NCBI GenBank assembly: GCA_029210175.1 | Contig: JARGPL010000020.1 | Location: forward strand, 1 to 64,000 | Direction of reading: 5' to 3' | Source: Minwuia sp. | GTDB lineage: Bacteria > Pseudomonadota > Alphaproteobacteria > Minwuiales > Minwuiaceae | DNA length: 64,000 bases | Shown here: in pieces, positions 1-64,000 of the stretch | Numbering within the stretch: position 1 is the stretch's first letter | How the letters are laid out: every line of letters starts with the position of its first letter | Program-made: the position numbers and the translations under genes | The notes under the pieces: generated by a model | The model's database searches: none | Seen by the model: the letters and a program-made list of their open reading frames with translations, nothing else | Told to the model about the DNA's origin: nothing

Positions 1-136
1 CTGCAGGCCTACAACTTCGCAAAGCGCCTGAAGACTCTCAGGGGGCTCACCGTCTTCGAATTCATCAACGAAAAATGGACATCAGAACCCGACAGGTTCA
101 GAGTTCATCCAGACCATCTCATTCCGGGACCAAACA
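1..136 (+). mobile_element. Right end of an IS481-family insertion sequence (partial)
   Basis: The first 136 bases carry the 3' end of an IS481-type transposase gene. Read inward from the right, the element would begin with TGT at position 136, the usual terminal trinucleotide of this family. The six bases just outside are TCTAGG, matching the NCTAGN target described for IS481 of Bordetella. The left end lies outside the window, so the second inverted repeat and the target duplication cannot be seen. The exact border is inferred from the TGT and the target motif. Confidence 0.65.
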
Positions 137-141
137 TCTAG
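1..141 (+). CDS. IS481-family transposase, C-terminal fragment (cut by window edge)
   Basis: Frame 1 is open from the first base to a TAG. The 46 residues include RLKTLRGLTVFEFI and KWTSEPDRF, typical of the extreme C terminus of IS481-family DDE transposases, where the chain continues after the rve catalytic core. The catalytic residues lie upstream of the window. The stop codon is in the NCTAGN target outside the predicted end of the element, so flanking DNA supplies it. Whether the copy is intact cannot be judged. Confidence 0.75.
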   Translation: MQAYNFAKRLKTLRGLTVFEFINEKWTSEPDRFRVHPDHLIPGPNI

Positions 142-142
142 G
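137..142. other. Predicted IS481 target site (NCTAGN) shared by two stop codons
   Basis: The hexamer TCTAGG borders the predicted end of the element. Its palindromic CTAG core supplies the TAG stop of the transposase on the plus strand and the TAG stop of the parD-like gene on the minus strand. If this is the insertion target, a second TCTAGG should flank the left end of the element outside the window. Confidence 0.5.
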
Positions 143-398
143 CACGGGTTGCTTGCTCGATATCAAGTTCCCGCAAGACGCTTTCCATATCCAGCGGACC
201 AACTTCACCCCGTTCAGCCTGCTCCCAGCCGATGTCGATCGCTTCCCGCAAGCGGGCGAGCTTCGCCTCTTCGGTCATCTCGTGTTCGATCTGGCGGCGT
301 AGTGCTTCCCGCACGACCTCAGAGGCATTGTTGTAAAGGCCGCTCGCCACCTTCTCGCGGACGTATTCGTCCAGCCGGTCTGTCAGTGAAACATGCAT
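138..398 (-). CDS. parD: ParD-family antitoxin (type II toxin-antitoxin)
   Basis: This 86-residue protein starts MHVSLTDRLDEYVREKV and has the ribbon-helix-helix signature YNNASEVVREALR (about residues 22-34), as in ParD antitoxins, which bind DNA as dimers and neutralise ParE ribonuclease-fold gyrase poisons. The start was chosen at the ATG with a good AAGGAGA ribosome-binding site 6 bases upstream; the open frame runs further but without family similarity. A parE gene normally overlaps or directly follows the parD stop. Here the next DNA is the end of an IS481 element, so any toxin gene lies beyond the insertion or is lost. The C-terminal toxin-binding half looks complete. Antitoxin identity is fairly sure; partner status is open. 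Confidence 0.82.
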   Translation of the reverse strand: MHVSLTDRLDEYVREKVASGLYNNASEVVREALRRQIEHEMTEEAKLARLREAIDIGWEQAERGEVGPLDMESVLRELDIEQATRA

Positions 399-490
399 GG
401 CGGTCTCCTTCTCGCTGCAGGCGATCAGGATACAGGCTTTGACAATCCTTGTCTGCCTTCCGCGCGTGGCCGATCCGCATTTCGGCGGCA

Positions 491-517
491 TTGACTGCGC
501 ACTGATTGCTGTATGCT
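491..517 (+). promoter_or_regulatory. Putative sigma-70 promoter giving a leaderless MFS transcript
   Basis: TTGACT (491-496) and TATGCT (512-517) are separated by 15 bases, with TG directly before the -10 element. The predicted transcription start, about 7 bases after the -10, coincides with the ATG at 525. No Shine-Dalgarno sequence precedes either candidate ATG, which fits a leaderless message. The spacer is short, so this is tentative. Confidence 0.4.
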
Positions 518-524
518 GCACCAC

Positions 525-1742
525 ATGACTGATTTTGCGGCAGCACCAGAACGCATGGGGTTCCTGAACCGGGATCGGGTCGGGTTCTTCTTTCTGAATG
601 TGGGTCACTTCTTCGACCACATGTTCATGCTCATCTTCGCGACCGTCGCCGTGGCGCTGGCGGGGCAGGACGGCATGTCCTATCGGCAGCTTCTGGAACT
701 GCTGACCCCGGCGCTGGTGATGTTCGGTGTCGGGTCATTGCCTGCAGGCTGGCTGGCAGATCGCTGGTCGCGTCAGGGCATGATCGCTGTCTTCTTCATT
801 GGTATCGGTGCATCGTCCATCGCGACGGGTCTTGCGGACGAGACCTGGCAGATCATGCTGGGTCTGGGTGCCATTGGCACTTTCGCGGCGATCTATCACC
901 CGGTGGGGATTGCCATGGTGGTCGAGGGGCAGGAAAAGGTGGGCCGCGCCCTGGGCATCAACGGTGTCTGGGGCAACATGGGACTGGCTGCCGCCCCCTT
1001 GCTGACCGGCTGGCTGATCGAGGTGTCGAGTTGGCGTGCGGCCTTCATCGTGCCGGGTATCGTCGCTGTGCTGGTGGGCTGCGCCTACGTCATGTTCTGC
1101 CGCAACGGGCGCAATGTCGTCCGGGCGGAAAAGCGAACGGTGCCGGACCCGAGTGATCACGATCTGACGCGGCCCGTCCTGATCCGGGTCGCACTGGCAC
1201 TCACGCTCACCATCCTGTTCGGCGGGGTCGTGTTCCATGCCTCTGCCGTTGTCCTGCCCAAACTGTTCTCCGAGCGGTTGGCCGATATCACCAGTGACAT
1301 CGGGACCATCGGCACCTACGCCGCCATTGTTCTGGCCATCGCATCCTTCGCACAGATCGTCGTTGGCCATCTGCTGGACCGGTTTCCCGCCCGGCGCATC
1401 CTGTTTCTCATCGCGTTGCTGCAGGTTCCTGTCCTGGCATTCGTCGCGACGATTTCGGGCATCCCGATTGTCCTGGCCTCCATTCTGATGATGGCCCTGA
1501 TCTTCGGTGAGATCCCGATTCATGACACCATCCTGACCCGCTACACCCGATCCGCCTGGCGGGGGCGGGTGTTTGCCGTCAAGTTCGTGCTTGCCCTGCT
1601 GGTCGCCGCCGTGGTGCCGCGCCTGATCGGATCGGTGCATGATGGCTACGGGCTGGATGTGCTGTTCCTGATCCTGGCCGCCGCTGCTGCTGGCGTGGCG
1701 CTTTCGGCCCTGATCCTGCCCATTGCGCGCAAGGTCGCCTGA
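525..1742 (+). CDS. MFS transporter, FSR-like
   Basis: A 405-residue, strongly hydrophobic protein with the spacing of twelve membrane segments. Near the N terminus NVGHFFDHMFMLIFA resembles the first helix of fosmidomycin-resistance-type (Fsr) major facilitator carriers, and GWLADRWSRQGM after helix 2 is the usual MFS loop 2-3 motif; a related motif, GHLLDRFPARR, appears in the second half. These proteins sit in the inner membrane and usually export small molecules by proton antiport. The substrate cannot be told. An ATG four codons upstream lies within the putative -10 element, so the ATG at 525 was preferred. It is monocistronic and divergent from the parD-like gene. Confidence 0.8.
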   Translation: MTDFAAAPERMGFLNRDRVGFFFLNVGHFFDHMFMLIFATVAVALAGQDGMSYRQLLELLTPALVMFGVGSLPAGWLADRWSRQGMIAVFFIGIGASSIATGLADETWQIMLGLGAIGTFAAIYHPVGIAMVVEGQEKVGRALGINGVWGNMGLAAAPLLTGWLIEVSSWRAAFIVPGIVAVLVGCAYVMFCRNGRNVVRAEKRTVPDPSDHDLTRPVLIRVALALTLTILFGGVVFHASAVVLPKLFSERLADITSDIGTIGTYAAIVLAIASFAQIVVGHLLDRFPARRILFLIALLQVPVLAFVATISGIPIVLASILMMALIFGEIPIHDTILTRYTRSAWRGRVFAVKFVLALLVAAVVPRLIGSVHDGYGLDVLFLILAAAAAGVALSALILPIARKVA

Positions 1743-1778
1743 CCAGGGATCCGCATCTCAGCGCGTTTGGAAATACCC

Positions 1779-1819
1779 TCGGAACGTTTCCGATGGAATT
1801 TTTCCTTAAAATAATTCCA
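1779..1819. promoter_or_regulatory. Two inverted repeats upstream of the peroxiredoxin gene
   Basis: TCGGAA-CGT-TTCCGA (1779-1793) is a perfect inverted repeat, followed at once by TGGAAT (1794-1799) and ATTCCA (1814-1819) around an AT-rich centre. The first could be a weak terminator stem for the MFS gene, since a T-run follows a few bases later. Alternatively the pair could be operator sites for the peroxiredoxin gene. No specific regulator can be assigned. Confidence 0.3.
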
Positions 1820-1908
1820 AATAGCATTGAAACCTTGCGGAGCTGCATTACCTGTTGGTCATGGCGCCGGGAACGGTGCCGAACAGACATGAATGCAGGA
1901 GATTTCAA

Positions 1909-2442
1909 GTGCGTGTTCCGAGTGTGACTTTCAAGACCCGCGTGCGTGACGAGGCTGTTGAAGGCCCGAACCCCTTCCGCTGGCAGGACCGCACCAGTGA
2001 CGAGATATTCAAGGGCCGCAGGGTGGCCCTGTTCTCGCTGCCCGGCGCCTTCACGCCGACGTGCAGCTCCACGCATCTGCCGGGCTATGAGGAGCATTTC
2101 GAGGCCCTGAAGGCCGAGGGGGTGGATGAGGTTGTCTGCCTGTCGGTCAATGACGCCTTTGTCATGTTCCAGTGGGGCAAGAACCTCGGCGCGAAAAACG
2201 TGACCCTGCTGCCGGATGGCAATGCGGAATTCACCAAGGGCATGGACATGCTGGTCGACAAGTCGAACCTGGGCTTCGGTGCCCGGTCCTGGCGCTACTC
2301 CGCGCTGATCGACGACGGTGAAGTCGTCGAGATGTTCGTCGAGCCGGGCAAGAGCGACAATTGCGAGACCGATCCGTTCGAGGTTTCCGATGCCGCAACG
2401 ATGCTGAACGCAGTGAAGGCGCGCAACGCCAAGGCTGCCTGA
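1909..2442 (+). CDS. Peroxiredoxin, Prx5 subfamily
   Basis: A 177-residue thiol peroxidase that reduces hydrogen peroxide and organic hydroperoxides. The peroxidatic cysteine is C52 in [17 protein letters not shown], the typical Prx5 active site, and the catalytic arginine lies in GARSWRYS (about residue 126). Further cysteines are C77 and C152; C152 sits near the C terminus, where atypical two-cysteine members carry the resolving cysteine. The frame is open further upstream, but the GTG used here has AGGAG seven bases before it and gives the usual family length. A strong terminator follows, so the gene is a single-gene unit. The reductant (glutathione/glutaredoxin or thioredoxin) is not shown by the sequence. 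Confidence 0.9.
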
Positions 2443-2467
2443 TAAGCCTCCCTCACGCCTGAACAAC

Positions 2468-2503
2468 GGGCCCCTGTCATCGACGATGGCAGGGGCCCTT
2501 TTC
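2468..2503 (+). terminator. Rho-independent terminator after the peroxiredoxin gene
   Basis: A 13-bp GC-rich stem (GGGCCCCTGTCAT paired with ATGGCAGGGGCCC, one G-U pair) with a five-base loop is followed by TTTTCGTTT. It lies 25 bases after the peroxiredoxin stop and before the enolase-like gene. Confidence 0.9.
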
Positions 2504-2577
2504 GTTTGGGGGATGAGCGGGCGGTGGTTTGAGTTATCCTGTGAGCAGGAAGTGCTTTCGGAGGACAAGGCAGAGCC

Positions 2578-3477
2578 ATGAAGATCACCGGCACCAGAAG
2601 CCACGTCCTGCGCTACGAGATGGATGAGGAACTGGGTTACTCCCAGCAGTATTACCCTGCCCGCACCGCGCATCTCGTTGAAGTCTCCATCGATGAAGGA
2701 CCTACGGGCTGGGGCGAATGCTTTGGCACCGGTCCCATAGCGCTGGCCAACAAGACCATCGTCGAACAGGTCTTGCAGCCGATGGTCCTCGGGCGTGACC
2801 CGCTGGCGCGGGAGGCGATCTGGCAGCATTGCTACAACATGATGTGCGACCACGGGCAGAAGGGGATGCCGCTCTACTGCCTGCTCGCTGGCCCGACACG
2901 GACGCGCATCCCCGATCTGGCGGATGCGTTCCACGATGAGGCTGCGGCCATCCGCGAGGCGGGATTTGCGGCCACCAAGATGAAGGTGGGCCCTGGCTCT
3001 GTCGCTGACATCGAACTGGCGACTGCGGTGCGCGACGGGGTGGGCGACGGCTTTCGTTTCGCGGTCGATGCGAACCATTGCTACACGACCCCCGATGCGC
3101 TGACGGTCGGGCGGGCGCTGGATGATCTGGGGGCCTACTGGTTCGAGGAGCCGGTGGCACCAGAGGACAGGGCGGGCTACACCGAATTGCGCGCCAAACT
3201 GAAGACCACGATCGCGGGTGGGGAGGCGGAGTTCACCCGCTACGGCCGGCGTGACCTGCTGGCCGCCATGCCCGACATGCCGGGCGGGTTGCATCCATGG
3301 GAACCGATACTGGAATTCGACACGACGCCGAACAGATTCCGCGACGACATGCTGTCGGACCCGCTGGACATTCAGGGGCAGGTGAAGCGCAGTGGCGGCT
3401 TCGTCGATCTGCCCGGCGGGCCGGGGCTGGGCGTTCGACCGGACCCGGCATTCCTTGACCATTACCGCATCGCCTGA
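2578..3477 (+). CDS. Enolase-superfamily (mandelate racemase/MLE-like) protein with two apparent in-frame deletions
   Basis: This 299-residue protein matches mandelate racemase/muconate lactonizing enzymes in order: an N-terminal capping domain (RDPLAREAIWQ), the KMK motif (K134, K136), metal-ligand positions D164 (VDAN), E191 (FEEPV) and E216 (GGE), and the C-terminal PGGPGLGV loop. Family members have about 370-400 residues. Two blocks are missing. DHGQK (to residue 95) runs straight into GMPLYCLLAGP, skipping the helix that normally reads like SGVDIALWDIKGKA. LLAA (to residue 230) runs into MPDMPGGLHPWEP, skipping the barrel strands that carry the catalytic Asp-His dyad. The frame is kept at both points. 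The protein probably lacks normal racemase or dehydratase chemistry; it could be a decaying gene or a repurposed fold. A CaiB-type gene follows on the same strand. Confidence 0.75.
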   Translation: MKITGTRSHVLRYEMDEELGYSQQYYPARTAHLVEVSIDEGPTGWGECFGTGPIALANKTIVEQVLQPMVLGRDPLAREAIWQHCYNMMCDHGQKGMPLYCLLAGPTRTRIPDLADAFHDEAAAIREAGFAATKMKVGPGSVADIELATAVRDGVGDGFRFAVDANHCYTTPDALTVGRALDDLGAYWFEEPVAPEDRAGYTELRAKLKTTIAGGEAEFTRYGRRDLLAAMPDMPGGLHPWEPILEFDTTPNRFRDDMLSDPLDIQGQVKRSGGFVDLPGGPGLGVRPDPAFLDHYRIA

Positions 3478-3518
3478 GGGCACATCTGCATATTCGACCG
3501 CCGGGGAGGGCACCGACC

Positions 3519-4736
3519 ATGAAACCATTCGAAGGCATCCGCATCCTGGACCCGACACATGTGCTGGCGGGACCATTCTGCTGCTACCAGATGGCCTGGT
3601 TCGGGGCGGAGGTGATCAAGGTCGAAGCGGTGGAGCCACGCGATTTCATTCGCTATGCCAGCCCGGAAGCCGATCTGGCCAGGGCCGGACTGTCGGAAAG
3701 CTTTATGGCGCAGAACGCGAACAAGAAGTCCGTCGTGCTGAACCTGAAGGACCCGCGCGGGCGAGACCTGTTCAAGCGCCTTGCCGCCACGTCCGATGCA
3801 ATGGTGGAGAATTATCAGCCAGGTACCATGGCGGGTCTGGGCCTGGGCTACGACGATCTGAAGGTGATCAACGGGAAGCTGGTCTATTGCTCCCTGACCG
3901 GTTTCGGCCAGACCGGGCCGCTGCGCGATGTTCCGGCATATGATCATCTGGTGCAGGGCATTTCGGCCATGGCGTCCATGCAGAACGGCACGGAAGACCC
4001 GGTACGGGTCGGCTTTCCCGTCATCGACTATGTGGTCGGGCTGCTGGGGGCGTTTGCACTCTCCACGGCCCTGTTTCAGGCACGCGCGACCGGGCAGGGG
4101 CAGTATGTGGATGTATCGATGCTGGATGCGTCACTGATCATCATGGCACCGGTGGTGCAGCAGTGGCTGACCAGCCAGCGCCAGCCGCCCGCCATGGGCC
4201 GCCGTGCGTTTTCGGGCAGCCCGTTTTCCGGCATGTTCGAAACGGCGGACGGCATGATCGTCACGGCAGCGAACACCCGGGCCCAGGCCGAATCCGTGCT
4301 GCGCGTGATCGGGCGGGAGGATCTGATCGACGACCCCGACGTGATGAACTGGCATGGTCGACCGGAAATCGCGGACCAGGTGCAGCCGATCCTGTTCGAA
4401 CGGTTTGCGACCCGCACGGCGCTGGAGTGGGAGGCGCTGCTGGTCGCCGCCTCGGTACCGGCGGGCAAGCTGCGCGATGTGCCGGAGATCATGGCCCATC
4501 CGCATGTGCGTGAACGGGGACTGTTGCACAGCATTCCCGATGTGCCAGGACTGGGCCGACCGATTGAGGTCATGGGGCCGGGGTTCCGCATCGCTGACCC
4601 GCAGGCCATGATTCAGGACCCGACACCGCCGCCGCTGAAAGGGGCCGACACCCGGACCTATCTGCATGAACTGGGGCTGAGTGACGGGGACATCGATGGT
4701 CTTGTTTCAGACGGGGTGACGCTGGTCGCCGAATGA
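3519..4736 (+). CDS. CaiB/BaiF family (class III) CoA-transferase
   Basis: A 405-residue protein of normal family length. It begins with GIRILDPTHVLAGPFCCYQMAWFGAEVIKVE split over the usual Rossmann start, has NKKSVVLNLKDPRGR, and a conserved aspartate (about D170, in FPVIDYVVG) where formyl-CoA transferase carries its acyl-accepting Asp169. Class III enzymes move CoA between carboxylic acids through aspartyl-CoA thioester intermediates; substrates range from carnitine and formate to bile acids and dicarboxylates, so none is assigned. It lies 41 bases after the enolase-like gene with a GGGGAGG ribosome-binding site, and the two are probably cotranscribed. The pairing hints at organic acid catabolism. 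Confidence 0.88.
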   Translation: MKPFEGIRILDPTHVLAGPFCCYQMAWFGAEVIKVEAVEPRDFIRYASPEADLARAGLSESFMAQNANKKSVVLNLKDPRGRDLFKRLAATSDAMVENYQPGTMAGLGLGYDDLKVINGKLVYCSLTGFGQTGPLRDVPAYDHLVQGISAMASMQNGTEDPVRVGFPVIDYVVGLLGAFALSTALFQARATGQGQYVDVSMLDASLIIMAPVVQQWLTSQRQPPAMGRRAFSGSPFSGMFETADGMIVTAANTRAQAESVLRVIGREDLIDDPDVMNWHGRPEIADQVQPILFERFATRTALEWEALLVAASVPAGKLRDVPEIMAHPHVRERGLLHSIPDVPGLGRPIEVMGPGFRIADPQAMIQDPTPPPLKGADTRTYLHELGLSDGDIDGLVSDGVTLVAE

Positions 4737-4795
4737 CACTTTGTTAACCCTGTTGCTGCACGCTGGAACGGTATTTCGGCGGGAGTGACGGCAGC

Positions 4796-6409
4796 GTGAA
4801 ACAGACCGGCAAGGCAGCCCTGAAAAGTGTCCAGCGGGCCAATGGCCTGATGGCGCGTGGGCGACCCGATCAGGCCCTGCAGGTGTTCGAGCAGGCCCGG
4901 CGGGCGTCCCCTGGCGTGTTTGATGTCCACTTCGGGCTTGCCCGTGCCAGACAGGCGCTGGGGGATGCCGCCGGGGCGGTGGACGCATTCACGACCGCGC
5001 TGGACCATGCACCCCAGGGTGATCCGCGCGCCCTGCTGGCGCTCGGCCAGCTGGCCCGCGACCTGAAGGCATCAGAACAGGCCGTCGGGTTCTTTCGGGC
5101 TGCGGCGATGGCCACACCTGGCAGTGTCGATGCACAGACCGGACTGGCGCATGCCATGCGCGATCTGGGGCGGCAGGAAGACGCAGTCGAGCTGTTGCAA
5201 TCCGCCCTGCATCTGGCGCCGGATTCCAGTGCGCTCTGGACCACGATGGGCGTGGTCATGGCCGATCTGGAAGATCATGCCAATGCAGAAACGTTCCAGC
5301 GTGAAGCGCTGCGGCTGGACCCGGCCAATGGTGCCGCGGCCGGCAACCTGGCCGAAGTGCTGTTTGCCATGGGTCGATCTGAAGATGCCTCTGACGCCTA
5401 CGTTCTGGCACTAGGGCTTCGCCCGAACGACGCGGCGCTGCGGTTCAATCATGCGCTGTTTGCGCTCGGCACTGGCGATCTGGCTTCTGGCTGGCGCGAT
5501 TACGAGGCGCGGCTGGACAAGGCATTTCCCGGGTATGTGCGCAGGGACCTGAAACTGAAACGCTGGGACGGGCGTGACCTGTCCGATGGCCGTCTGCTTG
5601 TTGTGGCAGAGCAGGGGGTGGGTGATGAACTGCATTTCCTGCACTGCATCGATGATGTCCGCAGCCGTGTCGCCGAACTCTGGTGGGAGTGCGACCCGCG
5701 CCTGCTTGCCCTGTGCCGACGTTCCTTCCCCGATGTGACCTTCGTGCCCTGGCAGGGTTCGGATGTGTCCGGCTTTCACCGTGGCTACGATTGGCTGCGC
5801 GATGCGCCGAAGTTCGATGCGATGATGGAGGCGGGCAGCCTGCAGACCCTGTTCAGGCGCGATGTCGATGCCTTTCCGGTGACGCCACCGCGCTTGCAAC
5901 CTGCCAGCCGCACGCAGCCGGGCCAGCAGTTGCGGATCGGCATCAGCTGGACCAGCATTCATCGCAATCGCCTGCGGGACCGGGGTTACGTGCCGCTGGA
6001 TCATTGGGGTGACGTGCTGTCCATCCCGGGAATCGAATGGGTGAACTTGCAGTACGGTGCGGTCGAACAGGAACTGACCGCGGCGGAAAAGCGATTGAAC
6101 GTGCGGGTCCATCGTCAGCCGGGTCTGGACCTCAAGGATGACTTTGACGGCACCGCAGCACTGATTGCCGGGCTGGATCTGGTGATCGCACCAACCAACA
6201 CCGTGCGACAGCTGGCCGGATCATTGGGCGTGCCGTCACTGGTGCTTTCGCGGTTGCCATACGAATTCGCGCTGGGACGGGCGGAGAACCCCTTCTTCCC
6301 CAACATGCGCGACATCGTGCGGCTGCCCGATGGTGACTGGCGGCGCGTCATGTCTCAGGTCGCGGCAGAGATCTGCAGCCTGAAGGAGCGTCAGGAGGCT
6401 GCGGCCTGA
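4796..6409 (+). CDS. TPR-repeat protein with C-terminal glycosyltransferase-like domain
   Basis: A 537-residue protein. Roughly residues 1-240 are tandem tetratricopeptide repeats (for example ALWTTMGVVMADLEDHANA). The C-terminal half, from about residue 250, resembles the GT-B-like region found after TPRs in many alphaproteobacterial proteins: RLLVVAEQGVGDELHFLHC, GISWTSIHRNR and a late LVIAPTNTVRQLAGSLGVP that looks like the donor-binding helix of ADP-heptose-type (GT9) transferases. No signal peptide or membrane helix is visible. The start is a GTG with GGGAG about 11 bases upstream. The 3' end overlaps the convergent ChaC-like gene by 19 bases. Enzymatic activity is likely but unproven; the acceptor is unknown. 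Confidence 0.78.
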   Translation: MKQTGKAALKSVQRANGLMARGRPDQALQVFEQARRASPGVFDVHFGLARARQALGDAAGAVDAFTTALDHAPQGDPRALLALGQLARDLKASEQAVGFFRAAAMATPGSVDAQTGLAHAMRDLGRQEDAVELLQSALHLAPDSSALWTTMGVVMADLEDHANAETFQREALRLDPANGAAAGNLAEVLFAMGRSEDASDAYVLALGLRPNDAALRFNHALFALGTGDLASGWRDYEARLDKAFPGYVRRDLKLKRWDGRDLSDGRLLVVAEQGVGDELHFLHCIDDVRSRVAELWWECDPRLLALCRRSFPDVTFVPWQGSDVSGFHRGYDWLRDAPKFDAMMEAGSLQTLFRRDVDAFPVTPPRLQPASRTQPGQQLRIGISWTSIHRNRLRDRGYVPLDHWGDVLSIPGIEWVNLQYGAVEQELTAAEKRLNVRVHRQPGLDLKDDFDGTAALIAGLDLVIAPTNTVRQLAGSLGVPSLVLSRLPYEFALGRAENPFFPNMRDIVRLPDGDWRRVMSQVAAEICSLKERQEAAA

Positions 6410-7077
6410 TAGGCCCTGACCCTGGCGGCCAGTTTCTCCAGATAGCTGTCGCGCAAGCCCAGCCCGTGCAGGCCTTCCAGTGTCTGGAACAGATAGTCGG
6501 AGCAGGGGCCGAGCCAGCCTTCGGCATGGGCGATGCTGTATGCGACCTTGTCGAGGTCGGTCTCCCCGCAATAGCGCGGGCTCTGCCGGTTGATGACAAA
6601 GGTTGCCGCCCGAACCAATCGCCCGTCATCCGTACGTGCCTTGACGATGGCGGCACTGTAGGCGTTGGAGATCATTTCCCGACGCCAGAGGATACCCAGT
6701 TCGTGCTTTGCCTCGCCCGGGTCGAGGCGAAACGCCATGCCGGAGCAGCTTCCACCACGGTCCAGCCCCAGCACCCGGCCCGGCTGTTCCGGTGATCCGC
6801 GCCCGAGTGGCGTTTCCAGGCAGAACCGGCGGTGCAGGCCGTGGATGCGCGCAATGCGCTTTTCAGCGAAATGGAACGCAGGGTTCCAGATCAGCGACCC
6901 ATAGCCAAAGACCCAGACATCTTCGCCAGGCGCGAACCGGGCGAGGGTCGCGTCGCGTGACGCTTCGCGTTCCTCATCAGGCATGCGTTCCAGCAGTCCG
7001 CGCCGCTCGGCGTCCTCCATGAATGTTTCCAGTTCGCCTGCCGCGATGGCTTCCCGCGTCAGCTTCGGATGGCTCAT
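6391..7077 (-). CDS. ChaC-type gamma-glutamylcyclotransferase
   Basis: A 228-residue protein with the ChaC signature VWVFGYGSLIWNP (about residues 53-65) followed by GLHRRFCLE and GRVLGLDRGGSCSGMAFRL. ChaC enzymes cleave glutathione into 5-oxoproline and Cys-Gly in the cytoplasm. This protein has an N-terminal extension of about 45 residues compared with the shortest members. It is the last gene of a leftward operon: its ATG overlaps the TGA of the MFS gene (ATGA). Its tail overlaps the convergent TPR gene, which favours bidirectional regulation or tight packing. Family assignment is firm; glutathione as substrate follows from family knowledge. Confidence 0.87.
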   Translation of the reverse strand: MSHPKLTREAIAAGELETFMEDAERRGLLERMPDEEREASRDATLARFAPGEDVWVFGYGSLIWNPAFHFAEKRIARIHGLHRRFCLETPLGRGSPEQPGRVLGLDRGGSCSGMAFRLDPGEAKHELGILWRREMISNAYSAAIVKARTDDGRLVRAATFVINRQSPRYCGETDLDKVAYSIAHAEGWLGPCSDYLFQTLEGLHGLGLRDSYLEKLAARVRAYQAAAS

Positions 7078-8372
7078 TCGGTTTCACCCATGGGTTTGCA
7101 ATGGCTTTCCTGGATGAACAGGGACAGAAGTGCCCCGAGTCCGACCGAAACCGGCAGCACCAGCAGGGCGGTATTGTAGTCCGCAATGGAATAGATGGGC
7201 ACGCCGGTTTTCGCCGATACAGCGCCACTCCATGAAAGATCGAGCGCGATGCCGACGGCGGGTTGCAGCAGTGCGCCGCCGCCAACGAACATGCCATTGA
7301 CGAACCCGGTCACAGCGCCACCGATGGAAGGCGGTGAAAGTTCCCGCGCAGCCGCCAGGCAGACAATCATCGAGCCACCGAACAGGCCAACCAGAAAGAT
7401 CATGACCTGGCGCTGCAGCAGCGTTGGATCGAAGCCGTACAGCATGGCGACCCAGATCAGCACCGAGAAGAAGGCCGCATTCATCAGGGGCAGTTTCCGG
7501 CGCCGGAAGAAATCCGACAGGAACCCGCCAATCGGTCCACCGAATGCGAATCCGACCGTCATGAGGGAGGTCGAGAAGCCTGCCGTCTCACGATCCACCC
7601 CATGTATCAGCATGATGTGCGGCACACCCCACAACAGACCGTAGGCCAGGAACGGCCCCGATAGCAGCAGGCTGTAGAATCCGAGTACCCAGTTCTGTCG
7701 GCGCGTCATGGCCAGTTTCAGGGACGTGCCGAGGCTCTGCGTGCCGGTTCGGATCACGCGCTGGCCATCAGGCCGGTCGCGCACGATCAGCCAGATGAGC
7801 AGGGCCAGTACCGCGCCCCAGATACCACTGATCAGGATCGGTTCGCGCCAGCCATAGGTGTCGATCAGGCCGCCCAGCGGTCCCTGTGCCAGGAATCCAC
7901 CCAGCATCGCGTAGCCCATGGTCAGGCCGGAAAACAGGCCGAAGCGGCTGGGGGAATGCCATGCCGAAGCAACGGTCAGGACAGAGATGAAACTGACTGC
8001 GGACCCGGCACCGATCAGGAACCGCCCGGCATAGGCGACCCAGATGTTCGGTGCCATGGCAAAGGCTATCGCCCCAACGCCGATCAGCGCCATGCCCCCG
8101 GCCAGCAGGATGCGCGGTCCCCATCGGTCCAGCAGCAGCCCGATGGGCAGTTGCAGTACGGCATAGACGTAGAGGTAGAGCGCCGCAAGATTGCCGGTAA
8201 CAGCCGCACCCACATCGAATGCGGCCATCAGCGGATCGACCATTACGGAGGGGGAAGCACGCTGAAAGAAGGCGTAGAAGAAGCAGTTTGCCGCCAGGAA
8301 CCAGACGATCCAGGCCCGAAAACTGCCAAGCGCGTGAACGCGCGACACTACGCTGGATGTCGCACCGTTCAT
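7074..8372 (-). CDS. MFS transporter
   Basis: A 432-residue major facilitator protein with about twelve predicted membrane helices. PIGLLLDRWGPRILLAGG is the loop 2-3 motif, and GGFLSDFFRRRKLP is the matching motif in the second half. The N-terminal FFYAFFQRASPSVMVD resembles organic anion and D-galactonate-type carriers. It is the middle gene of a three-gene leftward operon with four-base ATGA overlaps at both ends, so it is translationally coupled to the luciferase-like monooxygenase and the ChaC-like gene. The substrate is unknown; transport of a compound handled by the monooxygenase is a reasonable guess. Confidence 0.85.
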   Translation of the reverse strand: MNGATSSVVSRVHALGSFRAWIVWFLAANCFFYAFFQRASPSVMVDPLMAAFDVGAAVTGNLAALYLYVYAVLQLPIGLLLDRWGPRILLAGGMALIGVGAIAFAMAPNIWVAYAGRFLIGAGSAVSFISVLTVASAWHSPSRFGLFSGLTMGYAMLGGFLAQGPLGGLIDTYGWREPILISGIWGAVLALLIWLIVRDRPDGQRVIRTGTQSLGTSLKLAMTRRQNWVLGFYSLLLSGPFLAYGLLWGVPHIMLIHGVDRETAGFSTSLMTVGFAFGGPIGGFLSDFFRRRKLPLMNAAFFSVLIWVAMLYGFDPTLLQRQVMIFLVGLFGGSMIVCLAAARELSPPSIGGAVTGFVNGMFVGGGALLQPAVGIALDLSWSGAVSAKTGVPIYSIADYNTALLVLPVSVGLGALLSLFIQESHCKPMGETE

Positions 8373-9385
8373 GCGGCGGCGCGTTGGTCGAGGGCAAACG
8401 CCTCCGCCAGCAGCTCGTAGGATCGCACCCGGGCGTCGAAATCGTGGCTGATCGTCACGACCACCAGTTCATCCACCCCATAGCGCGTCGCCACGGCCTC
8501 CAGTTCTGCGCGCACCTTGTCGGGCGTGCCGGAGATGGAGCGATCCCGATTGGCTTCGATGATCGCATGATCATGGGGGCTGTACGGATAGGCGTCGGCA
8601 TCTTCCGGCGTCGTGAACGGGCCCCATTCCCCCTTCATCAGGCGCAGCAACCAGAGATCGCGGGACTTGATCAGATAGTCCGCCTGCTCCTGCGTTTCGG
8701 CACAGAGTGCAAAGACACCGATGGTGCCATCCGGTTTGGCGCAGGAAGCGGAGGGCCGGAAGTGCTGACGATAGGCCTGCATGACCTGGTCGCCACCCAC
8801 GGGATTGATGAAATGTGCAAACGAGAATGGCAGTCCGAAGTGTGCCGCATAGGTGGCACTGTCGGCGGATGACCCCAGCAACCAGACTTCGGGTGACGTG
8901 GGTCCGAGCGGCTGGGCCTTGATGGAGGCGAAGGGGTGATCATCCTCCAGCGTGTCGTTCATGAAGCCGATCACATCCAGGACCTGGCGCGGATAATAGT
9001 CGATGGACGCCGCGCCCGGCCCGGCCTGCAGCGCCCGCGCGGTATGCCCGTCGCTGCCGGGTGCCCGCCCGAGGCCCAGGTCGATGCGGCCCGGGTAGAG
9101 CGTTTCCAGCATGCGGAAGGTTTCCGCCACCTTCAGCGCTGAATAGTGGCTGAGCATCACACCGCCAGAACCGACCCTGAGATGCTGCGTCGCCCCGGCG
9201 ATGTGGCCGATCAGGATTTCCGGCGCCGCACCGGCCAGCCCGCCGGATGCGTGATGCTCCGCCAGCCAGTACCGGTGATAGCCCAGCCGGTCACAAGCCT
9301 GGGCCAGCTTGATGGATTCCCGGATCGCGTCGGCCGGCGTCGCGCCCGCCCGGATCGGACTCTGGTCAAGGACACTCAGGCGCAT
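8369..9385 (-). CDS. LLM-class flavin-dependent oxidoreductase (luciferase-like)
   Basis: A 338-residue protein of the bacterial luciferase-like superfamily, which uses reduced FMN or F420 for monooxygenation or dehydrogenation. It starts MRLSVLDQSPIRAG and shows YWLAEHHASGGLAGAAPEI, the LRVGSGGVMLSHYSALKVAE segment and PGRIDLGLGRAPGSD, all hallmarks of the subgroup close to alkanal monooxygenase. The open frame extends about 140 residues upstream, but only this ATG gives the family N terminus. Its ribosome-binding site is weak (CCGGGG). It is first in the operon with the MFS and ChaC-like genes and divergent from the DUF924 gene across a 78-base gap that must hold both promoters. Confidence 0.88.
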   Translation of the reverse strand: MRLSVLDQSPIRAGATPADAIRESIKLAQACDRLGYHRYWLAEHHASGGLAGAAPEILIGHIAGATQHLRVGSGGVMLSHYSALKVAETFRMLETLYPGRIDLGLGRAPGSDGHTARALQAGPGAASIDYYPRQVLDVIGFMNDTLEDDHPFASIKAQPLGPTSPEVWLLGSSADSATYAAHFGLPFSFAHFINPVGGDQVMQAYRQHFRPSASCAKPDGTIGVFALCAETQEQADYLIKSRDLWLLRLMKGEWGPFTTPEDADAYPYSPHDHAIIEANRDRSISGTPDKVRAELEAVATRYGVDELVVVTISHDFDARVRSYELLAEAFALDQRAAA

Positions 9386-9463
9386 GAGGCATGCCCCGGA
9401 AAACGGATGCGTGTAGGCTGATGTTCGTACATGGTTCCACGAAATAGCGCGCGGGAGAAACCG

Positions 9464-10015
9464 ATGGAAGACTCGAGAATCGCAGAGGTGCTCAGCTTCT
9501 GGTTCGAAGAACTGACCCCGAAGCAGCACTGGACCCGCGATGATGCCGTCGATGCGGCCATTCTGGATCGGTTCGGCACCCTGAACAGGGAAGCGGCGGC
9601 AGGCGCCTGTAACGCCTGGCAGAGCAGCAGTGACGGTGCACTGGCTCTGGTCATCGCGCTCGACCAGTTCAGCCGCAATCTGTTCCGCAGCAGCCCGAAG
9701 GCCTTTGCCAACGATCCGAAGGCCCTGGCTGTTGCCAGCGGGGCGATTGATGCAGGGCATGACCGGGTGCAACCGGACACGCGACGCATGTTCTTCTACC
9801 TGCCGTTCGAACATGCCGAGGATCTGGCGACGCAGGAACGCTGCCTGGCGCTGTTCAGCACCCTCGACCTGTCAGAAGAAAACCTGCAGGCCGTCCGCCG
9901 TCATCACGAGATCATCGAACGCTTTGGTCGCTTCCCGCACCGCAACGCCGTCCTTGGCCGCGACAGCTCGGCGGAGGAAATCGCGTTCCTGAAAGAGCCC
10001 AACAGTTCCTTCTGA
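9464..10015 (+). CDS. DUF924 family protein
   Basis: A 183-residue helical protein with the DUF924 hallmarks VLSFWFEELTPKQHW near the N terminus, the core ALVIALDQFSRNLFR, then MFFYLPFEHAEDLATQER and RFGRFPHRNAVLGR. The family is TPR-like in fold, widespread in proteobacteria and without a known activity. The ATG used has GGGAG seven bases upstream; an in-frame start 11 codons earlier has no ribosome-binding site. It stands alone, divergent from the luciferase-like operon, and is followed by a bulged hairpin. Confidence 0.85.
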   Translation: MEDSRIAEVLSFWFEELTPKQHWTRDDAVDAAILDRFGTLNREAAAGACNAWQSSSDGALALVIALDQFSRNLFRSSPKAFANDPKALAVASGAIDAGHDRVQPDTRRMFFYLPFEHAEDLATQERCLALFSTLDLSEENLQAVRRHHEIIERFGRFPHRNAVLGRDSSAEEIAFLKEPNSSF

Positions 10016-10043
10016 CCGGTCCTGCCCACCGCAGGGACCAGTC
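10014..10043 (+). terminator. Bulged hairpin after the DUF924 gene (weak terminator candidate)
   Basis: GACCGGTCCTGC pairs with GCAGGGACCAGTC through a stem with one bulge and one mismatch around a short CCACC loop. It starts inside the DUF924 stop codon. No T-run follows, so it is at best a weak or Rho-assisted terminator. Confidence 0.3.
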
Positions 10044-10099
10044 ACCTCACCATTCGCGCACGTCGAGTTGAACGGGTGCAGGGCGAGGGAAGGACTAGC

Positions 10100-10813
10100 A
10101 TGATCATTGAACAAGGTGGTTCACGATCATCCGGTTCATCAACAGACCGGGTTCAGGGACGGTTCGGGCACATCATGGAAATCGCGATCATCGATCAGCC
10201 GGGGATATTCAGGGACAGCCTTGTTGCTTTGCTTGGCCAGATTCGCGGCGATGACCACGTCGTCGGGGCCGACGAACTCTGTATATCCATGGCATCGGCC
10301 GAGGATGCGGATGCCAACCTGCTGATTGTCTGTCGCAGCGCGCTGAACCGACCGGCGTTGCAGGACGCGGAAATGGTGGCCAAGGATTGTCCGGATTCGC
10401 GCCTGATGTTCCTGCTGGACCAGTTCGACATTGTCGGTGCGGCCCCTGCGGTCGAAGCCGGGGCGCGGGGGTTCATTCTGAAATCGGCACCTGCGGCCGT
10501 GCTGTCCGGTGCCATTGATCTGGTCGCGTCGGGGGAAATGTACTTCCCCTCCGCCGCGACCCGCGCCCAGGCGGACCGGGAACAACCACAGACAGGCTTG
10601 CCGGAGCGAAGTCTGAGCGACCGGCAACGCCAGGTCCTGCAACTGATGGCCGATGGCATGTCCAACAACCGGATTGCCGATGCGCTCGGAATTCGCGAAT
10701 CAACGGTGAAGAACCATGTGCAGGCCGTTCTGCGGGCGCTGAAGGCCTCCACACGGACACAGGCGGTGGTCACCGCTTTCCGGCAGGGGCTGGTCGATAC
10801 CGAGCAGGCCTGA
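10100..10813 (+). CDS. LuxR-family transcriptional regulator with degenerate receiver domain
   Basis: A 237-residue protein. Residues 26-150 have the fold pattern of a response-regulator receiver and 172-232 a LuxR/FixJ helix-turn-helix (LSDRQRQVLQLMADGMSNNRI, split). In the receiver the switch lysine is kept (K128 in FILKSA) and one acidic residue remains (D32 in IIDQP), but C78 (LLIVCRS) stands where the phosphorylated aspartate should be. It is therefore probably a pseudo-receiver that does not work by phosphorylation. The ATG chosen has AAGGA five bases upstream; MEIAII 25 codons later is the alternative. No cognate kinase gene is adjacent. Confidence 0.83.
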   Translation: MIIEQGGSRSSGSSTDRVQGRFGHIMEIAIIDQPGIFRDSLVALLGQIRGDDHVVGADELCISMASAEDADANLLIVCRSALNRPALQDAEMVAKDCPDSRLMFLLDQFDIVGAAPAVEAGARGFILKSAPAAVLSGAIDLVASGEMYFPSAATRAQADREQPQTGLPERSLSDRQRQVLQLMADGMSNNRIADALGIRESTVKNHVQAVLRALKASTRTQAVVTAFRQGLVDTEQA

Positions 10814-10908
10814 TCACTCCGCATGCCGGTGGGTGCAATTCCAACTTGTTGCTGGACCGCTCTGCCACTCCTGCGCCACCATGTCGCCTGAACATTTGGG
10901 GAGGTGAG

Positions 10909-12147
10909 ATGATGAGCGCGATTGCTGACGAACATCCGGAGGAATTGCGGCAGGTCGTGGATGGGCTGATTGCCTTTGCCGACAAGGAAATCCTGCCGCG
11001 CCACGCCGCAAACCGCGACCTGCTGGAAGATGGCCGCCGCGTCTATGCGGAAGACGGGCGCATGTCGCCGCCGGTCGTGGACCTGATCCGCGAGATCAGG
11101 GTCGCCGCGTCGAAGGCCGGATATTACCAGATGTGCGTGCCGGAGGCGCTGGGCGGCGGCGGGCTGGGGAACGAGGCCTATTTCGCCGGCTGGCAGGCGC
11201 TGTTCCATCATTGCGGGCCGCAGAACTGGCTGATGCTCTATGCGATCAGCCATTGGGCGTTCGGGCCGAGCCGCCTGCTGGAAAAGGTCACGGATCGCGC
11301 CCGCGACGAAATCCTGGAACCGCTGATGTCAGGGCAGAAAGGCATGTGCTTCGGCCTGTCAGAACCCGGTGCCGGGTCCGATGCGACCATGATCAAGACC
11401 CGCGCCGTGCCGGATGGTGATGGCTGGGTGATCGAGGGGCGGAAGATCTGGACCACGAATTCGCCCATCGCCGACTATTGCATCCTGTTTGCGGTGACGG
11501 ACCCTGAACGTGCTGCGGCCCGGAAAGGCGGCATCTCGGCCTTTCTGGTGCCGACGGATGCGCCGGGATTCGAGGTGCAGCGGATCGTGAAGATGTTCGG
11601 CCACATTGGTGGTGATGAGGCGGAATTGCGCTTCGAGGGGCTGCGGGTGGAGCCGTGGCAACTTGTCGGCGACCTGCATCAGGGCTTTGCCATGGCGCTC
11701 TACGGTGTATCGCTGGGCCGGATCTACAATTCGGCGCGGGCGGTGGGGCTGGGGCGCTGGTCGCTGGAACTGGCGCTGGAATACGCCAAGGCACGCGAAG
11801 CGTTCGGCAAATCGATATCGGAGTATCAGGGGGTCACGTTCCCGCTGGCATCATCGGCAATGGAACTGCACGCCGCGCATCTGATGGGCATGAATGCAAC
11901 GCGGCTGCTGGATCAGGGGCAGGCGGCGATCAAGGAACTGTCCATGACCAAGGCCTATGCCGTGGAAATCGGCGTGAAGGCGGTTGACCGTGCAATGCAG
12001 ACGTTCGGGGCCATGGGCTTCACCAATGAAGTCGGGCTGACCGATGCCTGGCAAGCGCTCCGCGTGATCAATGTCGCCGACGGTACCAACGAAATCCTGC
12101 GCCGGACCGTCATTCAGCGGTTGCTGAAAGGCGACATTGATCTGTAA
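10909..12147 (+). CDS. Acyl-CoA dehydrogenase (ACAD10/11-like)
   Basis: A 412-residue FAD enzyme that introduces an alpha,beta double bond into acyl-CoA. FAD- and substrate-binding segments are clear: MCFGLSEPGAGSDATMIKT, KIWTTNSPIADY, then REAFGKSISEYQ and MQTFGAMGFTNE. The usual catalytic glutamate of the YEGT motif is aspartate here (VADGTNEI), and the alternative isovaleryl-type position reads LGRIY without glutamate. Family knowledge suggests that ACAD10/11-type enzymes share such an ADG motif. GGAGG precedes two tandem ATGs; either may be used. It follows the LuxR gene by 95 bases. Confidence 0.88.
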   Translation: MMSAIADEHPEELRQVVDGLIAFADKEILPRHAANRDLLEDGRRVYAEDGRMSPPVVDLIREIRVAASKAGYYQMCVPEALGGGGLGNEAYFAGWQALFHHCGPQNWLMLYAISHWAFGPSRLLEKVTDRARDEILEPLMSGQKGMCFGLSEPGAGSDATMIKTRAVPDGDGWVIEGRKIWTTNSPIADYCILFAVTDPERAAARKGGISAFLVPTDAPGFEVQRIVKMFGHIGGDEAELRFEGLRVEPWQLVGDLHQGFAMALYGVSLGRIYNSARAVGLGRWSLELALEYAKAREAFGKSISEYQGVTFPLASSAMELHAAHLMGMNATRLLDQGQAAIKELSMTKAYAVEIGVKAVDRAMQTFGAMGFTNEVGLTDAWQALRVINVADGTNEILRRTVIQRLLKGDIDL

Positions 12148-12154
12148 CACTCAG

Positions 12155-12325
12155 TTAACCTTTGGCGGCGTCGGTCGCGCGACGGCGCCACCGGCGGATC
12201 AGGGCCAGACCGCGCGGCTTGGCCACGTCTTCGGCCAGTTCTGCCCGCAGCAGTTCATTGTGGCTGGGAACATAGCCTGACTGGCGGGTTGCGTTCAGGT
12301 AGGAATTGCCGAGAATGTCGAACAT
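12155..12325 (-). CDS. Small basic protein of 56 residues, unknown function
   Basis: A short open frame begins MFDILGNSYLNATRQSGYVP and ends with a strongly basic stretch, LALIRRWRRRATDAAKG. An excellent ribosome-binding site (AAAGGAGC) lies eight bases before the ATG, which is the main reason to call it. No signal peptide or membrane helix is evident, and no family is recognised; the basic WRRR tail recalls DUF1127-type small proteins but the rest does not match. It is divergent from the LysR gene across about 100 bases, a typical layout for a LysR-controlled target, and its stop lies 7 bases beyond the convergent acyl-CoA dehydrogenase stop. Confidence 0.6.
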   Translation of the reverse strand: MFDILGNSYLNATRQSGYVPSHNELLRAELAEDVAKPRGLALIRRWRRRATDAAKG

Positions 12326-12425
12326 GGGGTCGCTCCTTTGTGCTGACGTCTTGAATGTCTAATTGGGCTACGGGGTGATGAAAAACCAGTCAGCGAAATT
12401 TCGTTATTGTTAGGTGGAGTTACGC

Positions 12426-13322
12426 ATGGACTGGTCCGGCATGCCGCCGCTGGCGACGCTTCGATCCTTCGAGGCGGCGGCCCGGCATCTGAACTTCACA
12501 TCGGCTGGGCGTGAAATGAATGTCACCCACGCCGCCGTCAGCCAGCAGGTGCGCAGGCTGGAGGATCGTCTGGGCGTCAGCCTGATGGTGCGGGAAGGGC
12601 GTGGGCTTGCGCTCACGGATGATGGTGCACGGCTTGCCTGGCAGCTTTCAGACGGCTTCGGGACCCTGCAGCAGGCGATTGCCGACTTCACCGACAACGA
12701 AGCCATGCGTGCCCTGAAGGTCACTGTCACACCGATCTTTGCCACCAGCTGGCTGATGCCACGCATCGCAGACTTCCGCGCCGGGCACCCGGACATCGAA
12801 CTGATGCTCAATCCGACATTCGAACTGATTGACCTGAAGCGGGACAATTATGATCTGGCGATCCGCTATGGCATCGGGCGCTGGCCCCGGCTGGAAAGCG
12901 AGCCGCTGATACCTTCATCGTTCGTGGTTGTTGCCGCCACGTCGCTGGTCGGTGGCCGAAAGATCGAAACGCCCGCTGATGCCGCGAAACTGCCCTGGCT
13001 GCAGGAACTGGGGACAGACGAGCTGAAGATCTGGATGGCCCGCCGTGGCGTGGTCGTTGAGCGGAAGACCGATATCACGCACATGCCCGGCTTCATGATT
13101 CCGTCAGCGCTGCGCGACGGGCAGGGGGTCGCCTGCACGGCACGGGTGTTCGTGGAGGATGATATCCAGTCCGGGCGCCTGATGGTGCTGTTCGAAGATG
13201 ATGACGACGCGGAAAATCCCGCCGGTTACCACATGGTCTGGCAACCCGGTCCCATGCGCCCGCCGCTGAAGGCTTTCGTCACCTGGCTGAAGGGCGTGGC
13301 GGAGCACGACAAGAACGCATGA
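12426..13322 (+). CDS. LysR-family transcriptional regulator, GcvA-like
   Basis: A 298-residue regulator. The N-terminal winged helix-turn-helix reads PPLATLRSFEAAARHLNFTS then HAAVSQQVRRLEDRLG, which is the GcvA/AmpR subgroup signature, and is followed by a substrate-binding-like effector domain (VTVTPIFATSWLMPRIADF). The ATG used has GGTGGAG six bases upstream; a GTG four codons earlier is inside that site. LysR proteins usually repress themselves and activate a divergent gene; here the divergent neighbour is the 56-residue ORF. The effector is unknown and glycine-cleavage genes are not nearby. Confidence 0.88.
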   Translation: MDWSGMPPLATLRSFEAAARHLNFTSAGREMNVTHAAVSQQVRRLEDRLGVSLMVREGRGLALTDDGARLAWQLSDGFGTLQQAIADFTDNEAMRALKVTVTPIFATSWLMPRIADFRAGHPDIELMLNPTFELIDLKRDNYDLAIRYGIGRWPRLESEPLIPSSFVVVAATSLVGGRKIETPADAAKLPWLQELGTDELKIWMARRGVVVERKTDITHMPGFMIPSALRDGQGVACTARVFVEDDIQSGRLMVLFEDDDDAENPAGYHMVWQPGPMRPPLKAFVTWLKGVAEHDKNA

Positions 13323-13349
13323 CGCCCCCGGACGGTTTCCGGAGGCGTC
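13321..13349. terminator. Hairpin between convergent LysR and acyl-CoA dehydrogenase genes
   Basis: GACGCCCCCGGA and TCCGGAGGCGTC form a 12-bp stem with one mismatch around a four-base loop. It overlaps the LysR stop codon and lies 28 bases from the end of the convergent gene. It has no T-run on either strand, so it may act as a symmetric weak terminator or RNA-end protector. Confidence 0.5.
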
Positions 13350-13376
13350 AAGAGGCGTGTCACCGAGAGGACCGCC

Positions 13377-14516
13377 TCAAAGTCCGCGGGCGATGATTTC
13401 CTTCATGATCTCGTTGGTGCCGGCATAGATGCGCTGCACGCGGGCGTCGGCGTACATGCGGCTGATCGGATATTCCCACATGAAGCCATAGCCGCCGTGC
13501 AACTGCAGGCATTCGTCGATCACCTTGTTCTGCATGTCGGAGGTCCAGAGCTTGGCCATGGATGCGGTTTCGGCATCCAGTTCGTTGACCAGCACCTTGG
13601 CCAGGCATTCATCGACAAAGGTCCGCCCGACCTGGGCGATGGTCTTCATCTCCGCCAGCTTGAAGCGGGTGTTCTGGAATTCCAGCAGCGACTGACCGAA
13701 GGCCTTCCGCTCCTTGCAGTACTCGACCGTCATCTCGACGGCGGTTTCCATGGCTGTGGCGGCTGTGATGGCAACCTGGATGCGTTCCCACGCCAGTTCC
13801 TGCATCAGGTAGACAAAGCCCTTGCCCTCCTCGCCCAGGATCCTGTCGGCGGGGATGCGAACGTTGTCGAAGAACAGTTCCGACGTGTCCTGCGCCTTGA
13901 GGCCGAGCTTCTTCAGGCGACGACCCTTCTCGAAACCTTCATCGCCCCGCTCCAGCATGACCAGCGACGTGCCCTTCGCGCCCTTCGACGGGTCGGTCTT
14001 GGCAACGACGATGACCACGTCGGCGTTGAAGCCGTTGGTGATGAATGTCTTCTGGCCGTTCACCACCAGTTCGTTGCCGTCCTTCAGCGCTGTCGTCTTG
14101 ATGCCCTGAAGATCTGATCCTGTGCCGGGTTCGGACATGGCGATGGCACCCACCATCTCGCCACTGGCCATTTTCGGCAGATACTTCTGCTTCTGCTCTT
14201 CGGAGCCATAGCTGTTGATGTAGGGGGCCACGATTTCATTGTGCAGGCCAAAGCCCAGACCGCTGAGGTTCAGCTTCTGGGTTTCTTCCATCAGGACCGC
14301 GCTGTAGAGGCGATCCGCCGCCGAGCCACCGAACTCCTCCGGCATCGACATGCAGAGGAAGCCCAATTCTCCGGCGCGGGTCCAGGCATCACGATCGACA
14401 TAGCCCTGTTCCTCCCACTTCTCGTGATGCGGGGCCATTTCCTCTTCCAGGAACTTCCTGACGCTACGGCGGAAAATTTCGTGATCTTCGCTGAAGATAT
14501 GACGCTGCAGACCCAT
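13377..14516 (-). CDS. Acyl-CoA dehydrogenase
   Basis: A 379-residue enzyme of standard length. Motifs run MSEPGTGSDLQGIKTTA, KTFITNGFNAD, RKAFGQSLLEFQNTRFK and LQLHGGYGFMWEYPISRMY, ending RIYAGTNEIMKEI. The position of the MCAD-type catalytic glutamate is alanine (YAGT), but a glutamate occurs in the isovaleryl/long-chain position (LAWERIQVA), so it looks catalytically competent. Preferred substrates may be branched or long acyl-CoAs. It is 66 bases downstream of the histidine kinase gene on the same strand. It is convergent with the LysR gene. Confidence 0.9.
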   Translation of the reverse strand: MGLQRHIFSEDHEIFRRSVRKFLEEEMAPHHEKWEEQGYVDRDAWTRAGELGFLCMSMPEEFGGSAADRLYSAVLMEETQKLNLSGLGFGLHNEIVAPYINSYGSEEQKQKYLPKMASGEMVGAIAMSEPGTGSDLQGIKTTALKDGNELVVNGQKTFITNGFNADVVIVVAKTDPSKGAKGTSLVMLERGDEGFEKGRRLKKLGLKAQDTSELFFDNVRIPADRILGEEGKGFVYLMQELAWERIQVAITAATAMETAVEMTVEYCKERKAFGQSLLEFQNTRFKLAEMKTIAQVGRTFVDECLAKVLVNELDAETASMAKLWTSDMQNKVIDECLQLHGGYGFMWEYPISRMYADARVQRIYAGTNEIMKEIIARGL

Positions 14517-14582
14517 GTTATGAATGCCTCCCCGGCTCGAAAAACGCTCGAATGCTGTTTCATATATAGCGTGGCATCGGGG

Positions 14583-15920
14583 TCAGTCACCAGCCCCCGT
14601 GGCCGCATGCTGCAGTTGCCGGATCATCGACAGGGTGTCAGCCAGCGGGCTGTCCGGGTCCCAATGGGGTTGGCTTTCCTTGATGGAGACGGGTTCCGCC
14701 CGGGACGGTGCAACAGGGGCGGCAACGACGCGGGTGATCTTTTCCAGCAGGGATGGCAGGTCGAAGGGTTTGGCGACGACGCCGTCCATGCCGCAGGCGG
14801 CGAAGGCCTCGCGATGGCGTGCCGAGTCGTGGCCGGTGACGCCCAGGATGGGCAGATGCTGCCCGGCGGCTTCGCGCGCACGAATTTCACGTGTTGCGGC
14901 GACGCCATCCAGTTCCGGCATCTGGATATCCATCAGAACCAGGTCGAACGACCCGGAAACGGCCTGGTCCACGGCTGCCCTGCCATTGTCCACAAGCACG
15001 ACCTCATGACCGGTCTTGCGCAGGACCGCGTCCAGCAGGGCGCGGTTGATGTGATGGTCATCGGCAACCAGGATCCTCAGCCCGGAACGTGTTTCACCTG
15101 GCACAGGCGAGGGGACCGTTGCGTCATCTGGCTGTGGCTGTGCCTTTGGCAAGGACACGGAGAGCGTGAAGGTGGAACCGATGCCCGGCGTGCTGTGCAC
15201 GGTGATGTCGCCGTGCATCTGCCGCGCCAGACGTCGGGAAATGGCGAGTCCCAGCCCTGAACCGGATTCCGCATGCAGGCTGCGTCTCTGCCATGGCTTG
15301 AACAGGGTCTCGATCATCGCCGGTTCCATGCCACAGCCCGTGTCAGTGACCCTGAACGTCAGGAGCGTGCCCGCGTCGTGATCCCCTGCCGACGCGGCAA
15401 TGCAGATCTGGCCGCCGGAGGTGAACTTGATCGCGTTGCCGATCAGGTTGAGCAGGATCTGGCTGATCCGCTGGCGATCCCCCAGCAGCAACTGACGGAC
15501 GCCACCCCCGAAACGGGCTTCGAAGTGCAGGCATTTGGCTGCCGCCTGGGGCCCGGTCATGCTGACCACATGTTCCAGCATCTCCGCAGGGCAGAATGGG
15601 GCTGCATCCAGCTGCAGCTTGCCGGTTTCCATGCGTGACAGGTCCAGCATGTCGACGGACAGGCTGCGCAGCCCGTCAGCACAGGCCCGAATGGCGTTGA
15701 CGTGCTTGCGCTGTTCCACATCCAGTTGACTGGTCAGCAGCAGCTCGGACACGCCCAGCAGGCCATTCAGCGAATTCCGCATCTCGTGACTGACAGCCGC
15801 CAGCAGGTCGGCACGGGCCAGGCTCTCGCCAGCCGTGAGATGCGGCTCGTCTTCCGTTGGATGCCCGTTCTGTGGTGTGTCTTCCAAGGTCCCGGCTCCG
15901 GTCCTGACGTGGTGTTGCAT
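14583..15920 (-). CDS. Soluble hybrid histidine kinase with C-terminal receiver
   Basis: A 445-residue protein without membrane segments or a recognisable sensor domain. The H-box is AAVSHEMRNSLNG (phospho-accepting H45); the ATPase domain shows the N-box LLNLIGNAIKF, G1 VTDTGCGM and G2 SGSGLGLAI; the receiver has D331 in LVLMDIQMPELDG and K384 in VVAKPFDLP. All catalytic residues are present, so phosphotransfer from H45 to D331 is likely. The first 30 residues are disordered. A start 33 codons upstream would overlap the permease gene; neither start has a strong ribosome-binding site. It lies directly behind the iron-permease gene, which makes cotranscription plausible. Confidence 0.86.
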   Translation of the reverse strand: MQHHVRTGAGTLEDTPQNGHPTEDEPHLTAGESLARADLLAAVSHEMRNSLNGLLGVSELLLTSQLDVEQRKHVNAIRACADGLRSLSVDMLDLSRMETGKLQLDAAPFCPAEMLEHVVSMTGPQAAAKCLHFEARFGGGVRQLLLGDRQRISQILLNLIGNAIKFTSGGQICIAASAGDHDAGTLLTFRVTDTGCGMEPAMIETLFKPWQRRSLHAESGSGLGLAISRRLARQMHGDITVHSTPGIGSTFTLSVSLPKAQPQPDDATVPSPVPGETRSGLRILVADDHHINRALLDAVLRKTGHEVVLVDNGRAAVDQAVSGSFDLVLMDIQMPELDGVAATREIRAREAAGQHLPILGVTGHDSARHREAFAACGMDGVVAKPFDLPSLLEKITRVVAAPVAPSRAEPVSIKESQPHWDPDSPLADTLSMIRQLQHAATGAGD

Positions 15921-15993
15921 CTTCGCGCAGCAGTCTTGCAGCCTGGGATTAAGGAAGCGTTTTACGGGTTTTCCGCCTGCGCCGGGTCGCCTG

Positions 15994-17676
15994 TCAGGTG
16001 CGGGGGCGGGATGCGGCACGGATGGTGCGGCTCAACAGGATCACCGGCAGGATGCCCGCCAGGACGATGGCCAGTGCGCCGGGCGCGGCCTCTGCAAACC
16101 GTTCATCGCTGGCGTACTGATGGGTCAGCGTCGCCAGGGTTTCGAAATTGAACGGGCGCAAGGCCAGGGTCATCGGCAATTCCTTCAGGGTGTCGACGAA
16201 GACCAGCAAGGCGGCGGTCAGGCTGCTGGCCCGCAACAGGGGCCAGTGGACCCGCCGCACCAGGTCCAGCGGCCCGGAGCCGAGCAACCGGGCGGCGTCA
16301 TCCAGCGACCGGGGCACGCGCTCGAACCCCGCCTCCGTCGCGCCAAAACCAAGGGCCAGAAACCGCACTGTGCACCCGAACAGCAGCGCGAACAGCGTGC
16401 CGGAAAACAGCAGTCCGCTTGAGATGCCAAACGTGTCACGCAGCATCGAATCCAGCGCGTTGTCGAAGGCAGCGAAGGGGGCGAGGATGCCGATGGCGAG
16501 GACGGACCCGGGGATGGCGTACCCCATGCTTGCCAACCGGGTGCCGAGACGCAACACGGGTGCCCGGCTGATGCGCCCGGCGTAGGCCAGCCAGAGCGAA
16601 AGCAGGGTGACGATCAGGGCAGCAAGTGTGGCGAGTTCCAGCGAATTCAGTACCGCCTTCGCCAGGTCTCCGCTGAAAAGGGCGTCCAGACGATACCAGG
16701 AAGTCCCGATCAGCAAGGCGAAGGGCAACAGAAATCCGAAGACGACGGGCAGGCCACAGACGGCCATGGCGGCGAACCCGCGCCAGGTCGGCAACGGCTG
16801 ACGTGCTGCGGCGGCGCGGGTTGCCCTGGGGTCGGCGAAGCGGCGATCCGCCCGCGCCCGGCGTTCCAGCAGCAGCAGGACAGCCACCGCGCCAACCAGC
16901 ATCAGGGCGAGGCCGGATGCCCCCTCCAGACTGCCCATGTTGATCCAGACGTGGAAGATGCCGGTCGAAAAGACCGGGACGGCGAAATAGTCGACGGTGC
17001 CGTATTCATTCAGGGTTTCCATCAGCGCCAGCGCCACACCCACCACGATCGCGGGACGGGCCATGGGCATGGCGACGCGCCAGAACGCGGCGCTGGCTGT
17101 CATGCCCTGCATGCGTGCGGCCTCCACAGCTGCACGCGACTGGGCCAGGAACGCGGTGCGGGTCAGCAGATAGACGTAGGGGTAGAGCACCAGCGTGATG
17201 ATGATGATGGCCCCAGGCAGGCTGCGGATTTCGGGAAAACTGTAATCAGCGGCGCTCTGCCAGCCAAAGACCGTGCGCAGCGTGCCTTGCACCGGGCCGG
17301 CATAGTCCAGCAGGTCCGTATAGACGAAGGCGACGATGTAGGACGGGGCAGCAAGAGGCATCATCAGCGTCCATTCCAGGGTCCGGCGCAGCGGAAATTC
17401 GTAGGCCGCGACCAGCCATGCCGCGCCGACGCCGATCAGTGTGACGCCCGTTCCGACACCGATCGCGAGCAGCGCCGTGGTGGTGACATAGTTGCCGAGA
17501 ACCGTGTTGCGCAAATGCGGCCAGAGGCCAGGATCGACATCCAGGGCGAACCAGACCAGCGCGCCGACAGGCAAGGCCAGAAGCCCCGTTGCAAGAACTG
17601 CAACGAGGCCAATGACGAGATAGCTTCTGTCATGATCCCGACGGAACCCCGTCGGGGCGGCGACGCCGAGCGTCAT
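15994..17676 (-). CDS. fbpB: Iron(III) ABC transporter permease, FbpB-type fusion
   Basis: A 560-residue inner-membrane protein made of two fused permease domains, each with about six helices. The EAA-type loops that contact the ATPase occur twice: VEAARMQGMTASAAFWRVAMP and LDDAARLLGSGPLDLVRRVHWP (both split here by family position). This double-permease layout is characteristic of FbpB/SfuB/HitB ferric iron importers. The ATG has AGGAAA nine bases upstream. It lies 25 bases after the binding-protein gene. No gene for the ATPase partner (FbpC) is present in the window, so it must be elsewhere. Confidence 0.88.
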   Translation of the reverse strand: MTLGVAAPTGFRRDHDRSYLVIGLVAVLATGLLALPVGALVWFALDVDPGLWPHLRNTVLGNYVTTTALLAIGVGTGVTLIGVGAAWLVAAYEFPLRRTLEWTLMMPLAAPSYIVAFVYTDLLDYAGPVQGTLRTVFGWQSAADYSFPEIRSLPGAIIIITLVLYPYVYLLTRTAFLAQSRAAVEAARMQGMTASAAFWRVAMPMARPAIVVGVALALMETLNEYGTVDYFAVPVFSTGIFHVWINMGSLEGASGLALMLVGAVAVLLLLERRARADRRFADPRATRAAAARQPLPTWRGFAAMAVCGLPVVFGFLLPFALLIGTSWYRLDALFSGDLAKAVLNSLELATLAALIVTLLSLWLAYAGRISRAPVLRLGTRLASMGYAIPGSVLAIGILAPFAAFDNALDSMLRDTFGISSGLLFSGTLFALLFGCTVRFLALGFGATEAGFERVPRSLDDAARLLGSGPLDLVRRVHWPLLRASSLTAALLVFVDTLKELPMTLALRPFNFETLATLTHQYASDERFAEAAPGALAIVLAGILPVILLSRTIRAASRPRT

Positions 17677-17701
17677 CGGTCAGGTTTCCTGCATGCGCGG
17701 G

Positions 17702-18730
17702 TCAGCTCGAAAGACCGGCGCGGTCCACCATCTGTGCTGCCGCGCGGCGCTGGGCTGCCACATCGGCAACATTGACGCCGTCCTCCTTGAACTCACCGAA
17801 GATCGCGATCACCGGTGCCGTGGCAACGCCTGCCACGACCGGGAACTCGAAATTCTGCGCGGCATAGATTTCCTGTGCACGCGGGCTGACCAGGAACTCG
17901 ATCAGCTTCACGCCGTTTGCGGTGTTCTTCGCATGCCTGGTCACGCCTGCGCCGGTGATGTTCATGTGGGCACCACGACCATCCTGGTTCGGGAACACCG
18001 GGCGCACGGCCTCTGCGGCGGCGCGCTGCTCCGGGTCCGAAAGCATGATGCCGTAGTAGTAGGTGTTGCCGATGGCGATATCGCATTCGCCCTGCGCCAC
18101 GCCCTTGATCTGTGCGCGGTCATTGCCCTGTGGCTTGCGCGCCAGATTGGCCTTCACGCCGTTCAGCCAGGTTTCCGTCCACTCGGCACCATGGCTGGCG
18201 ATCATGGATGAGATCAGGTCGATCATGTAGGAGTGCGTGAAGGGGCGTGTGCAGATGCGGCCCTTCCATTCGGCATCGGCCAGCGATTCATAGGTCAGCG
18301 CCTTGTCGGCAGCGACCCGGTCACGGCTGGCGTAGAGCACACGGCCGCGCTTGGTGATCGCGAACCAGCGGTTCTGCGGATCCTGGTAACGCGCCGGAAC
18401 GGCGGCCTCCAGCTTGTCCGAGTTCACGCCCTTCAGCACATCGGCATCAACCAGATCGGCCAGGCGACCGGCATTTGCGGTGATCACCACGTCGGCGGGG
18501 GTGTTGCGTCCCTCCGCAACCAGCCGTTCCAGCAGGCCCTTGTTGGCGTAGACCATGTTCACCTTGACGCCGGTTTCCGCCGTGAAGGCATCCAGCAGTG
18601 GCTGCATCAGATGCGGCTGACGGTAGGAATACAGGTTCACTTCCTCCGACGCTTGCACGGCACCAACTGTGGCACTGCAGAGCAGTGCGGTGCCTGCGGC
18701 GAGGCAGGACATGCGACTGATGAACGACAT
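17702..18730 (-). CDS. fbpA: Iron(III) ABC transporter periplasmic binding protein
   Basis: A 342-residue protein with an N-terminal Sec signal (cleavage predicted after about residue 27, VQA-SEE) and the class of binding fold that begins VNLYSYRQPHLMQPLLDAF. NTYYYG carries the paired tyrosines that coordinate ferric iron in FbpA/FutA proteins. It binds Fe(III) in the periplasm and hands it to the adjacent FbpB-type permease. The ATG used has AAGGAAAG upstream and gives a normal signal peptide. A Fur-like box about 65 bases upstream suggests iron repression. Confidence 0.9.
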   Translation of the reverse strand: MSFISRMSCLAAGTALLCSATVGAVQASEEVNLYSYRQPHLMQPLLDAFTAETGVKVNMVYANKGLLERLVAEGRNTPADVVITANAGRLADLVDADVLKGVNSDKLEAAVPARYQDPQNRWFAITKRGRVLYASRDRVAADKALTYESLADAEWKGRICTRPFTHSYMIDLISSMIASHGAEWTETWLNGVKANLARKPQGNDRAQIKGVAQGECDIAIGNTYYYGIMLSDPEQRAAAEAVRPVFPNQDGRGAHMNITGAGVTRHAKNTANGVKLIEFLVSPRAQEIYAAQNFEFPVVAGVATAPVIAIFGEFKEDGVNVADVAAQRRAAAQMVDRAGLSS

Positions 18731-18794
18731 GTTGATCTTTCCTTGTTCAGAATGAGTTGCAACTTCAATAGCAGTGGATCTGGCGTGCTGCAAC

Positions 18795-18813
18795 AAGATT
18801 GATAATCATTCTC
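18795..18813. promoter_or_regulatory. Fur-like operator upstream of fbpA
   Basis: AAGATTGATAATCATTCTC matches 14 of 19 positions of the classical Fur box, with the central TGATAATCATT intact. It lies between fbpA and the divergent DMT transporter gene. In alphaproteobacteria the protein acting here could be Fur, or another iron regulator such as RirA or Irr; the sequence favours a Fur-type site. Confidence 0.65.
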
Positions 18814-18908
18814 AACGAATTCCGGGCTGGCTGTCATGCTGAAATCGCAGGGCGGGCAATTCCGGGTTCCCGATTGCCCTGCAGGTTCCACTGCGTAAGC
18901 TTTCCGCC

Positions 18909-19865
18909 ATGACAACGAATACAGCACCGGTGGATGAAACCGCCGCCTCGCGTTCCTTCAGCCTGATGATCTTCGTGCTGCTGATCCTGGTCTGGGGACT
19001 GCTCTGGCCCTTCATGAAGATCGCGGTGCAGGAAATGTCGGTGCTGAGCTTTCGTGCCATCAGCTCCGTGCTTGCGGCCATTGCCATGCTGGTGATCACG
19101 CGCATTGCCGGCCACAGCCTGCGGGTCCCGCGCGATCACTGGCGACCGCTGATCATAGCCGGCCTGTTCAACGTGGGCGCCTGGCTCTACCTGTCCGCCG
19201 TCGGCGTGACCCTGATCGAAGCCGGGCGTGCATCGCTGATCGCCTACACCATGCCGGTCTGGGCCTTTCTGATGGGCATTCCCCTGCTGGGGGAGCGGGT
19301 GACCCGCTGGCGTATCATCGGGCTGCTGCTGGCCATGGGCGGCCTGGCCGTGCTGATGGGTGACGAGGCCAAGCGACTGGGCGAGGCACCGCTGGGTGCC
19401 ATGGTCATGGTCGCGGCCTCCCTCTGCTTTGCCTTCGGGACGGTCTGGCAGAAATACAATGTTTGGCGGGTGCCGCATCTGACGGTCATGAGCTGGCAGA
19501 TGGTCGTGGGTGCCTTGCCGATAACCATACTGGCGATCCCCGACCTGATCGATCTGAAACCGGTTTCATGGCAGGCCGCGGGGGCGACGCTCTACGCGGG
19601 GCTGATCGCGCAGGTGTTTGGCGTCGGTGCCTATCTCTGGCTGGTGAAACGCCTGCCTGTGAAGACGGCATCCCTGTCTGTCATGCTGGTGCCGCTGGTG
19701 GGCCTCGGGTCGTCAGCCATCCTGCTGGGGGAGGAACTGGGGCTGCCAGAGTTGTTGGCGACCGGGCTGATTCTGGCTGCCATCGCGACCGTGTTTCCAA
19801 AGGACGTTGCGCCGGTCAGCATCGCTGCGGGCAGCAAACCGACCATCAAGCAGGGGACTGAATAG
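18909..19865 (+). CDS. DMT-superfamily permease (two EamA domains)
   Basis: A 318-residue protein with about ten membrane helices arranged as two EamA repeats. Typical sequences are LILVWGLLWPFMKIAV in helix 1, EAGRASLIAYTMPVWAFLM in the first repeat and SLSVMLVPLVGLGSSAILLGE in the second. Such proteins export amino acids, metabolites or drugs across the inner membrane; the substrate is not shown. It is divergent from fbpA and might share the Fur-like region. The O-methyltransferase gene starts 19 bases after its stop, so the two probably form one transcript. Confidence 0.87.
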   Translation: MTTNTAPVDETAASRSFSLMIFVLLILVWGLLWPFMKIAVQEMSVLSFRAISSVLAAIAMLVITRIAGHSLRVPRDHWRPLIIAGLFNVGAWLYLSAVGVTLIEAGRASLIAYTMPVWAFLMGIPLLGERVTRWRIIGLLLAMGGLAVLMGDEAKRLGEAPLGAMVMVAASLCFAFGTVWQKYNVWRVPHLTVMSWQMVVGALPITILAIPDLIDLKPVSWQAAGATLYAGLIAQVFGVGAYLWLVKRLPVKTASLSVMLVPLVGLGSSAILLGEELGLPELLATGLILAAIATVFPKDVAPVSIAAGSKPTIKQGTE

Positions 19866-19884
19866 CCGGGGGGAGAGAACCATC

Positions 19885-20889
19885 ATGACTGAACCGCGCG
19901 TCAACACCGTCCGTCTGCAACGGATCGCCAAGGCCTACTGGGAAACCGGTGCGCTGTTTGCCGCCATCGACCTGAATGTCTTCACCCACATAGAGGGCGG
20001 GGCGAACACCGTTCCCAGGCTGGGGGCCGCGGCCAATATCGGCAGCCTGAACGCCGAACGTCTGCTGGATGCGCTGGCCGGGCTGGAACTGGTCACGCGC
20101 GCGCCTGATGGCGTCTACAGCAACGCCCCTGACGTGGCGCGGTTTCTGGTGCAGAGCAAGCGCAGTTACGCCGGTGCCTGGATGACATTCATGCGGGAAA
20201 AATGGGGCGACTGGGGGCGGCTGTCGGAAATGTTGCTGAGCCAGGAAACCGAGCCGCTGGGCATGTACGACGATCTGACGGTCGAGAGCGCGCGGACCTA
20301 TCATCAGGCGACCTATTCCATCGGCATGGGCGCGGCACGGAAGTTCCACCGGGAAGTCGATCTGACCGGTCGCAAGCGGATCATGGATCTGGGCGGCGGC
20401 TCCGGCGCCTATTGCATCGTCGGCGCGCAGACCTGGCCGGGGCTGGAGGCCGTGGTGCTGGATCTGCCGCCCGTGGTCACTGTCGCGCGGGAGTTCATTG
20501 AAGAGAACGGCATGTCGGACCGGGTAACGGCGGAGCCTTGCGACTTCACCAAGGGGCCGTTCCCGTCCGGCTGCGACGTGGCCATCCAGGCATCCAATCT
20601 GCCCATCTACGACCGGGCGACATGGACGCATGTGGTGGCCATGGTATTCGATGCGCTGGAACCGGGTGGTGAGTACCATCTGATCGGCGAGACGCTGGAC
20701 GATGACCGGATGGGCCCTATCGCGCCGTCGCTCTGGGGCCTGTATGAGGCCATTCCGCGGTCCATCGGCCATGCGCACACCAATGCGGAATGTGTCGGCT
20801 ATCTTGAGGCCGCGGGCTTTACCGGCATCAGTGTCACCGAGTTCATTCCCCAGACACTGACCCGCATATCGGGGACAAAGCCTGCGTAG
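19885..20889 (+). CDS. SAM-dependent O-methyltransferase (Methyltransf_2 type)
   Basis: A 334-residue protein with an N-terminal winged-helix dimerisation domain (about residues 1-95) and a Rossmann methyltransferase domain with the SAM-binding motif IMDLGGGSGAYC. LDLPPVV and the late GGEYHLIGE strand fit the small-molecule O-methyltransferase family that includes hydroxyneurosporene and antibiotic methyltransferases. The catalytic His expected in plant-type members is not obvious, so the acceptor cannot be predicted. GGGAGAG precedes the ATG. It likely shares a transcript with the upstream DMT permease. Confidence 0.85.
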   Translation: MTEPRVNTVRLQRIAKAYWETGALFAAIDLNVFTHIEGGANTVPRLGAAANIGSLNAERLLDALAGLELVTRAPDGVYSNAPDVARFLVQSKRSYAGAWMTFMREKWGDWGRLSEMLLSQETEPLGMYDDLTVESARTYHQATYSIGMGAARKFHREVDLTGRKRIMDLGGGSGAYCIVGAQTWPGLEAVVLDLPPVVTVAREFIEENGMSDRVTAEPCDFTKGPFPSGCDVAIQASNLPIYDRATWTHVVAMVFDALEPGGEYHLIGETLDDDRMGPIAPSLWGLYEAIPRSIGHAHTNAECVGYLEAAGFTGISVTEFIPQTLTRISGTKPA

Positions 20890-20937
20890 CTGCTGTCACG
20901 CTGGCGGCAGAATGCGTTGCTTGCGGCCCTGTTCCCC

Positions 20938-20965
20938 TTGACCCCCCGCGCAGCACCCATATAGG
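20938..20965 (+). promoter_or_regulatory. Putative promoter of the glyQS-ppdK operon
   Basis: TTGACC and TATAGG are separated by 16 bases, predicting a transcript start near 20972 and a leader of about 36 bases before glyQ. A small inverted repeat, TAGGT-6-ACCTA, overlaps the -10 element and the start point and could be an operator. Confidence 0.5.
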
Positions 20966-21007
20966 TACGCGGACCTAATCTGCCTTCAGCCATCAGGGAT
21001 CGGTGTC

Positions 21008-21943
21008 ATGCCAGAGAGCGGGGCCGCCGTGCCGTCGTTTCAGGACCTTATTCTGCGTCTCCATTCCTATTGGTCGGCGCGGGGATGCCTGATCCTGCAG
21101 CCATATGACATGGAAGTCGGCGCGGGCACGTTTCACCCCGCGACGACGCTGCGTGCCCTGGGGCCGGAGCACTGGAATGCGGCCTATGTGCAGCCGTCGC
21201 GCCGCCCGACCGATGGGCGCTATGGCGAAAATCCCAACAGGCTGCAGCATTACTACCAGTACCAGGTGATCATGAAGCCATCGCCGCCGGACTTTCAGGA
21301 ACTGTATCTGGGCAGCCTGCGGGAAATCGGCATCGACCCGATGAACCACGACATCCGCTTTGTCGAGGATGACTGGGAAAGCCCGACGCTGGGTGCCTGG
21401 GGCCTGGGGTGGGAGGTCTGGTGTGATGGCATGGAAGTCAGTCAGTTCACCTATTTCCAGCAGGTCGGCGGTTTCGACTGTTCCCCGGTGTCCGGCGAAC
21501 TGACCTATGGGCTGGAACGGCTGGCGATGTATGTACAGGGCGTCGACAATGTCTACGACCTGGCCTTCAACGCGCCGACGGAAACCCGGCCAAGCGTCAA
21601 GTATGGCGAGGTGTTCCATCAGGCAGAGGTCGAATATTCCGCCCACAACTTCGAACACGCCAATACGGAAGTGCTGTTCCGCCACTTCACGGATGCGGAG
21701 GGCGAGTGCATGGCGCTGGCCGATCAGGGCCTGTCCCTGCCAGCCTATGATCAGTGCATCAAGGCCAGCCACGTCTTCAACCTGCTGGACGCGCGCGGCG
21801 TGATCAGCGTGACGGAGCGCGCGGCCTACATCGGTCGTGTGCGGGCGCTGGCCAAGCGTTCGGCGGAGGAATGGCTGAAATCGCGTGAGGCCTGGCGGCA
21901 ACAGCATGGCGATCTGGCTGACACTTCGGCGCAGGGGGCTTGA
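21008..21943 (+). CDS. glyQ: Glycine--tRNA ligase alpha subunit
   Basis: A 311-residue class II synthetase subunit that carries the glycine-activation site of the alpha2beta2 enzyme. It starts [20 protein letters not shown], followed by [21 protein letters not shown] and [20 protein letters not shown], which are near-invariant in bacterial GlyQ. Length and order are normal. glyS follows after three bases with its own ATG, as expected for stoichiometric production. Confidence 0.97.
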
Positions 21944-21946
21944 GCG

Positions 21947-24022
21947 ATGGCTGAACTGCTGCTGGAACTGTTCTCTGAGGAAATCCCTGCACGCATGCAG
22001 GAACAGGCCGCCGACAATCTGAAGGATCTGCTGGTCACGGCGCTGACCGACAATGGGCTGAAGCCGGAAGGCGTTGATACCCATTCAACGCCCCGCCGCC
22101 TGACGGTCGTCGTGCGCGGTTTGCCGGAGGCACAGGCCGACGTGCGCGAAGAACGCCGTGGCCCCCGCTCCGATGCGCCCCAGAAAGCCATCGAAGGCTT
22201 TCTGAAGGGGGCCGGTGTCACCCTCGAACAAGTTGAATACCGCGACATGCCAAAGGGCACGTTCCTGTTCGCGATCATCGAGCGCAAGGGCCAGTCGACT
22301 GCGGAAGTCCTGCCCGGCCTGATTGGCGGCGCCATTGCCAAGCTGTCCTGGCCGAAATCCATGCGCTGGGGCGATCGCTCGGAACGCTGGGTGCGTCCGC
22401 TGCATTCGATTCTCTGCCTGTTCGCCGGGGCAACCGTGCCGGTGACTTTCGGCCCGGTGACCAGCGGCAACACGACCTGCGGCCATCGCTTCCACGCGCC
22501 GGGTGCTTTCGCCGTAACCGACTTCGCTGACTATCAGGCGAAGCTGAGGGATGGCTGGGTGATGCTGGATCGCGAAGAGCGCAAGCAGCAGATTGCCGGG
22601 ATTGCCCAGCAGCTTGCGGCGGCGGAGGGGCTGCATCTGAAGGACGATCCGGGCCTGCTGGATGAAGTTGCGGGGCTGGTGGAATGGCCGGTGCCGCTGA
22701 TTGCCAGCATTGATCAGGACTTCATGGACCTGCCGGCAGAAGTGCTGACGACATCCATGCGCAGCCATCAGAAGTATTTCGCTACCCAGCACCCGGACGG
22801 CACGCTCGCCGCTCGCTTCATCGTGGTCGCCAACCTGCAGGCCGCAGACGGTGGCGCGTCGATCGTGGCGGGCAATGAAAAGGTCCTGCGGGCGCGCCTG
22901 TCCGACGCCCGGTTCTTCTGGGATCAGGATCGCAAGCGCAGGCTCGACAGCCGGTTGCCCGACCTCGACCCCATCGTGTTTCACGCCCGCATGGGATCCG
23001 TCGGTGCCAAGGCGCGACGCATCGGCGCTCTGGCCGGATGGCTGGCCTCTCATGTCGGGGCTGACCTGTCGTCATCCAGCCGCGCGGGACTGCTCGCCAA
23101 GGCCGATCTGACGACTGGCATGGTCGGTGAGTTTCCTGAACTTCAGGGCACCATGGGCCGCTATTACGCGCGCCTGGATGGGGAGGCCGAGGTGGTGGCG
23201 GAGGCTGTGCGTTCGCACTACAGCCCGGCTGGCCCTGCCGATGACTGCCCCTCCGAACCGGTTTCTGTTGCCGTCGCACTCGCCGACAAGCTGGACAGCC
23301 TGGCGGGCTTCTTCGCGATTGATGAGCGTCCTACGGGGTCAAAGGATCCGTTCGCATTGCGCCGTGCGGCATTGGGCGTGATCCGGATCGTGCTTGAGAA
23401 TGGACTGCGTCTGCCGCTGCAACCGGTGCTGCACCAGGCCTATGGCGGCATTCAGGGGGATCTGACAGGCAACCTGCTATCTGTCGATCAGACCAGTTCG
23501 GGCATCCTCGCGTTCATTGCAGAGCGTCTGCGGGTGCATCTGCGGGGCGCGGGCGTGCGCCACGATCTGATCGCGGCCGTGATGGCGCTGGGCACGGAAG
23601 ATGACCTGGTTCGACTGGTTGCGCGTGTCGAGGCCCTCAGTGGCCTGGTGGGCTCCGACGATGGCGCGAACCTGCTTGCCGCCTACCGTCGGGCGGCAAA
23701 CATTCTGCGCATCGAGGAAAAGAACGACGGCCAGACCTGGACCGGTCCGGCGGACCGGGGTCTGCTGGTCGATCAGGCCGAGCTGCACCTGGGTCAGGCG
23801 CTGTTCGATGCTGGCACCAATGCCGACAGCGCGCTCGCGGCGGAGGATTTCGCTGCAGCAATGGCGGCGATGGCAGCGCTGCGTGGCCCGGTTGATGCGT
23901 TCTTCGAAGGCGTGACCGTGAATGCGGACGATCCTGCATTGCGGGCCAATCGTCTGAAACTGCTGGCTGAAATCCGGGCGACGCTGCACCGGGTTGCCGA
24001 TTTCTCGAAGATCGAGGGCTGA
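21947..24022 (+). CDS. glyS: Glycine--tRNA ligase beta subunit
   Basis: A 691-residue subunit that binds tRNA-Gly. The start [18 protein letters not shown] is typical, followed by the [17 protein letters not shown] segment and, late in the chain, [18 protein letters not shown] of the HD-like domain; the C-terminal anticodon-binding part ends [19 protein letters not shown]. It directly follows glyQ and precedes ppdK by four bases, so all three genes form one operon. Confidence 0.97.
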
Positions 24023-24026
24023 AGCG

Positions 24027-26700
<2,674 letters not shown>

Positions 26701-26708
<8 letters not shown>

Positions 26709-27171
26709 TCCGGCGACATTGCTGATCGTTGCCCATGCGCCGTCCGACAATACCCGGCGGTTGCGTGACGCTGTGGCCGAGGGCGCTTCCCACCCCGACA
26801 TCGACAATGTGAAGGTCGATGTTCGGTCCCCATTTGACACCGATCCGTCACATGTCCTGGCGGCACGCGGCATCATATTGGGAACCACGGAGAATCTCGG
26901 GTACATGAGCGGCGCGTTGAAGGATTTCTTCGACCGTTGCTATTACCCATGTCTGGAAGAAACGCAGGGGCGGCCCTTTGCGCTGTACGTGCGCGCGGGC
27001 CATGACGGCACCGGAACCTGCCGGGCAGTGGAAACCATCACCACCGGCCTGCGCTGGAAGGCTGTGCAGGAACCACTGGTCTGTCGCGGTGACTGGGATG
27101 ACGCATTTGTTGTTCAATGCCGCGACCTCGGCATGCTGATGGGGGCGGGGCTGGATGCCGGTGTCTTCTGA
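26701..27171 (+). CDS. Flavodoxin-like NAD(P)H-dependent oxidoreductase
   Basis: A 156-residue protein with an N-terminal flavodoxin-fold strand and phosphate-loop region, TLLIVAHAPSDNTRRL, and a second flavin-loop segment, GTTENLGYMSGALKDFFDR. This matches small FMN-binding oxidoreductases of the flavodoxin/NADPH-dependent FMN reductase type. It has four cysteines but no CxxC motif. The ATG overlaps the end of ppdK by eight bases and has GGAGA upstream, so it is the last gene of the glyQS-ppdK unit. Electron partner and substrate are unknown. Confidence 0.78.
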
Positions 27172-27322
27172 GTTGGCTGCATTTCTCCGGTTGCCCCTGC
27201 TTGAGGCTTTCTGTCACGGGGTATGATCGCGACCTTGTGCGCTGCGTACGAGGGCACGACCTGCTAACGCCCTGTGCGCCGGTATCGGGCGCAAACCTGT
27301 CCATTTCGATCGGAGAGCTTCA

Positions 27323-29188
27323 ATCCTGACCCGTCTCATCCGTACCTGGCCTGGCAGACCGTCTCTGTGGCGCGCAAGCGCTGCGGCGCTTGTGTTGCTG
27401 GTTGCTGCGGGCTGCAGCAGCGTCGGGCTGGATGATCTGCTTGGTGAGGACAGTACTGTCACGCAACTGGGCGATGTCACATACACGGCTGTCATCGAAG
27501 GCGTGCCGGAGGATGAGGGCATTGACGAGGTCGCGAGGGGTGTCCTGAAGACCTTCACGCTTCAGTCCCGGGGTGTGCGCAGCGTGTCCGCCCTGCAGCG
27601 GCGGGCCGATGAAGACATCGAGGAACTGCAGCGGATCCTGCGGGCAAGCGGCTACTACGATGCCCGGGTGACGACCGATGTGTCCGATACGGCACCACCG
27701 CAGGTCACATTCCGCGCCGAACCCGGCACGCGCTACACGATTGGCGAATTCCGCATCGCGTTTCAGAAAGCCAGGGACACGCTGCCCAAACCCGCCCTGC
27801 TGGACGTGGCGGCGGAGTTGCCGTCCGGTTCCGCCGCGGCGGGGGAGCGCATCGTGACTGCGGAGGCAAAGATCGTCACCTACCTGCAGGAGCATGGCTT
27901 TCCCCATGCGGCCTTCCACGCCCGGACCGCCCGTGCGAACCGCGAACTGGCGACCCTGGATGTCACGGCGACCTTCGCCAGCGGCCCCTACATCACCTAT
28001 GGCGATGTCGTTGTTGACGGCGATCCGGGCGTCGAGACCGATTATCTGCTGGGCATGATCAACTGGGACCCGAACACACCGGTTGCCCAGTCGGAGCTCA
28101 ACCGTGTTCAGGAACGCATGGCGTCCACGGGGCTGTTCAAATCCGTCAGCGTGCGCCTGCCGGAACATGAGAAGGGCAGTGCCGTCGCGGACGGGCCGCA
28201 GCCGATCACGGTCAAGGCGACAGAAGCCAAGCCCCGATCCATCAGCGGCAGCCTGCGCTTCGACACGGACCGTGGTCCAGGCGTGCGGGCGGGCTGGCGG
28301 CACCGCAATCTGTTCGGGCGGGCGGAAGATCTGCGGACCGAGCTTGATCTGTCTCTGGACGAGCAGAAGCTGTCCGCCGAACTGTCGCGACCGCGTTACC
28401 CCTCCGCACGCTGGACGGTCTTCGAAGGCGCCGAACTGCGCAACACGTTCGATGATGCCTTTGACGAGCAGGCGGCTGAGGCCCAGGTCGGCATGCGCAC
28501 GGGGCTGGAGAACGGCTGGACCGTCAGCGGTGCGATCAAGGGCAGCGTTTCGGCCACCGAAACCGATGTCGAAAGCGACACGGCCTACCTGATCGGGCTG
28601 CCGCTCACGGCGCGCCACGTCCGGACGAATGATCCCCTGAACGCCACCAGGGGACACAAGCTGTTCCTGTCAGCGACCCCTTACATGGGCCTCAACGATG
28701 GCTCCCCCACCTATTTCGGCGTGATGTCCGCGGGTGGCTCCTATTACCTGCCCGTGATTGGCGAAGACAGTCTGGTCTTTGCCACCCGGGCACGCCTGGC
28801 GTCGATTCTCAGCGGTGATCTGGAAGATGTGCCGGTCAACCAGCTGTTCTTTGCCGGTGGCGGCAGTTCGGTTCGTGGTTTCGGCTTCCGCTCCATCTCG
28901 CCGGTTTCACTCGGCGATGAAACCGGTGGTCGTTTCCTCGCCGAGACGGGGCTGGAGGCGCGGGTCAAGGTGACGGACAGTTTCGGTTTCGTCACCTTTG
29001 TCGATGCCGGTCTGGTGGAGGAGGAACCGTTTCCAAATTTCAAGGAACGGGTGAATGTCGGCGTCGGTGCGGGCTTGCGCTACTACAGCCCTGTCGGGCC
29101 AATCCGGTTTGACCTGGCCTTTCCGCTGCACCGTCGGGCCGGCGACAGCCTGTTCGAATTCTACATCAGCCTCGGGCAGGCATTCTGA
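27323..29188 (+). CDS. tamA: TamA/BamA-family outer membrane protein
   Basis: A 621-residue protein: POTRA-like domains (for example VSALQRRADEDIEELQRIL and YDARVTTDVSD) and a C-terminal 16-stranded barrel with the conserved GGGSSVRGFGFRSISP (VRGF/Y lock) and PVGPIRFDLAFPL. TamA works with TamB in assembling or lipid-supplying the outer membrane. The first canonical start in frame, a GTG 69 bases later, would remove the signal sequence. The frame back to a TGA holds no ATG, GTG or TTG, while GGAGAG sits at the right distance from an ATC (27323) followed by a CTG. Translation from there gives an arginine-rich start and ALVLLVAAGC, a lipoprotein signal with C31. Start coordinate is inferred. 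Confidence 0.85.
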   Translation: MLTRLIRTWPGRPSLWRASAAALVLLVAAGCSSVGLDDLLGEDSTVTQLGDVTYTAVIEGVPEDEGIDEVARGVLKTFTLQSRGVRSVSALQRRADEDIEELQRILRASGYYDARVTTDVSDTAPPQVTFRAEPGTRYTIGEFRIAFQKARDTLPKPALLDVAAELPSGSAAAGERIVTAEAKIVTYLQEHGFPHAAFHARTARANRELATLDVTATFASGPYITYGDVVVDGDPGVETDYLLGMINWDPNTPVAQSELNRVQERMASTGLFKSVSVRLPEHEKGSAVADGPQPITVKATEAKPRSISGSLRFDTDRGPGVRAGWRHRNLFGRAEDLRTELDLSLDEQKLSAELSRPRYPSARWTVFEGAELRNTFDDAFDEQAAEAQVGMRTGLENGWTVSGAIKGSVSATETDVESDTAYLIGLPLTARHVRTNDPLNATRGHKLFLSATPYMGLNDGSPTYFGVMSAGGSYYLPVIGEDSLVFATRARLASILSGDLEDVPVNQLFFAGGGSSVRGFGFRSISPVSLGDETGGRFLAETGLEARVKVTDSFGFVTFVDAGLVEEEPFPNFKERVNVGVGAGLRYYSPVGPIRFDLAFPLHRRAGDSLFEFYISLGQAF

Positions 29189-32100
29189 TGCGACGTCGTA
29201 TGCGCCGTATCCTGCTGTGGTCCCTGGCCATCCTGCTGACGCCTGTCCTGCTGGTGCTTGCCGCTGCGTTCTGGTTTCTGGAACTGGCGGGGGAGGACAC
29301 ATGGACGGCGGCACTCGACCTGGGCCTGGCACAGGCAAACAGTCCGGGTGAGCTGGAAATCTCTGCCAGCGGGTTCCTGCGCGACGAGGAAGGCGTGATC
29401 CATCTGGGCAGGCTGGAGCTGGCTGACGGGCAGGGGGTCTGGCTGACGCTGGACCAGCTTGTGCTCGACTGGCGGCTGCGCGACCTGTTCGGCAGAGCCG
29501 TGACGATTGATGCGCTGACGGTTGGTGCGATCGATGTGCGCCGCCCGCCGATCAGTGCCGCGGATACGGAACCGGAGCCGGAAACGGGCGAATCCATCCT
29601 GCAGAGTTTCGACTGGCCCCGTGCGCCGGTGGCGGTTCGCCTTGATCTGCTGCGGGTCGACCGTCTGACGCTTGGCGATGGAATTGTGCCCGGTGGCGCG
29701 AATTTCCGCATCGAGGGGTCGGCGCTGGATGCGGGGTCGACCCAGGCGCTGAAGCTGGATGTGCAGCCGCTGGACCTGCAGGAAAGCTTCGCCCGCGCGG
29801 ATATCGCGCTTGATTTAGCCTCCCGTGTTTCGCGGATGGGAATTGCCGTCGATCTGCCAGCGATTGCGCCGGTTTCGGATGTGCTGGGCATCACACCGGA
29901 CGAACGCCTGTTGCTGAATGTCAGCGGCGGCGGTCCGTTCGGGTCTGCCACGCTCGAAGCATCGGCCACGGTGCAACGGGTGGTGGACCTGCTGCTGGGT
30001 CTGGAACTGAAGGCTGATCCGGAAACCGGCTGGTCACTGACAGCCGATGGCGTGGTCAATCTGCTGGACGCTGCCCCTGTACCGACCGAATTGACGGGGG
30101 AGGTCATTCCGTTCCGGTTTGCGGCTGCGGGTCCCGATGAAACCCGGGCCCGGCTGCAGGTGCTGGAAGTGAGCACCCGGTCGGCGACGCTTGCAGCCAG
30201 TGGATCGGTTGATCTGGGAAGCGGCACCGTTGACCTGTCGGCCACTGTTGATGCGCATCGCCATCCGGCACTTGATGCGCTGATGACGGGCGCGACGTTC
30301 GACACCGCGCAGGTTCGGGCGCATGTCACGGGCACCTTCGATAGCCCCGCATTGGATGTGGCTGCCGATCTTGCTGCCCCCGCGTTCGGGGACATGGGCG
30401 CCGAGGCGATCACGCTTGCCATCAAGGGGGGTCTGGCCGGGTCGGACTTCGCCGGTGATGTGGCGCTGACCGTGACCAATCCGGCGATGGGGGACCCCGA
30501 ACTGGACGGGCTGCTTGGTGCGACGCCGCGCCTGACGGCATCGATTGATGCGGGCGCTGAACAGGTCAGGGTCACGGCACTCGATCTCACGGCCTCTGCC
30601 TTTGGATTGACGGGTAACGTGGTCACGCCTTTGCCTGACCCGGTCCTGAATGGCGAACTCGTGCTGCTGCTGCCCGATCTCAGCCGCCTGCCGGGCGCGA
30701 ATGCGGCGCTGAGGAATGGTGGCGCACATCTGGTCGTGACCCTCGACAACCTTCAGCCTGCCGGGGGCGGCGAGGTGCGGTTGGCGGGTGATGTCCGCCA
30801 GCTGTCATTCATTGATCCCGTGCTGGGTCGACTGATTGGCCCCGCTGTCCGCCTCTCGGCAACCGCGCGTCCCGGCGCGGAAGCCAATGCAGTCGATGTC
30901 TCTGTCGATACGGCGGCTGGTCCTTCTCTGAAGGCCGATGCGCGGTTGTCTGGTGCTGGTGCGCTGGACGGACGCTACAGCGTCAGCGTTCCGGCGTTGC
31001 CCGATGGTCTGCTGCCTGAAACAACCACCCTCGACGGCCCGGTCCGCCTGCAGGGAACCCTGGCCGGTACGGCGGACGCACCATGGACGCGGGGGCAACT
31101 CAGCCTCGACGCCGTTGTCAGTGGTGACATTCGCATCGACCGCCCTGTCCTTGCCTACGACGTGCGCAATCTTGCCACCAACCCTGCCGGCACTGTGGCG
31201 CTGGATGGCACCTGGGGTGGCGAGGCACTGGACCTGGATCTCAGCTTCGCCATGGCGGATGCATTCCAGCGGCTTGACCTGTCCGCTCTGTCCCTGTCGC
31301 TGGCGGGCCTGAAGGTGGACGGAAATGGCCAGTTTGCGCTGGCGACACCAGCCTATCGGGCCGACCTTGCGGTCACGTCCGATGCGCTGGCACCGCTCGG
31401 GGCGCTGTTTGGCGTGCCGCTGGCCGGCAGCCTGGACGCAAAGGTTGCCCTGGCGCCCGAGGGCGGCGATCACGCAGCGGACGTCGTGGTCCGGTTGCAG
31501 GATCTTCAGGCTCCGGACGCCGGGGTCAGGGTCCGCGCCGTCGCCCTGTCTCTTGAACTGAAGCAGTTGCTGTCGGCGCTGCCACGGCTTGGGGGAACGC
31601 TTGCGGTCGAGAATGTCGAGGCCGATGGGGCGAGGATCGAATTGCTGGATGCCCGGCTGGGCGGCACATTCGAGAGACCGGCAGTCGAAGTGCGGGCCAC
31701 CGCAACCGACCCGGAGCCAGCCAACCTCCGGACACTCATCGTCGCGAACCTCGCCGGGACCAGCGGGCCGGAGATCGAAGTGCAGGCGCTGCGTCTCGAA
31801 GGGGGCGATGCGGCAATCGAGGCCGTGCAGCCCTTCCGCGTGGTGGTTGGTGACATCATCACCTTGTCGGGCTTGCGCCTTGGCACGTCTTTCGGTGGGG
31901 AAGTGCTGGCCGATGTCCGCTATGCGGCTGATCTGCTGGACGCCACGGTCCGCATCTCGGCGCTGCCGCTTGGCCCCCTTGCCGCAATTGCCGGGATAGC
32001 TGGGGTGGCAGGACAACTCGCCGCCGACGTGAGGTTCGACAGCACTGCGCCTGACGACAAGGCCCGGCTTGTGCTGCAGGTTGATGGCCTTCACCCGCCC

Positions 32101-33552
32101 GGTGATGATCTGGGTGCCAGTTTCGATATTGTGGTCAATGGTGCCTGGAACGGTAAGGTCGCGACCGCACGTACGGAGGTATCCGGCCCGTTCGATACCC
32201 CGCTGACCGCGGAAGTGCGGGCGGCGGTCGGACAGGACGTCGGTTCGTTCCTGCCAGTGCCTGATCCGGAAGGTGCCTTGCAGGGCCGCATCGACTGGCA
32301 AGGTGATCTCGCCCAGATGATGCAGTTGCTGCCTGAAGGTGACAATCTGCTCTCCGGTCGGGCGGTGGTGTCAGTGAATCTGTCCGGCACGGTGGGCGCA
32401 CCCGTCCTGCAGGGCCAGATCGGCATCTCGGAAGGTCGCTACGAGAATCTGATGACAGGTACGGTTCTGGAGGCACTGACACTCGACACGACATTTGCAG
32501 ATTCCGGGGAAGGGCAACTGACCCTGTCAGCCGTGGACCGGGTCGGGGGCACCATCGATGGTGCCGGTACCGCCCGGCTGCTCGGCGCCGACCGGAATGC
32601 GGCGGTACAGATCAACCTCAACCGCCTGCGTGCGGTGAACAGGGAAGAGGCTACGGCGCTCCTGTCCGGCAGGACCGACGTGAACTGGGACGGCAAGTTG
32701 TTGAAGGTCACCAATCGCACAATCATCGATGAGGCGGAGATTCGCCTGATCGCGGACAACCTTCCCCCCAGCGTCGTGGATATCGACCTGGCGAACGACA
32801 TCGGCACACCGGCACCCGAGCCGCAACAGGAAGAGCCGGCCGAGGACCTGCCCATCCTGCTGGATGTGGAAGTGGATGCGCCATCCAAGCTGTTCGTGCG
32901 TGGTCGGGGGCTGGATACGGAATGGGCGGGAACGGTCACGGTGAAGGGTCAACTGCCGGACCCCGTTCTGGATGTGAGCATCGGTGTGGTCCGGGGGCAG
33001 CTGTCCCTGCTCGGCAAGGATTTCCAGGTCTCGACGGGCGAGATCGGCCTGACCGGCAACCTGCAACCGCGATTCAATATCGAACTCACGCGCCAGACCG
33101 GTGACCTTGAAGGCACGATCAGCATTTCCGGCAGTCCGGCAAAGCCGACCATTGCATTCTCCTCGACCCCCGAACTGCCGGAAGACGAGGTTCTGCCGCG
33201 TTTGCTGTTCGACAAGCCCGCGCAGTCGATGAGCCCGCTGGAAGCCATTCAGCTGGCCCAGAGCATCAACACGCTGACCAATGGCGGTGGCGGTACGACC
33301 GACAAACTGCGGAAGGCCGTCGGGCTTGACGTGCTGCGGGTTGAAGAGGGCAATGACCCGGATTCCGCCGGCTCGGTTGCAGTGGGCCGCTATGTGCGGG
33401 AAGGCGTCTATGTCGGTGCCAAGCAGTCCCTCGATTCGGAAGCCGGAAGTGTCGTGGTGGAAATCGACGTATTGCCCAATCTGAAGGTCGATGCGGAGGT
33501 TGGGCGCGGCGGCGGTGGCAGCACAGGCCTGACGTGGGAACGTCGCTACTGA
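29188..33552 (+). CDS. tamB: TamB, translocation and assembly module subunit
   Basis: A 1454-residue protein anchored in the inner membrane by an N-terminal helix (RILLWSLAILLTPVLLVLA) and spanning the periplasm with long repetitive beta-rich segments that form a hydrophobic groove. The C-terminal DUF490/TamB domain is recognisable by VRGQLSLLGKDFQV, GLTGNLQPRFNIELTRQ and ISGSPAKPTIAFSSTPELP with the ending VEIDVLPNLKVDAEVG. Its ATG overlaps the tamA stop by one base (TGATG), so expression is coupled. Both act together, or as an AsmA-like lipid conduit, at the envelope. Confidence 0.94.
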   Translation: MRRRMRRILLWSLAILLTPVLLVLAAAFWFLELAGEDTWTAALDLGLAQANSPGELEISASGFLRDEEGVIHLGRLELADGQGVWLTLDQLVLDWRLRDLFGRAVTIDALTVGAIDVRRPPISAADTEPEPETGESILQSFDWPRAPVAVRLDLLRVDRLTLGDGIVPGGANFRIEGSALDAGSTQALKLDVQPLDLQESFARADIALDLASRVSRMGIAVDLPAIAPVSDVLGITPDERLLLNVSGGGPFGSATLEASATVQRVVDLLLGLELKADPETGWSLTADGVVNLLDAAPVPTELTGEVIPFRFAAAGPDETRARLQVLEVSTRSATLAASGSVDLGSGTVDLSATVDAHRHPALDALMTGATFDTAQVRAHVTGTFDSPALDVAADLAAPAFGDMGAEAITLAIKGGLAGSDFAGDVALTVTNPAMGDPELDGLLGATPRLTASIDAGAEQVRVTALDLTASAFGLTGNVVTPLPDPVLNGELVLLLPDLSRLPGANAALRNGGAHLVVTLDNLQPAGGGEVRLAGDVRQLSFIDPVLGRLIGPAVRLSATARPGAEANAVDVSVDTAAGPSLKADARLSGAGALDGRYSVSVPALPDGLLPETTTLDGPVRLQGTLAGTADAPWTRGQLSLDAVVSGDIRIDRPVLAYDVRNLATNPAGTVALDGTWGGEALDLDLSFAMADAFQRLDLSALSLSLAGLKVDGNGQFALATPAYRADLAVTSDALAPLGALFGVPLAGSLDAKVALAPEGGDHAADVVVRLQDLQAPDAGVRVRAVALSLELKQLLSALPRLGGTLAVENVEADGARIELLDARLGGTFERPAVEVRATATDPEPANLRTLIVANLAGTSGPEIEVQALRLEGGDAAIEAVQPFRVVVGDIITLSGLRLGTSFGGEVLADVRYAADLLDATVRISALPLGPLAAIAGIAGVAGQLAADVRFDSTAPDDKARLVLQVDGLHPPGDDLGASFDIVVNGAWNGKVATARTEVSGPFDTPLTAEVRAAVGQDVGSFLPVPDPEGALQGRIDWQGDLAQMMQLLPEGDNLLSGRAVVSVNLSGTVGAPVLQGQIGISEGRYENLMTGTVLEALTLDTTFADSGEGQLTLSAVDRVGGTIDGAGTARLLGADRNAAVQINLNRLRAVNREEATALLSGRTDVNWDGKLLKVTNRTIIDEAEIRLIADNLPPSVVDIDLANDIGTPAPEPQQEEPAEDLPILLDVEVDAPSKLFVRGRGLDTEWAGTVTVKGQLPDPVLDVSIGVVRGQLSLLGKDFQVSTGEIGLTGNLQPRFNIELTRQTGDLEGTISISGSPAKPTIAFSSTPELPEDEVLPRLLFDKPAQSMSPLEAIQLAQSINTLTNGGGGTTDKLRKAVGLDVLRVEEGNDPDSAGSVAVGRYVREGVYVGAKQSLDSEAGSVVVEIDVLPNLKVDAEVGRGGGGSTGLTWERRY

Positions 33553-33674
33553 TCGGCGAAACCGATTCCTTGAAAAAAATGCGCCTGACCGTGATCCGAT
33601 CGGCAGCATGCGCAGTATCAGGTACAGATTTGCCCGACAGTACAGTTCGCGGGCAAATGGTCTCCCCTAGACCA
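33552..33674. other. Three successive inverted repeats after tamB
   Basis: ATCGG-CGAAA-CCGAT (33552-33566), ATTTGCCCG-13-CGGGCAAAT (33628-33658) and TGGTCT-CCCCT-AGACCA (33658-33674) are perfect small inverted repeats in the 294 bases between tamB and the aldo/keto reductase gene. The last two share a T. No gene is seen in the gap. They may act as RNA structures or operators; a stronger hairpin follows. Confidence 0.4.
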
Positions 33675-33682
33675 ATGACGAC

Positions 33683-33734
33683 TGCAGGGGACATGTCATC
33701 CCCCCTCACCCCCCGACATGTCCCCTGCACTTTT
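33683..33734 (+). terminator. Rho-independent terminator between tamB and the sulfur operon
   Basis: A perfect 15-bp inverted repeat, TGCAGGGGACATGTC and GACATGTCCCCTGCA, encloses a 17-base C-rich loop and is followed by CTTTTCC. It lies 130 bases after tamB and 113 before the next start codon. The length of the perfect arms would also suit an operator. Confidence 0.7.
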
Positions 33735-33846
33735 CCTCCCGGAAATGTTCATCAGCGATCAACGCGACTGGACCGCCATTCGCGGACACGCGAAGATGCG
33801 GCCAGCGGTGCCCAGGCCTCGGGCACGCTGTTCCGGGGGAGAGAGC

Positions 33847-34833
33847 ATGAATTACGTCCGTCTGGGAAATACTGGTCTGAAGGTCAGCCGCTTGTGTCTT
33901 GGGTGCATGACCTACGGTGATCCGACAAAGGGCAACCACAGCTGGGTGCTGCGGGAAGATGAATCCATGCCATTCTTCACGGAAGCGTGGGAGGCGGGAA
34001 TCAACTTCTTCGATACTGCCGACATGTACTCGCTGGGGGCGTCGGAGGAAGTGACGGGCCGGGCGCTGAAGAAGCTCGGCCCCCGCGACGAACAGGTCAT
34101 CGCCACGAAAGTCTACAATCCGATGACCAAGGCCCCGAACGACCGGGGGCTGTCGCGCAAGCACATCATGAAGAGCATTGATGGCAGTCTGACGCGGCTT
34201 GGCACCGATCATGTCGATCTCTACCAGATCCATCGCTTCGACTATCACACCCCCATCGAGGAGACGATGGAAGCGCTGCATGACTGTGTGAAGGCAGGCA
34301 AGGTCCGCTACATCGGCGCATCGTCAATGTGGGCGCGGCAGTTCATCCAGATGCAGAATGTGGCGGAGCGGAATGGCTGGACGAAATTCGTGTCCATGCA
34401 GAACTATTACAATGCGGTCTATCGGGAGGAGGAGCGGGAGATGATCCCGTTCTGCCAGGAAACCGGTGTCGGCCTGATTCCCTGGAGCCCCATGGGGCGG
34501 GGCTTCCTGACGCGCAGACATACCGAACGGACCATCGGCGATACCGCGCGGGCGACAACGGACCCGGTGGCAGCGCGCGTGTTCGGCCGGGAAGAGGACT
34601 ATGCGGTGGCGGATGCGGTCGGCGATGTGGCGGACGCCCGTGGCGTGCCGATGGCACAGGTGGCGCTCGCCTTCGTGCTGGCGCATCCGGCGATCTCCGC
34701 CCCGATCATCGGTGCATCCAAGCCGGGTCATTTCCCGGATGCCCTGAAGGCACTGGAACTGGAACTGAGCGACGACGAGATGGCAACCATCCGCGGTGCC
34801 TATCGCCCGAACGACGTCAAGGGTCACCAGTGA
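33847..34833 (+). CDS. Aldo/keto reductase
   Basis: A 328-residue NADPH-dependent oxidoreductase. Catalytic tetrad residues are visible: D in FFDTADMYSLG with Y (MYS), K in IATKVYN and H in YQIHRFD; the cofactor site is near GVGLIPWSPMGRGFL and PIIGASKPGHFPDA. The subgroup resembles the YajO/IolS-type reductases that start YVRLGNTGLKVSRLCLGCM. GGGGGAGAG precedes the ATG, and the frame upstream lies in the terminator. It is first in a four-gene operon; its TGA overlaps the GTG of the aminotransferase gene. The carbonyl substrate is unknown. Confidence 0.9.
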   Translation: MNYVRLGNTGLKVSRLCLGCMTYGDPTKGNHSWVLREDESMPFFTEAWEAGINFFDTADMYSLGASEEVTGRALKKLGPRDEQVIATKVYNPMTKAPNDRGLSRKHIMKSIDGSLTRLGTDHVDLYQIHRFDYHTPIEETMEALHDCVKAGKVRYIGASSMWARQFIQMQNVAERNGWTKFVSMQNYYNAVYREEEREMIPFCQETGVGLIPWSPMGRGFLTRRHTERTIGDTARATTDPVAARVFGREEDYAVADAVGDVADARGVPMAQVALAFVLAHPAISAPIIGASKPGHFPDALKALELELSDDEMATIRGAYRPNDVKGHQ

Positions 34834-36029
34834 CTGCAGAACCGGACCTGATCGACGTAGCGCGCTGCCGGGCCGAAACGCCCGGCGCGGAGCGGGTGCT
34901 TCACTTCAACAATGCCGGTGCGGGGCTGATGCCCCTGCCGGTACTGAATGTCGTCAAGGAACACCTGGACCTGGAAGCCGGGATCGGTGGCTATGAGGCT
35001 GCCGACCGGCGGCGGAAGGGGATCGAGCGGACGTATGATGCCATCGCGGCCTGCCTGAATTGCAGTCGCGACGATGTTGCGGTCATGGAGAACGCGACAG
35101 CGGCATGGAACCAGGCGTTCTTTGCCGTTGCCGACCGGATGAAGCCCGGTGACCGCATTCTGACGGCGGAGGCGGAATATGCCTCCAACTACCTCACCTA
35201 TCTGAAAGTTGCGGCAGACCGGGGCGTGACGGTGGAGGTGGTGCCGAGCGATGCAGATGGTGCCCTGGATGTGGCGGCACTGGAACGGATGATGGACGAC
35301 AGGGTGGCGCTGGTCGCCGTTACCCATGTGCCGACCAATGGCGGACTGGTGAACCCGGCGGCGGAAATCGGGCGGATCACCCGCGCGGCGGGGGTGCCTT
35401 ACCTGCTGGACGCCTGCCAGTCGGCCGGTCAGCGGGTTCTGGACGTGCAGGAAATTGGTTGTGACTTCCTGACCGCGACCGGGCGCAAGTATCTTCGGGG
35501 GCCACGCGGAACCGGCTTCCTCTATGTCCGCCCGGAAGCTCTGGCGCGGTTCGAACCACCCGTCGTTGACCTGCATTCGGCAGCCTGGGCGGCGGCGGAC
35601 AGGCTGGAATGGCGCAATGATGCCCGACGTTTCGAGAACTGGGAGTTCTATGAGGCTGGGCGGATCGGCCTGGGCGTTGCCGTTGATTACATGATGCAGG
35701 TCGGCATGGCGGCCATAGAGGCGCGGGTTGTCCGGCTTGCCGACGCGTTGCGTGCGCAGCTTTCAGAAGTGCCGGGCGTGACCGTGCATGACATCGGGCG
35801 ACAGAAATGCGGCATCACGACATTTGCCATGGCGGATCATCATCCGGCGGGCGTGAAGCTGGCGCTGTCGATGCAGGGAATGAATGTTTCCACCAGCACC
35901 GAATACAGCACGCGGATCGACATGGAGCGGCGGAATCTCAGCGGACTCGTCCGGGCATCCATTCACTACTACAATACAGAAGAAGAGATTGACCGCTTCG
36001 TCGCGGCGGTCAGCAAACTGGGGAGGTAG
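34830..36029 (+). CDS. Class V aminotransferase-fold PLP enzyme
   Basis: A 399-residue PLP-dependent enzyme of the cysteine desulfurase / isopenicillin-N epimerase group. HFNNAGAGLMPLPV opens the fold, YLLDACQSAGQ contains the PLP-contacting Asp and Gln, and TGRKYLRGPRGTGFLY holds the Schiff-base lysine. The C-terminal cysteine loop of true IscS/SufS desulfurases is not evident. The GTG start overlaps the upstream stop (GTGA), which fixes it. Two bases separate it from the dioxygenase gene. With a thiol dioxygenase and a rhodanese next to it, a C-S lyase or desulfurase-like role is likely, but this is inference from context. Confidence 0.85.
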   Translation: MTAEPDLIDVARCRAETPGAERVLHFNNAGAGLMPLPVLNVVKEHLDLEAGIGGYEAADRRRKGIERTYDAIAACLNCSRDDVAVMENATAAWNQAFFAVADRMKPGDRILTAEAEYASNYLTYLKVAADRGVTVEVVPSDADGALDVAALERMMDDRVALVAVTHVPTNGGLVNPAAEIGRITRAAGVPYLLDACQSAGQRVLDVQEIGCDFLTATGRKYLRGPRGTGFLYVRPEALARFEPPVVDLHSAAWAAADRLEWRNDARRFENWEFYEAGRIGLGVAVDYMMQVGMAAIEARVVRLADALRAQLSEVPGVTVHDIGRQKCGITTFAMADHHPAGVKLALSMQGMNVSTSTEYSTRIDMERRNLSGLVRASIHYYNTEEEIDRFVAAVSKLGR

Positions 36030-36031
36030 GC

Positions 36032-36631
36032 ATGACAGCGAAAGAACGGGCGGCTGCGCGGGCAGAAGCGGTACGGGTCGCGATGATGCAGGTGCGCGCC
36101 ATCGAGGTCGCGCAGGGGGTGACGCGGCAGGCGATTGCCGACATGCGGGATGTGCTGATCGATCTGGCCAAGCGCCGGGACCTGTTTCCGCTGGAGGATT
36201 TCCCGCCGCCGGAGGCCACCACGGCGCGCAAGAACGCACTCTATCGCCTGTCAGAAGACCCTGATCACCGCTTTGCCCTCTACGCACAGCTGTCGATGGG
36301 GGGCACCAATTCGCCTGCACATGACCACACGACCTGGGCCGTGATCGTCGGGATGGAGGGGCAGGAGGTGAATCGTCTCTATGACCCAACCGATGATGGT
36401 GCGGTGGCTGAACGCGAACAGTTCGTGGTGGAGGCGGGGACCGGCCTCGCCCTGATGCCCGATGACCTGCATTCGATTCATATCGAAGGCGACGCACCGG
36501 TGCTGAATTTCCACATGTACGGGCTGGCTCTCGAACAGCTGGACCGGCGTCGCTACTACAACCCGGAGACGCATGTCTGGAAGCATTTCCCGGCGTCCGA
36601 GGGAATTCGCGATCTGCCCGCGCCCGCATGA
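36032..36631 (+). CDS. Cysteine-dioxygenase-like thiol dioxygenase (cupin)
   Basis: A 199-residue cupin. H97 and H99 in SPAHDHTTW and H147 in DDLHSIHI fit the three-histidine iron site of thiol dioxygenases, which turn cysteine, 3-mercaptopropionate or related thiols into sulfinic acids. The mammalian Cys-Tyr crosslink is not expected in this bacterial type. About 60 N-terminal residues are helical, as in several bacterial relatives. Its stop overlaps the rhodanese start (ATGA) and it follows the aminotransferase gene by two bases. The thiol substrate is not identified. Confidence 0.83.
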   Translation: MTAKERAAARAEAVRVAMMQVRAIEVAQGVTRQAIADMRDVLIDLAKRRDLFPLEDFPPPEATTARKNALYRLSEDPDHRFALYAQLSMGGTNSPAHDHTTWAVIVGMEGQEVNRLYDPTDDGAVAEREQFVVEAGTGLALMPDDLHSIHIEGDAPVLNFHMYGLALEQLDRRRYYNPETHVWKHFPASEGIRDLPAPA

Positions 36632-38253
36632 CCGAAACCGCAACGATGAAGACAATCACCGCGCCCGACCTGCGTGCCTTGCTGCAGACGGACCGCGAAG
36701 TGGCCCTGATCGACGTGCGGGAGGAGGGGGCGTTCTCGAAGGAGCATCTGTTTCTTGCCGCCTGCATTCCGTTGAGCCATCTGGAATTCCGGTGCCCTCG
36801 CATGATGCCGCGCCAGGATGTGTCGGTGGTGATCACGGACGGTGGACCGGCTGACCGCGACCAGAGCCTCGGCAGCCTGGCAGAACGCGCCGCCGCTAGG
36901 CTTGCGGAGATGGGATACAGCGATGTCACCGTCCTCGTTGGCGGCACCGCAGGCTGGCGTGCGGAGGGCTACGAGGTCTTCTCCGGCGTCAATGTGCCAT
37001 CGAAGGCTTTCGGTGAGTTCGTCGAACACCACTACGACACGCCGCGGATCGAAGCGTCAGAGCTTCAGCGGATGAAGGATGCGGGCACTGACATGGTGAT
37101 CCTCGACAGCCGACCGATGCCGGAGTTCAACCGCATGTCGATTCCGGGCGGCATCGACTGCCCGGGGGCAGAGCTTGTCTATCGTGTCGCGACAATGGCA
37201 CCGGATCCGACGACGACCGTCGTGGTCAATTGTGCCGGACGCACCCGATCGATCATTGGCAGCCAGTCGTTGATCAATGCGGGCATCCCGAACCCGGTCG
37301 TGGCGCTGAAGGGCGGCACCATGGGCTGGGAACTGGCAGGGCTGACCTGTGAGCGGGGCGAGACCGCGCACGCGCCTGCGCCGACCGGTGCCGCGCTGGA
37401 TGCGGCACAGGACCGTGCCGCACGCGTGGCGGCACGCTTTGGCGTGCAGCGGACCGACAGTGCGACAGTGGCGGTCTGGCAGGCGGAGGCTGATCGCACG
37501 ACCTATCTGCTGGATGTGCGCACGGTGCAGGAATTCGAGGCGGGGCACTGGCCGGGTGCCCGGCATGCCGCTGGCGGTCAGCTGGTGCAGGCGACGGATG
37601 AATATGTCGCGACCCGCAATGCCCGCATCGTGCTGGCCGACGGTGAGGACGGCGTGCGGGCGACCATGACCGCATCCTGGCTGATCCAGCTGGGCTGGTC
37701 GGATGTGCATGTGCTGGCCGAACAGCCGTCAGTGCCGGAAACCGGTGCCGTGGACAAAGCGCCCGCCCTGTTCCGGGCTTGTGAAACATTGTCGGTGATG
37801 GAGATGCAGGCTGTCATCGATTCCGGTGAACCGATTGCCGTGGTCGATCTGGCGGCAAGCCTGACCTATCGCCGGGGTCATGTTCCGGGGGCATACTGGA
37901 CCGTCCGTTCCAGACTGACCCGCAGCATGGTGGCGCTGGCCCACGCCGGTCTGATCCTGCTGACAGCATCCGATGAGCGCCTGGCCCACTATGCGGGTCA
38001 CGAACTGCGTGTTGCCCGCCCTGATCTGGTGGTCCGGGTGCTGGCAGGGGGAACGGATGCCTGGGCTGCTGCCGGCCTGCCGCTGGAGGAGGGGCTGGAT
38101 CGTGCCCTGACCGACACCGACGACGTCTGGTCGAAGCCCTATGACCATCAGGGTGGTGTGCGTCAGGCCATGGAAGATTACCTGACCTGGGAGGTCGGGC
38201 TGGTCGAACAGGTCCGCCGCGACGGGTTGGTGGAGTTCCGGCGTTTCGACTGA
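36628..38253 (+). CDS. Protein with four rhodanese domains, one active-site cysteine
   Basis: A 541-residue protein of four rhodanese-homology domains, about residues 8-118, 135-245, 280-380 and 390-490, each recognisable by LIDVREE-, ILDSRPM-, LLDVRTV- and VVDLAAS-like strands and a GG-T-GW/AW turn. Only the second domain keeps the persulfide-forming cysteine, C202 in VVNCAGRTRS; the loop positions in the others read VITDGGPA, VLADGED and LLTASDE. Such proteins carry sulfane sulfur between donors and acceptors such as cyanide, thiols or sulfite. Last gene of the operon and translationally coupled to the dioxygenase gene, so it may use sulfur released by its neighbours. Confidence 0.9.
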   Translation: MTETATMKTITAPDLRALLQTDREVALIDVREEGAFSKEHLFLAACIPLSHLEFRCPRMMPRQDVSVVITDGGPADRDQSLGSLAERAAARLAEMGYSDVTVLVGGTAGWRAEGYEVFSGVNVPSKAFGEFVEHHYDTPRIEASELQRMKDAGTDMVILDSRPMPEFNRMSIPGGIDCPGAELVYRVATMAPDPTTTVVVNCAGRTRSIIGSQSLINAGIPNPVVALKGGTMGWELAGLTCERGETAHAPAPTGAALDAAQDRAARVAARFGVQRTDSATVAVWQAEADRTTYLLDVRTVQEFEAGHWPGARHAAGGQLVQATDEYVATRNARIVLADGEDGVRATMTASWLIQLGWSDVHVLAEQPSVPETGAVDKAPALFRACETLSVMEMQAVIDSGEPIAVVDLAASLTYRRGHVPGAYWTVRSRLTRSMVALAHAGLILLTASDERLAHYAGHELRVARPDLVVRVLAGGTDAWAAAGLPLEEGLDRALTDTDDVWSKPYDHQGGVRQAMEDYLTWEVGLVEQVRRDGLVEFRRFD

Positions 38254-38318
38254 CGCTCAGGTCTCGAATCCATTCCAGGCAGCACGTCCGGTGCGATTCA
38301 AGCGCTTGATGGACCGTC

Positions 38319-39185
38319 TTAAAGCCCCATCATCGACAGCATGGCGCGGGTCAGGGGCGATTTCGCATCCGCGACTTCTTCCATCAGGGTGAAGTGGTTG
38401 CGTCCCGCCACCAGGATGACATCCCGCGTCACGCCGTGCATGGCCGCGTAGCCGGTTGATTGCCCGATCCAGCCATCCGGTTCGTCGCCCCCCGCCGCCA
38501 CCAGCAGGTCGATGCCCGCGCGCGGTGCAAAGGCGTCGGTGAGGATGTTGTTTCGCGCCGCAACCTCATCTGTCAGGCCAATTTCCGCATTGATCGAGAT
38601 GCGCAACGCGGCGCGCGGATCGAAGATGCCGGACAGCAGCGCCGCTGAGCGGATCAGGTCGGCAGGCAGTCCATGCGCGGTCCAGTCGTGGGCCGCGGCA
38701 ATTGCCGACAGGTGCGCTCCCGCCGAGTGACCGCTGATATGCACGCCATCGCTGGATGCGCCATAGTCGCTGGCGTGGCTTGCCGCATGGGCGATGCCGC
38801 GCATGACGGAGTCCGCAAGGCCGTCCAGCGTGACCTCAGGGCAGAGCGGGTAATTGATCAGCACCACCGTCGCCCCGGCACTGGCGAACGGTTCGGCCAC
38901 AAAGCTGTGCTCATCCTTCGACAGGGCACGCCAGTAACCGCCATGGATGAAGATGTGCATCGGGCTGCCGACGGGACCGGGGAAGATGTCATAGACTTCG
39001 CGCGGGTGATCGCCATAGGCGATGTTGCGCCGCATGTCCTGACGCTTGCGGGCGGCCGCGGACTCGGCAATGAAATATTCCAGGTGAGACGCTGCATCGG
39101 GGCAGGCAACGCGCGGGTTGAAGTGCTGCTCCACTTCCGTGTCACTCATCGCCTGCCAGTCGATTGCCTTGCCCTTGTCAGCCAT
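38319..39185 (-). CDS. Alpha/beta hydrolase, arylformamidase/esterase type
   Basis: A 288-residue hydrolase with HIFIHGGYWRALSKDEH, the HGG(F/Y)W oxyanion motif typical of kynurenine formamidases and related esterases, and the nucleophile in ISGHSAGAHL (GxSxG). The catalytic histidine is probably in AGRNHFTLMEE. GGGAGGGG precedes the ATG. It converges with the rhodanese gene and ends 65 bases from it, across a palindrome (TCAAGCGCTTGA). The gene upstream is a PanE-like reductase; the substrate is not known. Confidence 0.86.
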   Translation of the reverse strand: MADKGKAIDWQAMSDTEVEQHFNPRVACPDAASHLEYFIAESAAARKRQDMRRNIAYGDHPREVYDIFPGPVGSPMHIFIHGGYWRALSKDEHSFVAEPFASAGATVVLINYPLCPEVTLDGLADSVMRGIAHAASHASDYGASSDGVHISGHSAGAHLSAIAAAHDWTAHGLPADLIRSAALLSGIFDPRAALRISINAEIGLTDEVAARNNILTDAFAPRAGIDLLVAAGGDEPDGWIGQSTGYAAMHGVTRDVILVAGRNHFTLMEEVADAKSPLTRAMLSMMGL

Positions 39186-39211
39186 AACCGCCCCTCCCCA
39201 GTGTCATTGCC

Positions 39212-40192
39212 TCAGCCAGCGTAGCAGCCGGACTGCTTCGCGCGCATTACCGTCAGATGATACACCGTGTCGATGGTGGGTGTCGGAACGCCGACGATCC
39301 GACCCAGTTCCGATACCGCGCCGATGATCGGCTCGATCTCCATGCTGCGTCCAGCTTCGAAGTCCTGAAGCATCGATGTCTTGTGGGCACCGACCTTTTC
39401 CGCCGCCTGCATCCGCTTCTCGACCGTCATGGGAAAGCGCACATCCAGCGTTTCAGCCACCATCTTCGCCTCGTTCATCATGGCGTGGATGACACCGCCG
39501 ACGCCAGGATCCTGCGACAGCTCGATCAGGGTTGCACCCGTGAGGGCGGAGACGGGGTTGAAGCTGAGATTGCCCCAGAGCTTCACCCATATCTCGTTGC
39601 GGATGTTGGGCCGGACCGGTGCCTTGACCCCGGCATTGATCAGGGCAGACGACAGGGCCTGGATGCGGGCTGATTTCGATCCGTCCGGCTCTCCCAGCGA
39701 CAGGCGTTCCCCGTACCCAAGCTTGACGACGCCTGGTTCGGGAATGTCGGCAGCCTGCCAGACGACGGATCCGATCACCCGCTCCGGTCCGATCCGGTCC
39801 CACAGCACGTTGCCGGGATCCGTGCTTTCAAGCCGCTGGCCGGCGTGCTTGCCCTCGACGCCGTGAAAATACCACCAGGGCAGCCCGTTCTGTGCCGTCA
39901 CGACGGCTGTATCGGGGCCGAGCAAGGGTTGCATCACATCTGCGATGGGCCGAACGCCATGCGCCTTCAGCGTCAGCATCACATAATCCTGGGGTCCCAG
40001 CTCCGCCGGATCATCGGTCGCCCGGGGCTGAACCGTGAAATCTTCCTCGGCAGAGATCAGGCGCAGGCCGTTCTTCTGGATTGCCGCCAGGTGCGGACCC
40101 CGCGCGATCAGGCTGACATCGGCCCCAGCGCGCGACAGCATTGCCCCGACATAGCCGCCGATCGCGCCAGCGCCATAGATACAGATCTTCAT
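39212..40192 (-). CDS. 2-dehydropantoate 2-reductase family protein
   Basis: A 326-residue NADPH-dependent oxidoreductase of the ketopantoate reductase (PanE/ApbA) family: nucleotide-binding start ICIYGAGAIGGYVGAMLSRAG, then NGLPWWYFHG and NIRNEIWVKLWGNLSFNPVSALT with the conserved Lys and Asn, and KTSMLQDFEAGRSMEIEPI of the C-terminal domain. Many genomes carry several paralogues acting on other 2-keto acids, so the role in pantothenate synthesis is not certain and panE is not assigned. AAGGAA precedes the ATG. The hydrolase gene is 26 bases downstream and probably cotranscribed. Confidence 0.88.
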   Translation of the reverse strand: MKICIYGAGAIGGYVGAMLSRAGADVSLIARGPHLAAIQKNGLRLISAEEDFTVQPRATDDPAELGPQDYVMLTLKAHGVRPIADVMQPLLGPDTAVVTAQNGLPWWYFHGVEGKHAGQRLESTDPGNVLWDRIGPERVIGSVVWQAADIPEPGVVKLGYGERLSLGEPDGSKSARIQALSSALINAGVKAPVRPNIRNEIWVKLWGNLSFNPVSALTGATLIELSQDPGVGGVIHAMMNEAKMVAETLDVRFPMTVEKRMQAAEKVGAHKTSMLQDFEAGRSMEIEPIIGAVSELGRIVGVPTPTIDTVYHLTVMRAKQSGCYAG

Positions 40193-40245
40193 GATTGGGT
40201 ATTCCTTCGGGCGGTCAGGGTGGAGCAGTCAATCGCAACAGAAGC

Positions 40246-40971
40246 CTACAGCAATCCGGCGGAGCGGAAGCTGATTTCCTGGCCCTTGCCGATGACCAGA
40301 TGGTCGTGAAGGGTAACACCGACAGCCTTGGCGGCGTCGCGGACCAGCTTGGTCATCTCGATATCCGCGTGGGACGGCATCGGGTCGCCGGACGGGTGAT
40401 TGTGCACCATGATCAGGGCCGAGGCTTCCAGCTGGAGGGCGCGTTTCACGACTTCGCGCGGATAGACGGGTGTGTGGTCCACCGTCCCCTTCTGCTGCAG
40501 TTCATCCGCGATCAGCTTGTTCTTGCGATCAAGGAACAGCACACGGAACTGCTCCGTCTTGCGGTAGGCCATGTCGGCCTTGCAATAATCGACCAGCGTG
40601 TCCCAGGACGAGAGCACCGTGGCGCTGTTCATGGCCCGGGTGCGGGTCAGGCGGATGGCCGCAGCCTCAACGGATTTCAGTGCGGCAATGCCGGTCTCAC
40701 CCAGACCCCTGACCTCGGCCAGCCGTTCCGGCGGGGCACTGATCACATGGGCGAAATCGCCGAAGGTCTCCATCAGGGCCTTTGCCAGCGGCTTGGTGTC
40801 GCCGCGCGGATTGCCCGCCCAGAGGATCATTTCCAGCAGTTCGTAGTCTTCCAGATTTTCGCCGCCGACCTTTGTCAGGCGCTGGCGCAGGCGCGTGCGA
40901 TGTCCGTGGTAATGGGGCTTCGCCTTTGCCGTTTCGCGGGCTGTCTTCTCGTCATCGCTGGGCTCGGTCAC
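40246..40971 (-). CDS. radC: RadC family protein (JAB/MPN+ domain)
   Basis: A 241-residue protein with N-terminal helix-hairpin-helix (VRGLGETGIAALKSVEAA) and the JAMM metalloprotease-like motif IMVHNHPSGDPMPSHAD with zinc-ligand histidines. RadC proteins are widespread; the earlier DNA-repair role is disputed and the activity remains unclear. The start is GTG with GAGGA about ten bases upstream. It lies 26 bases after the methionine aminopeptidase gene, indicating an operon. Confidence 0.93.
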   Translation of the reverse strand: MTEPSDDEKTARETAKAKPHYHGHRTRLRQRLTKVGGENLEDYELLEMILWAGNPRGDTKPLAKALMETFGDFAHVISAPPERLAEVRGLGETGIAALKSVEAAAIRLTRTRAMNSATVLSSWDTLVDYCKADMAYRKTEQFRVLFLDRKNKLIADELQQKGTVDHTPVYPREVVKRALQLEASALIMVHNHPSGDPMPSHADIEMTKLVRDAAKAVGVTLHDHLVIGKGQEISFRSAGLL

Positions 40972-40997
40972 GGCGACGGGTTCCTCAATTCAGCCTC

Positions 40998-41816
40998 TCA
41001 ATACGGCGGCTTGTGCATGCCCTTCGGCGATTCCGTGAAAATCTCCACGCCGGTTTCGGTGACGCCGATGGAATGCTCGAACTGTGCCGACAGGGAACGG
41101 TCGCGGGTTACCGCCGTCCAGCCATCTTCCAGGATCTTCACGCGCCAGTCGCCGAGATTTATCATCGGCTCGATCGTGAAGAACATGCCGGGGCGGAGTT
41201 CCTCACCGGAGCCGTAATCCCCATAGTGCAGGATATTCGGTGCGTCATGGAAGACCTGGCCGAGACCGTGGCCACAGAAATCGCGCACGACCGCGCAACG
41301 TTCGGATTCCGCGTAGGCCTGAATGGCGGCCCCGATATCGCCGACGAAAGCACCCGGTTTCACCGCTGCGATACCGCGCATCATCGATTCATAGGTGATT
41401 TCGACCAGGCGCTTCGCCTTCAGCTTCGGCTTGCCTGCGAAGAACATGCGACTGGTGTCGCCGTGCCAGCCATCCACGATGACCGTGACGTCGATATTGA
41501 CGATGTCACCATCCTTCAGCACCCGGTCGCCGGGAATACCGTGGCAGACGACATGGTTGATGGAGGTGCAGATGGACTTGGGGAAGCCGCGATAGTTCAA
41601 CGGCGCGGGCACCGCGTTCTGGCCGGTGATGTGTTCATGGCAGATACGGTCCAGCTCACCTGTCGTCACGCCGGGCTTCACGTAAGGGGCGATCAGGTCC
41701 AGCGTCTCGGCCGCCAGGCGACCCGCGCGTCGCATGCCTTCGAAAGCTTCTGCTCCGTGCAGCTTGATCTGACCCGTGTTCTGGCTCGGCGCCTTCTCGG
41801 CTGCGACATAATCCAT
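40998..41816 (-). CDS. map: Methionine aminopeptidase, type I
   Basis: A 272-residue enzyme that removes the N-terminal methionine from nascent proteins. Metal-binding positions are recognisable: D in NIDVTVIVDGWHGDTSRMF, H in CGHGLGQVFH and E in FFTIEPMINLG. Length is normal for the short type I form. AGGAGG lies eight bases before the ATG. radC follows in the same direction. Confidence 0.96.
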   Translation of the reverse strand: MDYVAAEKAPSQNTGQIKLHGAEAFEGMRRAGRLAAETLDLIAPYVKPGVTTGELDRICHEHITGQNAVPAPLNYRGFPKSICTSINHVVCHGIPGDRVLKDGDIVNIDVTVIVDGWHGDTSRMFFAGKPKLKAKRLVEITYESMMRGIAAVKPGAFVGDIGAAIQAYAESERCAVVRDFCGHGLGQVFHDAPNILHYGDYGSGEELRPGMFFTIEPMINLGDWRVKILEDGWTAVTRDRSLSAQFEHSIGVTETGVEIFTESPKGMHKPPY

Positions 41817-41853
41817 GGCTGCGGCCTCCTAAGGGCGCGAGAGCATCAGGCTC

Positions 41854-42561
41854 TCAATCAATATCGACGTGTATGGGACGTCCCGGATATATGGCTTCCG
41901 GCGAAACCACGCAAGCTTGCGCAACGGCCTCAACGCCAGCATCTCGGGCGCGGCGGAACGCTGCAGCATACCCGGGGTCGATGTCTTCGGCGAGCCGGAA
42001 CGACTGACCGTCGTCGCGCATCACCAGATAGAACATGACGGCGCGGTGTCCATGGGCGACCATTTCTGCCAGTTCATCCAGATGCTTGGCGCCTCGCCTG
42101 GTGACGGAATCGGGGAATTCGAGCAGTCCGTTCTGCCGCGACATGGTCACGCCCTTCACCTCGACATAGCAGTCCGGCCTGTCGGGCGTGGTCAGTAACA
42201 GGTCAATACGCGAATTCTGCCCGTACTTCACTTCCCGGCGGATATCGGTGTAGCCGTGCAGGGCTGGCTGCTGGCCCTCTTCGATGGCCCGCTGCGCCAG
42301 CGCGTTGGGACGCATGGTGTTGACGCAGACCAGAGCATCGCCGACCAACAGCACTTCCAGCGTCCATTGCAGTTTCCGTTTCGGATCGTCGTGCGGTGTC
42401 AGCCAGACCCGCTGCGGGTTGCCATCGACGAGACTGAGCATTGATCCGGGATTCGGGCAGTGGGCCGTTATCTCCCGCCCGTCCTCCAGTCGCACATCGG
42501 CAAGGAATCTTTTGTAGCGACGCAGAAGCGTGCCACTGACAAGGGGTGTCTGAAAGGTCAT
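41854..42561 (-). CDS. sfsA: DNA/RNA nuclease SfsA
   Basis: A 235-residue protein of the SfsA (sugar fermentation stimulation) family with RYKRFLADVRLEDGREIT, CPNPGSM and the nuclease-like core SRIDLLLTTPDRPDCYVEVKGVT, which resembles a PD-(D/E)xK site. GAGGA precedes the ATG. It is followed on the same strand by map, 37 bases away. The gene start and the tRNA-Asp promoter face away from each other. Confidence 0.93.
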   Translation of the reverse strand: MTFQTPLVSGTLLRRYKRFLADVRLEDGREITAHCPNPGSMLSLVDGNPQRVWLTPHDDPKRKLQWTLEVLLVGDALVCVNTMRPNALAQRAIEEGQQPALHGYTDIRREVKYGQNSRIDLLLTTPDRPDCYVEVKGVTMSRQNGLLEFPDSVTRRGAKHLDELAEMVAHGHRAVMFYLVMRDDGQSFRLAEDIDPGYAAAFRRARDAGVEAVAQACVVSPEAIYPGRPIHVDID

Positions 42562-42655
42562 GAACCCAAGTTCCTCGCGGGTCGGGATGGGGCGGAAGAG
42601 GGGTGCAGGATCGTGCCAAATACCGCTTTGGCAACAAGTTTCGTGTGACGGGCGC

Positions 42656-42684
42656 TTGACAGGGCAGCGTGGCGGGCGTATCCC
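42656..42684 (+). promoter_or_regulatory. Promoter of tRNA-Asp
   Basis: TTGACA is followed after exactly 17 bases by TATCCC, placing the start point near 42691, about 13 bases before the mature tRNA. The perfect -35 and correct spacing fit a strong stable-RNA promoter. Confidence 0.6.
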
Positions 42685-42703
42685 CCCGCTCGCACTTCGT
42701 TGC

Positions 42704-42780
42704 GGGGGTGTAGCTCAGTTGGTTAGAGCGCTGGCCTGTCACGCCAGAGGCCGCGGGTTCGAGTCCCGTCACTCCCGCCA
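42704..42780 (+). tRNA. tRNA-Asp (GTC anticodon)
   Basis: A complete 77-base cloverleaf. The acceptor arm GGGGGTG pairs with CACTCCC through one G-U, the D-arm is GCTC/GAGC, the anticodon arm CTGGC-CTGTCAC-GCCAG contains GTC, the T-arm is GCGGG-TTCGAGT-CCCGT, and the discriminator G and the CCA end are encoded. This tRNA is the substrate of queuosine modification and of GluQ, whose gene is also in the window. Confidence 0.98.
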
Positions 42781-42799
42781 CCTAGTGCCTATTTTTGAT

Positions 42800-42851
42800 G
42801 GATCGTGATGCACGATCCGCCGGGCCAGCGCTCCCGGGGACCCGACCCGGG
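42800..42851. other. Inverted repeats between tRNA-Asp and nuoA
   Basis: GGATCGTG-ATG-CACGATCC (42800-42818) is a perfect 8-bp hairpin 20 bases after the tRNA, and two CCCGGG palindromes (42833-42838, 42846-42851) follow. No T-run follows the hairpin, so it is not a standard terminator. It may shape the tRNA 3' end or be an operator for the nuo operon. The rest of the 233-base gap holds no gene. Confidence 0.4.
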
Positions 42852-42950
42852 TTCAGGCGCAAAATCCAGACAACGCAACACCTGTGCCTGCGTTCCGCGA
42901 ACCCTTTGAAATATAATCAAACTCTGACGCCGCCTGCGCGCGTTTGACCC

Positions 42951-42979
42951 TTTCGCCCGCCAAATTCGGGGCCTATACT
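42951..42979 (+). promoter_or_regulatory. Putative nuo operon promoter
   Basis: TATACT (42974-42979) is a good -10 element with a weak -35-like TTTCGC 17 bases upstream, giving a leader of about 30 bases before nuoA. A better-looking TTGACC lies 25 bases from the -10, too far to pair with it. Confidence 0.35.
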
Positions 42980-43013
42980 CCGGGGTCTTCATTGATGGGG
43001 AAATGCGGGAGCT

Positions 43014-43394
43014 GTGGCCGTGACAGGTGTTGACGCGCTGCTAATTGAATATCTGCCGATCCTGATCTTCGTAGGCGTTGCCGTCGGCCTCGCCAGCGTG
43101 ATCGTGATCGCGTCCTTTGTCGCCGCGCGGCAAAAGCCGGACAGCGAAAAGCTGTCGCCATACGAATGCGGGTTTGAACCGTTCAGCGATTCACGAACGC
43201 AGTTCGACGTGCGCTTCTATCTGGTGGCCATCCTGTTCATCATCTTCGATCTTGAAGTTGCCTTCCTTTTCCCCTGGGCGGTATCGCTGGCGGAAATCGG
43301 GACCTTCGGCTTCTGGTCGATGATGACGTTCCTCGGCATCCTCACGATCGGCTTCATCTACGAATGGAAAAAGGGAGCGTTGGAATGGGAGTGA
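43014..43394 (+). CDS. nuoA: NADH:quinone oxidoreductase subunit A
   Basis: A 126-residue membrane subunit with three helices, including [16 protein letters not shown] and [21 protein letters not shown] with the conserved acidic pair, and the loop [14 protein letters not shown] whose cysteine is typical of NuoA near the quinone channel. GTG is used; a second GTG two codons later has better spacing from GGGAG and may be the true start. First gene of the nuo operon; nuoB overlaps its end. Confidence 0.95.
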
Positions 43395-43939
43395 ACGAGA
43401 CACTGCCCGTCACGGCTCTGGCCGCCAAGGCCGCCGCCGGTGATCAGGACGCTTTCTACAGCGATGTGGGGGAGGAGCTGGCCGAGAAGGGCTATGTCGT
43501 CAGCAATGTCGACAAGCTGGTCAACTGGGCGCGCACCGGCTCGCTCTGGCCCATGACCTTTGGCCTGGCGTGCTGTGCGGTGGAGATGATCCACGCCTAC
43601 ATGCCGCGCTATGACCTGGATCGTTTCGGCATCGTGCCGCGTGCCAGTCCGCGTCAGTCCGATGTGATGATCGTGGCCGGCACGCTGACCAACAAGATGG
43701 CGCCTGCCTTGCGCAAGGTCTACGACCAGATGGCGGAGCCGAGGTACGTCATTTCCATGGGCAGCTGCGCCAATGGCGGTGGCTACTATCACTATTCCTA
43801 TTCTGTCGTGCGTGGTTGTGACCGGATCGTTCCGGTCGACATCTATGTGCCCGGTTGTCCGCCGACGGCGGAAGCGCTGGTCTACGGCATTCTGCAGCTG
43901 CAGAAGAAGATCCGCCGCACCGGCACCATAATGCGCTGA
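43385..43939 (+). CDS. nuoB: NADH:quinone oxidoreductase subunit B
   Basis: A 184-residue peripheral-arm subunit that binds the terminal cluster N2, which passes electrons to quinone. The four ligand cysteines are in [18 protein letters not shown] and VPGCPPTAE. The start, MGVNETLP, lies within the end of nuoA with GGGAG upstream, so the two are coupled. Confidence 0.97.
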
Positions 43940-43977
43940 CGCCGGATAGCGGCACCATCTGACAAGGGTCCGGACAC

Positions 43978-44586
43978 ATGGACGAGAATCTGAAGGATAC
44001 GGCGGAACAGATCAGCGCCAGCCTGAGTGAATCGGTCACGAATGTGGCGATCACCAATGGTGAGTTGCGTGTCGATGCCCGGGCAGATCATGTGGTGAAG
44101 GTCATGACCTTCCTGCGGGACAATTCGGCCTGCCAGTTCAAGCTGCTGATGGATGTCACAGCTGTTGACTGGCCTGCGCGCAGCCCGCGTTTCGATGTGG
44201 TCTATCATCTGTTGTCGATCCGCCAGAACCAGCGCGTGCGTGTGGTTGTGAAGACGGATGAGGATGTGCCGGTGCCCAGCGTGTCGGACGTGTTCAGCGT
44301 CGCCAACTGGTTCGAGCGGGAGGCCTGGGACATGTATGGTGTCATGTTCTCCGGCCATCCGGATCTGCGCCGCATCCTGACCGACTACGGGTTCGAGGGG
44401 CATCCGCTGCGCAAGGACTTCCCGCTGACCGGCCATGTTGAAGTGCGCTACGACGATGAGCAGAAGCGCGTGATTTACGAGCCCGTTACCCTGACACAGG
44501 AATTCCGGCGCTTTGATTTCATGAGCCCGTGGGAGGGTGCCGAGTACATCCTTCCCGGCGACGAGAAGAGCACGGAGGCGTCCTGA
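43978..44586 (+). CDS. nuoC: NADH:quinone oxidoreductase subunit C
   Basis: A 202-residue 30-kDa-type subunit with [18 protein letters not shown] and the signature [24 protein letters not shown] followed by [13 protein letters not shown]. It is separate from NuoD here, unlike the NuoCD fusion of Escherichia coli. It sits beneath the Q-module. Confidence 0.96.
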
Positions 44587-44587
44587 A

Positions 44588-45766
44588 ATGGCTGAAGTCG
44601 AGATCAAGAACTACATGATGAACTTCGGTCCGCAGCATCCGGCGGCGCATGGTGTGCTGCGTCTGGTGCTGGAACTGGACGGCGAGATCGTGGAGCGGGC
44701 GGACCCGCACATCGGCCTGCTGCATCGCGGCACGGAAAAACTGATCGAACACAAGACCTACCTGCAGGCGATGCCATATTTCGACCGGCTGGACTATGTC
44801 GCGCCGATGAACCAGGAACATGCGTTCTGTCTCGCGACGGAACGGTTGCTGGGTCTGGAAGTGCCGGCGCGTGGTCAGGCGATCCGCGTCCTGTTTGCCG
44901 AGATCGGGCGGCTGCTGAACCATCTGCTGAACTGCACCACGCAGGCCATGGATGTGGGGGCGATGACGCCGACGCTCTGGGGCTTCGAAGAGCGCGAGAA
45001 GCTGATGGAGTTCTATGAGGCGGCGTCCGGTGCGCGGCTGCATGCGGCCTATTACCGGCCCGGTGGCGTGCATCAGGACATTCCTGCGGACATGCCCGAG
45101 AAGATCCTGGCCTGGTGCAGGACGTTCCCGAAGTTCCTGGAAGACGTCGAGGGACTGCTGACAGAGAATCGCATCTTCCGGCAGCGAAATGTGGATATTG
45201 GCGCGATCAGCGTCGATGACGCCCTGGACTGGGGATTTTCCGGCGTGATGCTGCGGTCCTGCGGCGTGCCGTGGGACCTGCGCAAGTCGCAGCCCTATGA
45301 CGGCTACGAAGCCTTTGATTTCGATATTCCCGCGGGCAAGACCGGCGACTGCTTCGAGCGGTATCTGTGTCGGCTGGAAGAGATGCGCCAGTCGCTGCGG
45401 ATCATCGAACAGGTTCTGGAGCGGATGCCGGACGGTCCGTCGAGTTCCGTCGACCGCAAGGTCACGCCGCCGAAGCGGAGTGAGATGAAGCATTCGATGG
45501 AAGCGCTGATCCATCACTTCAAGCTCTACACCGAAGGCTTCCACGTGCCCGAGGGTGAGGTCTATGCCGCCGTCGAGGCACCCAAGGGTGAGTTCGGCGT
45601 CTATCTGGTGTCCGATGGCAGCAACAAGCCCTACAAGTGCAAGATCTCGGCGCCGGGCTTCCGCCATCTGCATGCGACGGATTTCCTGGCGCGCGGGTAT
45701 CAGCTGGCCGATTCCGTGGCCATCGTGGGTTCACTGGATGTGGTGTTCGGGGAGATTGACCGATGA
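44588..45766 (+). CDS. nuoD: NADH:quinone oxidoreductase subunit D
   Basis: A 392-residue 49-kDa-type subunit related to NiFe hydrogenase large subunits, forming most of the quinone site with NuoB. It begins [19 protein letters not shown], the hallmark quinone-pocket His, and continues [18 protein letters not shown]. The start ATG is one base after the nuoC stop; upstream in-frame ATGs lie inside nuoC. Confidence 0.97.
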
Positions 45767-46376
45767 GTGGTGCAGCAGGACCGGCTGCGGACCAGCCCGA
45801 CAGCTTCGAGTTCGAGGCCGATGTCTGGGCACAGGCCGAGAAGATCATCGCCCGCTATCCGGAAGGCCGCCAGCAGAGCGCGGTCATGCCGCTGCTCGAC
45901 CTGGCGCAGCGCCAGCATGGCTGGCTGCCGAAGGCCGCGATCCGCTGTGTTGCGGACAAGCTCGGCATGCCCTTCATTCGCGCCTATGAGGTCGCGACGT
46001 TCTACACGATGTACAATCTGGAACCGGTCGGCAAATTCCACCTGCAGCTCTGCCGGACGACGCCGTGCTGGCTGCGCGGGGCCGATGAACTGCGCAAGGC
46101 AATCAAGGACAAGACGGGTCTCAGCCACGCTGGCGTGAGCGATGACGGTCAGTTCTCGCTGGTCGAGGTCGAATGCCTGGGCGCCTGCTGCAACGCACCC
46201 ATGATCCAGATCAACGACGACTTCTATGAGGATCTGGACTACGAAAGCTGTTCCACGCTGCTGGACCGGTTGGCCGCCGATGACGTGCCGACACCTGGGC
46301 CGGTGAATGGCCGACGGTTTTCCGAACCGGCAGAAGGGCGCAAGACGCTGCTGGACCGTGTCGAGGGGGCATCCTG

Positions 46377-46377
<1 letters not shown>
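45763..46377 (+). CDS. nuoE: NADH:quinone oxidoreductase subunit E
   Basis: A 204-residue 24-kDa-type subunit with a thioredoxin-like fold and the N1a [2Fe-2S] cluster; ligands are in [11 protein letters not shown] and [10 protein letters not shown]. The N terminus has about 25 extra acidic residues and the C terminus an extension. Its ATG overlaps the nuoD stop (ATGA). Confidence 0.96.
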
Positions 46378-47654
<1,277 letters not shown>

Positions 47655-47701
47655 AGCAGTCAGCGCGGGTCGAGAACGATTAGAGGGAACGGCAGGAAGC
47701 C

Positions 47702-49768
47702 ATGCCGAAACTGACAGTAGACGGAATAGAGGTCGAAGTGCCGGCGGGAGCGACGGTGCTGCAGGCCTGTGAGGCGGCTGGCCGGGAAATCCCGCGGTTC
47801 TGCTATCACGAACGCCTGTCCATCGCCGGAAACTGCCGCATGTGCCTGGTGGAGATGGAGAAGGCACCGAAGCCCATCGCCAGCTGTGCGATGCCGGCCG
47901 GTGACAACATGGTCATCCATACTGATTCACCGACGGTGAAGAAGGCGCGCGAAGGCGTGATGGAATTCCTGCTGATCAACCATCCGCTGGATTGCCCGAT
48001 CTGCGATCAGGGTGGCGAATGCGACCTGCAGGACCAGGCCATGGCCTATGGCCGGGGCGGATCGCGCTATGACGAGAACAAGCGCGCGGTCAAAGAGAAA
48101 TACATGGGGCCGCTGATCAAGACGATCATGACCCGCTGCATCCATTGCACGCGTTGCGTCCGGTTCGTCGAGGAAGTGGCTGGCGTGCCGGATATCGGTG
48201 CCATCAATCGCGGTGAGAACATGGAAATCACGGCGCTGGAAAGCGTCGTGGACAGCGAACTTTCCGGCAATGTCATCGACCTCTGTCCTGTTGGTGCCCT
48301 GACGTCCAAGCCCTATGCCTTCAATGCGCGCCCGTGGGAGCTGCGCAAGACCGAAGGCATTGACGTGATGGACGCGTTGGGCAGCAACATCCGCATCGAT
48401 GCCCGTGGCCGTGAAGTGCTGCGTGTCATGCCGCGTCTGAATGAGGACGTGAACGAGGAATGGATTTCCGACAAGGCGCGCTTTGCCTGTGACGGCCTGC
48501 GCCGCCAGCGTCTCGACCGACCGTACGTACGTATTGATGGTCGCCTCAAGCCTGCAAGCTGGGACGCTGCGTTCCGGCTGATCGCGGAGAAGGTGGCAGC
48601 CACCGATGCGGCAAAGGTTGGCGGTATCGCCGGTGACCTGGCTGCGCTGGAAGAGATGACGGCGCTGAAGGACCTGTTTGCGGCCCTTGGTTCGCCCAAC
48701 ATCGATTGCCGCGCCGATGGTGCGAAGATCGGTGCGCAACATCGCGGTGATTACCTGTTCAACGCGACCCTCGCCGGTGTCGAGGATGCCGATGCGGTGC
48801 TGCTGGTAGGCAGCAACCCGCGCAAGGAAGCTGCCGTTCTGAACGCGCGTATCCGCAAGGCCTGGGTGCAGTCGAACGGCAAGCTGCCCGTTGGTGTGAT
48901 CGGCGAGAATGCCGACCTGACGTATCCCACCACGTATCTGGGGGCCGGGCCGGAAACGCTGGGTGCGCTGCTCGGCGGTGATCATTCGTTCCTGGACGTG
49001 CTGAAGAAGGCGGAGCGTCCGCTTGTCATCATCGGTGCAGGTGCGCTGGCCCGCGAAGATGGTGCGGCAGTTCACGCTGCTGCGCGGCAGCTGGCTGATC
49101 AGGTTGGCGCGATGTCGGACGACTGGAACGGCTTCGCCGTCCTGCAGGCTGCCGCATCGCGTGCCGGTGGGCTGGAACTGGGCCTTGTGCCGGGTGACGG
49201 CGGGCAGGATGCGTCAGCCATGCTGGGGGGCACCATGGACGTGCTGTTCCTGCTGGGCGTGGACGAGGCTGATCTGTCCGGTCTGAGCGATTCCTTCGTT
49301 GTCTATCAGGGCAGCCACGGTGATGCGGGTGCCCATGTCGCGGACGTGATCCTGCCAGGTGCGGCCTACACCGAAAAGGCAGGCACCTGGATCAACACGG
49401 AAGGCCGCATCCAGATGGCCGATCCGGCCAATCAGGCACCGGGGGAGGCGCGGGAAGACTGGAAGATCCTGCGTGCCCTGTCGGCGCACCTGGAGCATAC
49501 GTTGCCCTATGACGACATCACGGCGCTGAGGGCGCGGATGGCGGAATTGATCGACGGCCTCGACATGGTCGACCTTGCGCGACCCGGCACGCCCGGACCG
49601 GCAAGCGATGCGGCTGGTGATCTTTCGGATGTGCCGTTCGCAAGTCCGGTGGCGGATTACTTCATGACCAATCCGATCGCCCGGGCCAGCGAGACGATGG
49701 CGGAATGTTCCGAACTCTATTCTGTCGGCAAGGCCGGTGCAGGGGAGGCGACGGGAACAGATGGTTGA
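47702..49768 (+). CDS. nuoG: NADH:quinone oxidoreductase subunit G
   Basis: A 688-residue 75-kDa-type subunit. The N-terminal ferredoxin domain has the N1b ligands in [34 protein letters not shown] contributes to N5 and [10 protein letters not shown] to N4, followed by a molybdopterin-oxidoreductase-like region without cofactor ligands. The length is that of the mitochondrial-type alphaproteobacterial subunit. A 47-base gap precedes it and nuoH overlaps its end. Confidence 0.96.
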
Positions 49769-50804
49769 GTTCTGGAGCGTCTGGCTGCTGCCTTTCCTGA
49801 TCATCCTCGGCAAGATCATGCTGATCGCCGGGCCGATGCTGTTGGCCATGGCCTATCTGACCCTCGCCGAGCGCAAGGTCATCGGCGCGATGCAGATGCG
49901 TCGCGGCCCGAACGTGGTTGGCCCCTTCGGCCTGCTGCAGCCGCTGGCTGACGGCGCGAAGCTGCTGCTGAAGGAAACGGTCTTCCCGACCGGTGCGGAC
50001 AAGGCGGTTTTCGTTGCTGCCCCGATGCTGACCTTCATCCTGGCCCTGATCGGCTGGGCGGTGATCCCGTTCGACGAAGGCTGGGTGCTGGCCGATATCA
50101 ACGTCGGTGTGCTGTACCTGTTCGCGATCTCGTCGCTGGGTGTCTATGGCATCATCATGGCGGGCTGGGCATCGAACTCCCGCTATGCATTCCTCGGCGC
50201 CATGCGCTCTGCTGCGCAGATGGTGTCCTACGAAGTCTCCATCGGCTTCGTCATCATCACGGTGCTGCTGTTCGCCGGGTCGCTCAATCTGACCGAGATC
50301 GTGATGGCGCAGGAGTCCGCCGGTATCGCATCGCTGCTGGGGCTGGAACACGGCGGCATTCTTGGCTGGTACGTCTGGCCGCTGTTTCCGATGTTCATCA
50401 TCTTCTTCATCTCGGCCCTGGCCGAGACCAACCGGCATCCGTTCGATCTGCCGGAAGCGGAGGCCGAGCTGGTTGCCGGTTATCAGGTGGAATATTCATC
50501 CATGACCTTCGCCCTGTTCTTTCTGGGCGAATACATGAACATGATCCTGATGAGCGGCCTGACCGTGCTGCTGTTCCTGGGCGGCTGGCATTCGCCGATA
50601 CCGGGGGAAACGTTCATTCCCGGCGTGATCTGGTTCGCGCTGAAGATCAGTTTCCTGCTGTTTGTTTTCATCTGGGTGCGGGCAACGCTGCCCCGCTACC
50701 GCTATGACCAGCTGATGCGGCTGGGTTGGAAGGTTTTCCTGCCCATTTCGCTCGGTGCCGTGGTGTTCTATTCGGGCATTCTGGTCTATGGCGGACTTCT
50801 GTAA
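49761..50804 (+). CDS. nuoH: NADH:quinone oxidoreductase subunit H
   Basis: A 347-residue membrane subunit that connects the quinone site with the proton-pumping arm. [20 protein letters not shown] and [20 protein letters not shown] are its conserved loops, with the acidic E-channel residues. The start lies within the last codons of nuoG. Confidence 0.97.
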
Positions 50805-50833
50805 GGCCTTGGCAGGAAAAGGAGGCGACGATC

Positions 50834-51322
50834 ATGGGATTTCTTGACCGTACCGCGCGGGCCGTCCTGCTGGGGGACATGCGTTCCGGCATGTGGCTGA
50901 CGCTGAAGTACATGTTCAAGCCGAAGGTGACGCTGAACTACCCCTATGAAAAGGGACCGTTGAGCCCACGCTTCCGGGGTGAACACGCGCTGCGCCGTTA
51001 TGCCAATGGCGAGGAACGCTGCATTGCCTGCAAGCTGTGCGAGGCGATCTGCCCGGCGCTGGCGATAACGATCGAGGCGGAGCCGCGCGAAGACGGCAGC
51101 CGCCGGACCACCCGCTACGACATTGACATGACCAAGTGCATCTATTGCGGCTTCTGTCAGGAAGCCTGCCCGGTTGATGCGATCGTAGAGGGGCCGAACT
51201 ACGAATTTGCCACCGAGACCCGGGAAGAGCTGTTCTATGACAAGGACAAGCTGCTCGCCAACGGCGACCGGTGGGAACGCGAGATTGCAGCCAATCTGGC
51301 TGCCGATGCACCGTACCGGTAA
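50834..51322 (+). CDS. nuoI: NADH:quinone oxidoreductase subunit I
   Basis: A 162-residue ferredoxin-like subunit with two [4Fe-4S] motifs, [12 protein letters not shown] and [12 protein letters not shown], for clusters N6a and N6b. GGAGG precedes the ATG; the longer open frame upstream is inside nuoH. A gap of 107 bases with a hairpin follows. Confidence 0.97.
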
Positions 51323-51379
51323 TCCGGTAGGGCTGACGATCCGAGGGGCGCTGACGCGGTGAGGGACTGTGTCAGGGCA

Positions 51380-51397
51380 AGGGCTTCTGAAAGCCCT
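51380..51397 (+). other. Small hairpin in the nuoI-nuoJ gap
   Basis: AGGGCTT-CTGA-AAGCCCT is a perfect 7-bp stem with a four-base loop in the longest gap within the nuo operon. There is no T-run, so it is more likely an RNA-stability or processing element than a terminator. Confidence 0.35.
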
Positions 51398-51429
51398 GGA
51401 GGGGCGACAGGAATGAAGGGAATGGACAC

Positions 51430-52044
51430 GTGATCCTGCCAGCGTTGGCATTCTATCTGTTCGCAACGATCACCGTTGCCTGCGGCGTGATGGTTATCGC
51501 GTCGCGCAATCCGGTGCATTCGGTGCTGTTCCTGATCCTTGCCTTCTTCAATTCGGCCGGGCTTTTCGTGCTGCTCGGCGCAGAGTTCCTGGCGATGATC
51601 CTGGTCATTGTCTATGTGGGCGCGGTTGCGGTGCTGTTCATGTTCGTCGTCATGATGCTGGACATCAATTTCGTCGAGCTGCGCCAGGGCTTCCTGCAGT
51701 ACCTGCCGATCGGTCTGCTGGTGTCGTTCATCCTGCTGGTCGAGATCCTGATGGTGGTTGGTGCGTGGGTGATCTCACCCGAAGCAGCCGCCGTGGCCGC
51801 AGCACCGACACCGGATCCGGCGGTGCGCAGCAATGTCGCGGCCATCGGCGACCTGGTCTATACCCGCTATGTGTTCCTGTTCCAGGCAGCGGGCATGATC
51901 CTGCTGGTCGCCATGATCGGAGCCATCGTGCTGACACTGCGGTCGCGTCCGGGTGTGAAGCGGCAGAAGATTTCCGATCAGATTGGCCGGACACGCGAGA
52001 ATTCGGTCGAGATCAAGAAGGTCCAGCCGGGCCAGGGCGTCTAG
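51430..52044 (+). CDS. nuoJ: NADH:quinone oxidoreductase subunit J
   Basis: A 204-residue membrane subunit with five helices, including [18 protein letters not shown] and [25 protein letters not shown] (split), where the conserved tyrosine and pi-bulge lie. A GTG with AAGGGA eight bases upstream starts it. The C terminus after the last helix is charged. Confidence 0.95.
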
Positions 52045-52064
52045 GGGGGCCGAGGGGAAACAAC

Positions 52065-52373
52065 ATGGAAATCGGTCTCGGACATTATCTGACCGTCGCA
52101 GCGATCCTGTTCACACTCGGGATCTTCGGCATCTTCATGAACCGCAAGAACGTCATCATCATCCTGATGTCGATCGAGCTGATGCTGCTGGCAGTGAATA
52201 TCAATCTGGTCGCGTTCTCGACGCATCTGAACGATCTGGTGGGCCAGGTCTTCGCGATGTTCGTGCTGACCGTCGCGGCGGGGGAGGCGGCCATCGGGCT
52301 CGCCATTCTGGTCGTGTACTTCCGCAATCGCGGCTCCATCGCCGTTGAAGACATCAACATGATGAAAGGCTGA
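52065..52373 (+). CDS. nuoK: NADH:quinone oxidoreductase subunit K
   Basis: A 102-residue subunit with three helices. [20 protein letters not shown] holds the essential first glutamate and [17 protein letters not shown] the second. The start is at [10 protein letters not shown] with GAGGGG upstream; the longer open frame upstream is inside nuoJ. Confidence 0.97.
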
Positions 52374-52384
52374 TCGAGACCGCC

Positions 52385-54334
52385 ATGATGTATGTCCTGA
52401 TCACCTTCGCGCCGCTGCTTGGCGCCATACTGGCCGGCTTCTTCGGGCGTTCGCTCGGCGACCGTGCCGCCATGCTGATCACCAGCCTGCTGATGACCGC
52501 TGCTGCGATCATGTCCTGGGCCGCGCTCTACACGGTCGGTTTCGGCCACAATCCGGCGCATGTGAACCTGTTGAGCTGGATCCATTCCGGCGACTTTCAG
52601 GTCAACTGGGCACTGCAGATCGACACGCTGACCGCCGTGATGCTGGTGGTGGTCAATACCGTTTCCTGTCTGGTCCACTGGTATTCCATTGGCTACATGA
52701 GCCACGACAAGTCCAAGGCGCGGTTCTTTGCCTACCTGTCGCTGTTCACCTTCGCGATGCTGATGCTGGTCACCAGCGACAACTTCGTGCAGCTGTATTT
52801 CGGCTGGGAAGGCGTGGGCCTGGCGTCCTATCTGCTGATCGGTTTCTGGCATGACCGGCCGTCTGCCAATGCGGCAGCGATGAAGGCGTTCATTGTCAAC
52901 CGCGTGGGTGACTTCGGTTTTGCCCTCGGTATCGCCGGTATCTTCCTGATCTATGACAGCGTGACGTTCGAAGCGGTCTTCGCACAGACGCCGGACATGG
53001 TGGACCATACGTTCAACTTCCTCGGCTACGAGGTGCATACGCTGACGACGATCTGCCTGCTGCTGTTCCTGGGCGCGATGGGCAAGTCGGCGCAGCTGCC
53101 GCTGCATACCTGGCTGCCGGACGCGATGGAGGGACCGACGCCGGTTTCCGCGCTGATCCATGCGGCAACCATGGTGACGGCTGGTGTGTTCCTGGTAGCG
53201 CGCTGTTCGCCGATGTTCGAATATGCACCGGACGCGCTGGCGGTGGTTACCGTCGTTGGTGCCACGACCGCCTTCTTCGCGGCGACTGTCGGGCTGGTGC
53301 AGACCGACATCAAGCGGGTGATCGCCTATTCCACCTGCTCCCAGCTTGGGTACATGTTCTTTGCTGCGGGCCTGTCGGCCTATCCCGTGGCCATCTTCCA
53401 CCTGTTCACGCATGCCTTCTTCAAGGCGCTGCTGTTCCTCGGCGCCGGTTCGGTGATCCATGCCGTTGCTGATGAGCAGGACATGCGCAAGATGGGCGGA
53501 CTGGCACCGCACATCCGCAAGACCTTCTTCATGATGTGGATCGGCTCCCTTGCCCTTGCAGGCATCGGCATTCCGGGAATCATCGGGTTTGCGGGCTTCT
53601 ATTCCAAGGACCTGATCCTGGAGAGTTCCTTTGCTGCAGCCACCGGGCTGGGTGAATATGCCTTCATCATGGGTATCAGTGCTGCGTTCATGACGGCGTT
53701 CTATTCCTGGCGCCTGCTGTTCCTGACCTTCAACGGCAAGCCCCGGGCACCGCGCGAGACCATGGCGCACATTCATGACTCGCCGCCGATCATGATGATC
53801 CCGCTCTACATCCTGGCCGTTGGTGCCGTCTTTGCCGGCATTGCCTTCTATGGCCCGATGACCGGGCATCACTGGCATGAGTTCTGGGGTGACGCGATCC
53901 TGATCCTGGAAACCAACAAGGCCATGGAAATGGCGCATGACGTGCCGACCTGGGTGAAGTGGTTGCCGCTGGTCGTGTCGGTCGCCGGTATCGGCCTTGC
54001 CTGGCTGATGTACATCAAGAACACGGATCTCGGTCCGTCTTTTGCCCGGACGCATCAGGTGCTCTATCAGTTCCTGCTGAACAAGTGGTACTTCGACGAA
54101 CTCTATGACTGGATCTTCATTCGTCCGGCCAAGGGGCTGGGGCGCATCTTCTGGCGCATCGGTGACGGCAAGCTGATCGATGGTCTGGGACCGGACGGGA
54201 TTTCCGCCACGGTTCTGAAGGTCGCCCGGCGCGCAACCCTGCTGCAGAGCGGCTTTCTCTACCATTACGCCTTCGCCATGCTGATCGGCGTCGCTGTTCT
54301 GGTCACCTTCTACTTCTACGCGATTGGGGCCTGA
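52385..54334 (+). CDS. nuoL: NADH:quinone oxidoreductase subunit L
   Basis: A 649-residue antiporter-like subunit at the far end of the membrane arm. [22 protein letters not shown] (split) and [20 protein letters not shown] are its signature segments with the channel lysine and glutamate; a lateral helix follows in the C-terminal half. Two tandem ATGs open the frame. Confidence 0.97.
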
Positions 54335-54341
54335 GGATAAG

Positions 54342-55898
54342 ATGTTTGCTTTCCCGCTGCTGAGCATCGTTACCTTCGCGCCCCTGGTCGGGGCGCTCAT
54401 CATCCTGCTGTTCGTGCGGGGGGATGATGCCGATGCGCAGAAGAACGTCCGCTGGGGCGCCCTGTTCGCGACCATCGGCACGTTCCTGCTGTCGCTGGTG
54501 GTCTGGGCGCGCTTCGAATACGGCACGCATGAGCTCCAGATGGTGGAGAACGTGGAATGGATTGGTGAGGGCATCAATTACAGCATGGGCATCGATGGCA
54601 TTTCCCTGCCGCTGGTGCTGCTGACCACGTTCCTGATGCCGCTGTGCATTCTGGCCAGCTGGGAATCCATCAAGTTCCGCGTGAAGGAATACATGATCGC
54701 CTTCCTGCTGATGGAAACGCTGATGATCGGTGTTTTCTGCGCGCAGGACCTGCTGCTGTTCTACCTGTTCTTCGAGGCTGGCCTGATCCCGATGTTCCTG
54801 ATCATCGGGATCTGGGGTGGTGACCGGCGCATCTACGCGTCCTTCAAGTTCTTCCTCTATACCCTGCTCGGTTCCGTGCTGATGCTGCTGGCGATCCTGT
54901 GGATCTACTTCGATGCGGGTACCACCAGCATTCCGGCACTGACGGCGAATGCCATCGACCCCGACAATGCGATCCCGGCAAGTATCCAGAGCTGGCTGTG
55001 GCTCGCCTTCTTCGCCTCCTTCGCGGTGAAGATGCCCATGTGGCCGGTTCACACCTGGCTGCCCGATGCGCATGTTCAGGCACCAACCGCCGGTTCCGTG
55101 ATCCTGGCCGGGGTGCTGTTGAAGATGGGTGGCTATGGCTTCATCCGGTTCAGCCTGCCGATGTTCCCGATTGCCTCGGCGGACTTCGCGCCCCTGATCT
55201 TCGGCCTGTCCGTGATTGCAGTGATCTACACTTCGCTTGTTGCCCTGGTTCAGGAAGACATGAAGAAGCTGATTGCCTATTCGTCGGTGGCGCACATGGG
55301 CTTCGTCACGATCGGCCTGTTCACCTTCAACGTGCAGGGGCTGGAAGGCGCAATGTTCGTCATGTTGGCGCATGGCCTGATTTCGGGGGCGCTGTTCCTG
55401 TGTGTGGGCGTCGTCTACGACCGGTTGCACACGCGGGAGATCGCGCGCTACGGCGGGCTGGTCAACAACATGCCGCGGTTTGCCTTTGTCTTCCTGCTGA
55501 TGACGATGGCTTCCGTCGGACTGCCTGGCACGGCGGGGTTCGTGGGTGAGTTCCTGGTCATTGTCGGCGCGTTCGAAGCCAATACGTGGGTTGCCCTGCT
55601 GATGACCACAGGCGTGATCCTGGGTGCAGCCTATGCGCTGCTGCTCTACCGCCGGGTTGTCTTCGGCAAGTTGGAGAAGGATGACCTGAAGTCGCTGCTG
55701 GACCTGAGCCCGCGGGAGATCCTGATATTCGCCCCGATCGCGGTGGCGGTGATCTGGCTCGGCGTTTACCCGTCGTCGTTCCTGGACATCATGGAACCGT
55801 CCATCGTCTACCTGGTCGATCATCACAACGCGGCGCTTGCGCTGGATCCTGCGGCGATGCCGTCGGGTGCAGGCACCGTCGACGCGGCGAAGCATTGA
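54342..55898 (+). CDS. nuoM: NADH:quinone oxidoreductase subunit M
   Basis: A 518-residue antiporter-like subunit with [19 protein letters not shown], the loop [19 protein letters not shown] and [20 protein letters not shown], including the conserved glutamate and lysine. It starts seven bases after the nuoL stop; an in-frame ATG six codons earlier overlaps nuoL and lacks a ribosome-binding site. Confidence 0.97.
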
Positions 55899-55910
55899 GG
55901 CACGATCACC

Positions 55911-57344
55911 ATGCATGATTTCGCCATAGCATTTCCCGAGATATTCCTGGCAGCCGCCTCCATGGCGCTGCTGATGGTCGGTGTGTTTCAGAAACCCGGG
56001 TCCAGTTCCAACCTCGTGTCCTGGCTCGGCGTGCTGGCGCTTGGCGTCACGCTGATCCTGGTGTTGAGCGGCGAAGGGCGCACGGTCAGCTTTGCGGGCC
56101 TGTTCGTCGTCGACTCGTTCGCCCGGTTCGCCAAGGTGCTGATCCTGCTCGGCTCCGCCGCTGCGCTGGTCCTGTCGCAGGGCTTTATCCGTCGTGAAGG
56201 AATGGACCGGTTCGAATACCCGGTCCTGATCCTGATCGCGACGCTGGGCATGTTGATGATGGTGTCGGCCAACGATCTCATGTCCCTCTACATGGGTATC
56301 GAACTGCAGAGCCTGCCGCTCTACGTGCTGGCCGCGTTCAAGCGAGACTCGACCCGCACAACAGAGGCCGGGCTGAAGTACTTTGTCCTCGGCGCGCTGT
56401 CGTCGGGCATGCTGCTGTACGGCTGTTCCATGATCTACGGCTTTACCGGTGCCACGACGTTCAGCGACATCGCCAATGCCCTGCAGGGGCAGGAACGGGC
56501 GAGCATCGGCCTGATCATCGGGATCGTCTTCCTGTCGGCCGGGCTGGCGTTCAAGGTCTCCGCCGTGCCGTTCCACATGTGGACGCCGGACGTATATGAA
56601 GGCGCACCGTCACCTGTGACGGCGTTCTTCGCGACGGCACCGAAGGTTGCTGCCCTGGCCCTGTTCCTGCGCGCGATGCTGGAACCGTTCGGTGGTATGG
56701 AGGCCGACTGGCGTCAGATCATCTGGCTGATCTCGGTCCTGTCGATGCTGCTGGGTGCCTTCGCCGCAATCGGACAGAACAACATCAAGCGCCTGATGGC
56801 CTATTCGTCGATTGGTCACGTCGGTTATGCACTTGTGGGTCTGACCGCCGCGAATGCCGAGGGCGTACGCGGTGTTCTGGTCTATCTGACAATCTATCTG
56901 GTGATGAACGTCGGCACCTTCGCCTGCATCCTGGCGATGCGCCGTGGCGACCGGATGGTGGAAAGCATCGATGATCTGCGCGGGCTGGCCAAGACCCACA
57001 AGGGCATGGCGATGGCGCTGGCGATCTTCATGTTCTCGCTTGCCGGTGTGCCACCGCTGGCCGGGTTCTTCGGCAAGTTCTACGTCTTCATGGCGGCGAT
57101 CAACGCAGGTCTCTATTACCTGGCGGTCATCGGCGTGCTGGCCAGTGTCGTGGGCGCGTTCTACTACCTGCGGATCATCAAGATCATGTACTTCGATGAA
57201 CCGACGGAGCCGCTTTCCCGACCCATCGGCAAGGAACTGGGCGTCCTGATGGCGGTCTCGGCCCTGCTGGTCGTCGCATTCTTCATTGTCCCCGGCGTGC
57301 TGGTCGATGGTGCGGCGGTGGCTGCGGACAGTCTCTTCCCCTGA
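55911..57344 (+). CDS. nuoN: NADH:quinone oxidoreductase subunit N
   Basis: A 477-residue antiporter-like subunit with [40 protein letters not shown] and [19 protein letters not shown]. It completes the full set of fourteen separate complex I genes. The next gene begins 17 bases later with no terminator between. Confidence 0.97.
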
Positions 57345-57361
57345 TCGGGGCACCGGCGCTG

Positions 57362-57826
57362 ATGCAGATTTCCATTCAGGAAGATGATCCGACCCGGTCG
57401 GAATGTCTGGCGCTGTTGCAGGTGCATCATGCGCACATGCTGTCCCATACCGACCCGGACAAGATCTATGCCCTTGATGCCAGCGGACTGGCTGCGCCCG
57501 GCATGACGTTCTGGACCATGTGGCAGGGAACCGAGCTGGTTGGGTTCGGCGCACTGAAGCAGCTTGCCGCGGACCACGGTGAGATCAAGTCGATGCATAC
57601 GGTTGCCGCCTTGCGCGGTCGGGGATTGGCCGGGCGCATGCTTGACCATGTCGTCGGCGTGGCACGGTCTCGCGGTTATCGACGGGTCAGTCTGGAAACA
57701 GGATCGGCGGAAGGTTTCGCCGCGGCGCGCGCGCTTTATGTCCGTCACGGTTTTACCTTCTGCGGGCCGTTTTCCACGTACCCCGATGACCCGGAGAGTG
57801 CCTTCATGACCCTGTCGCTCACCTGA
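57362..57826 (+). CDS. GNAT-family N-acetyltransferase
   Basis: A 154-residue acetyltransferase with GHEIKSMHTV-like beta-4 and the acetyl-CoA P-loop ALRGRGLAGRMLDHVV, then YRRVSLETGSAEGFAAARALY and YVRHGFTFCGPF, typical of the GNAT fold. It resembles the small-molecule or amino-acid type rather than ribosomal modifiers; the acceptor is unknown. It sits between nuoN and birA and its stop overlaps the birA ATG, so it appears to be part of the same transcript. Confidence 0.88.
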   Translation: MQISIQEDDPTRSECLALLQVHHAHMLSHTDPDKIYALDASGLAAPGMTFWTMWQGTELVGFGALKQLAADHGEIKSMHTVAALRGRGLAGRMLDHVVGVARSRGYRRVSLETGSAEGFAAARALYVRHGFTFCGPFSTYPDDPESAFMTLSLT

Positions 57827-58569
57827 TGGATACAGGTCGGTTTCGTCATCTGGCGCTCGGGGATGTGGGGTCGACGAATGACGAGGTCCGCGCCCGGATT
57901 GACCAGCTGGACGGTGGCCCCTTGGTCATCACTGCCGAACGCCAGATGAAGGGGCGCGGCAGACGAGGCCGGGAATGGGTCAGCCCTGCGGGTAATCTCT
58001 ATGCGTCCTTCGCGTTCTGCCCGAATGTGCCGCTGGTGCGGTTCGCCGAGCTTTCCTTTGCCGTCGCCGTCGCCGTTGCAGAGATGGCCGAAGCGTTGGT
58101 GGGGACCCGCGCGACCATCCGCTGCAAGTGGCCCAACGATGTTCTGGCTGATGGTGCAAAGCTGTCCGGGATCCTGCTGGAGACTGCGCGAACCGGTGCC
58201 GGTCGGGATGCGGTCATCATGGGTATCGGCATCAACGTCGCCTCTGCGCCGGTCGATACGCCCTATGCCGCGGCAGCGCTGGGCAGCATTGACCCGGATG
58301 TTGCAGTGGATCGGGTTCTGGCCATGCTCAGCCTGCGCTTGACGGCGTGGACGCAAACATGGGAGACGCAGGGCTTCGCGCACGTGCGGGCCGCCTGGCT
58401 GGCGATCGCGGACGGATTGGGTGCGCCGATTGTCGCGCGTCTGGCGGACGGCGAACTGCATGGCCGGTTCGACGGGCTGGATGACGATGGCGCGCTGTTG
58501 CTGCGACAGGTTGATGACACGATCAGACGGGTCACGGCGGGGGATGTATTCCGCCCGGCGAGCCGCTGA
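57826..58569 (+). CDS. birA: Biotin--[acetyl-CoA-carboxylase] ligase
   Basis: A 247-residue biotin protein ligase that makes biotinyl-5'-AMP and attaches biotin to BCCP-type proteins. DVGSTNDEVRAR and ERQMKGRGRRGREWVSP form the catalytic loop, CKWPNDVLADGAKLSGIL the biotin pocket. There is no N-terminal DNA-binding domain, so it is the non-regulatory class I type. The ATG overlaps the upstream stop. Confidence 0.95.
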   Translation: MDTGRFRHLALGDVGSTNDEVRARIDQLDGGPLVITAERQMKGRGRRGREWVSPAGNLYASFAFCPNVPLVRFAELSFAVAVAVAEMAEALVGTRATIRCKWPNDVLADGAKLSGILLETARTGAGRDAVIMGIGINVASAPVDTPYAAAALGSIDPDVAVDRVLAMLSLRLTAWTQTWETQGFAHVRAAWLAIADGLGAPIVARLADGELHGRFDGLDDDGALLLRQVDDTIRRVTAGDVFRPASR

Positions 58570-58589
58570 GAAGGGTTGAGGAGAAGCGG

Positions 58590-59369
58590 ATGCTGTTGGC
58601 GATCGATGCGGGCAACACGAACACGACCTTCGCGGTCTTTGATGGTGACGAGATCGTGGGCGAGTGGCGGACAAGCACCAACTCGGCACGGACCGCGGAT
58701 GAATACGGGGTCTGGCTCGATACGCTGATGGGCCTTGCCAAAGTGAACATCAAGATGATCGACAGCTCCATCATTGCCACGGTCGTGCCGCAGGCCCTTT
58801 TCAATCTGCGCACGCTCTGCCGACGCTACTTTCACTGCGAGCCGCTGGTCATTGGAGATCCGGATGTCGATGTCGGGATCAAGGTGCTGATCGAGAAGTC
58901 CCGTGAAGTGGGCGCAGACCGTATCGTCAATGCCGTCGGTGCCAAGATGAAGTATGGCGGCCCGGCGATCATCGTCGATTTCGGCACGGCAACGACGTTC
59001 GATATCATCGATGGCGACGGCAACTATCAGGGCGGCGTCATCGCACCCGGTATCAACCTCAGTCTCGAGGCCCTGCACATGGCTGCGGCCAAGCTGCCCC
59101 GCATCGCGGTGGAGCGTCCGGACCGGGTCATTGGCAATGACACACAGTCCGCCATGCTGTCTGGCGTATACTGGGGTTATGTTGGCTTGATCGAAGGACT
59201 GATCAGCCGCATTCGGGAAGAATATGGCGCGCGGATACAGGTGATCGCGACCGGTGGGCTGGCCCCTATGTTTGCCGACGGGACGGATGTGATTGAAGAG
59301 ATTGACCGTGATCTCACCATGCACGGATTGCTGGAAATCAGCCGCCGTAACCCAAGGACATTGCAGTGA
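58590..59369 (+). CDS. coaX: Type III pantothenate kinase
   Basis: A 259-residue kinase that catalyses the first step of CoA synthesis. LLAIDAGNTNTTFAVFDGDE is the phosphate-binding start, GADRIVNAVGAKMKYGGPAI and DFGTATTFDIIDGDG contain the catalytic Asp and nucleotide residues, and IATGGLAPMFADG the last ATPase motif. rnj starts inside its stop codon (GTGA). Confidence 0.96.
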   Translation: MLLAIDAGNTNTTFAVFDGDEIVGEWRTSTNSARTADEYGVWLDTLMGLAKVNIKMIDSSIIATVVPQALFNLRTLCRRYFHCEPLVIGDPDVDVGIKVLIEKSREVGADRIVNAVGAKMKYGGPAIIVDFGTATTFDIIDGDGNYQGGVIAPGINLSLEALHMAAAKLPRIAVERPDRVIGNDTQSAMLSGVYWGYVGLIEGLISRIREEYGARIQVIATGGLAPMFADGTDVIEEIDRDLTMHGLLEISRRNPRTLQ

Positions 59370-61144
59370 GCAAGGCGAAAACGGGCCGAAAATCCAACTC
59401 CCGACAGGACAAGCCCAAGTCCGGTCATTCGGGCAAGGCGCATCCCCACCGCGATGGACTGATCATGGTCCCGCTGGGCGGCTGCGGTGAGATCGGCATG
59501 AACCTCACCATGTATGGTGTTGAGGGCAAGTGGCTGATGGTCGACTGCGGCATGACCTTCGCCGACGAGAATCTGCCCGGCGTCGACATCGTTGTGCCGG
59601 ACCCGACCTATGCAGAGGCAGAGGCCGAAGACATCGAAGGCCTGGTGATCACGCATGGTCATGAGGACCATCTGGGTGCGGTGCACCACCTCTGGCGACG
59701 GTTCCGCTGCCCTGTCTATGCAACGCCCTTCGCGGCGGAATTGCTGATGGGCAAGTTCAAGGAGGCCGGGATCGAGGATGATGTCGACCTGCGCATCGTG
59801 CGCGACGAGGGGCCGCTGCAGATCGGCCCGTTCCGCGTCACGCTGATCGGCCTGACCCATTCGACGCTGGAGATGATGGCGCTGGCCATCGAGACCCCGC
59901 ACGGCACGTTGCTGCATACAGGTGACTGGAAGTTCGATGCCACGCCGATGCTCGGCCCATCGTCCGATGAGGACGCGCTGCGGGCCTGGGCGGACAAGGG
60001 TGTTAGGGCACTGATCTGTGATTCCACGAATGTCTTCAGCCCCGGTGTTTCAGGGTCTGAAGGGGACGTGCGGGACGAGCTGACCGAGATCGTGAAAGGG
60101 CGCAAGGACGGGCGGGTGATCGTCACGACCTTCGCATCCAATGTTGCCCGCCTGGAAAGTGTGGCCCATGCAGCGAAGGAATCCGGTCGACACTTTGCCC
60201 TGGTCGGGCGGTCGCTCTGGAAGTTCTACGAGGCGGCGCGAAAGGTCGGCTATCTGGCCGACATGGCTGAGCCGCTGAACGACAAGGAAGCCGCTGCAAT
60301 GCCCCGCGACAAGGTGCTGTTGCTCTGCACCGGCTGTCAGGGTGAACCGCGCGGTGCCATGGCGCGTATCGCCAATGATGATCACCCGCAGATCAGTCTG
60401 GCGAAGGGCGATCTGGTGGTCTTCTCGTCGAAGATCATTCCGGGCAATGACCGCACCCTCTACCAGTTGCACAATCGGCTGGCGCTGAACGAGATCGATG
60501 TGGTGACGGAAAAGCATCGTGGTGTGCATGTGTCTGGCCACCCGAGCCGGGACGAACTGCGGCGGATGTACGACATCGTGAAGCCGGAAATGGTGATCCC
60601 GGTGCATGGGGAGGCGCGGCATCTGATCGAACAGGCAGACTTTTCGGTCAGGGAATGTGGCGTGGCGGAATCCTATGTCGTGCTGAATGGCGACATGCTG
60701 CAACTGGGGCCGGGCACGCCGAAGAAGGTTGGTGAAGTGCCGGTTGGTCGTCTGGCTGTGGATGCTTCAGGGCTGGTTCTGACCGCTGCCGCGATGCTTC
60801 AGGATCGCCGCCGGCTCAGCCACAATGGTGCGGCGATGATCGTGCTTGTGGTGGATGAGGACAGTGAACTGATCGAGGATCCGCGCATCAGTCTCATCGG
60901 CATTGCCGAGGGCGCGGAAGAGAAGGAACTGCTCGCCGGTGCCGACCGCGCGATCGAGCGCGAACTTGGGAAGATCAACGGGCGCCGCCCGGCAGATGAT
61001 GATGCAATTGCGCAGGCCGCAGTGCGTGCGTTGAGGAAGGTCGTCCGGCAGGCCAATGGCCGGCGACCGATAACAGAGTGCGAGGTCGTGCGCCTGGAAG
61101 AGGGTGAGCGCGTCGCAGCAGACAAGTGGAAGGAGGCCGTCTGA
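59366..61144 (+). CDS. rnj: Ribonuclease J
   Basis: A 592-residue metallo-beta-lactamase/beta-CASP RNase with 5'-exonuclease and endonuclease activity in mRNA and rRNA processing. The zinc motif is VITHGHEDHLGAVHHLW, followed by HTGDWKFDATPM; beta-CASP motifs appear in CDSTNVFSPG, SSKIIPGNDRTL and VHVSGHPSRDELR. The basic N-terminal 30 residues are typical of alphaproteobacteria. The GTG start overlaps coaX, and its stop overlaps mce. Confidence 0.95.
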   Translation: MSKAKTGRKSNSRQDKPKSGHSGKAHPHRDGLIMVPLGGCGEIGMNLTMYGVEGKWLMVDCGMTFADENLPGVDIVVPDPTYAEAEAEDIEGLVITHGHEDHLGAVHHLWRRFRCPVYATPFAAELLMGKFKEAGIEDDVDLRIVRDEGPLQIGPFRVTLIGLTHSTLEMMALAIETPHGTLLHTGDWKFDATPMLGPSSDEDALRAWADKGVRALICDSTNVFSPGVSGSEGDVRDELTEIVKGRKDGRVIVTTFASNVARLESVAHAAKESGRHFALVGRSLWKFYEAARKVGYLADMAEPLNDKEAAAMPRDKVLLLCTGCQGEPRGAMARIANDDHPQISLAKGDLVVFSSKIIPGNDRTLYQLHNRLALNEIDVVTEKHRGVHVSGHPSRDELRRMYDIVKPEMVIPVHGEARHLIEQADFSVRECGVAESYVVLNGDMLQLGPGTPKKVGEVPVGRLAVDASGLVLTAAAMLQDRRRLSHNGAAMIVLVVDEDSELIEDPRISLIGIAEGAEEKELLAGADRAIERELGKINGRRPADDDAIAQAAVRALRKVVRQANGRRPITECEVVRLEEGERVAADKWKEAV

Positions 61145-61554
61145 TGATTGGACGTCTGAATCACGTAGCCATTGCCGTACCCGATCTGGAAGCGGCGACC
61201 GCAACCTATCGCGATACCCTGGGCGCAAAGGTGTCCGAACAACAGCCGGAGCCGGACCACGGCGTGACAGTGGTGTTCGTCGAACTCGGCAATACCAAGA
61301 TCGAGCTGCTGCATCCGCTGGGAGAGGGTTCCCCCATCGCGAACTTCCTGAAGTCCAATCCGGCGGGTGGCATGCACCATGTCTGTTACGATGTGGAAGA
61401 CATCATTGCCGCGCGTGACAAGCTGAAGGCGGAAGGTGCCCGCGTGCTGGGTGACGGGGAGCCGAAGATCGGTGCCCATGGCAACCCTGTGCTGTTCCTG
61501 CATCCGAAGGATTTCTGCGGCACGCTGGTGGAGCTGGAACAGCCTGAAGCGTGA
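61144..61554 (+). CDS. mce: Methylmalonyl-CoA epimerase
   Basis: A 136-residue vicinal-oxygen-chelate protein that interconverts (2R)- and (2S)-methylmalonyl-CoA in the propionate route. IGRLNHVAIAVPDLEAATATY begins the first metal-binding unit (H), VELGNTKIELLHPLGEGSPI and GMHHVCYDVEDI give further ligands, and the final E is in GTLVELEQ. Its ATG overlaps the rnj stop by one base, so it belongs to the same transcript. Confidence 0.94.
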   Translation: MIGRLNHVAIAVPDLEAATATYRDTLGAKVSEQQPEPDHGVTVVFVELGNTKIELLHPLGEGSPIANFLKSNPAGGMHHVCYDVEDIIAARDKLKAEGARVLGDGEPKIGAHGNPVLFLHPKDFCGTLVELEQPEA

Positions 61555-61601
61555 CATCCAGAGTGGGCTGCTGATGTAATCAGGCAGTCCTTCAGTCCAA
61601 G

Positions 61602-61629
61602 GCGTGCTCCTTCAGTTCGTGGAGCACGC
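61602..61629 (+). other. Hairpin between mce and the DUF1467 gene
   Basis: GCGTGCTCC and GGAGCACGC form a perfect 9-bp stem around a 10-base loop. No T-run follows. It may be an attenuator, a processing site or a weak terminator before the DUF1467 gene. Confidence 0.4.
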
Positions 61630-61672
61630 AGGCGATCAGTAGCATCAAGCAGCCGGGAATCGGGAACAGGCC

Positions 61673-61936
61673 ATGTCCATCGCGGGCGGTATCGTCATCT
61701 ACATCATTGTCTGGTGGGTCGTGTTGTTCACGGTGCTGCCGATTGGTGTGCGCAACCCATACGAAACGGGTGAGGACATGGTGCCGGGTCAGGCCGATGG
61801 TGCGCCATCCCGCCCGCGCCTGCTGTTCAAGTTCCTGCTGACCACGGCCATCACCACCGGCTTGTTCGTGGCGCTGTGGGCCAGCGATCATTTCAACATC
61901 ATCAACTGGCGAGAGCTTTTCGATCCGAAGAGCTGA
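61673..61936 (+). CDS. DUF1467 family membrane protein
   Basis: An 87-residue protein with two helices (GGIVIYIIVWWVVLFTVLPIG and LLFKFLLTTAITTGLFVAL) around a polar loop with RNPYETGEDMVPG. The RNPYE-like loop is the DUF1467 hallmark. This family is found almost only in alphaproteobacteria and typically follows mce; its function is unknown. Confidence 0.9.
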   Translation: MSIAGGIVIYIIVWWVVLFTVLPIGVRNPYETGEDMVPGQADGAPSRPRLLFKFLLTTAITTGLFVALWASDHFNIINWRELFDPKS

Positions 61937-61965
61937 GGCGGGCAGTGTCCCTCCCGGGACTTGTC

Positions 61966-62925
61966 TTACTCCGGCAACGGAACCGGTTTCTTGAACCGCA
62001 TCCGGTTGATCAAACGCAGGACGGTGACGGCGGTCTTCGGTTGATCCATTTCAAGATGCAGCGCGGCGACGGCCAGCAGGTTCCCCGCAGGGTCCTCCTC
62101 CGCCGCGTGGGCCAGCATCTGGTCAAGCTTCGACAAACCGTCATCGCTCAGGCCAGAGACCTTTTCCGGAAACCGCTTCCGCAAGTGCGGAACAAGTCTT
62201 TCTGCACCGATCTGAACCATATCCGGCTCCGCCCGCAGTGCCACGCGGGCATAGACCGTTGCTGCACGTTTCATGTCGCCTGAGACGAGGCGATGCAGCG
62301 CGAACAGCAGCATCTCCGCGTACAGCCTGTGGGTATTGCCCTGACGCAGTTCGATGAATGGCGATGCCTTGGGGTCGGTGACTGCGATCGGGTGCCAGGC
62401 TGGGTCAAGGGCGGCGACCTTGTAATGCGCCGATCCGTCAGGGGGCCCGGGCAGGCCGTTGCCTTCGCCGATGCTTGCTGCCCAGTGATCCAGGAACGCC
62501 ATCCCGCCGGGCGAATTCTTCAGCCCGATGACACCATCTGCCATCGGTGCGGTTCCGGGCAGGATGCCGACGTCGGCATCTGACGACGTCATCGGCTGCA
62601 TCAGCGACTGGACGGCGTCCGATCGCAGCCGACAATGGGAATCCATGTAGAATGCGCGGGCTGCGATGTCGCGTTCCATGGCGCGGCGGCAGCAGGTGGC
62701 GACATTGGCATCCGGGTCATCGGCCACGGAAAGCACGATGTTGAAGACGGATGTGCGCCACAGCCGGTGCGTCGGGCGGCTGGTCACGACGGCTATCGGC
62801 AGATCCTTGAAATGCTGCCGGACTGACCAGGCCGCCATCAGGGTCCGGTCGATCTGGGCCTCGTCACTGTTCGCCACGAACAGGACCACCCAGTCATTCT
62901 TGCGTTTGGTGGTCGGTCCCTGCAT
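61966..62925 (-). CDS. Hypothetical protein, possibly glycosyltransferase-like
   Basis: A 319-residue protein without signal peptide or membrane helix. The first 150 residues look like a GT-A-type nucleotide-sugar fold: WVVLFVANSDEAQIDRTLMA (split), a beta-strand LPIAVVTSRPTH and ARAFYMDSHCRLRSDAV, where D95-S-H97 could stand for the usual DxD motif, followed by DVGILPG. The C-terminal third is helical (ERLVPHLRKRFPEKVSGL). The open frame runs far upstream, but the ATG at MQGPTTKRKND has AGGAT before it. I do not recognise a specific family. It is convergent with the DUF1467 gene and divergent from gluQ. Confidence 0.65.
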   Translation of the reverse strand: MQGPTTKRKNDWVVLFVANSDEAQIDRTLMAAWSVRQHFKDLPIAVVTSRPTHRLWRTSVFNIVLSVADDPDANVATCCRRAMERDIAARAFYMDSHCRLRSDAVQSLMQPMTSSDADVGILPGTAPMADGVIGLKNSPGGMAFLDHWAASIGEGNGLPGPPDGSAHYKVAALDPAWHPIAVTDPKASPFIELRQGNTHRLYAEMLLFALHRLVSGDMKRAATVYARVALRAEPDMVQIGAERLVPHLRKRFPEKVSGLSDDGLSKLDQMLAHAAEEDPAGNLLAVAALHLEMDQPKTAVTVLRLINRMRFKKPVPLPE

Positions 62926-63079
62926 GCGCTTCGATCCTGCTTCCAGCACTACTGCCGGAAGCCTAGTGCGACCCGGCCCGCAGCGCCACTTGCAATAAGA
63001 TATGAAGGCTGCATATCCGTTGTGTGCCTTGGCGTGCTTCTGGATTGCAAAGTGGCTCATCTGCGGTCGGAATGGGGAC

Positions 63080-63919
63080 ATGACATTCATCACGCGCTTC
63101 GCGCCCAGCCCCACCGGATACCTGCATTCGGGCCATGCCCTGTCGGCGATAACGGCGCACGATGCCGCGCGTGCCGCAGGCGGCACGTTCCTGCTGCGGA
63201 TCGAGGACATTGACCACACCCGTTGCCGACCGGCGTTCGTCGACGCCATATCCGAAGACCTGGCCGCATTGGGGCTCACCTGGGACGGTCCGGTCTGGCG
63301 GCAGTCGATGCGCGGTGCGTTCTATGCCACCGCGCTCGACGACATTCGCAACAAGGGGCTGGCGTACCCGTGTTTCTGTAACCGGCGGCAGGTTGCGGCG
63401 CATTCGCCGGGGCAGGGGGCGGATGGCCTGATCTATGGCGGCACCTGTCGGGACCTGAGCAGGGATGAGGTTGCGGCACGTGTCGCAGCGGGCCAGGTGC
63501 CCGCCTGGCGGTTGCGTCTCGACACGGCGCTGCAGCTGGCCGGTGCGATCGTCTGGCAGGACAGGCGGGCCGGCTGGCAGGACTGGGCGGGCGACGGGGT
63601 AGGCGATGTGGTCATTGCCCGTCGCGATATCGCCACCAGCTATCACCTGGCCGTCGTCGTGGATGACGCTGCACAGGGGGTGACGCAGATCATCCGGGGC
63701 ATGGACCTGTTTCACCAGACAGCAGTGCATGTGCTGCTGCAACGCATTCTGGACCTGCCGACGCCACACTATCTTCACCATCAGCTGCTATCGGATGCCG
63801 ATGGCCGGAAGCTGTCGAAGTCCGCAGGTGCACGCAGTCTGCGTGACATTTTTGCAGAAGGAACTGACGGTCGACTCGTCGCAGAACGACTGCGGAAAGT
63901 TATAGCGGGTGCAACCTGA
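63080..63919 (+). CDS. gluQ: Glutamyl-Q tRNA(Asp) synthetase
   Basis: A 279-residue truncated GluRS-like enzyme lacking the anticodon-binding domain. It activates glutamate and attaches it to queuosine-34 of tRNA-Asp. TRFAPSPTGYLHSGHA is the HIGH-like motif; FLLRIEDIDHTRCRP follows; the KMSKS-like motif is GRKLSKSAGA. The expected zinc ligands are in YPCFCNRRQ and GTCRD. The ATG used gives the family N terminus; the frame extends 26 codons upstream without similarity. Confidence 0.94.
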   Translation: MTFITRFAPSPTGYLHSGHALSAITAHDAARAAGGTFLLRIEDIDHTRCRPAFVDAISEDLAALGLTWDGPVWRQSMRGAFYATALDDIRNKGLAYPCFCNRRQVAAHSPGQGADGLIYGGTCRDLSRDEVAARVAAGQVPAWRLRLDTALQLAGAIVWQDRRAGWQDWAGDGVGDVVIARRDIATSYHLAVVVDDAAQGVTQIIRGMDLFHQTAVHVLLQRILDLPTPHYLHHQLLSDADGRKLSKSAGARSLRDIFAEGTDGRLVAERLRKVIAGAT

Positions 63920-63971
63920 TGGGATTGTGTCTAGATTTGCGGGCCGATTTTGGCCCCAGGGGAAGGTAGCG

Positions 63972-64000
63972 GTGCAGGAACCCTTACGCGAACGTCGCGG
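63972..64000 (+). CDS. Possible start of next gene (cut by window edge)
   Basis: A GTG preceded by GGGGAAGG opens a frame reading MQEPLRERRG to the end of the window. Only nine complete codons after the start are visible, so neither coding status nor product can be judged. Confidence 0.3.

Follow-up and report, generated by a model that had tools for sequence, protein, structure and literature searches.

A Conserved AUH Codon as the Probable Start of a Lipoprotein-Type TamA in an Alphaproteobacterial Genus

Introduction

To our knowledge, start codons that are conserved and yet differ from ATG, GTG and TTG occur in very few genes, most of which control translation itself or form part of regulatory switches. 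The gene of initiation factor IF3, infC, is the classic example of discrimination by IF3 and is known with an AUU, AUA or AUC start. A further case is Streptomyces sigR, which is repressed by IF3. It starts with GTC, replaced by GTT in 2 of 34 species, and this start holds SigR at a level under that of RsrA, the partner to which it is coupled (PMC5472188). The conserved AUU and AUA starts of Staphylococcus aureus cvfC1 (AUU), ccpN (AUA) and citZ give about 10% of the AUG output in poor medium (PMC13009471), and a title in the reference list of that paper names pcnB of Escherichia coli as a gene with an AUU start. On the side of the protein, the published surveys place lipidated TamA-like Omp85 proteins (TamL) in Bacteroidetes and Chlorobi, where they are thought to work with TamB (PMC4104836, PMC4494059, PMC12045153).

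Here, we describe the tamA gene in a window of 64,000 nucleotides (the whole stretch of DNA that was analysed). Based on sequence comparison, we consider it probable (roughly 0.6) that this gene starts at a conserved AUH codon (AUC, AUU or AUA) which is discriminated against by IF3 and which would keep TamA low.

The tamA–tamB Locus

The encoded protein carries the features of a TamA: POTRA domains (Pfam POTRA, 2e-9; the POTRA_TamA_1 match of 22.7 bits lies under the cut-off of 26), an Omp85 barrel (1.4e-42 in the profile search), TamA as best solved relative (8us1, E 1.2e-38) and a tamB gene next in line, whose product matches PF04357 (5.2e-45). The one-base overlap between tamA and tamB, noticed in the preliminary description of the locus, is present as TGATG in all seven members of the genus compared, the window included, and in each of them TamA comprises 621 residues when read from the proposed AUH start.

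The positions initially assigned to the upstream TGA, GGAGAG, ATC, CTG, GTG and Cys31 are all correct base for base (Table 1). Between TGA 27224 and GTG 27392, the tamA frame contains neither ATG nor GTG nor TTG; GTG 27392 is directly followed by an in-frame TTG at 27395, and both codons lie within the hydrophobic core AAALVLLVAAGC. Translation from ATC 27323 yields ILTRLIRTWPGRPSLWRASAAALVLLVAAGC, with the cysteine as residue 31. Further upstream, a block of conserved sequence that reads TATAAT in one member (L004) sits between an FMN-reductase-like gene and tamA.

Table 1. Features of the tamA start region and its surroundings (positions in the window).
Feature	Position	Strand	Basis or remark
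Last in-frame stop TGA before tamA	27224..27226	+	Window sequence
Conserved CCTTG...GTA...ACGA block 5' of tamA; promoter-like, putative function	27233..27262	+	Alignment of L001–L005
Shine-Dalgarno (SD) sequence GGAGAG	27312..27317	+	Duplex −6.6 kcal/mol; aligned spacing 5 to ATC
Proposed start codon ATC	27323..27325	+	Counterpart is ATC, ATT or ATA in 7/7 genus members
Rival start CTG adjoining ATC	27326..27328	+	Comparison of relatives
Rival start CTG (Cys as residue 17)	27365..27367	+	In-frame CTG in 7/7
GTG, first canonical start in frame, within signal core	27392..27394	+	Window sequence
Proposed lipoprotein signal peptide, 30 residues	27323..27412	+	Translation from ATC
Lipobox cysteine Cys31 (VAAGC), TGC	27413..27415	+	Lipobox in 7/7 genus members
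tamA, 621 residues from ATC	27323..29188	+	Frame, domains, solved relative, tamB overlap
tamB, ATG overlapping tamA stop by one base	29188..33552	+	Frame and PF04357

The Start Region across the Genus

Nine genomes of the order were compared, seven of which belong to the genus of the window (loci L001–L007, with L001 being the window itself). A canonical start combining an SD with a whole signal occurs in 0/7 genus members. Five (L001–L004 and L007) have no canonical start 3–45 codons before the signal core, and L005 and L006 have only SD-poor TTG codons in that range. The TTG of L005 would leave a good signal, at an SD energy of +1.9 kcal/mol, i.e., SD-less; the far-upstream TTG of L006 is absent from its near-twin L007, and a TTG found in both, 13 residues before the cysteine, comes without a charged n-region and without an SD. 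The remaining canonical codons of the genus are scattered 4 to 8 residues before the cysteine.

In all seven members, the best SD, calculated as a duplex with the 16S tail, is found at −6.4 to −7.8 kcal/mol and at an aligned spacing of 4–7 nt before an AUH codon. The codon is ATC in L001 and L002, within GGAGA(G/A)CTTC(A/G)-ATC-CTG, ATT in L003, L004 and L005, within GGAGA(A/T)TT(C/T)CC(T/C)G-ATT, and ATA in L006 and L007, within AGGACGGTACCAG-ATA. The non-canonical start suggested from the window alone is, hence, a rule of the genus and not an oddity, and a search of close relatives for an SD-backed canonical start that leaves the signal whole ended without a case in 7/7. In the same family outside the genus, TamA of G008 (L017) has canonical start codons before its signal. 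The genome G007, likewise of this family and 99% complete, gave no TamA match except a weak BamA-like one.

As to the discriminating power of the SD, 252 of 6463 random intragenic ATH codons have an SD site that is as good, and 261 coding ORFs of the genome sequence examined have a median SD energy of −4.85 at their first canonical start. Between L001 and L002, the stretch of SD, ATC and the three following codons is identical at 23 of 28 positions, with 10/29 before and 10/30 after it, and 0 of 20,000 shuffles reached this identity there. In the trio L003–L005, the SD and ATT stretch (21/28) is no better conserved than its flanks, and a fraction of 0.37 of the shuffles reaches it. Folds of the seven genus members from −60 to +45 revealed no common RNA structure by eye; the SD is mostly paired in five of them.

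Control Loci

The same procedure, asking for a canonical start 3–45 codons before the signal core, was applied to all loci. Such a start is present in 30/30 BamD loci (returned from 57 genomes searched) and in 13/13 BamA-type loci (L027, L028 and L030 left out), those of the window's own genome included. By comparison, infC starts with ATA in 8/8 matched genomes of the order (L045–L052; nine searched), its context in five genus members being aaggggaaaccc-ATA-gcccgtccg; therefore, this lineage uses an IF3-discriminated codon elsewhere. In the ninth genome, G005 (89% complete), no infC match was obtained.

Among 109 TamA loci (the survey left out L024–L030 as BamA-type or partial, L135, which is the same place as L157, and L155, which equals L112), ten were flagged as lacking a canonical start. 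These are five genus members, L112 and L156 from the genus of G131, L103, and two artefacts, namely L141, whose core had been misplaced, and L148, where an ATG adjoins the core. L103 (G146) and L015 (G022), from one genus with non-lipoprotein TamA, have no canonical start closer to the core than 45 codons, and the 5' ends of these two loci offer no conspicuous candidate; the canonical start of L083, a GTG 44 codons upstream, is likewise distant.

In the genus of G131, where TamA is a lipoprotein, two of six members have no canonical start in place and read GGAGC followed by an in-frame CTG (SD energies of −8.7 in L155 of G131 and −5.8 in L156 of G402), while the other four read GTG starts. This CTG is suggestive of a second, independent non-canonical tamA start.

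In addition, 448.8 kb (the window and 384.8 kb of its genome) with 296 ORFs were scanned for further genes whose coding signal begins ahead of the first canonical start. No clean second case emerged; the rows obtained were either unclear or artefacts of the wrong strand or of edges. By design, the scan is blind to short extensions of the infC kind and gives no rate.

Alternative Start Sites

ATC 27323 is the best, if unproven, start candidate in the window, with CTG 27326 and CTG 27365 remaining beside it. The latter is the main rival. Initiation at CTG 27365 and its in-frame equivalents would produce a short, typical lipoprotein signal, MWRASAAALVLLVAAGC. In that case, the upstream SD and AUH codon would be a remnant, a leader or a minor additional start. 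An in-frame CTG that makes the cysteine residue 17–20 is found in 7/7 genus members, which agrees with the usual 16–19 residues of lipoprotein signals; however, CTG is a common codon, and its presence at this place is weak evidence. From the AUH codon to the 27365-CTG, there is no excess of third-position substitutions (codon-position counts of 3/3/3 in 8 codons of the trio and 6/6/8 in 10 codons of the pair), whereas an excess begins after this CTG (5/7/11 in 20 codons and 4/4/11 in 17), so that it looks as if protein constraint began there. Against CTG 27365 stand its SD energies, which are near zero in L003–L007, −2.6 in L001, and −5.1 at a spacing of 3 in L002, and the fact that the near-identity of L001 and L002 around SD and ATC amid diverged surroundings is left unexplained.

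Signal peptides often have low codon-usage scores. Codon-usage scoring failed to place the start, with all three frames below zero; the 23 codons scored are not coding-like at −4.8, and the other frames gave −3.7 and −4.5.

The start mapping for Caulobacter, likewise an alphaproteobacterium, bears on both sites, as CTG is the commonest non-canonical start reported there (0.7%, versus 0.25% for other near-cognates), and the majority of starts are listed as having no SD, which weakens the SD argument for AUH (PMC4117421). Weighing the SD and conservation data against the third-position pattern and the CTG use in Caulobacter, we favour the AUH start and regard CTG 27365 as an unlikely, although serious, contender.

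A start at CTG 27326, directly beside the ATC, appears rather improbable. The SD would serve it with −6.6 at an aligned spacing of 8 in L001 and L002, and L003 and L004 likewise have a CTG after the SD, but at a spacing of 4; moreover, the counterpart in L005 is CCG, and L006 and L007 have no CTG at this place.

Very improbable is a start at the internal canonical codons (GTG 27392 and its like), with TamA lacking a full signal or using another export route. An automatic gene finder would probably choose GTG 27392. Omp85 proteins require export, however, and most of these codons would cut the conserved signal; counted from them, the position of the cysteine varies from member to member (8 and 7, 8 and 5, 9, 5, 22, 14, 14). 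Scarcely credible is a start upstream or in another frame, joined to tamA by frameshift or readthrough: in the window, a reading frame of 14 codons begins with ATG 27223, out of frame with tamA, but this ATG is missing in L002, and the upstream in-frame stops lie at differing places (−96, −72, and directly before the SD in L003–L005). Finally, an ATG or GTG hidden by a sequencing or assembly error, a read error near 27,320 having been considered at the outset, is refuted and has found no support, given that the same lack recurs in six further genomes and that a shared error is excluded because two of the seven assemblies (G003 and G006) are single-contig.

Lipoprotein Signal and Lipidated TamA in Alphaproteobacteria

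By pattern, a charged n-region, a hydrophobic core and a lipobox with its cysteine are present in 7/7 genus members (AAGC, LAGC, LAAC, LGGC, LAGC, LAGC and LAGC), and the lipoprotein signal proposed for the window thus gains support from conservation. With these three elements, the TamA product would most likely undergo export and acylation at Cys31, and a linker of about 30 residues before the first POTRA domain would serve to anchor it.

The accompanying view that TamA does not usually belong to the lipoproteins has to be qualified. Outside the genus, a lipobox was read by eye in 25 of 102 alphaproteobacterial TamA N-termini, an uneven sample of the class picked by similarity to the window TamA; L102, L148 and L150 were doubtful and are not part of the count, which includes four loci of a targeted draw and is 21/98 without them. 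On a TamA tree of 71 rows, obtained by a quick method and deliberately enriched for lipobox rows, the lipobox state changes at least 8 times, with 5 of the changes forced by starred branches (L071 and L203, flagged by the lipobox pattern, were set to non-lipoprotein by hand), and the genus sits among mostly lipidated TamA. It seems, hence, that lipidation of TamA was gained or lost on several occasions within Alphaproteobacteria. In the literature searched (titles and beginnings of abstracts, with subscription journals mostly outside), neither a lipidated alphaproteobacterial TamA nor a non-canonical tamA start was found described.

Proposed Mechanism and Significance

We propose that the SD, 4–7 nt upstream, positions the ribosome on the AUH codon, an isoleucine-family codon, AUC in the window and, among its relatives, AUU or AUA, which initiator tRNA would read as fMet. 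IF3 would discriminate against this start. With such a weak codon, little TamA would be made, and the outer-membrane partner would be in short supply compared with TamB, which would begin from its own ATG overlapping the tamA stop. Such a limitation of TamA is plausible by analogy to sigR/rsrA, pcnB, cvfC1 and ccpN. The mechanism predicts that TamA is low compared with TamB and rises when IF3 fidelity falls. When the CTG loci in the genus of G131 are added to the AUH starts described here, it is a speculative, and rather doubtful, extension that weak IF3-discriminated starts recurrently throttle lipidated TamA, with TamA supply and TAM-dependent outer-membrane assembly following the IF3 level, as does sigR in Streptomyces.

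Limitation of a gene by a conserved near-cognate start is of a kind known in few cases, to which tamA would be added as a new one; we know of no earlier outer-membrane biogenesis gene with such a start. If true, the genus-wide AUH start would, thus, open a new class of targets for this kind of control, automatic annotation would be cutting the signal off TamA, and the TamA:TamB ratio would become a testable, regulated quantity. The repeated gain or loss of lipidated TamA in Alphaproteobacteria bears, in addition, on why TamL of Bacteroidota is lipidated.

Comparison with Known Systems

TamL of Bacteroidota and Chlorobiota resembles the window TamA in combining an Omp85 barrel, POTRA domains and a lipoprotein signal (PMC4494059, PMC12045153, PMC4104836). 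In contrast to TamL, the window protein is an alphaproteobacterial TamA encoded in a tamA–tamB operon; it groups among alphaproteobacterial TamA rows in a tree without TamL rows, its assignment to TamL was rejected, and descent from TamL is not claimed.

With regard to the start, infC shares with tamA an AUH codon behind an SD, being ATA throughout the matched genomes of the order; it differs by feeding back on IF3, a loop that tamA lacks. In cvfC1, ccpN and pcnB, too, both the SD and the non-canonical start after it are conserved, and output is limited, as we propose for tamA; these are different genes, and those of S. aureus have an extended SD in place of the ordinary GGAG core of tamA (PMC13009471). 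A comparable arrangement is that of sigR (PMC5472188), which likewise has a genus-conserved non-canonical start with one-base variation of the codon and is the first gene of a coupled pair. Its start is GTC instead of AUH, it encodes a regulator and not an outer-membrane protein, and the IF3 repression demonstrated for it would only by inference extend to tamA. In sigR, a weak start keeps the first partner of the pair low, just as is proposed here for TamA.
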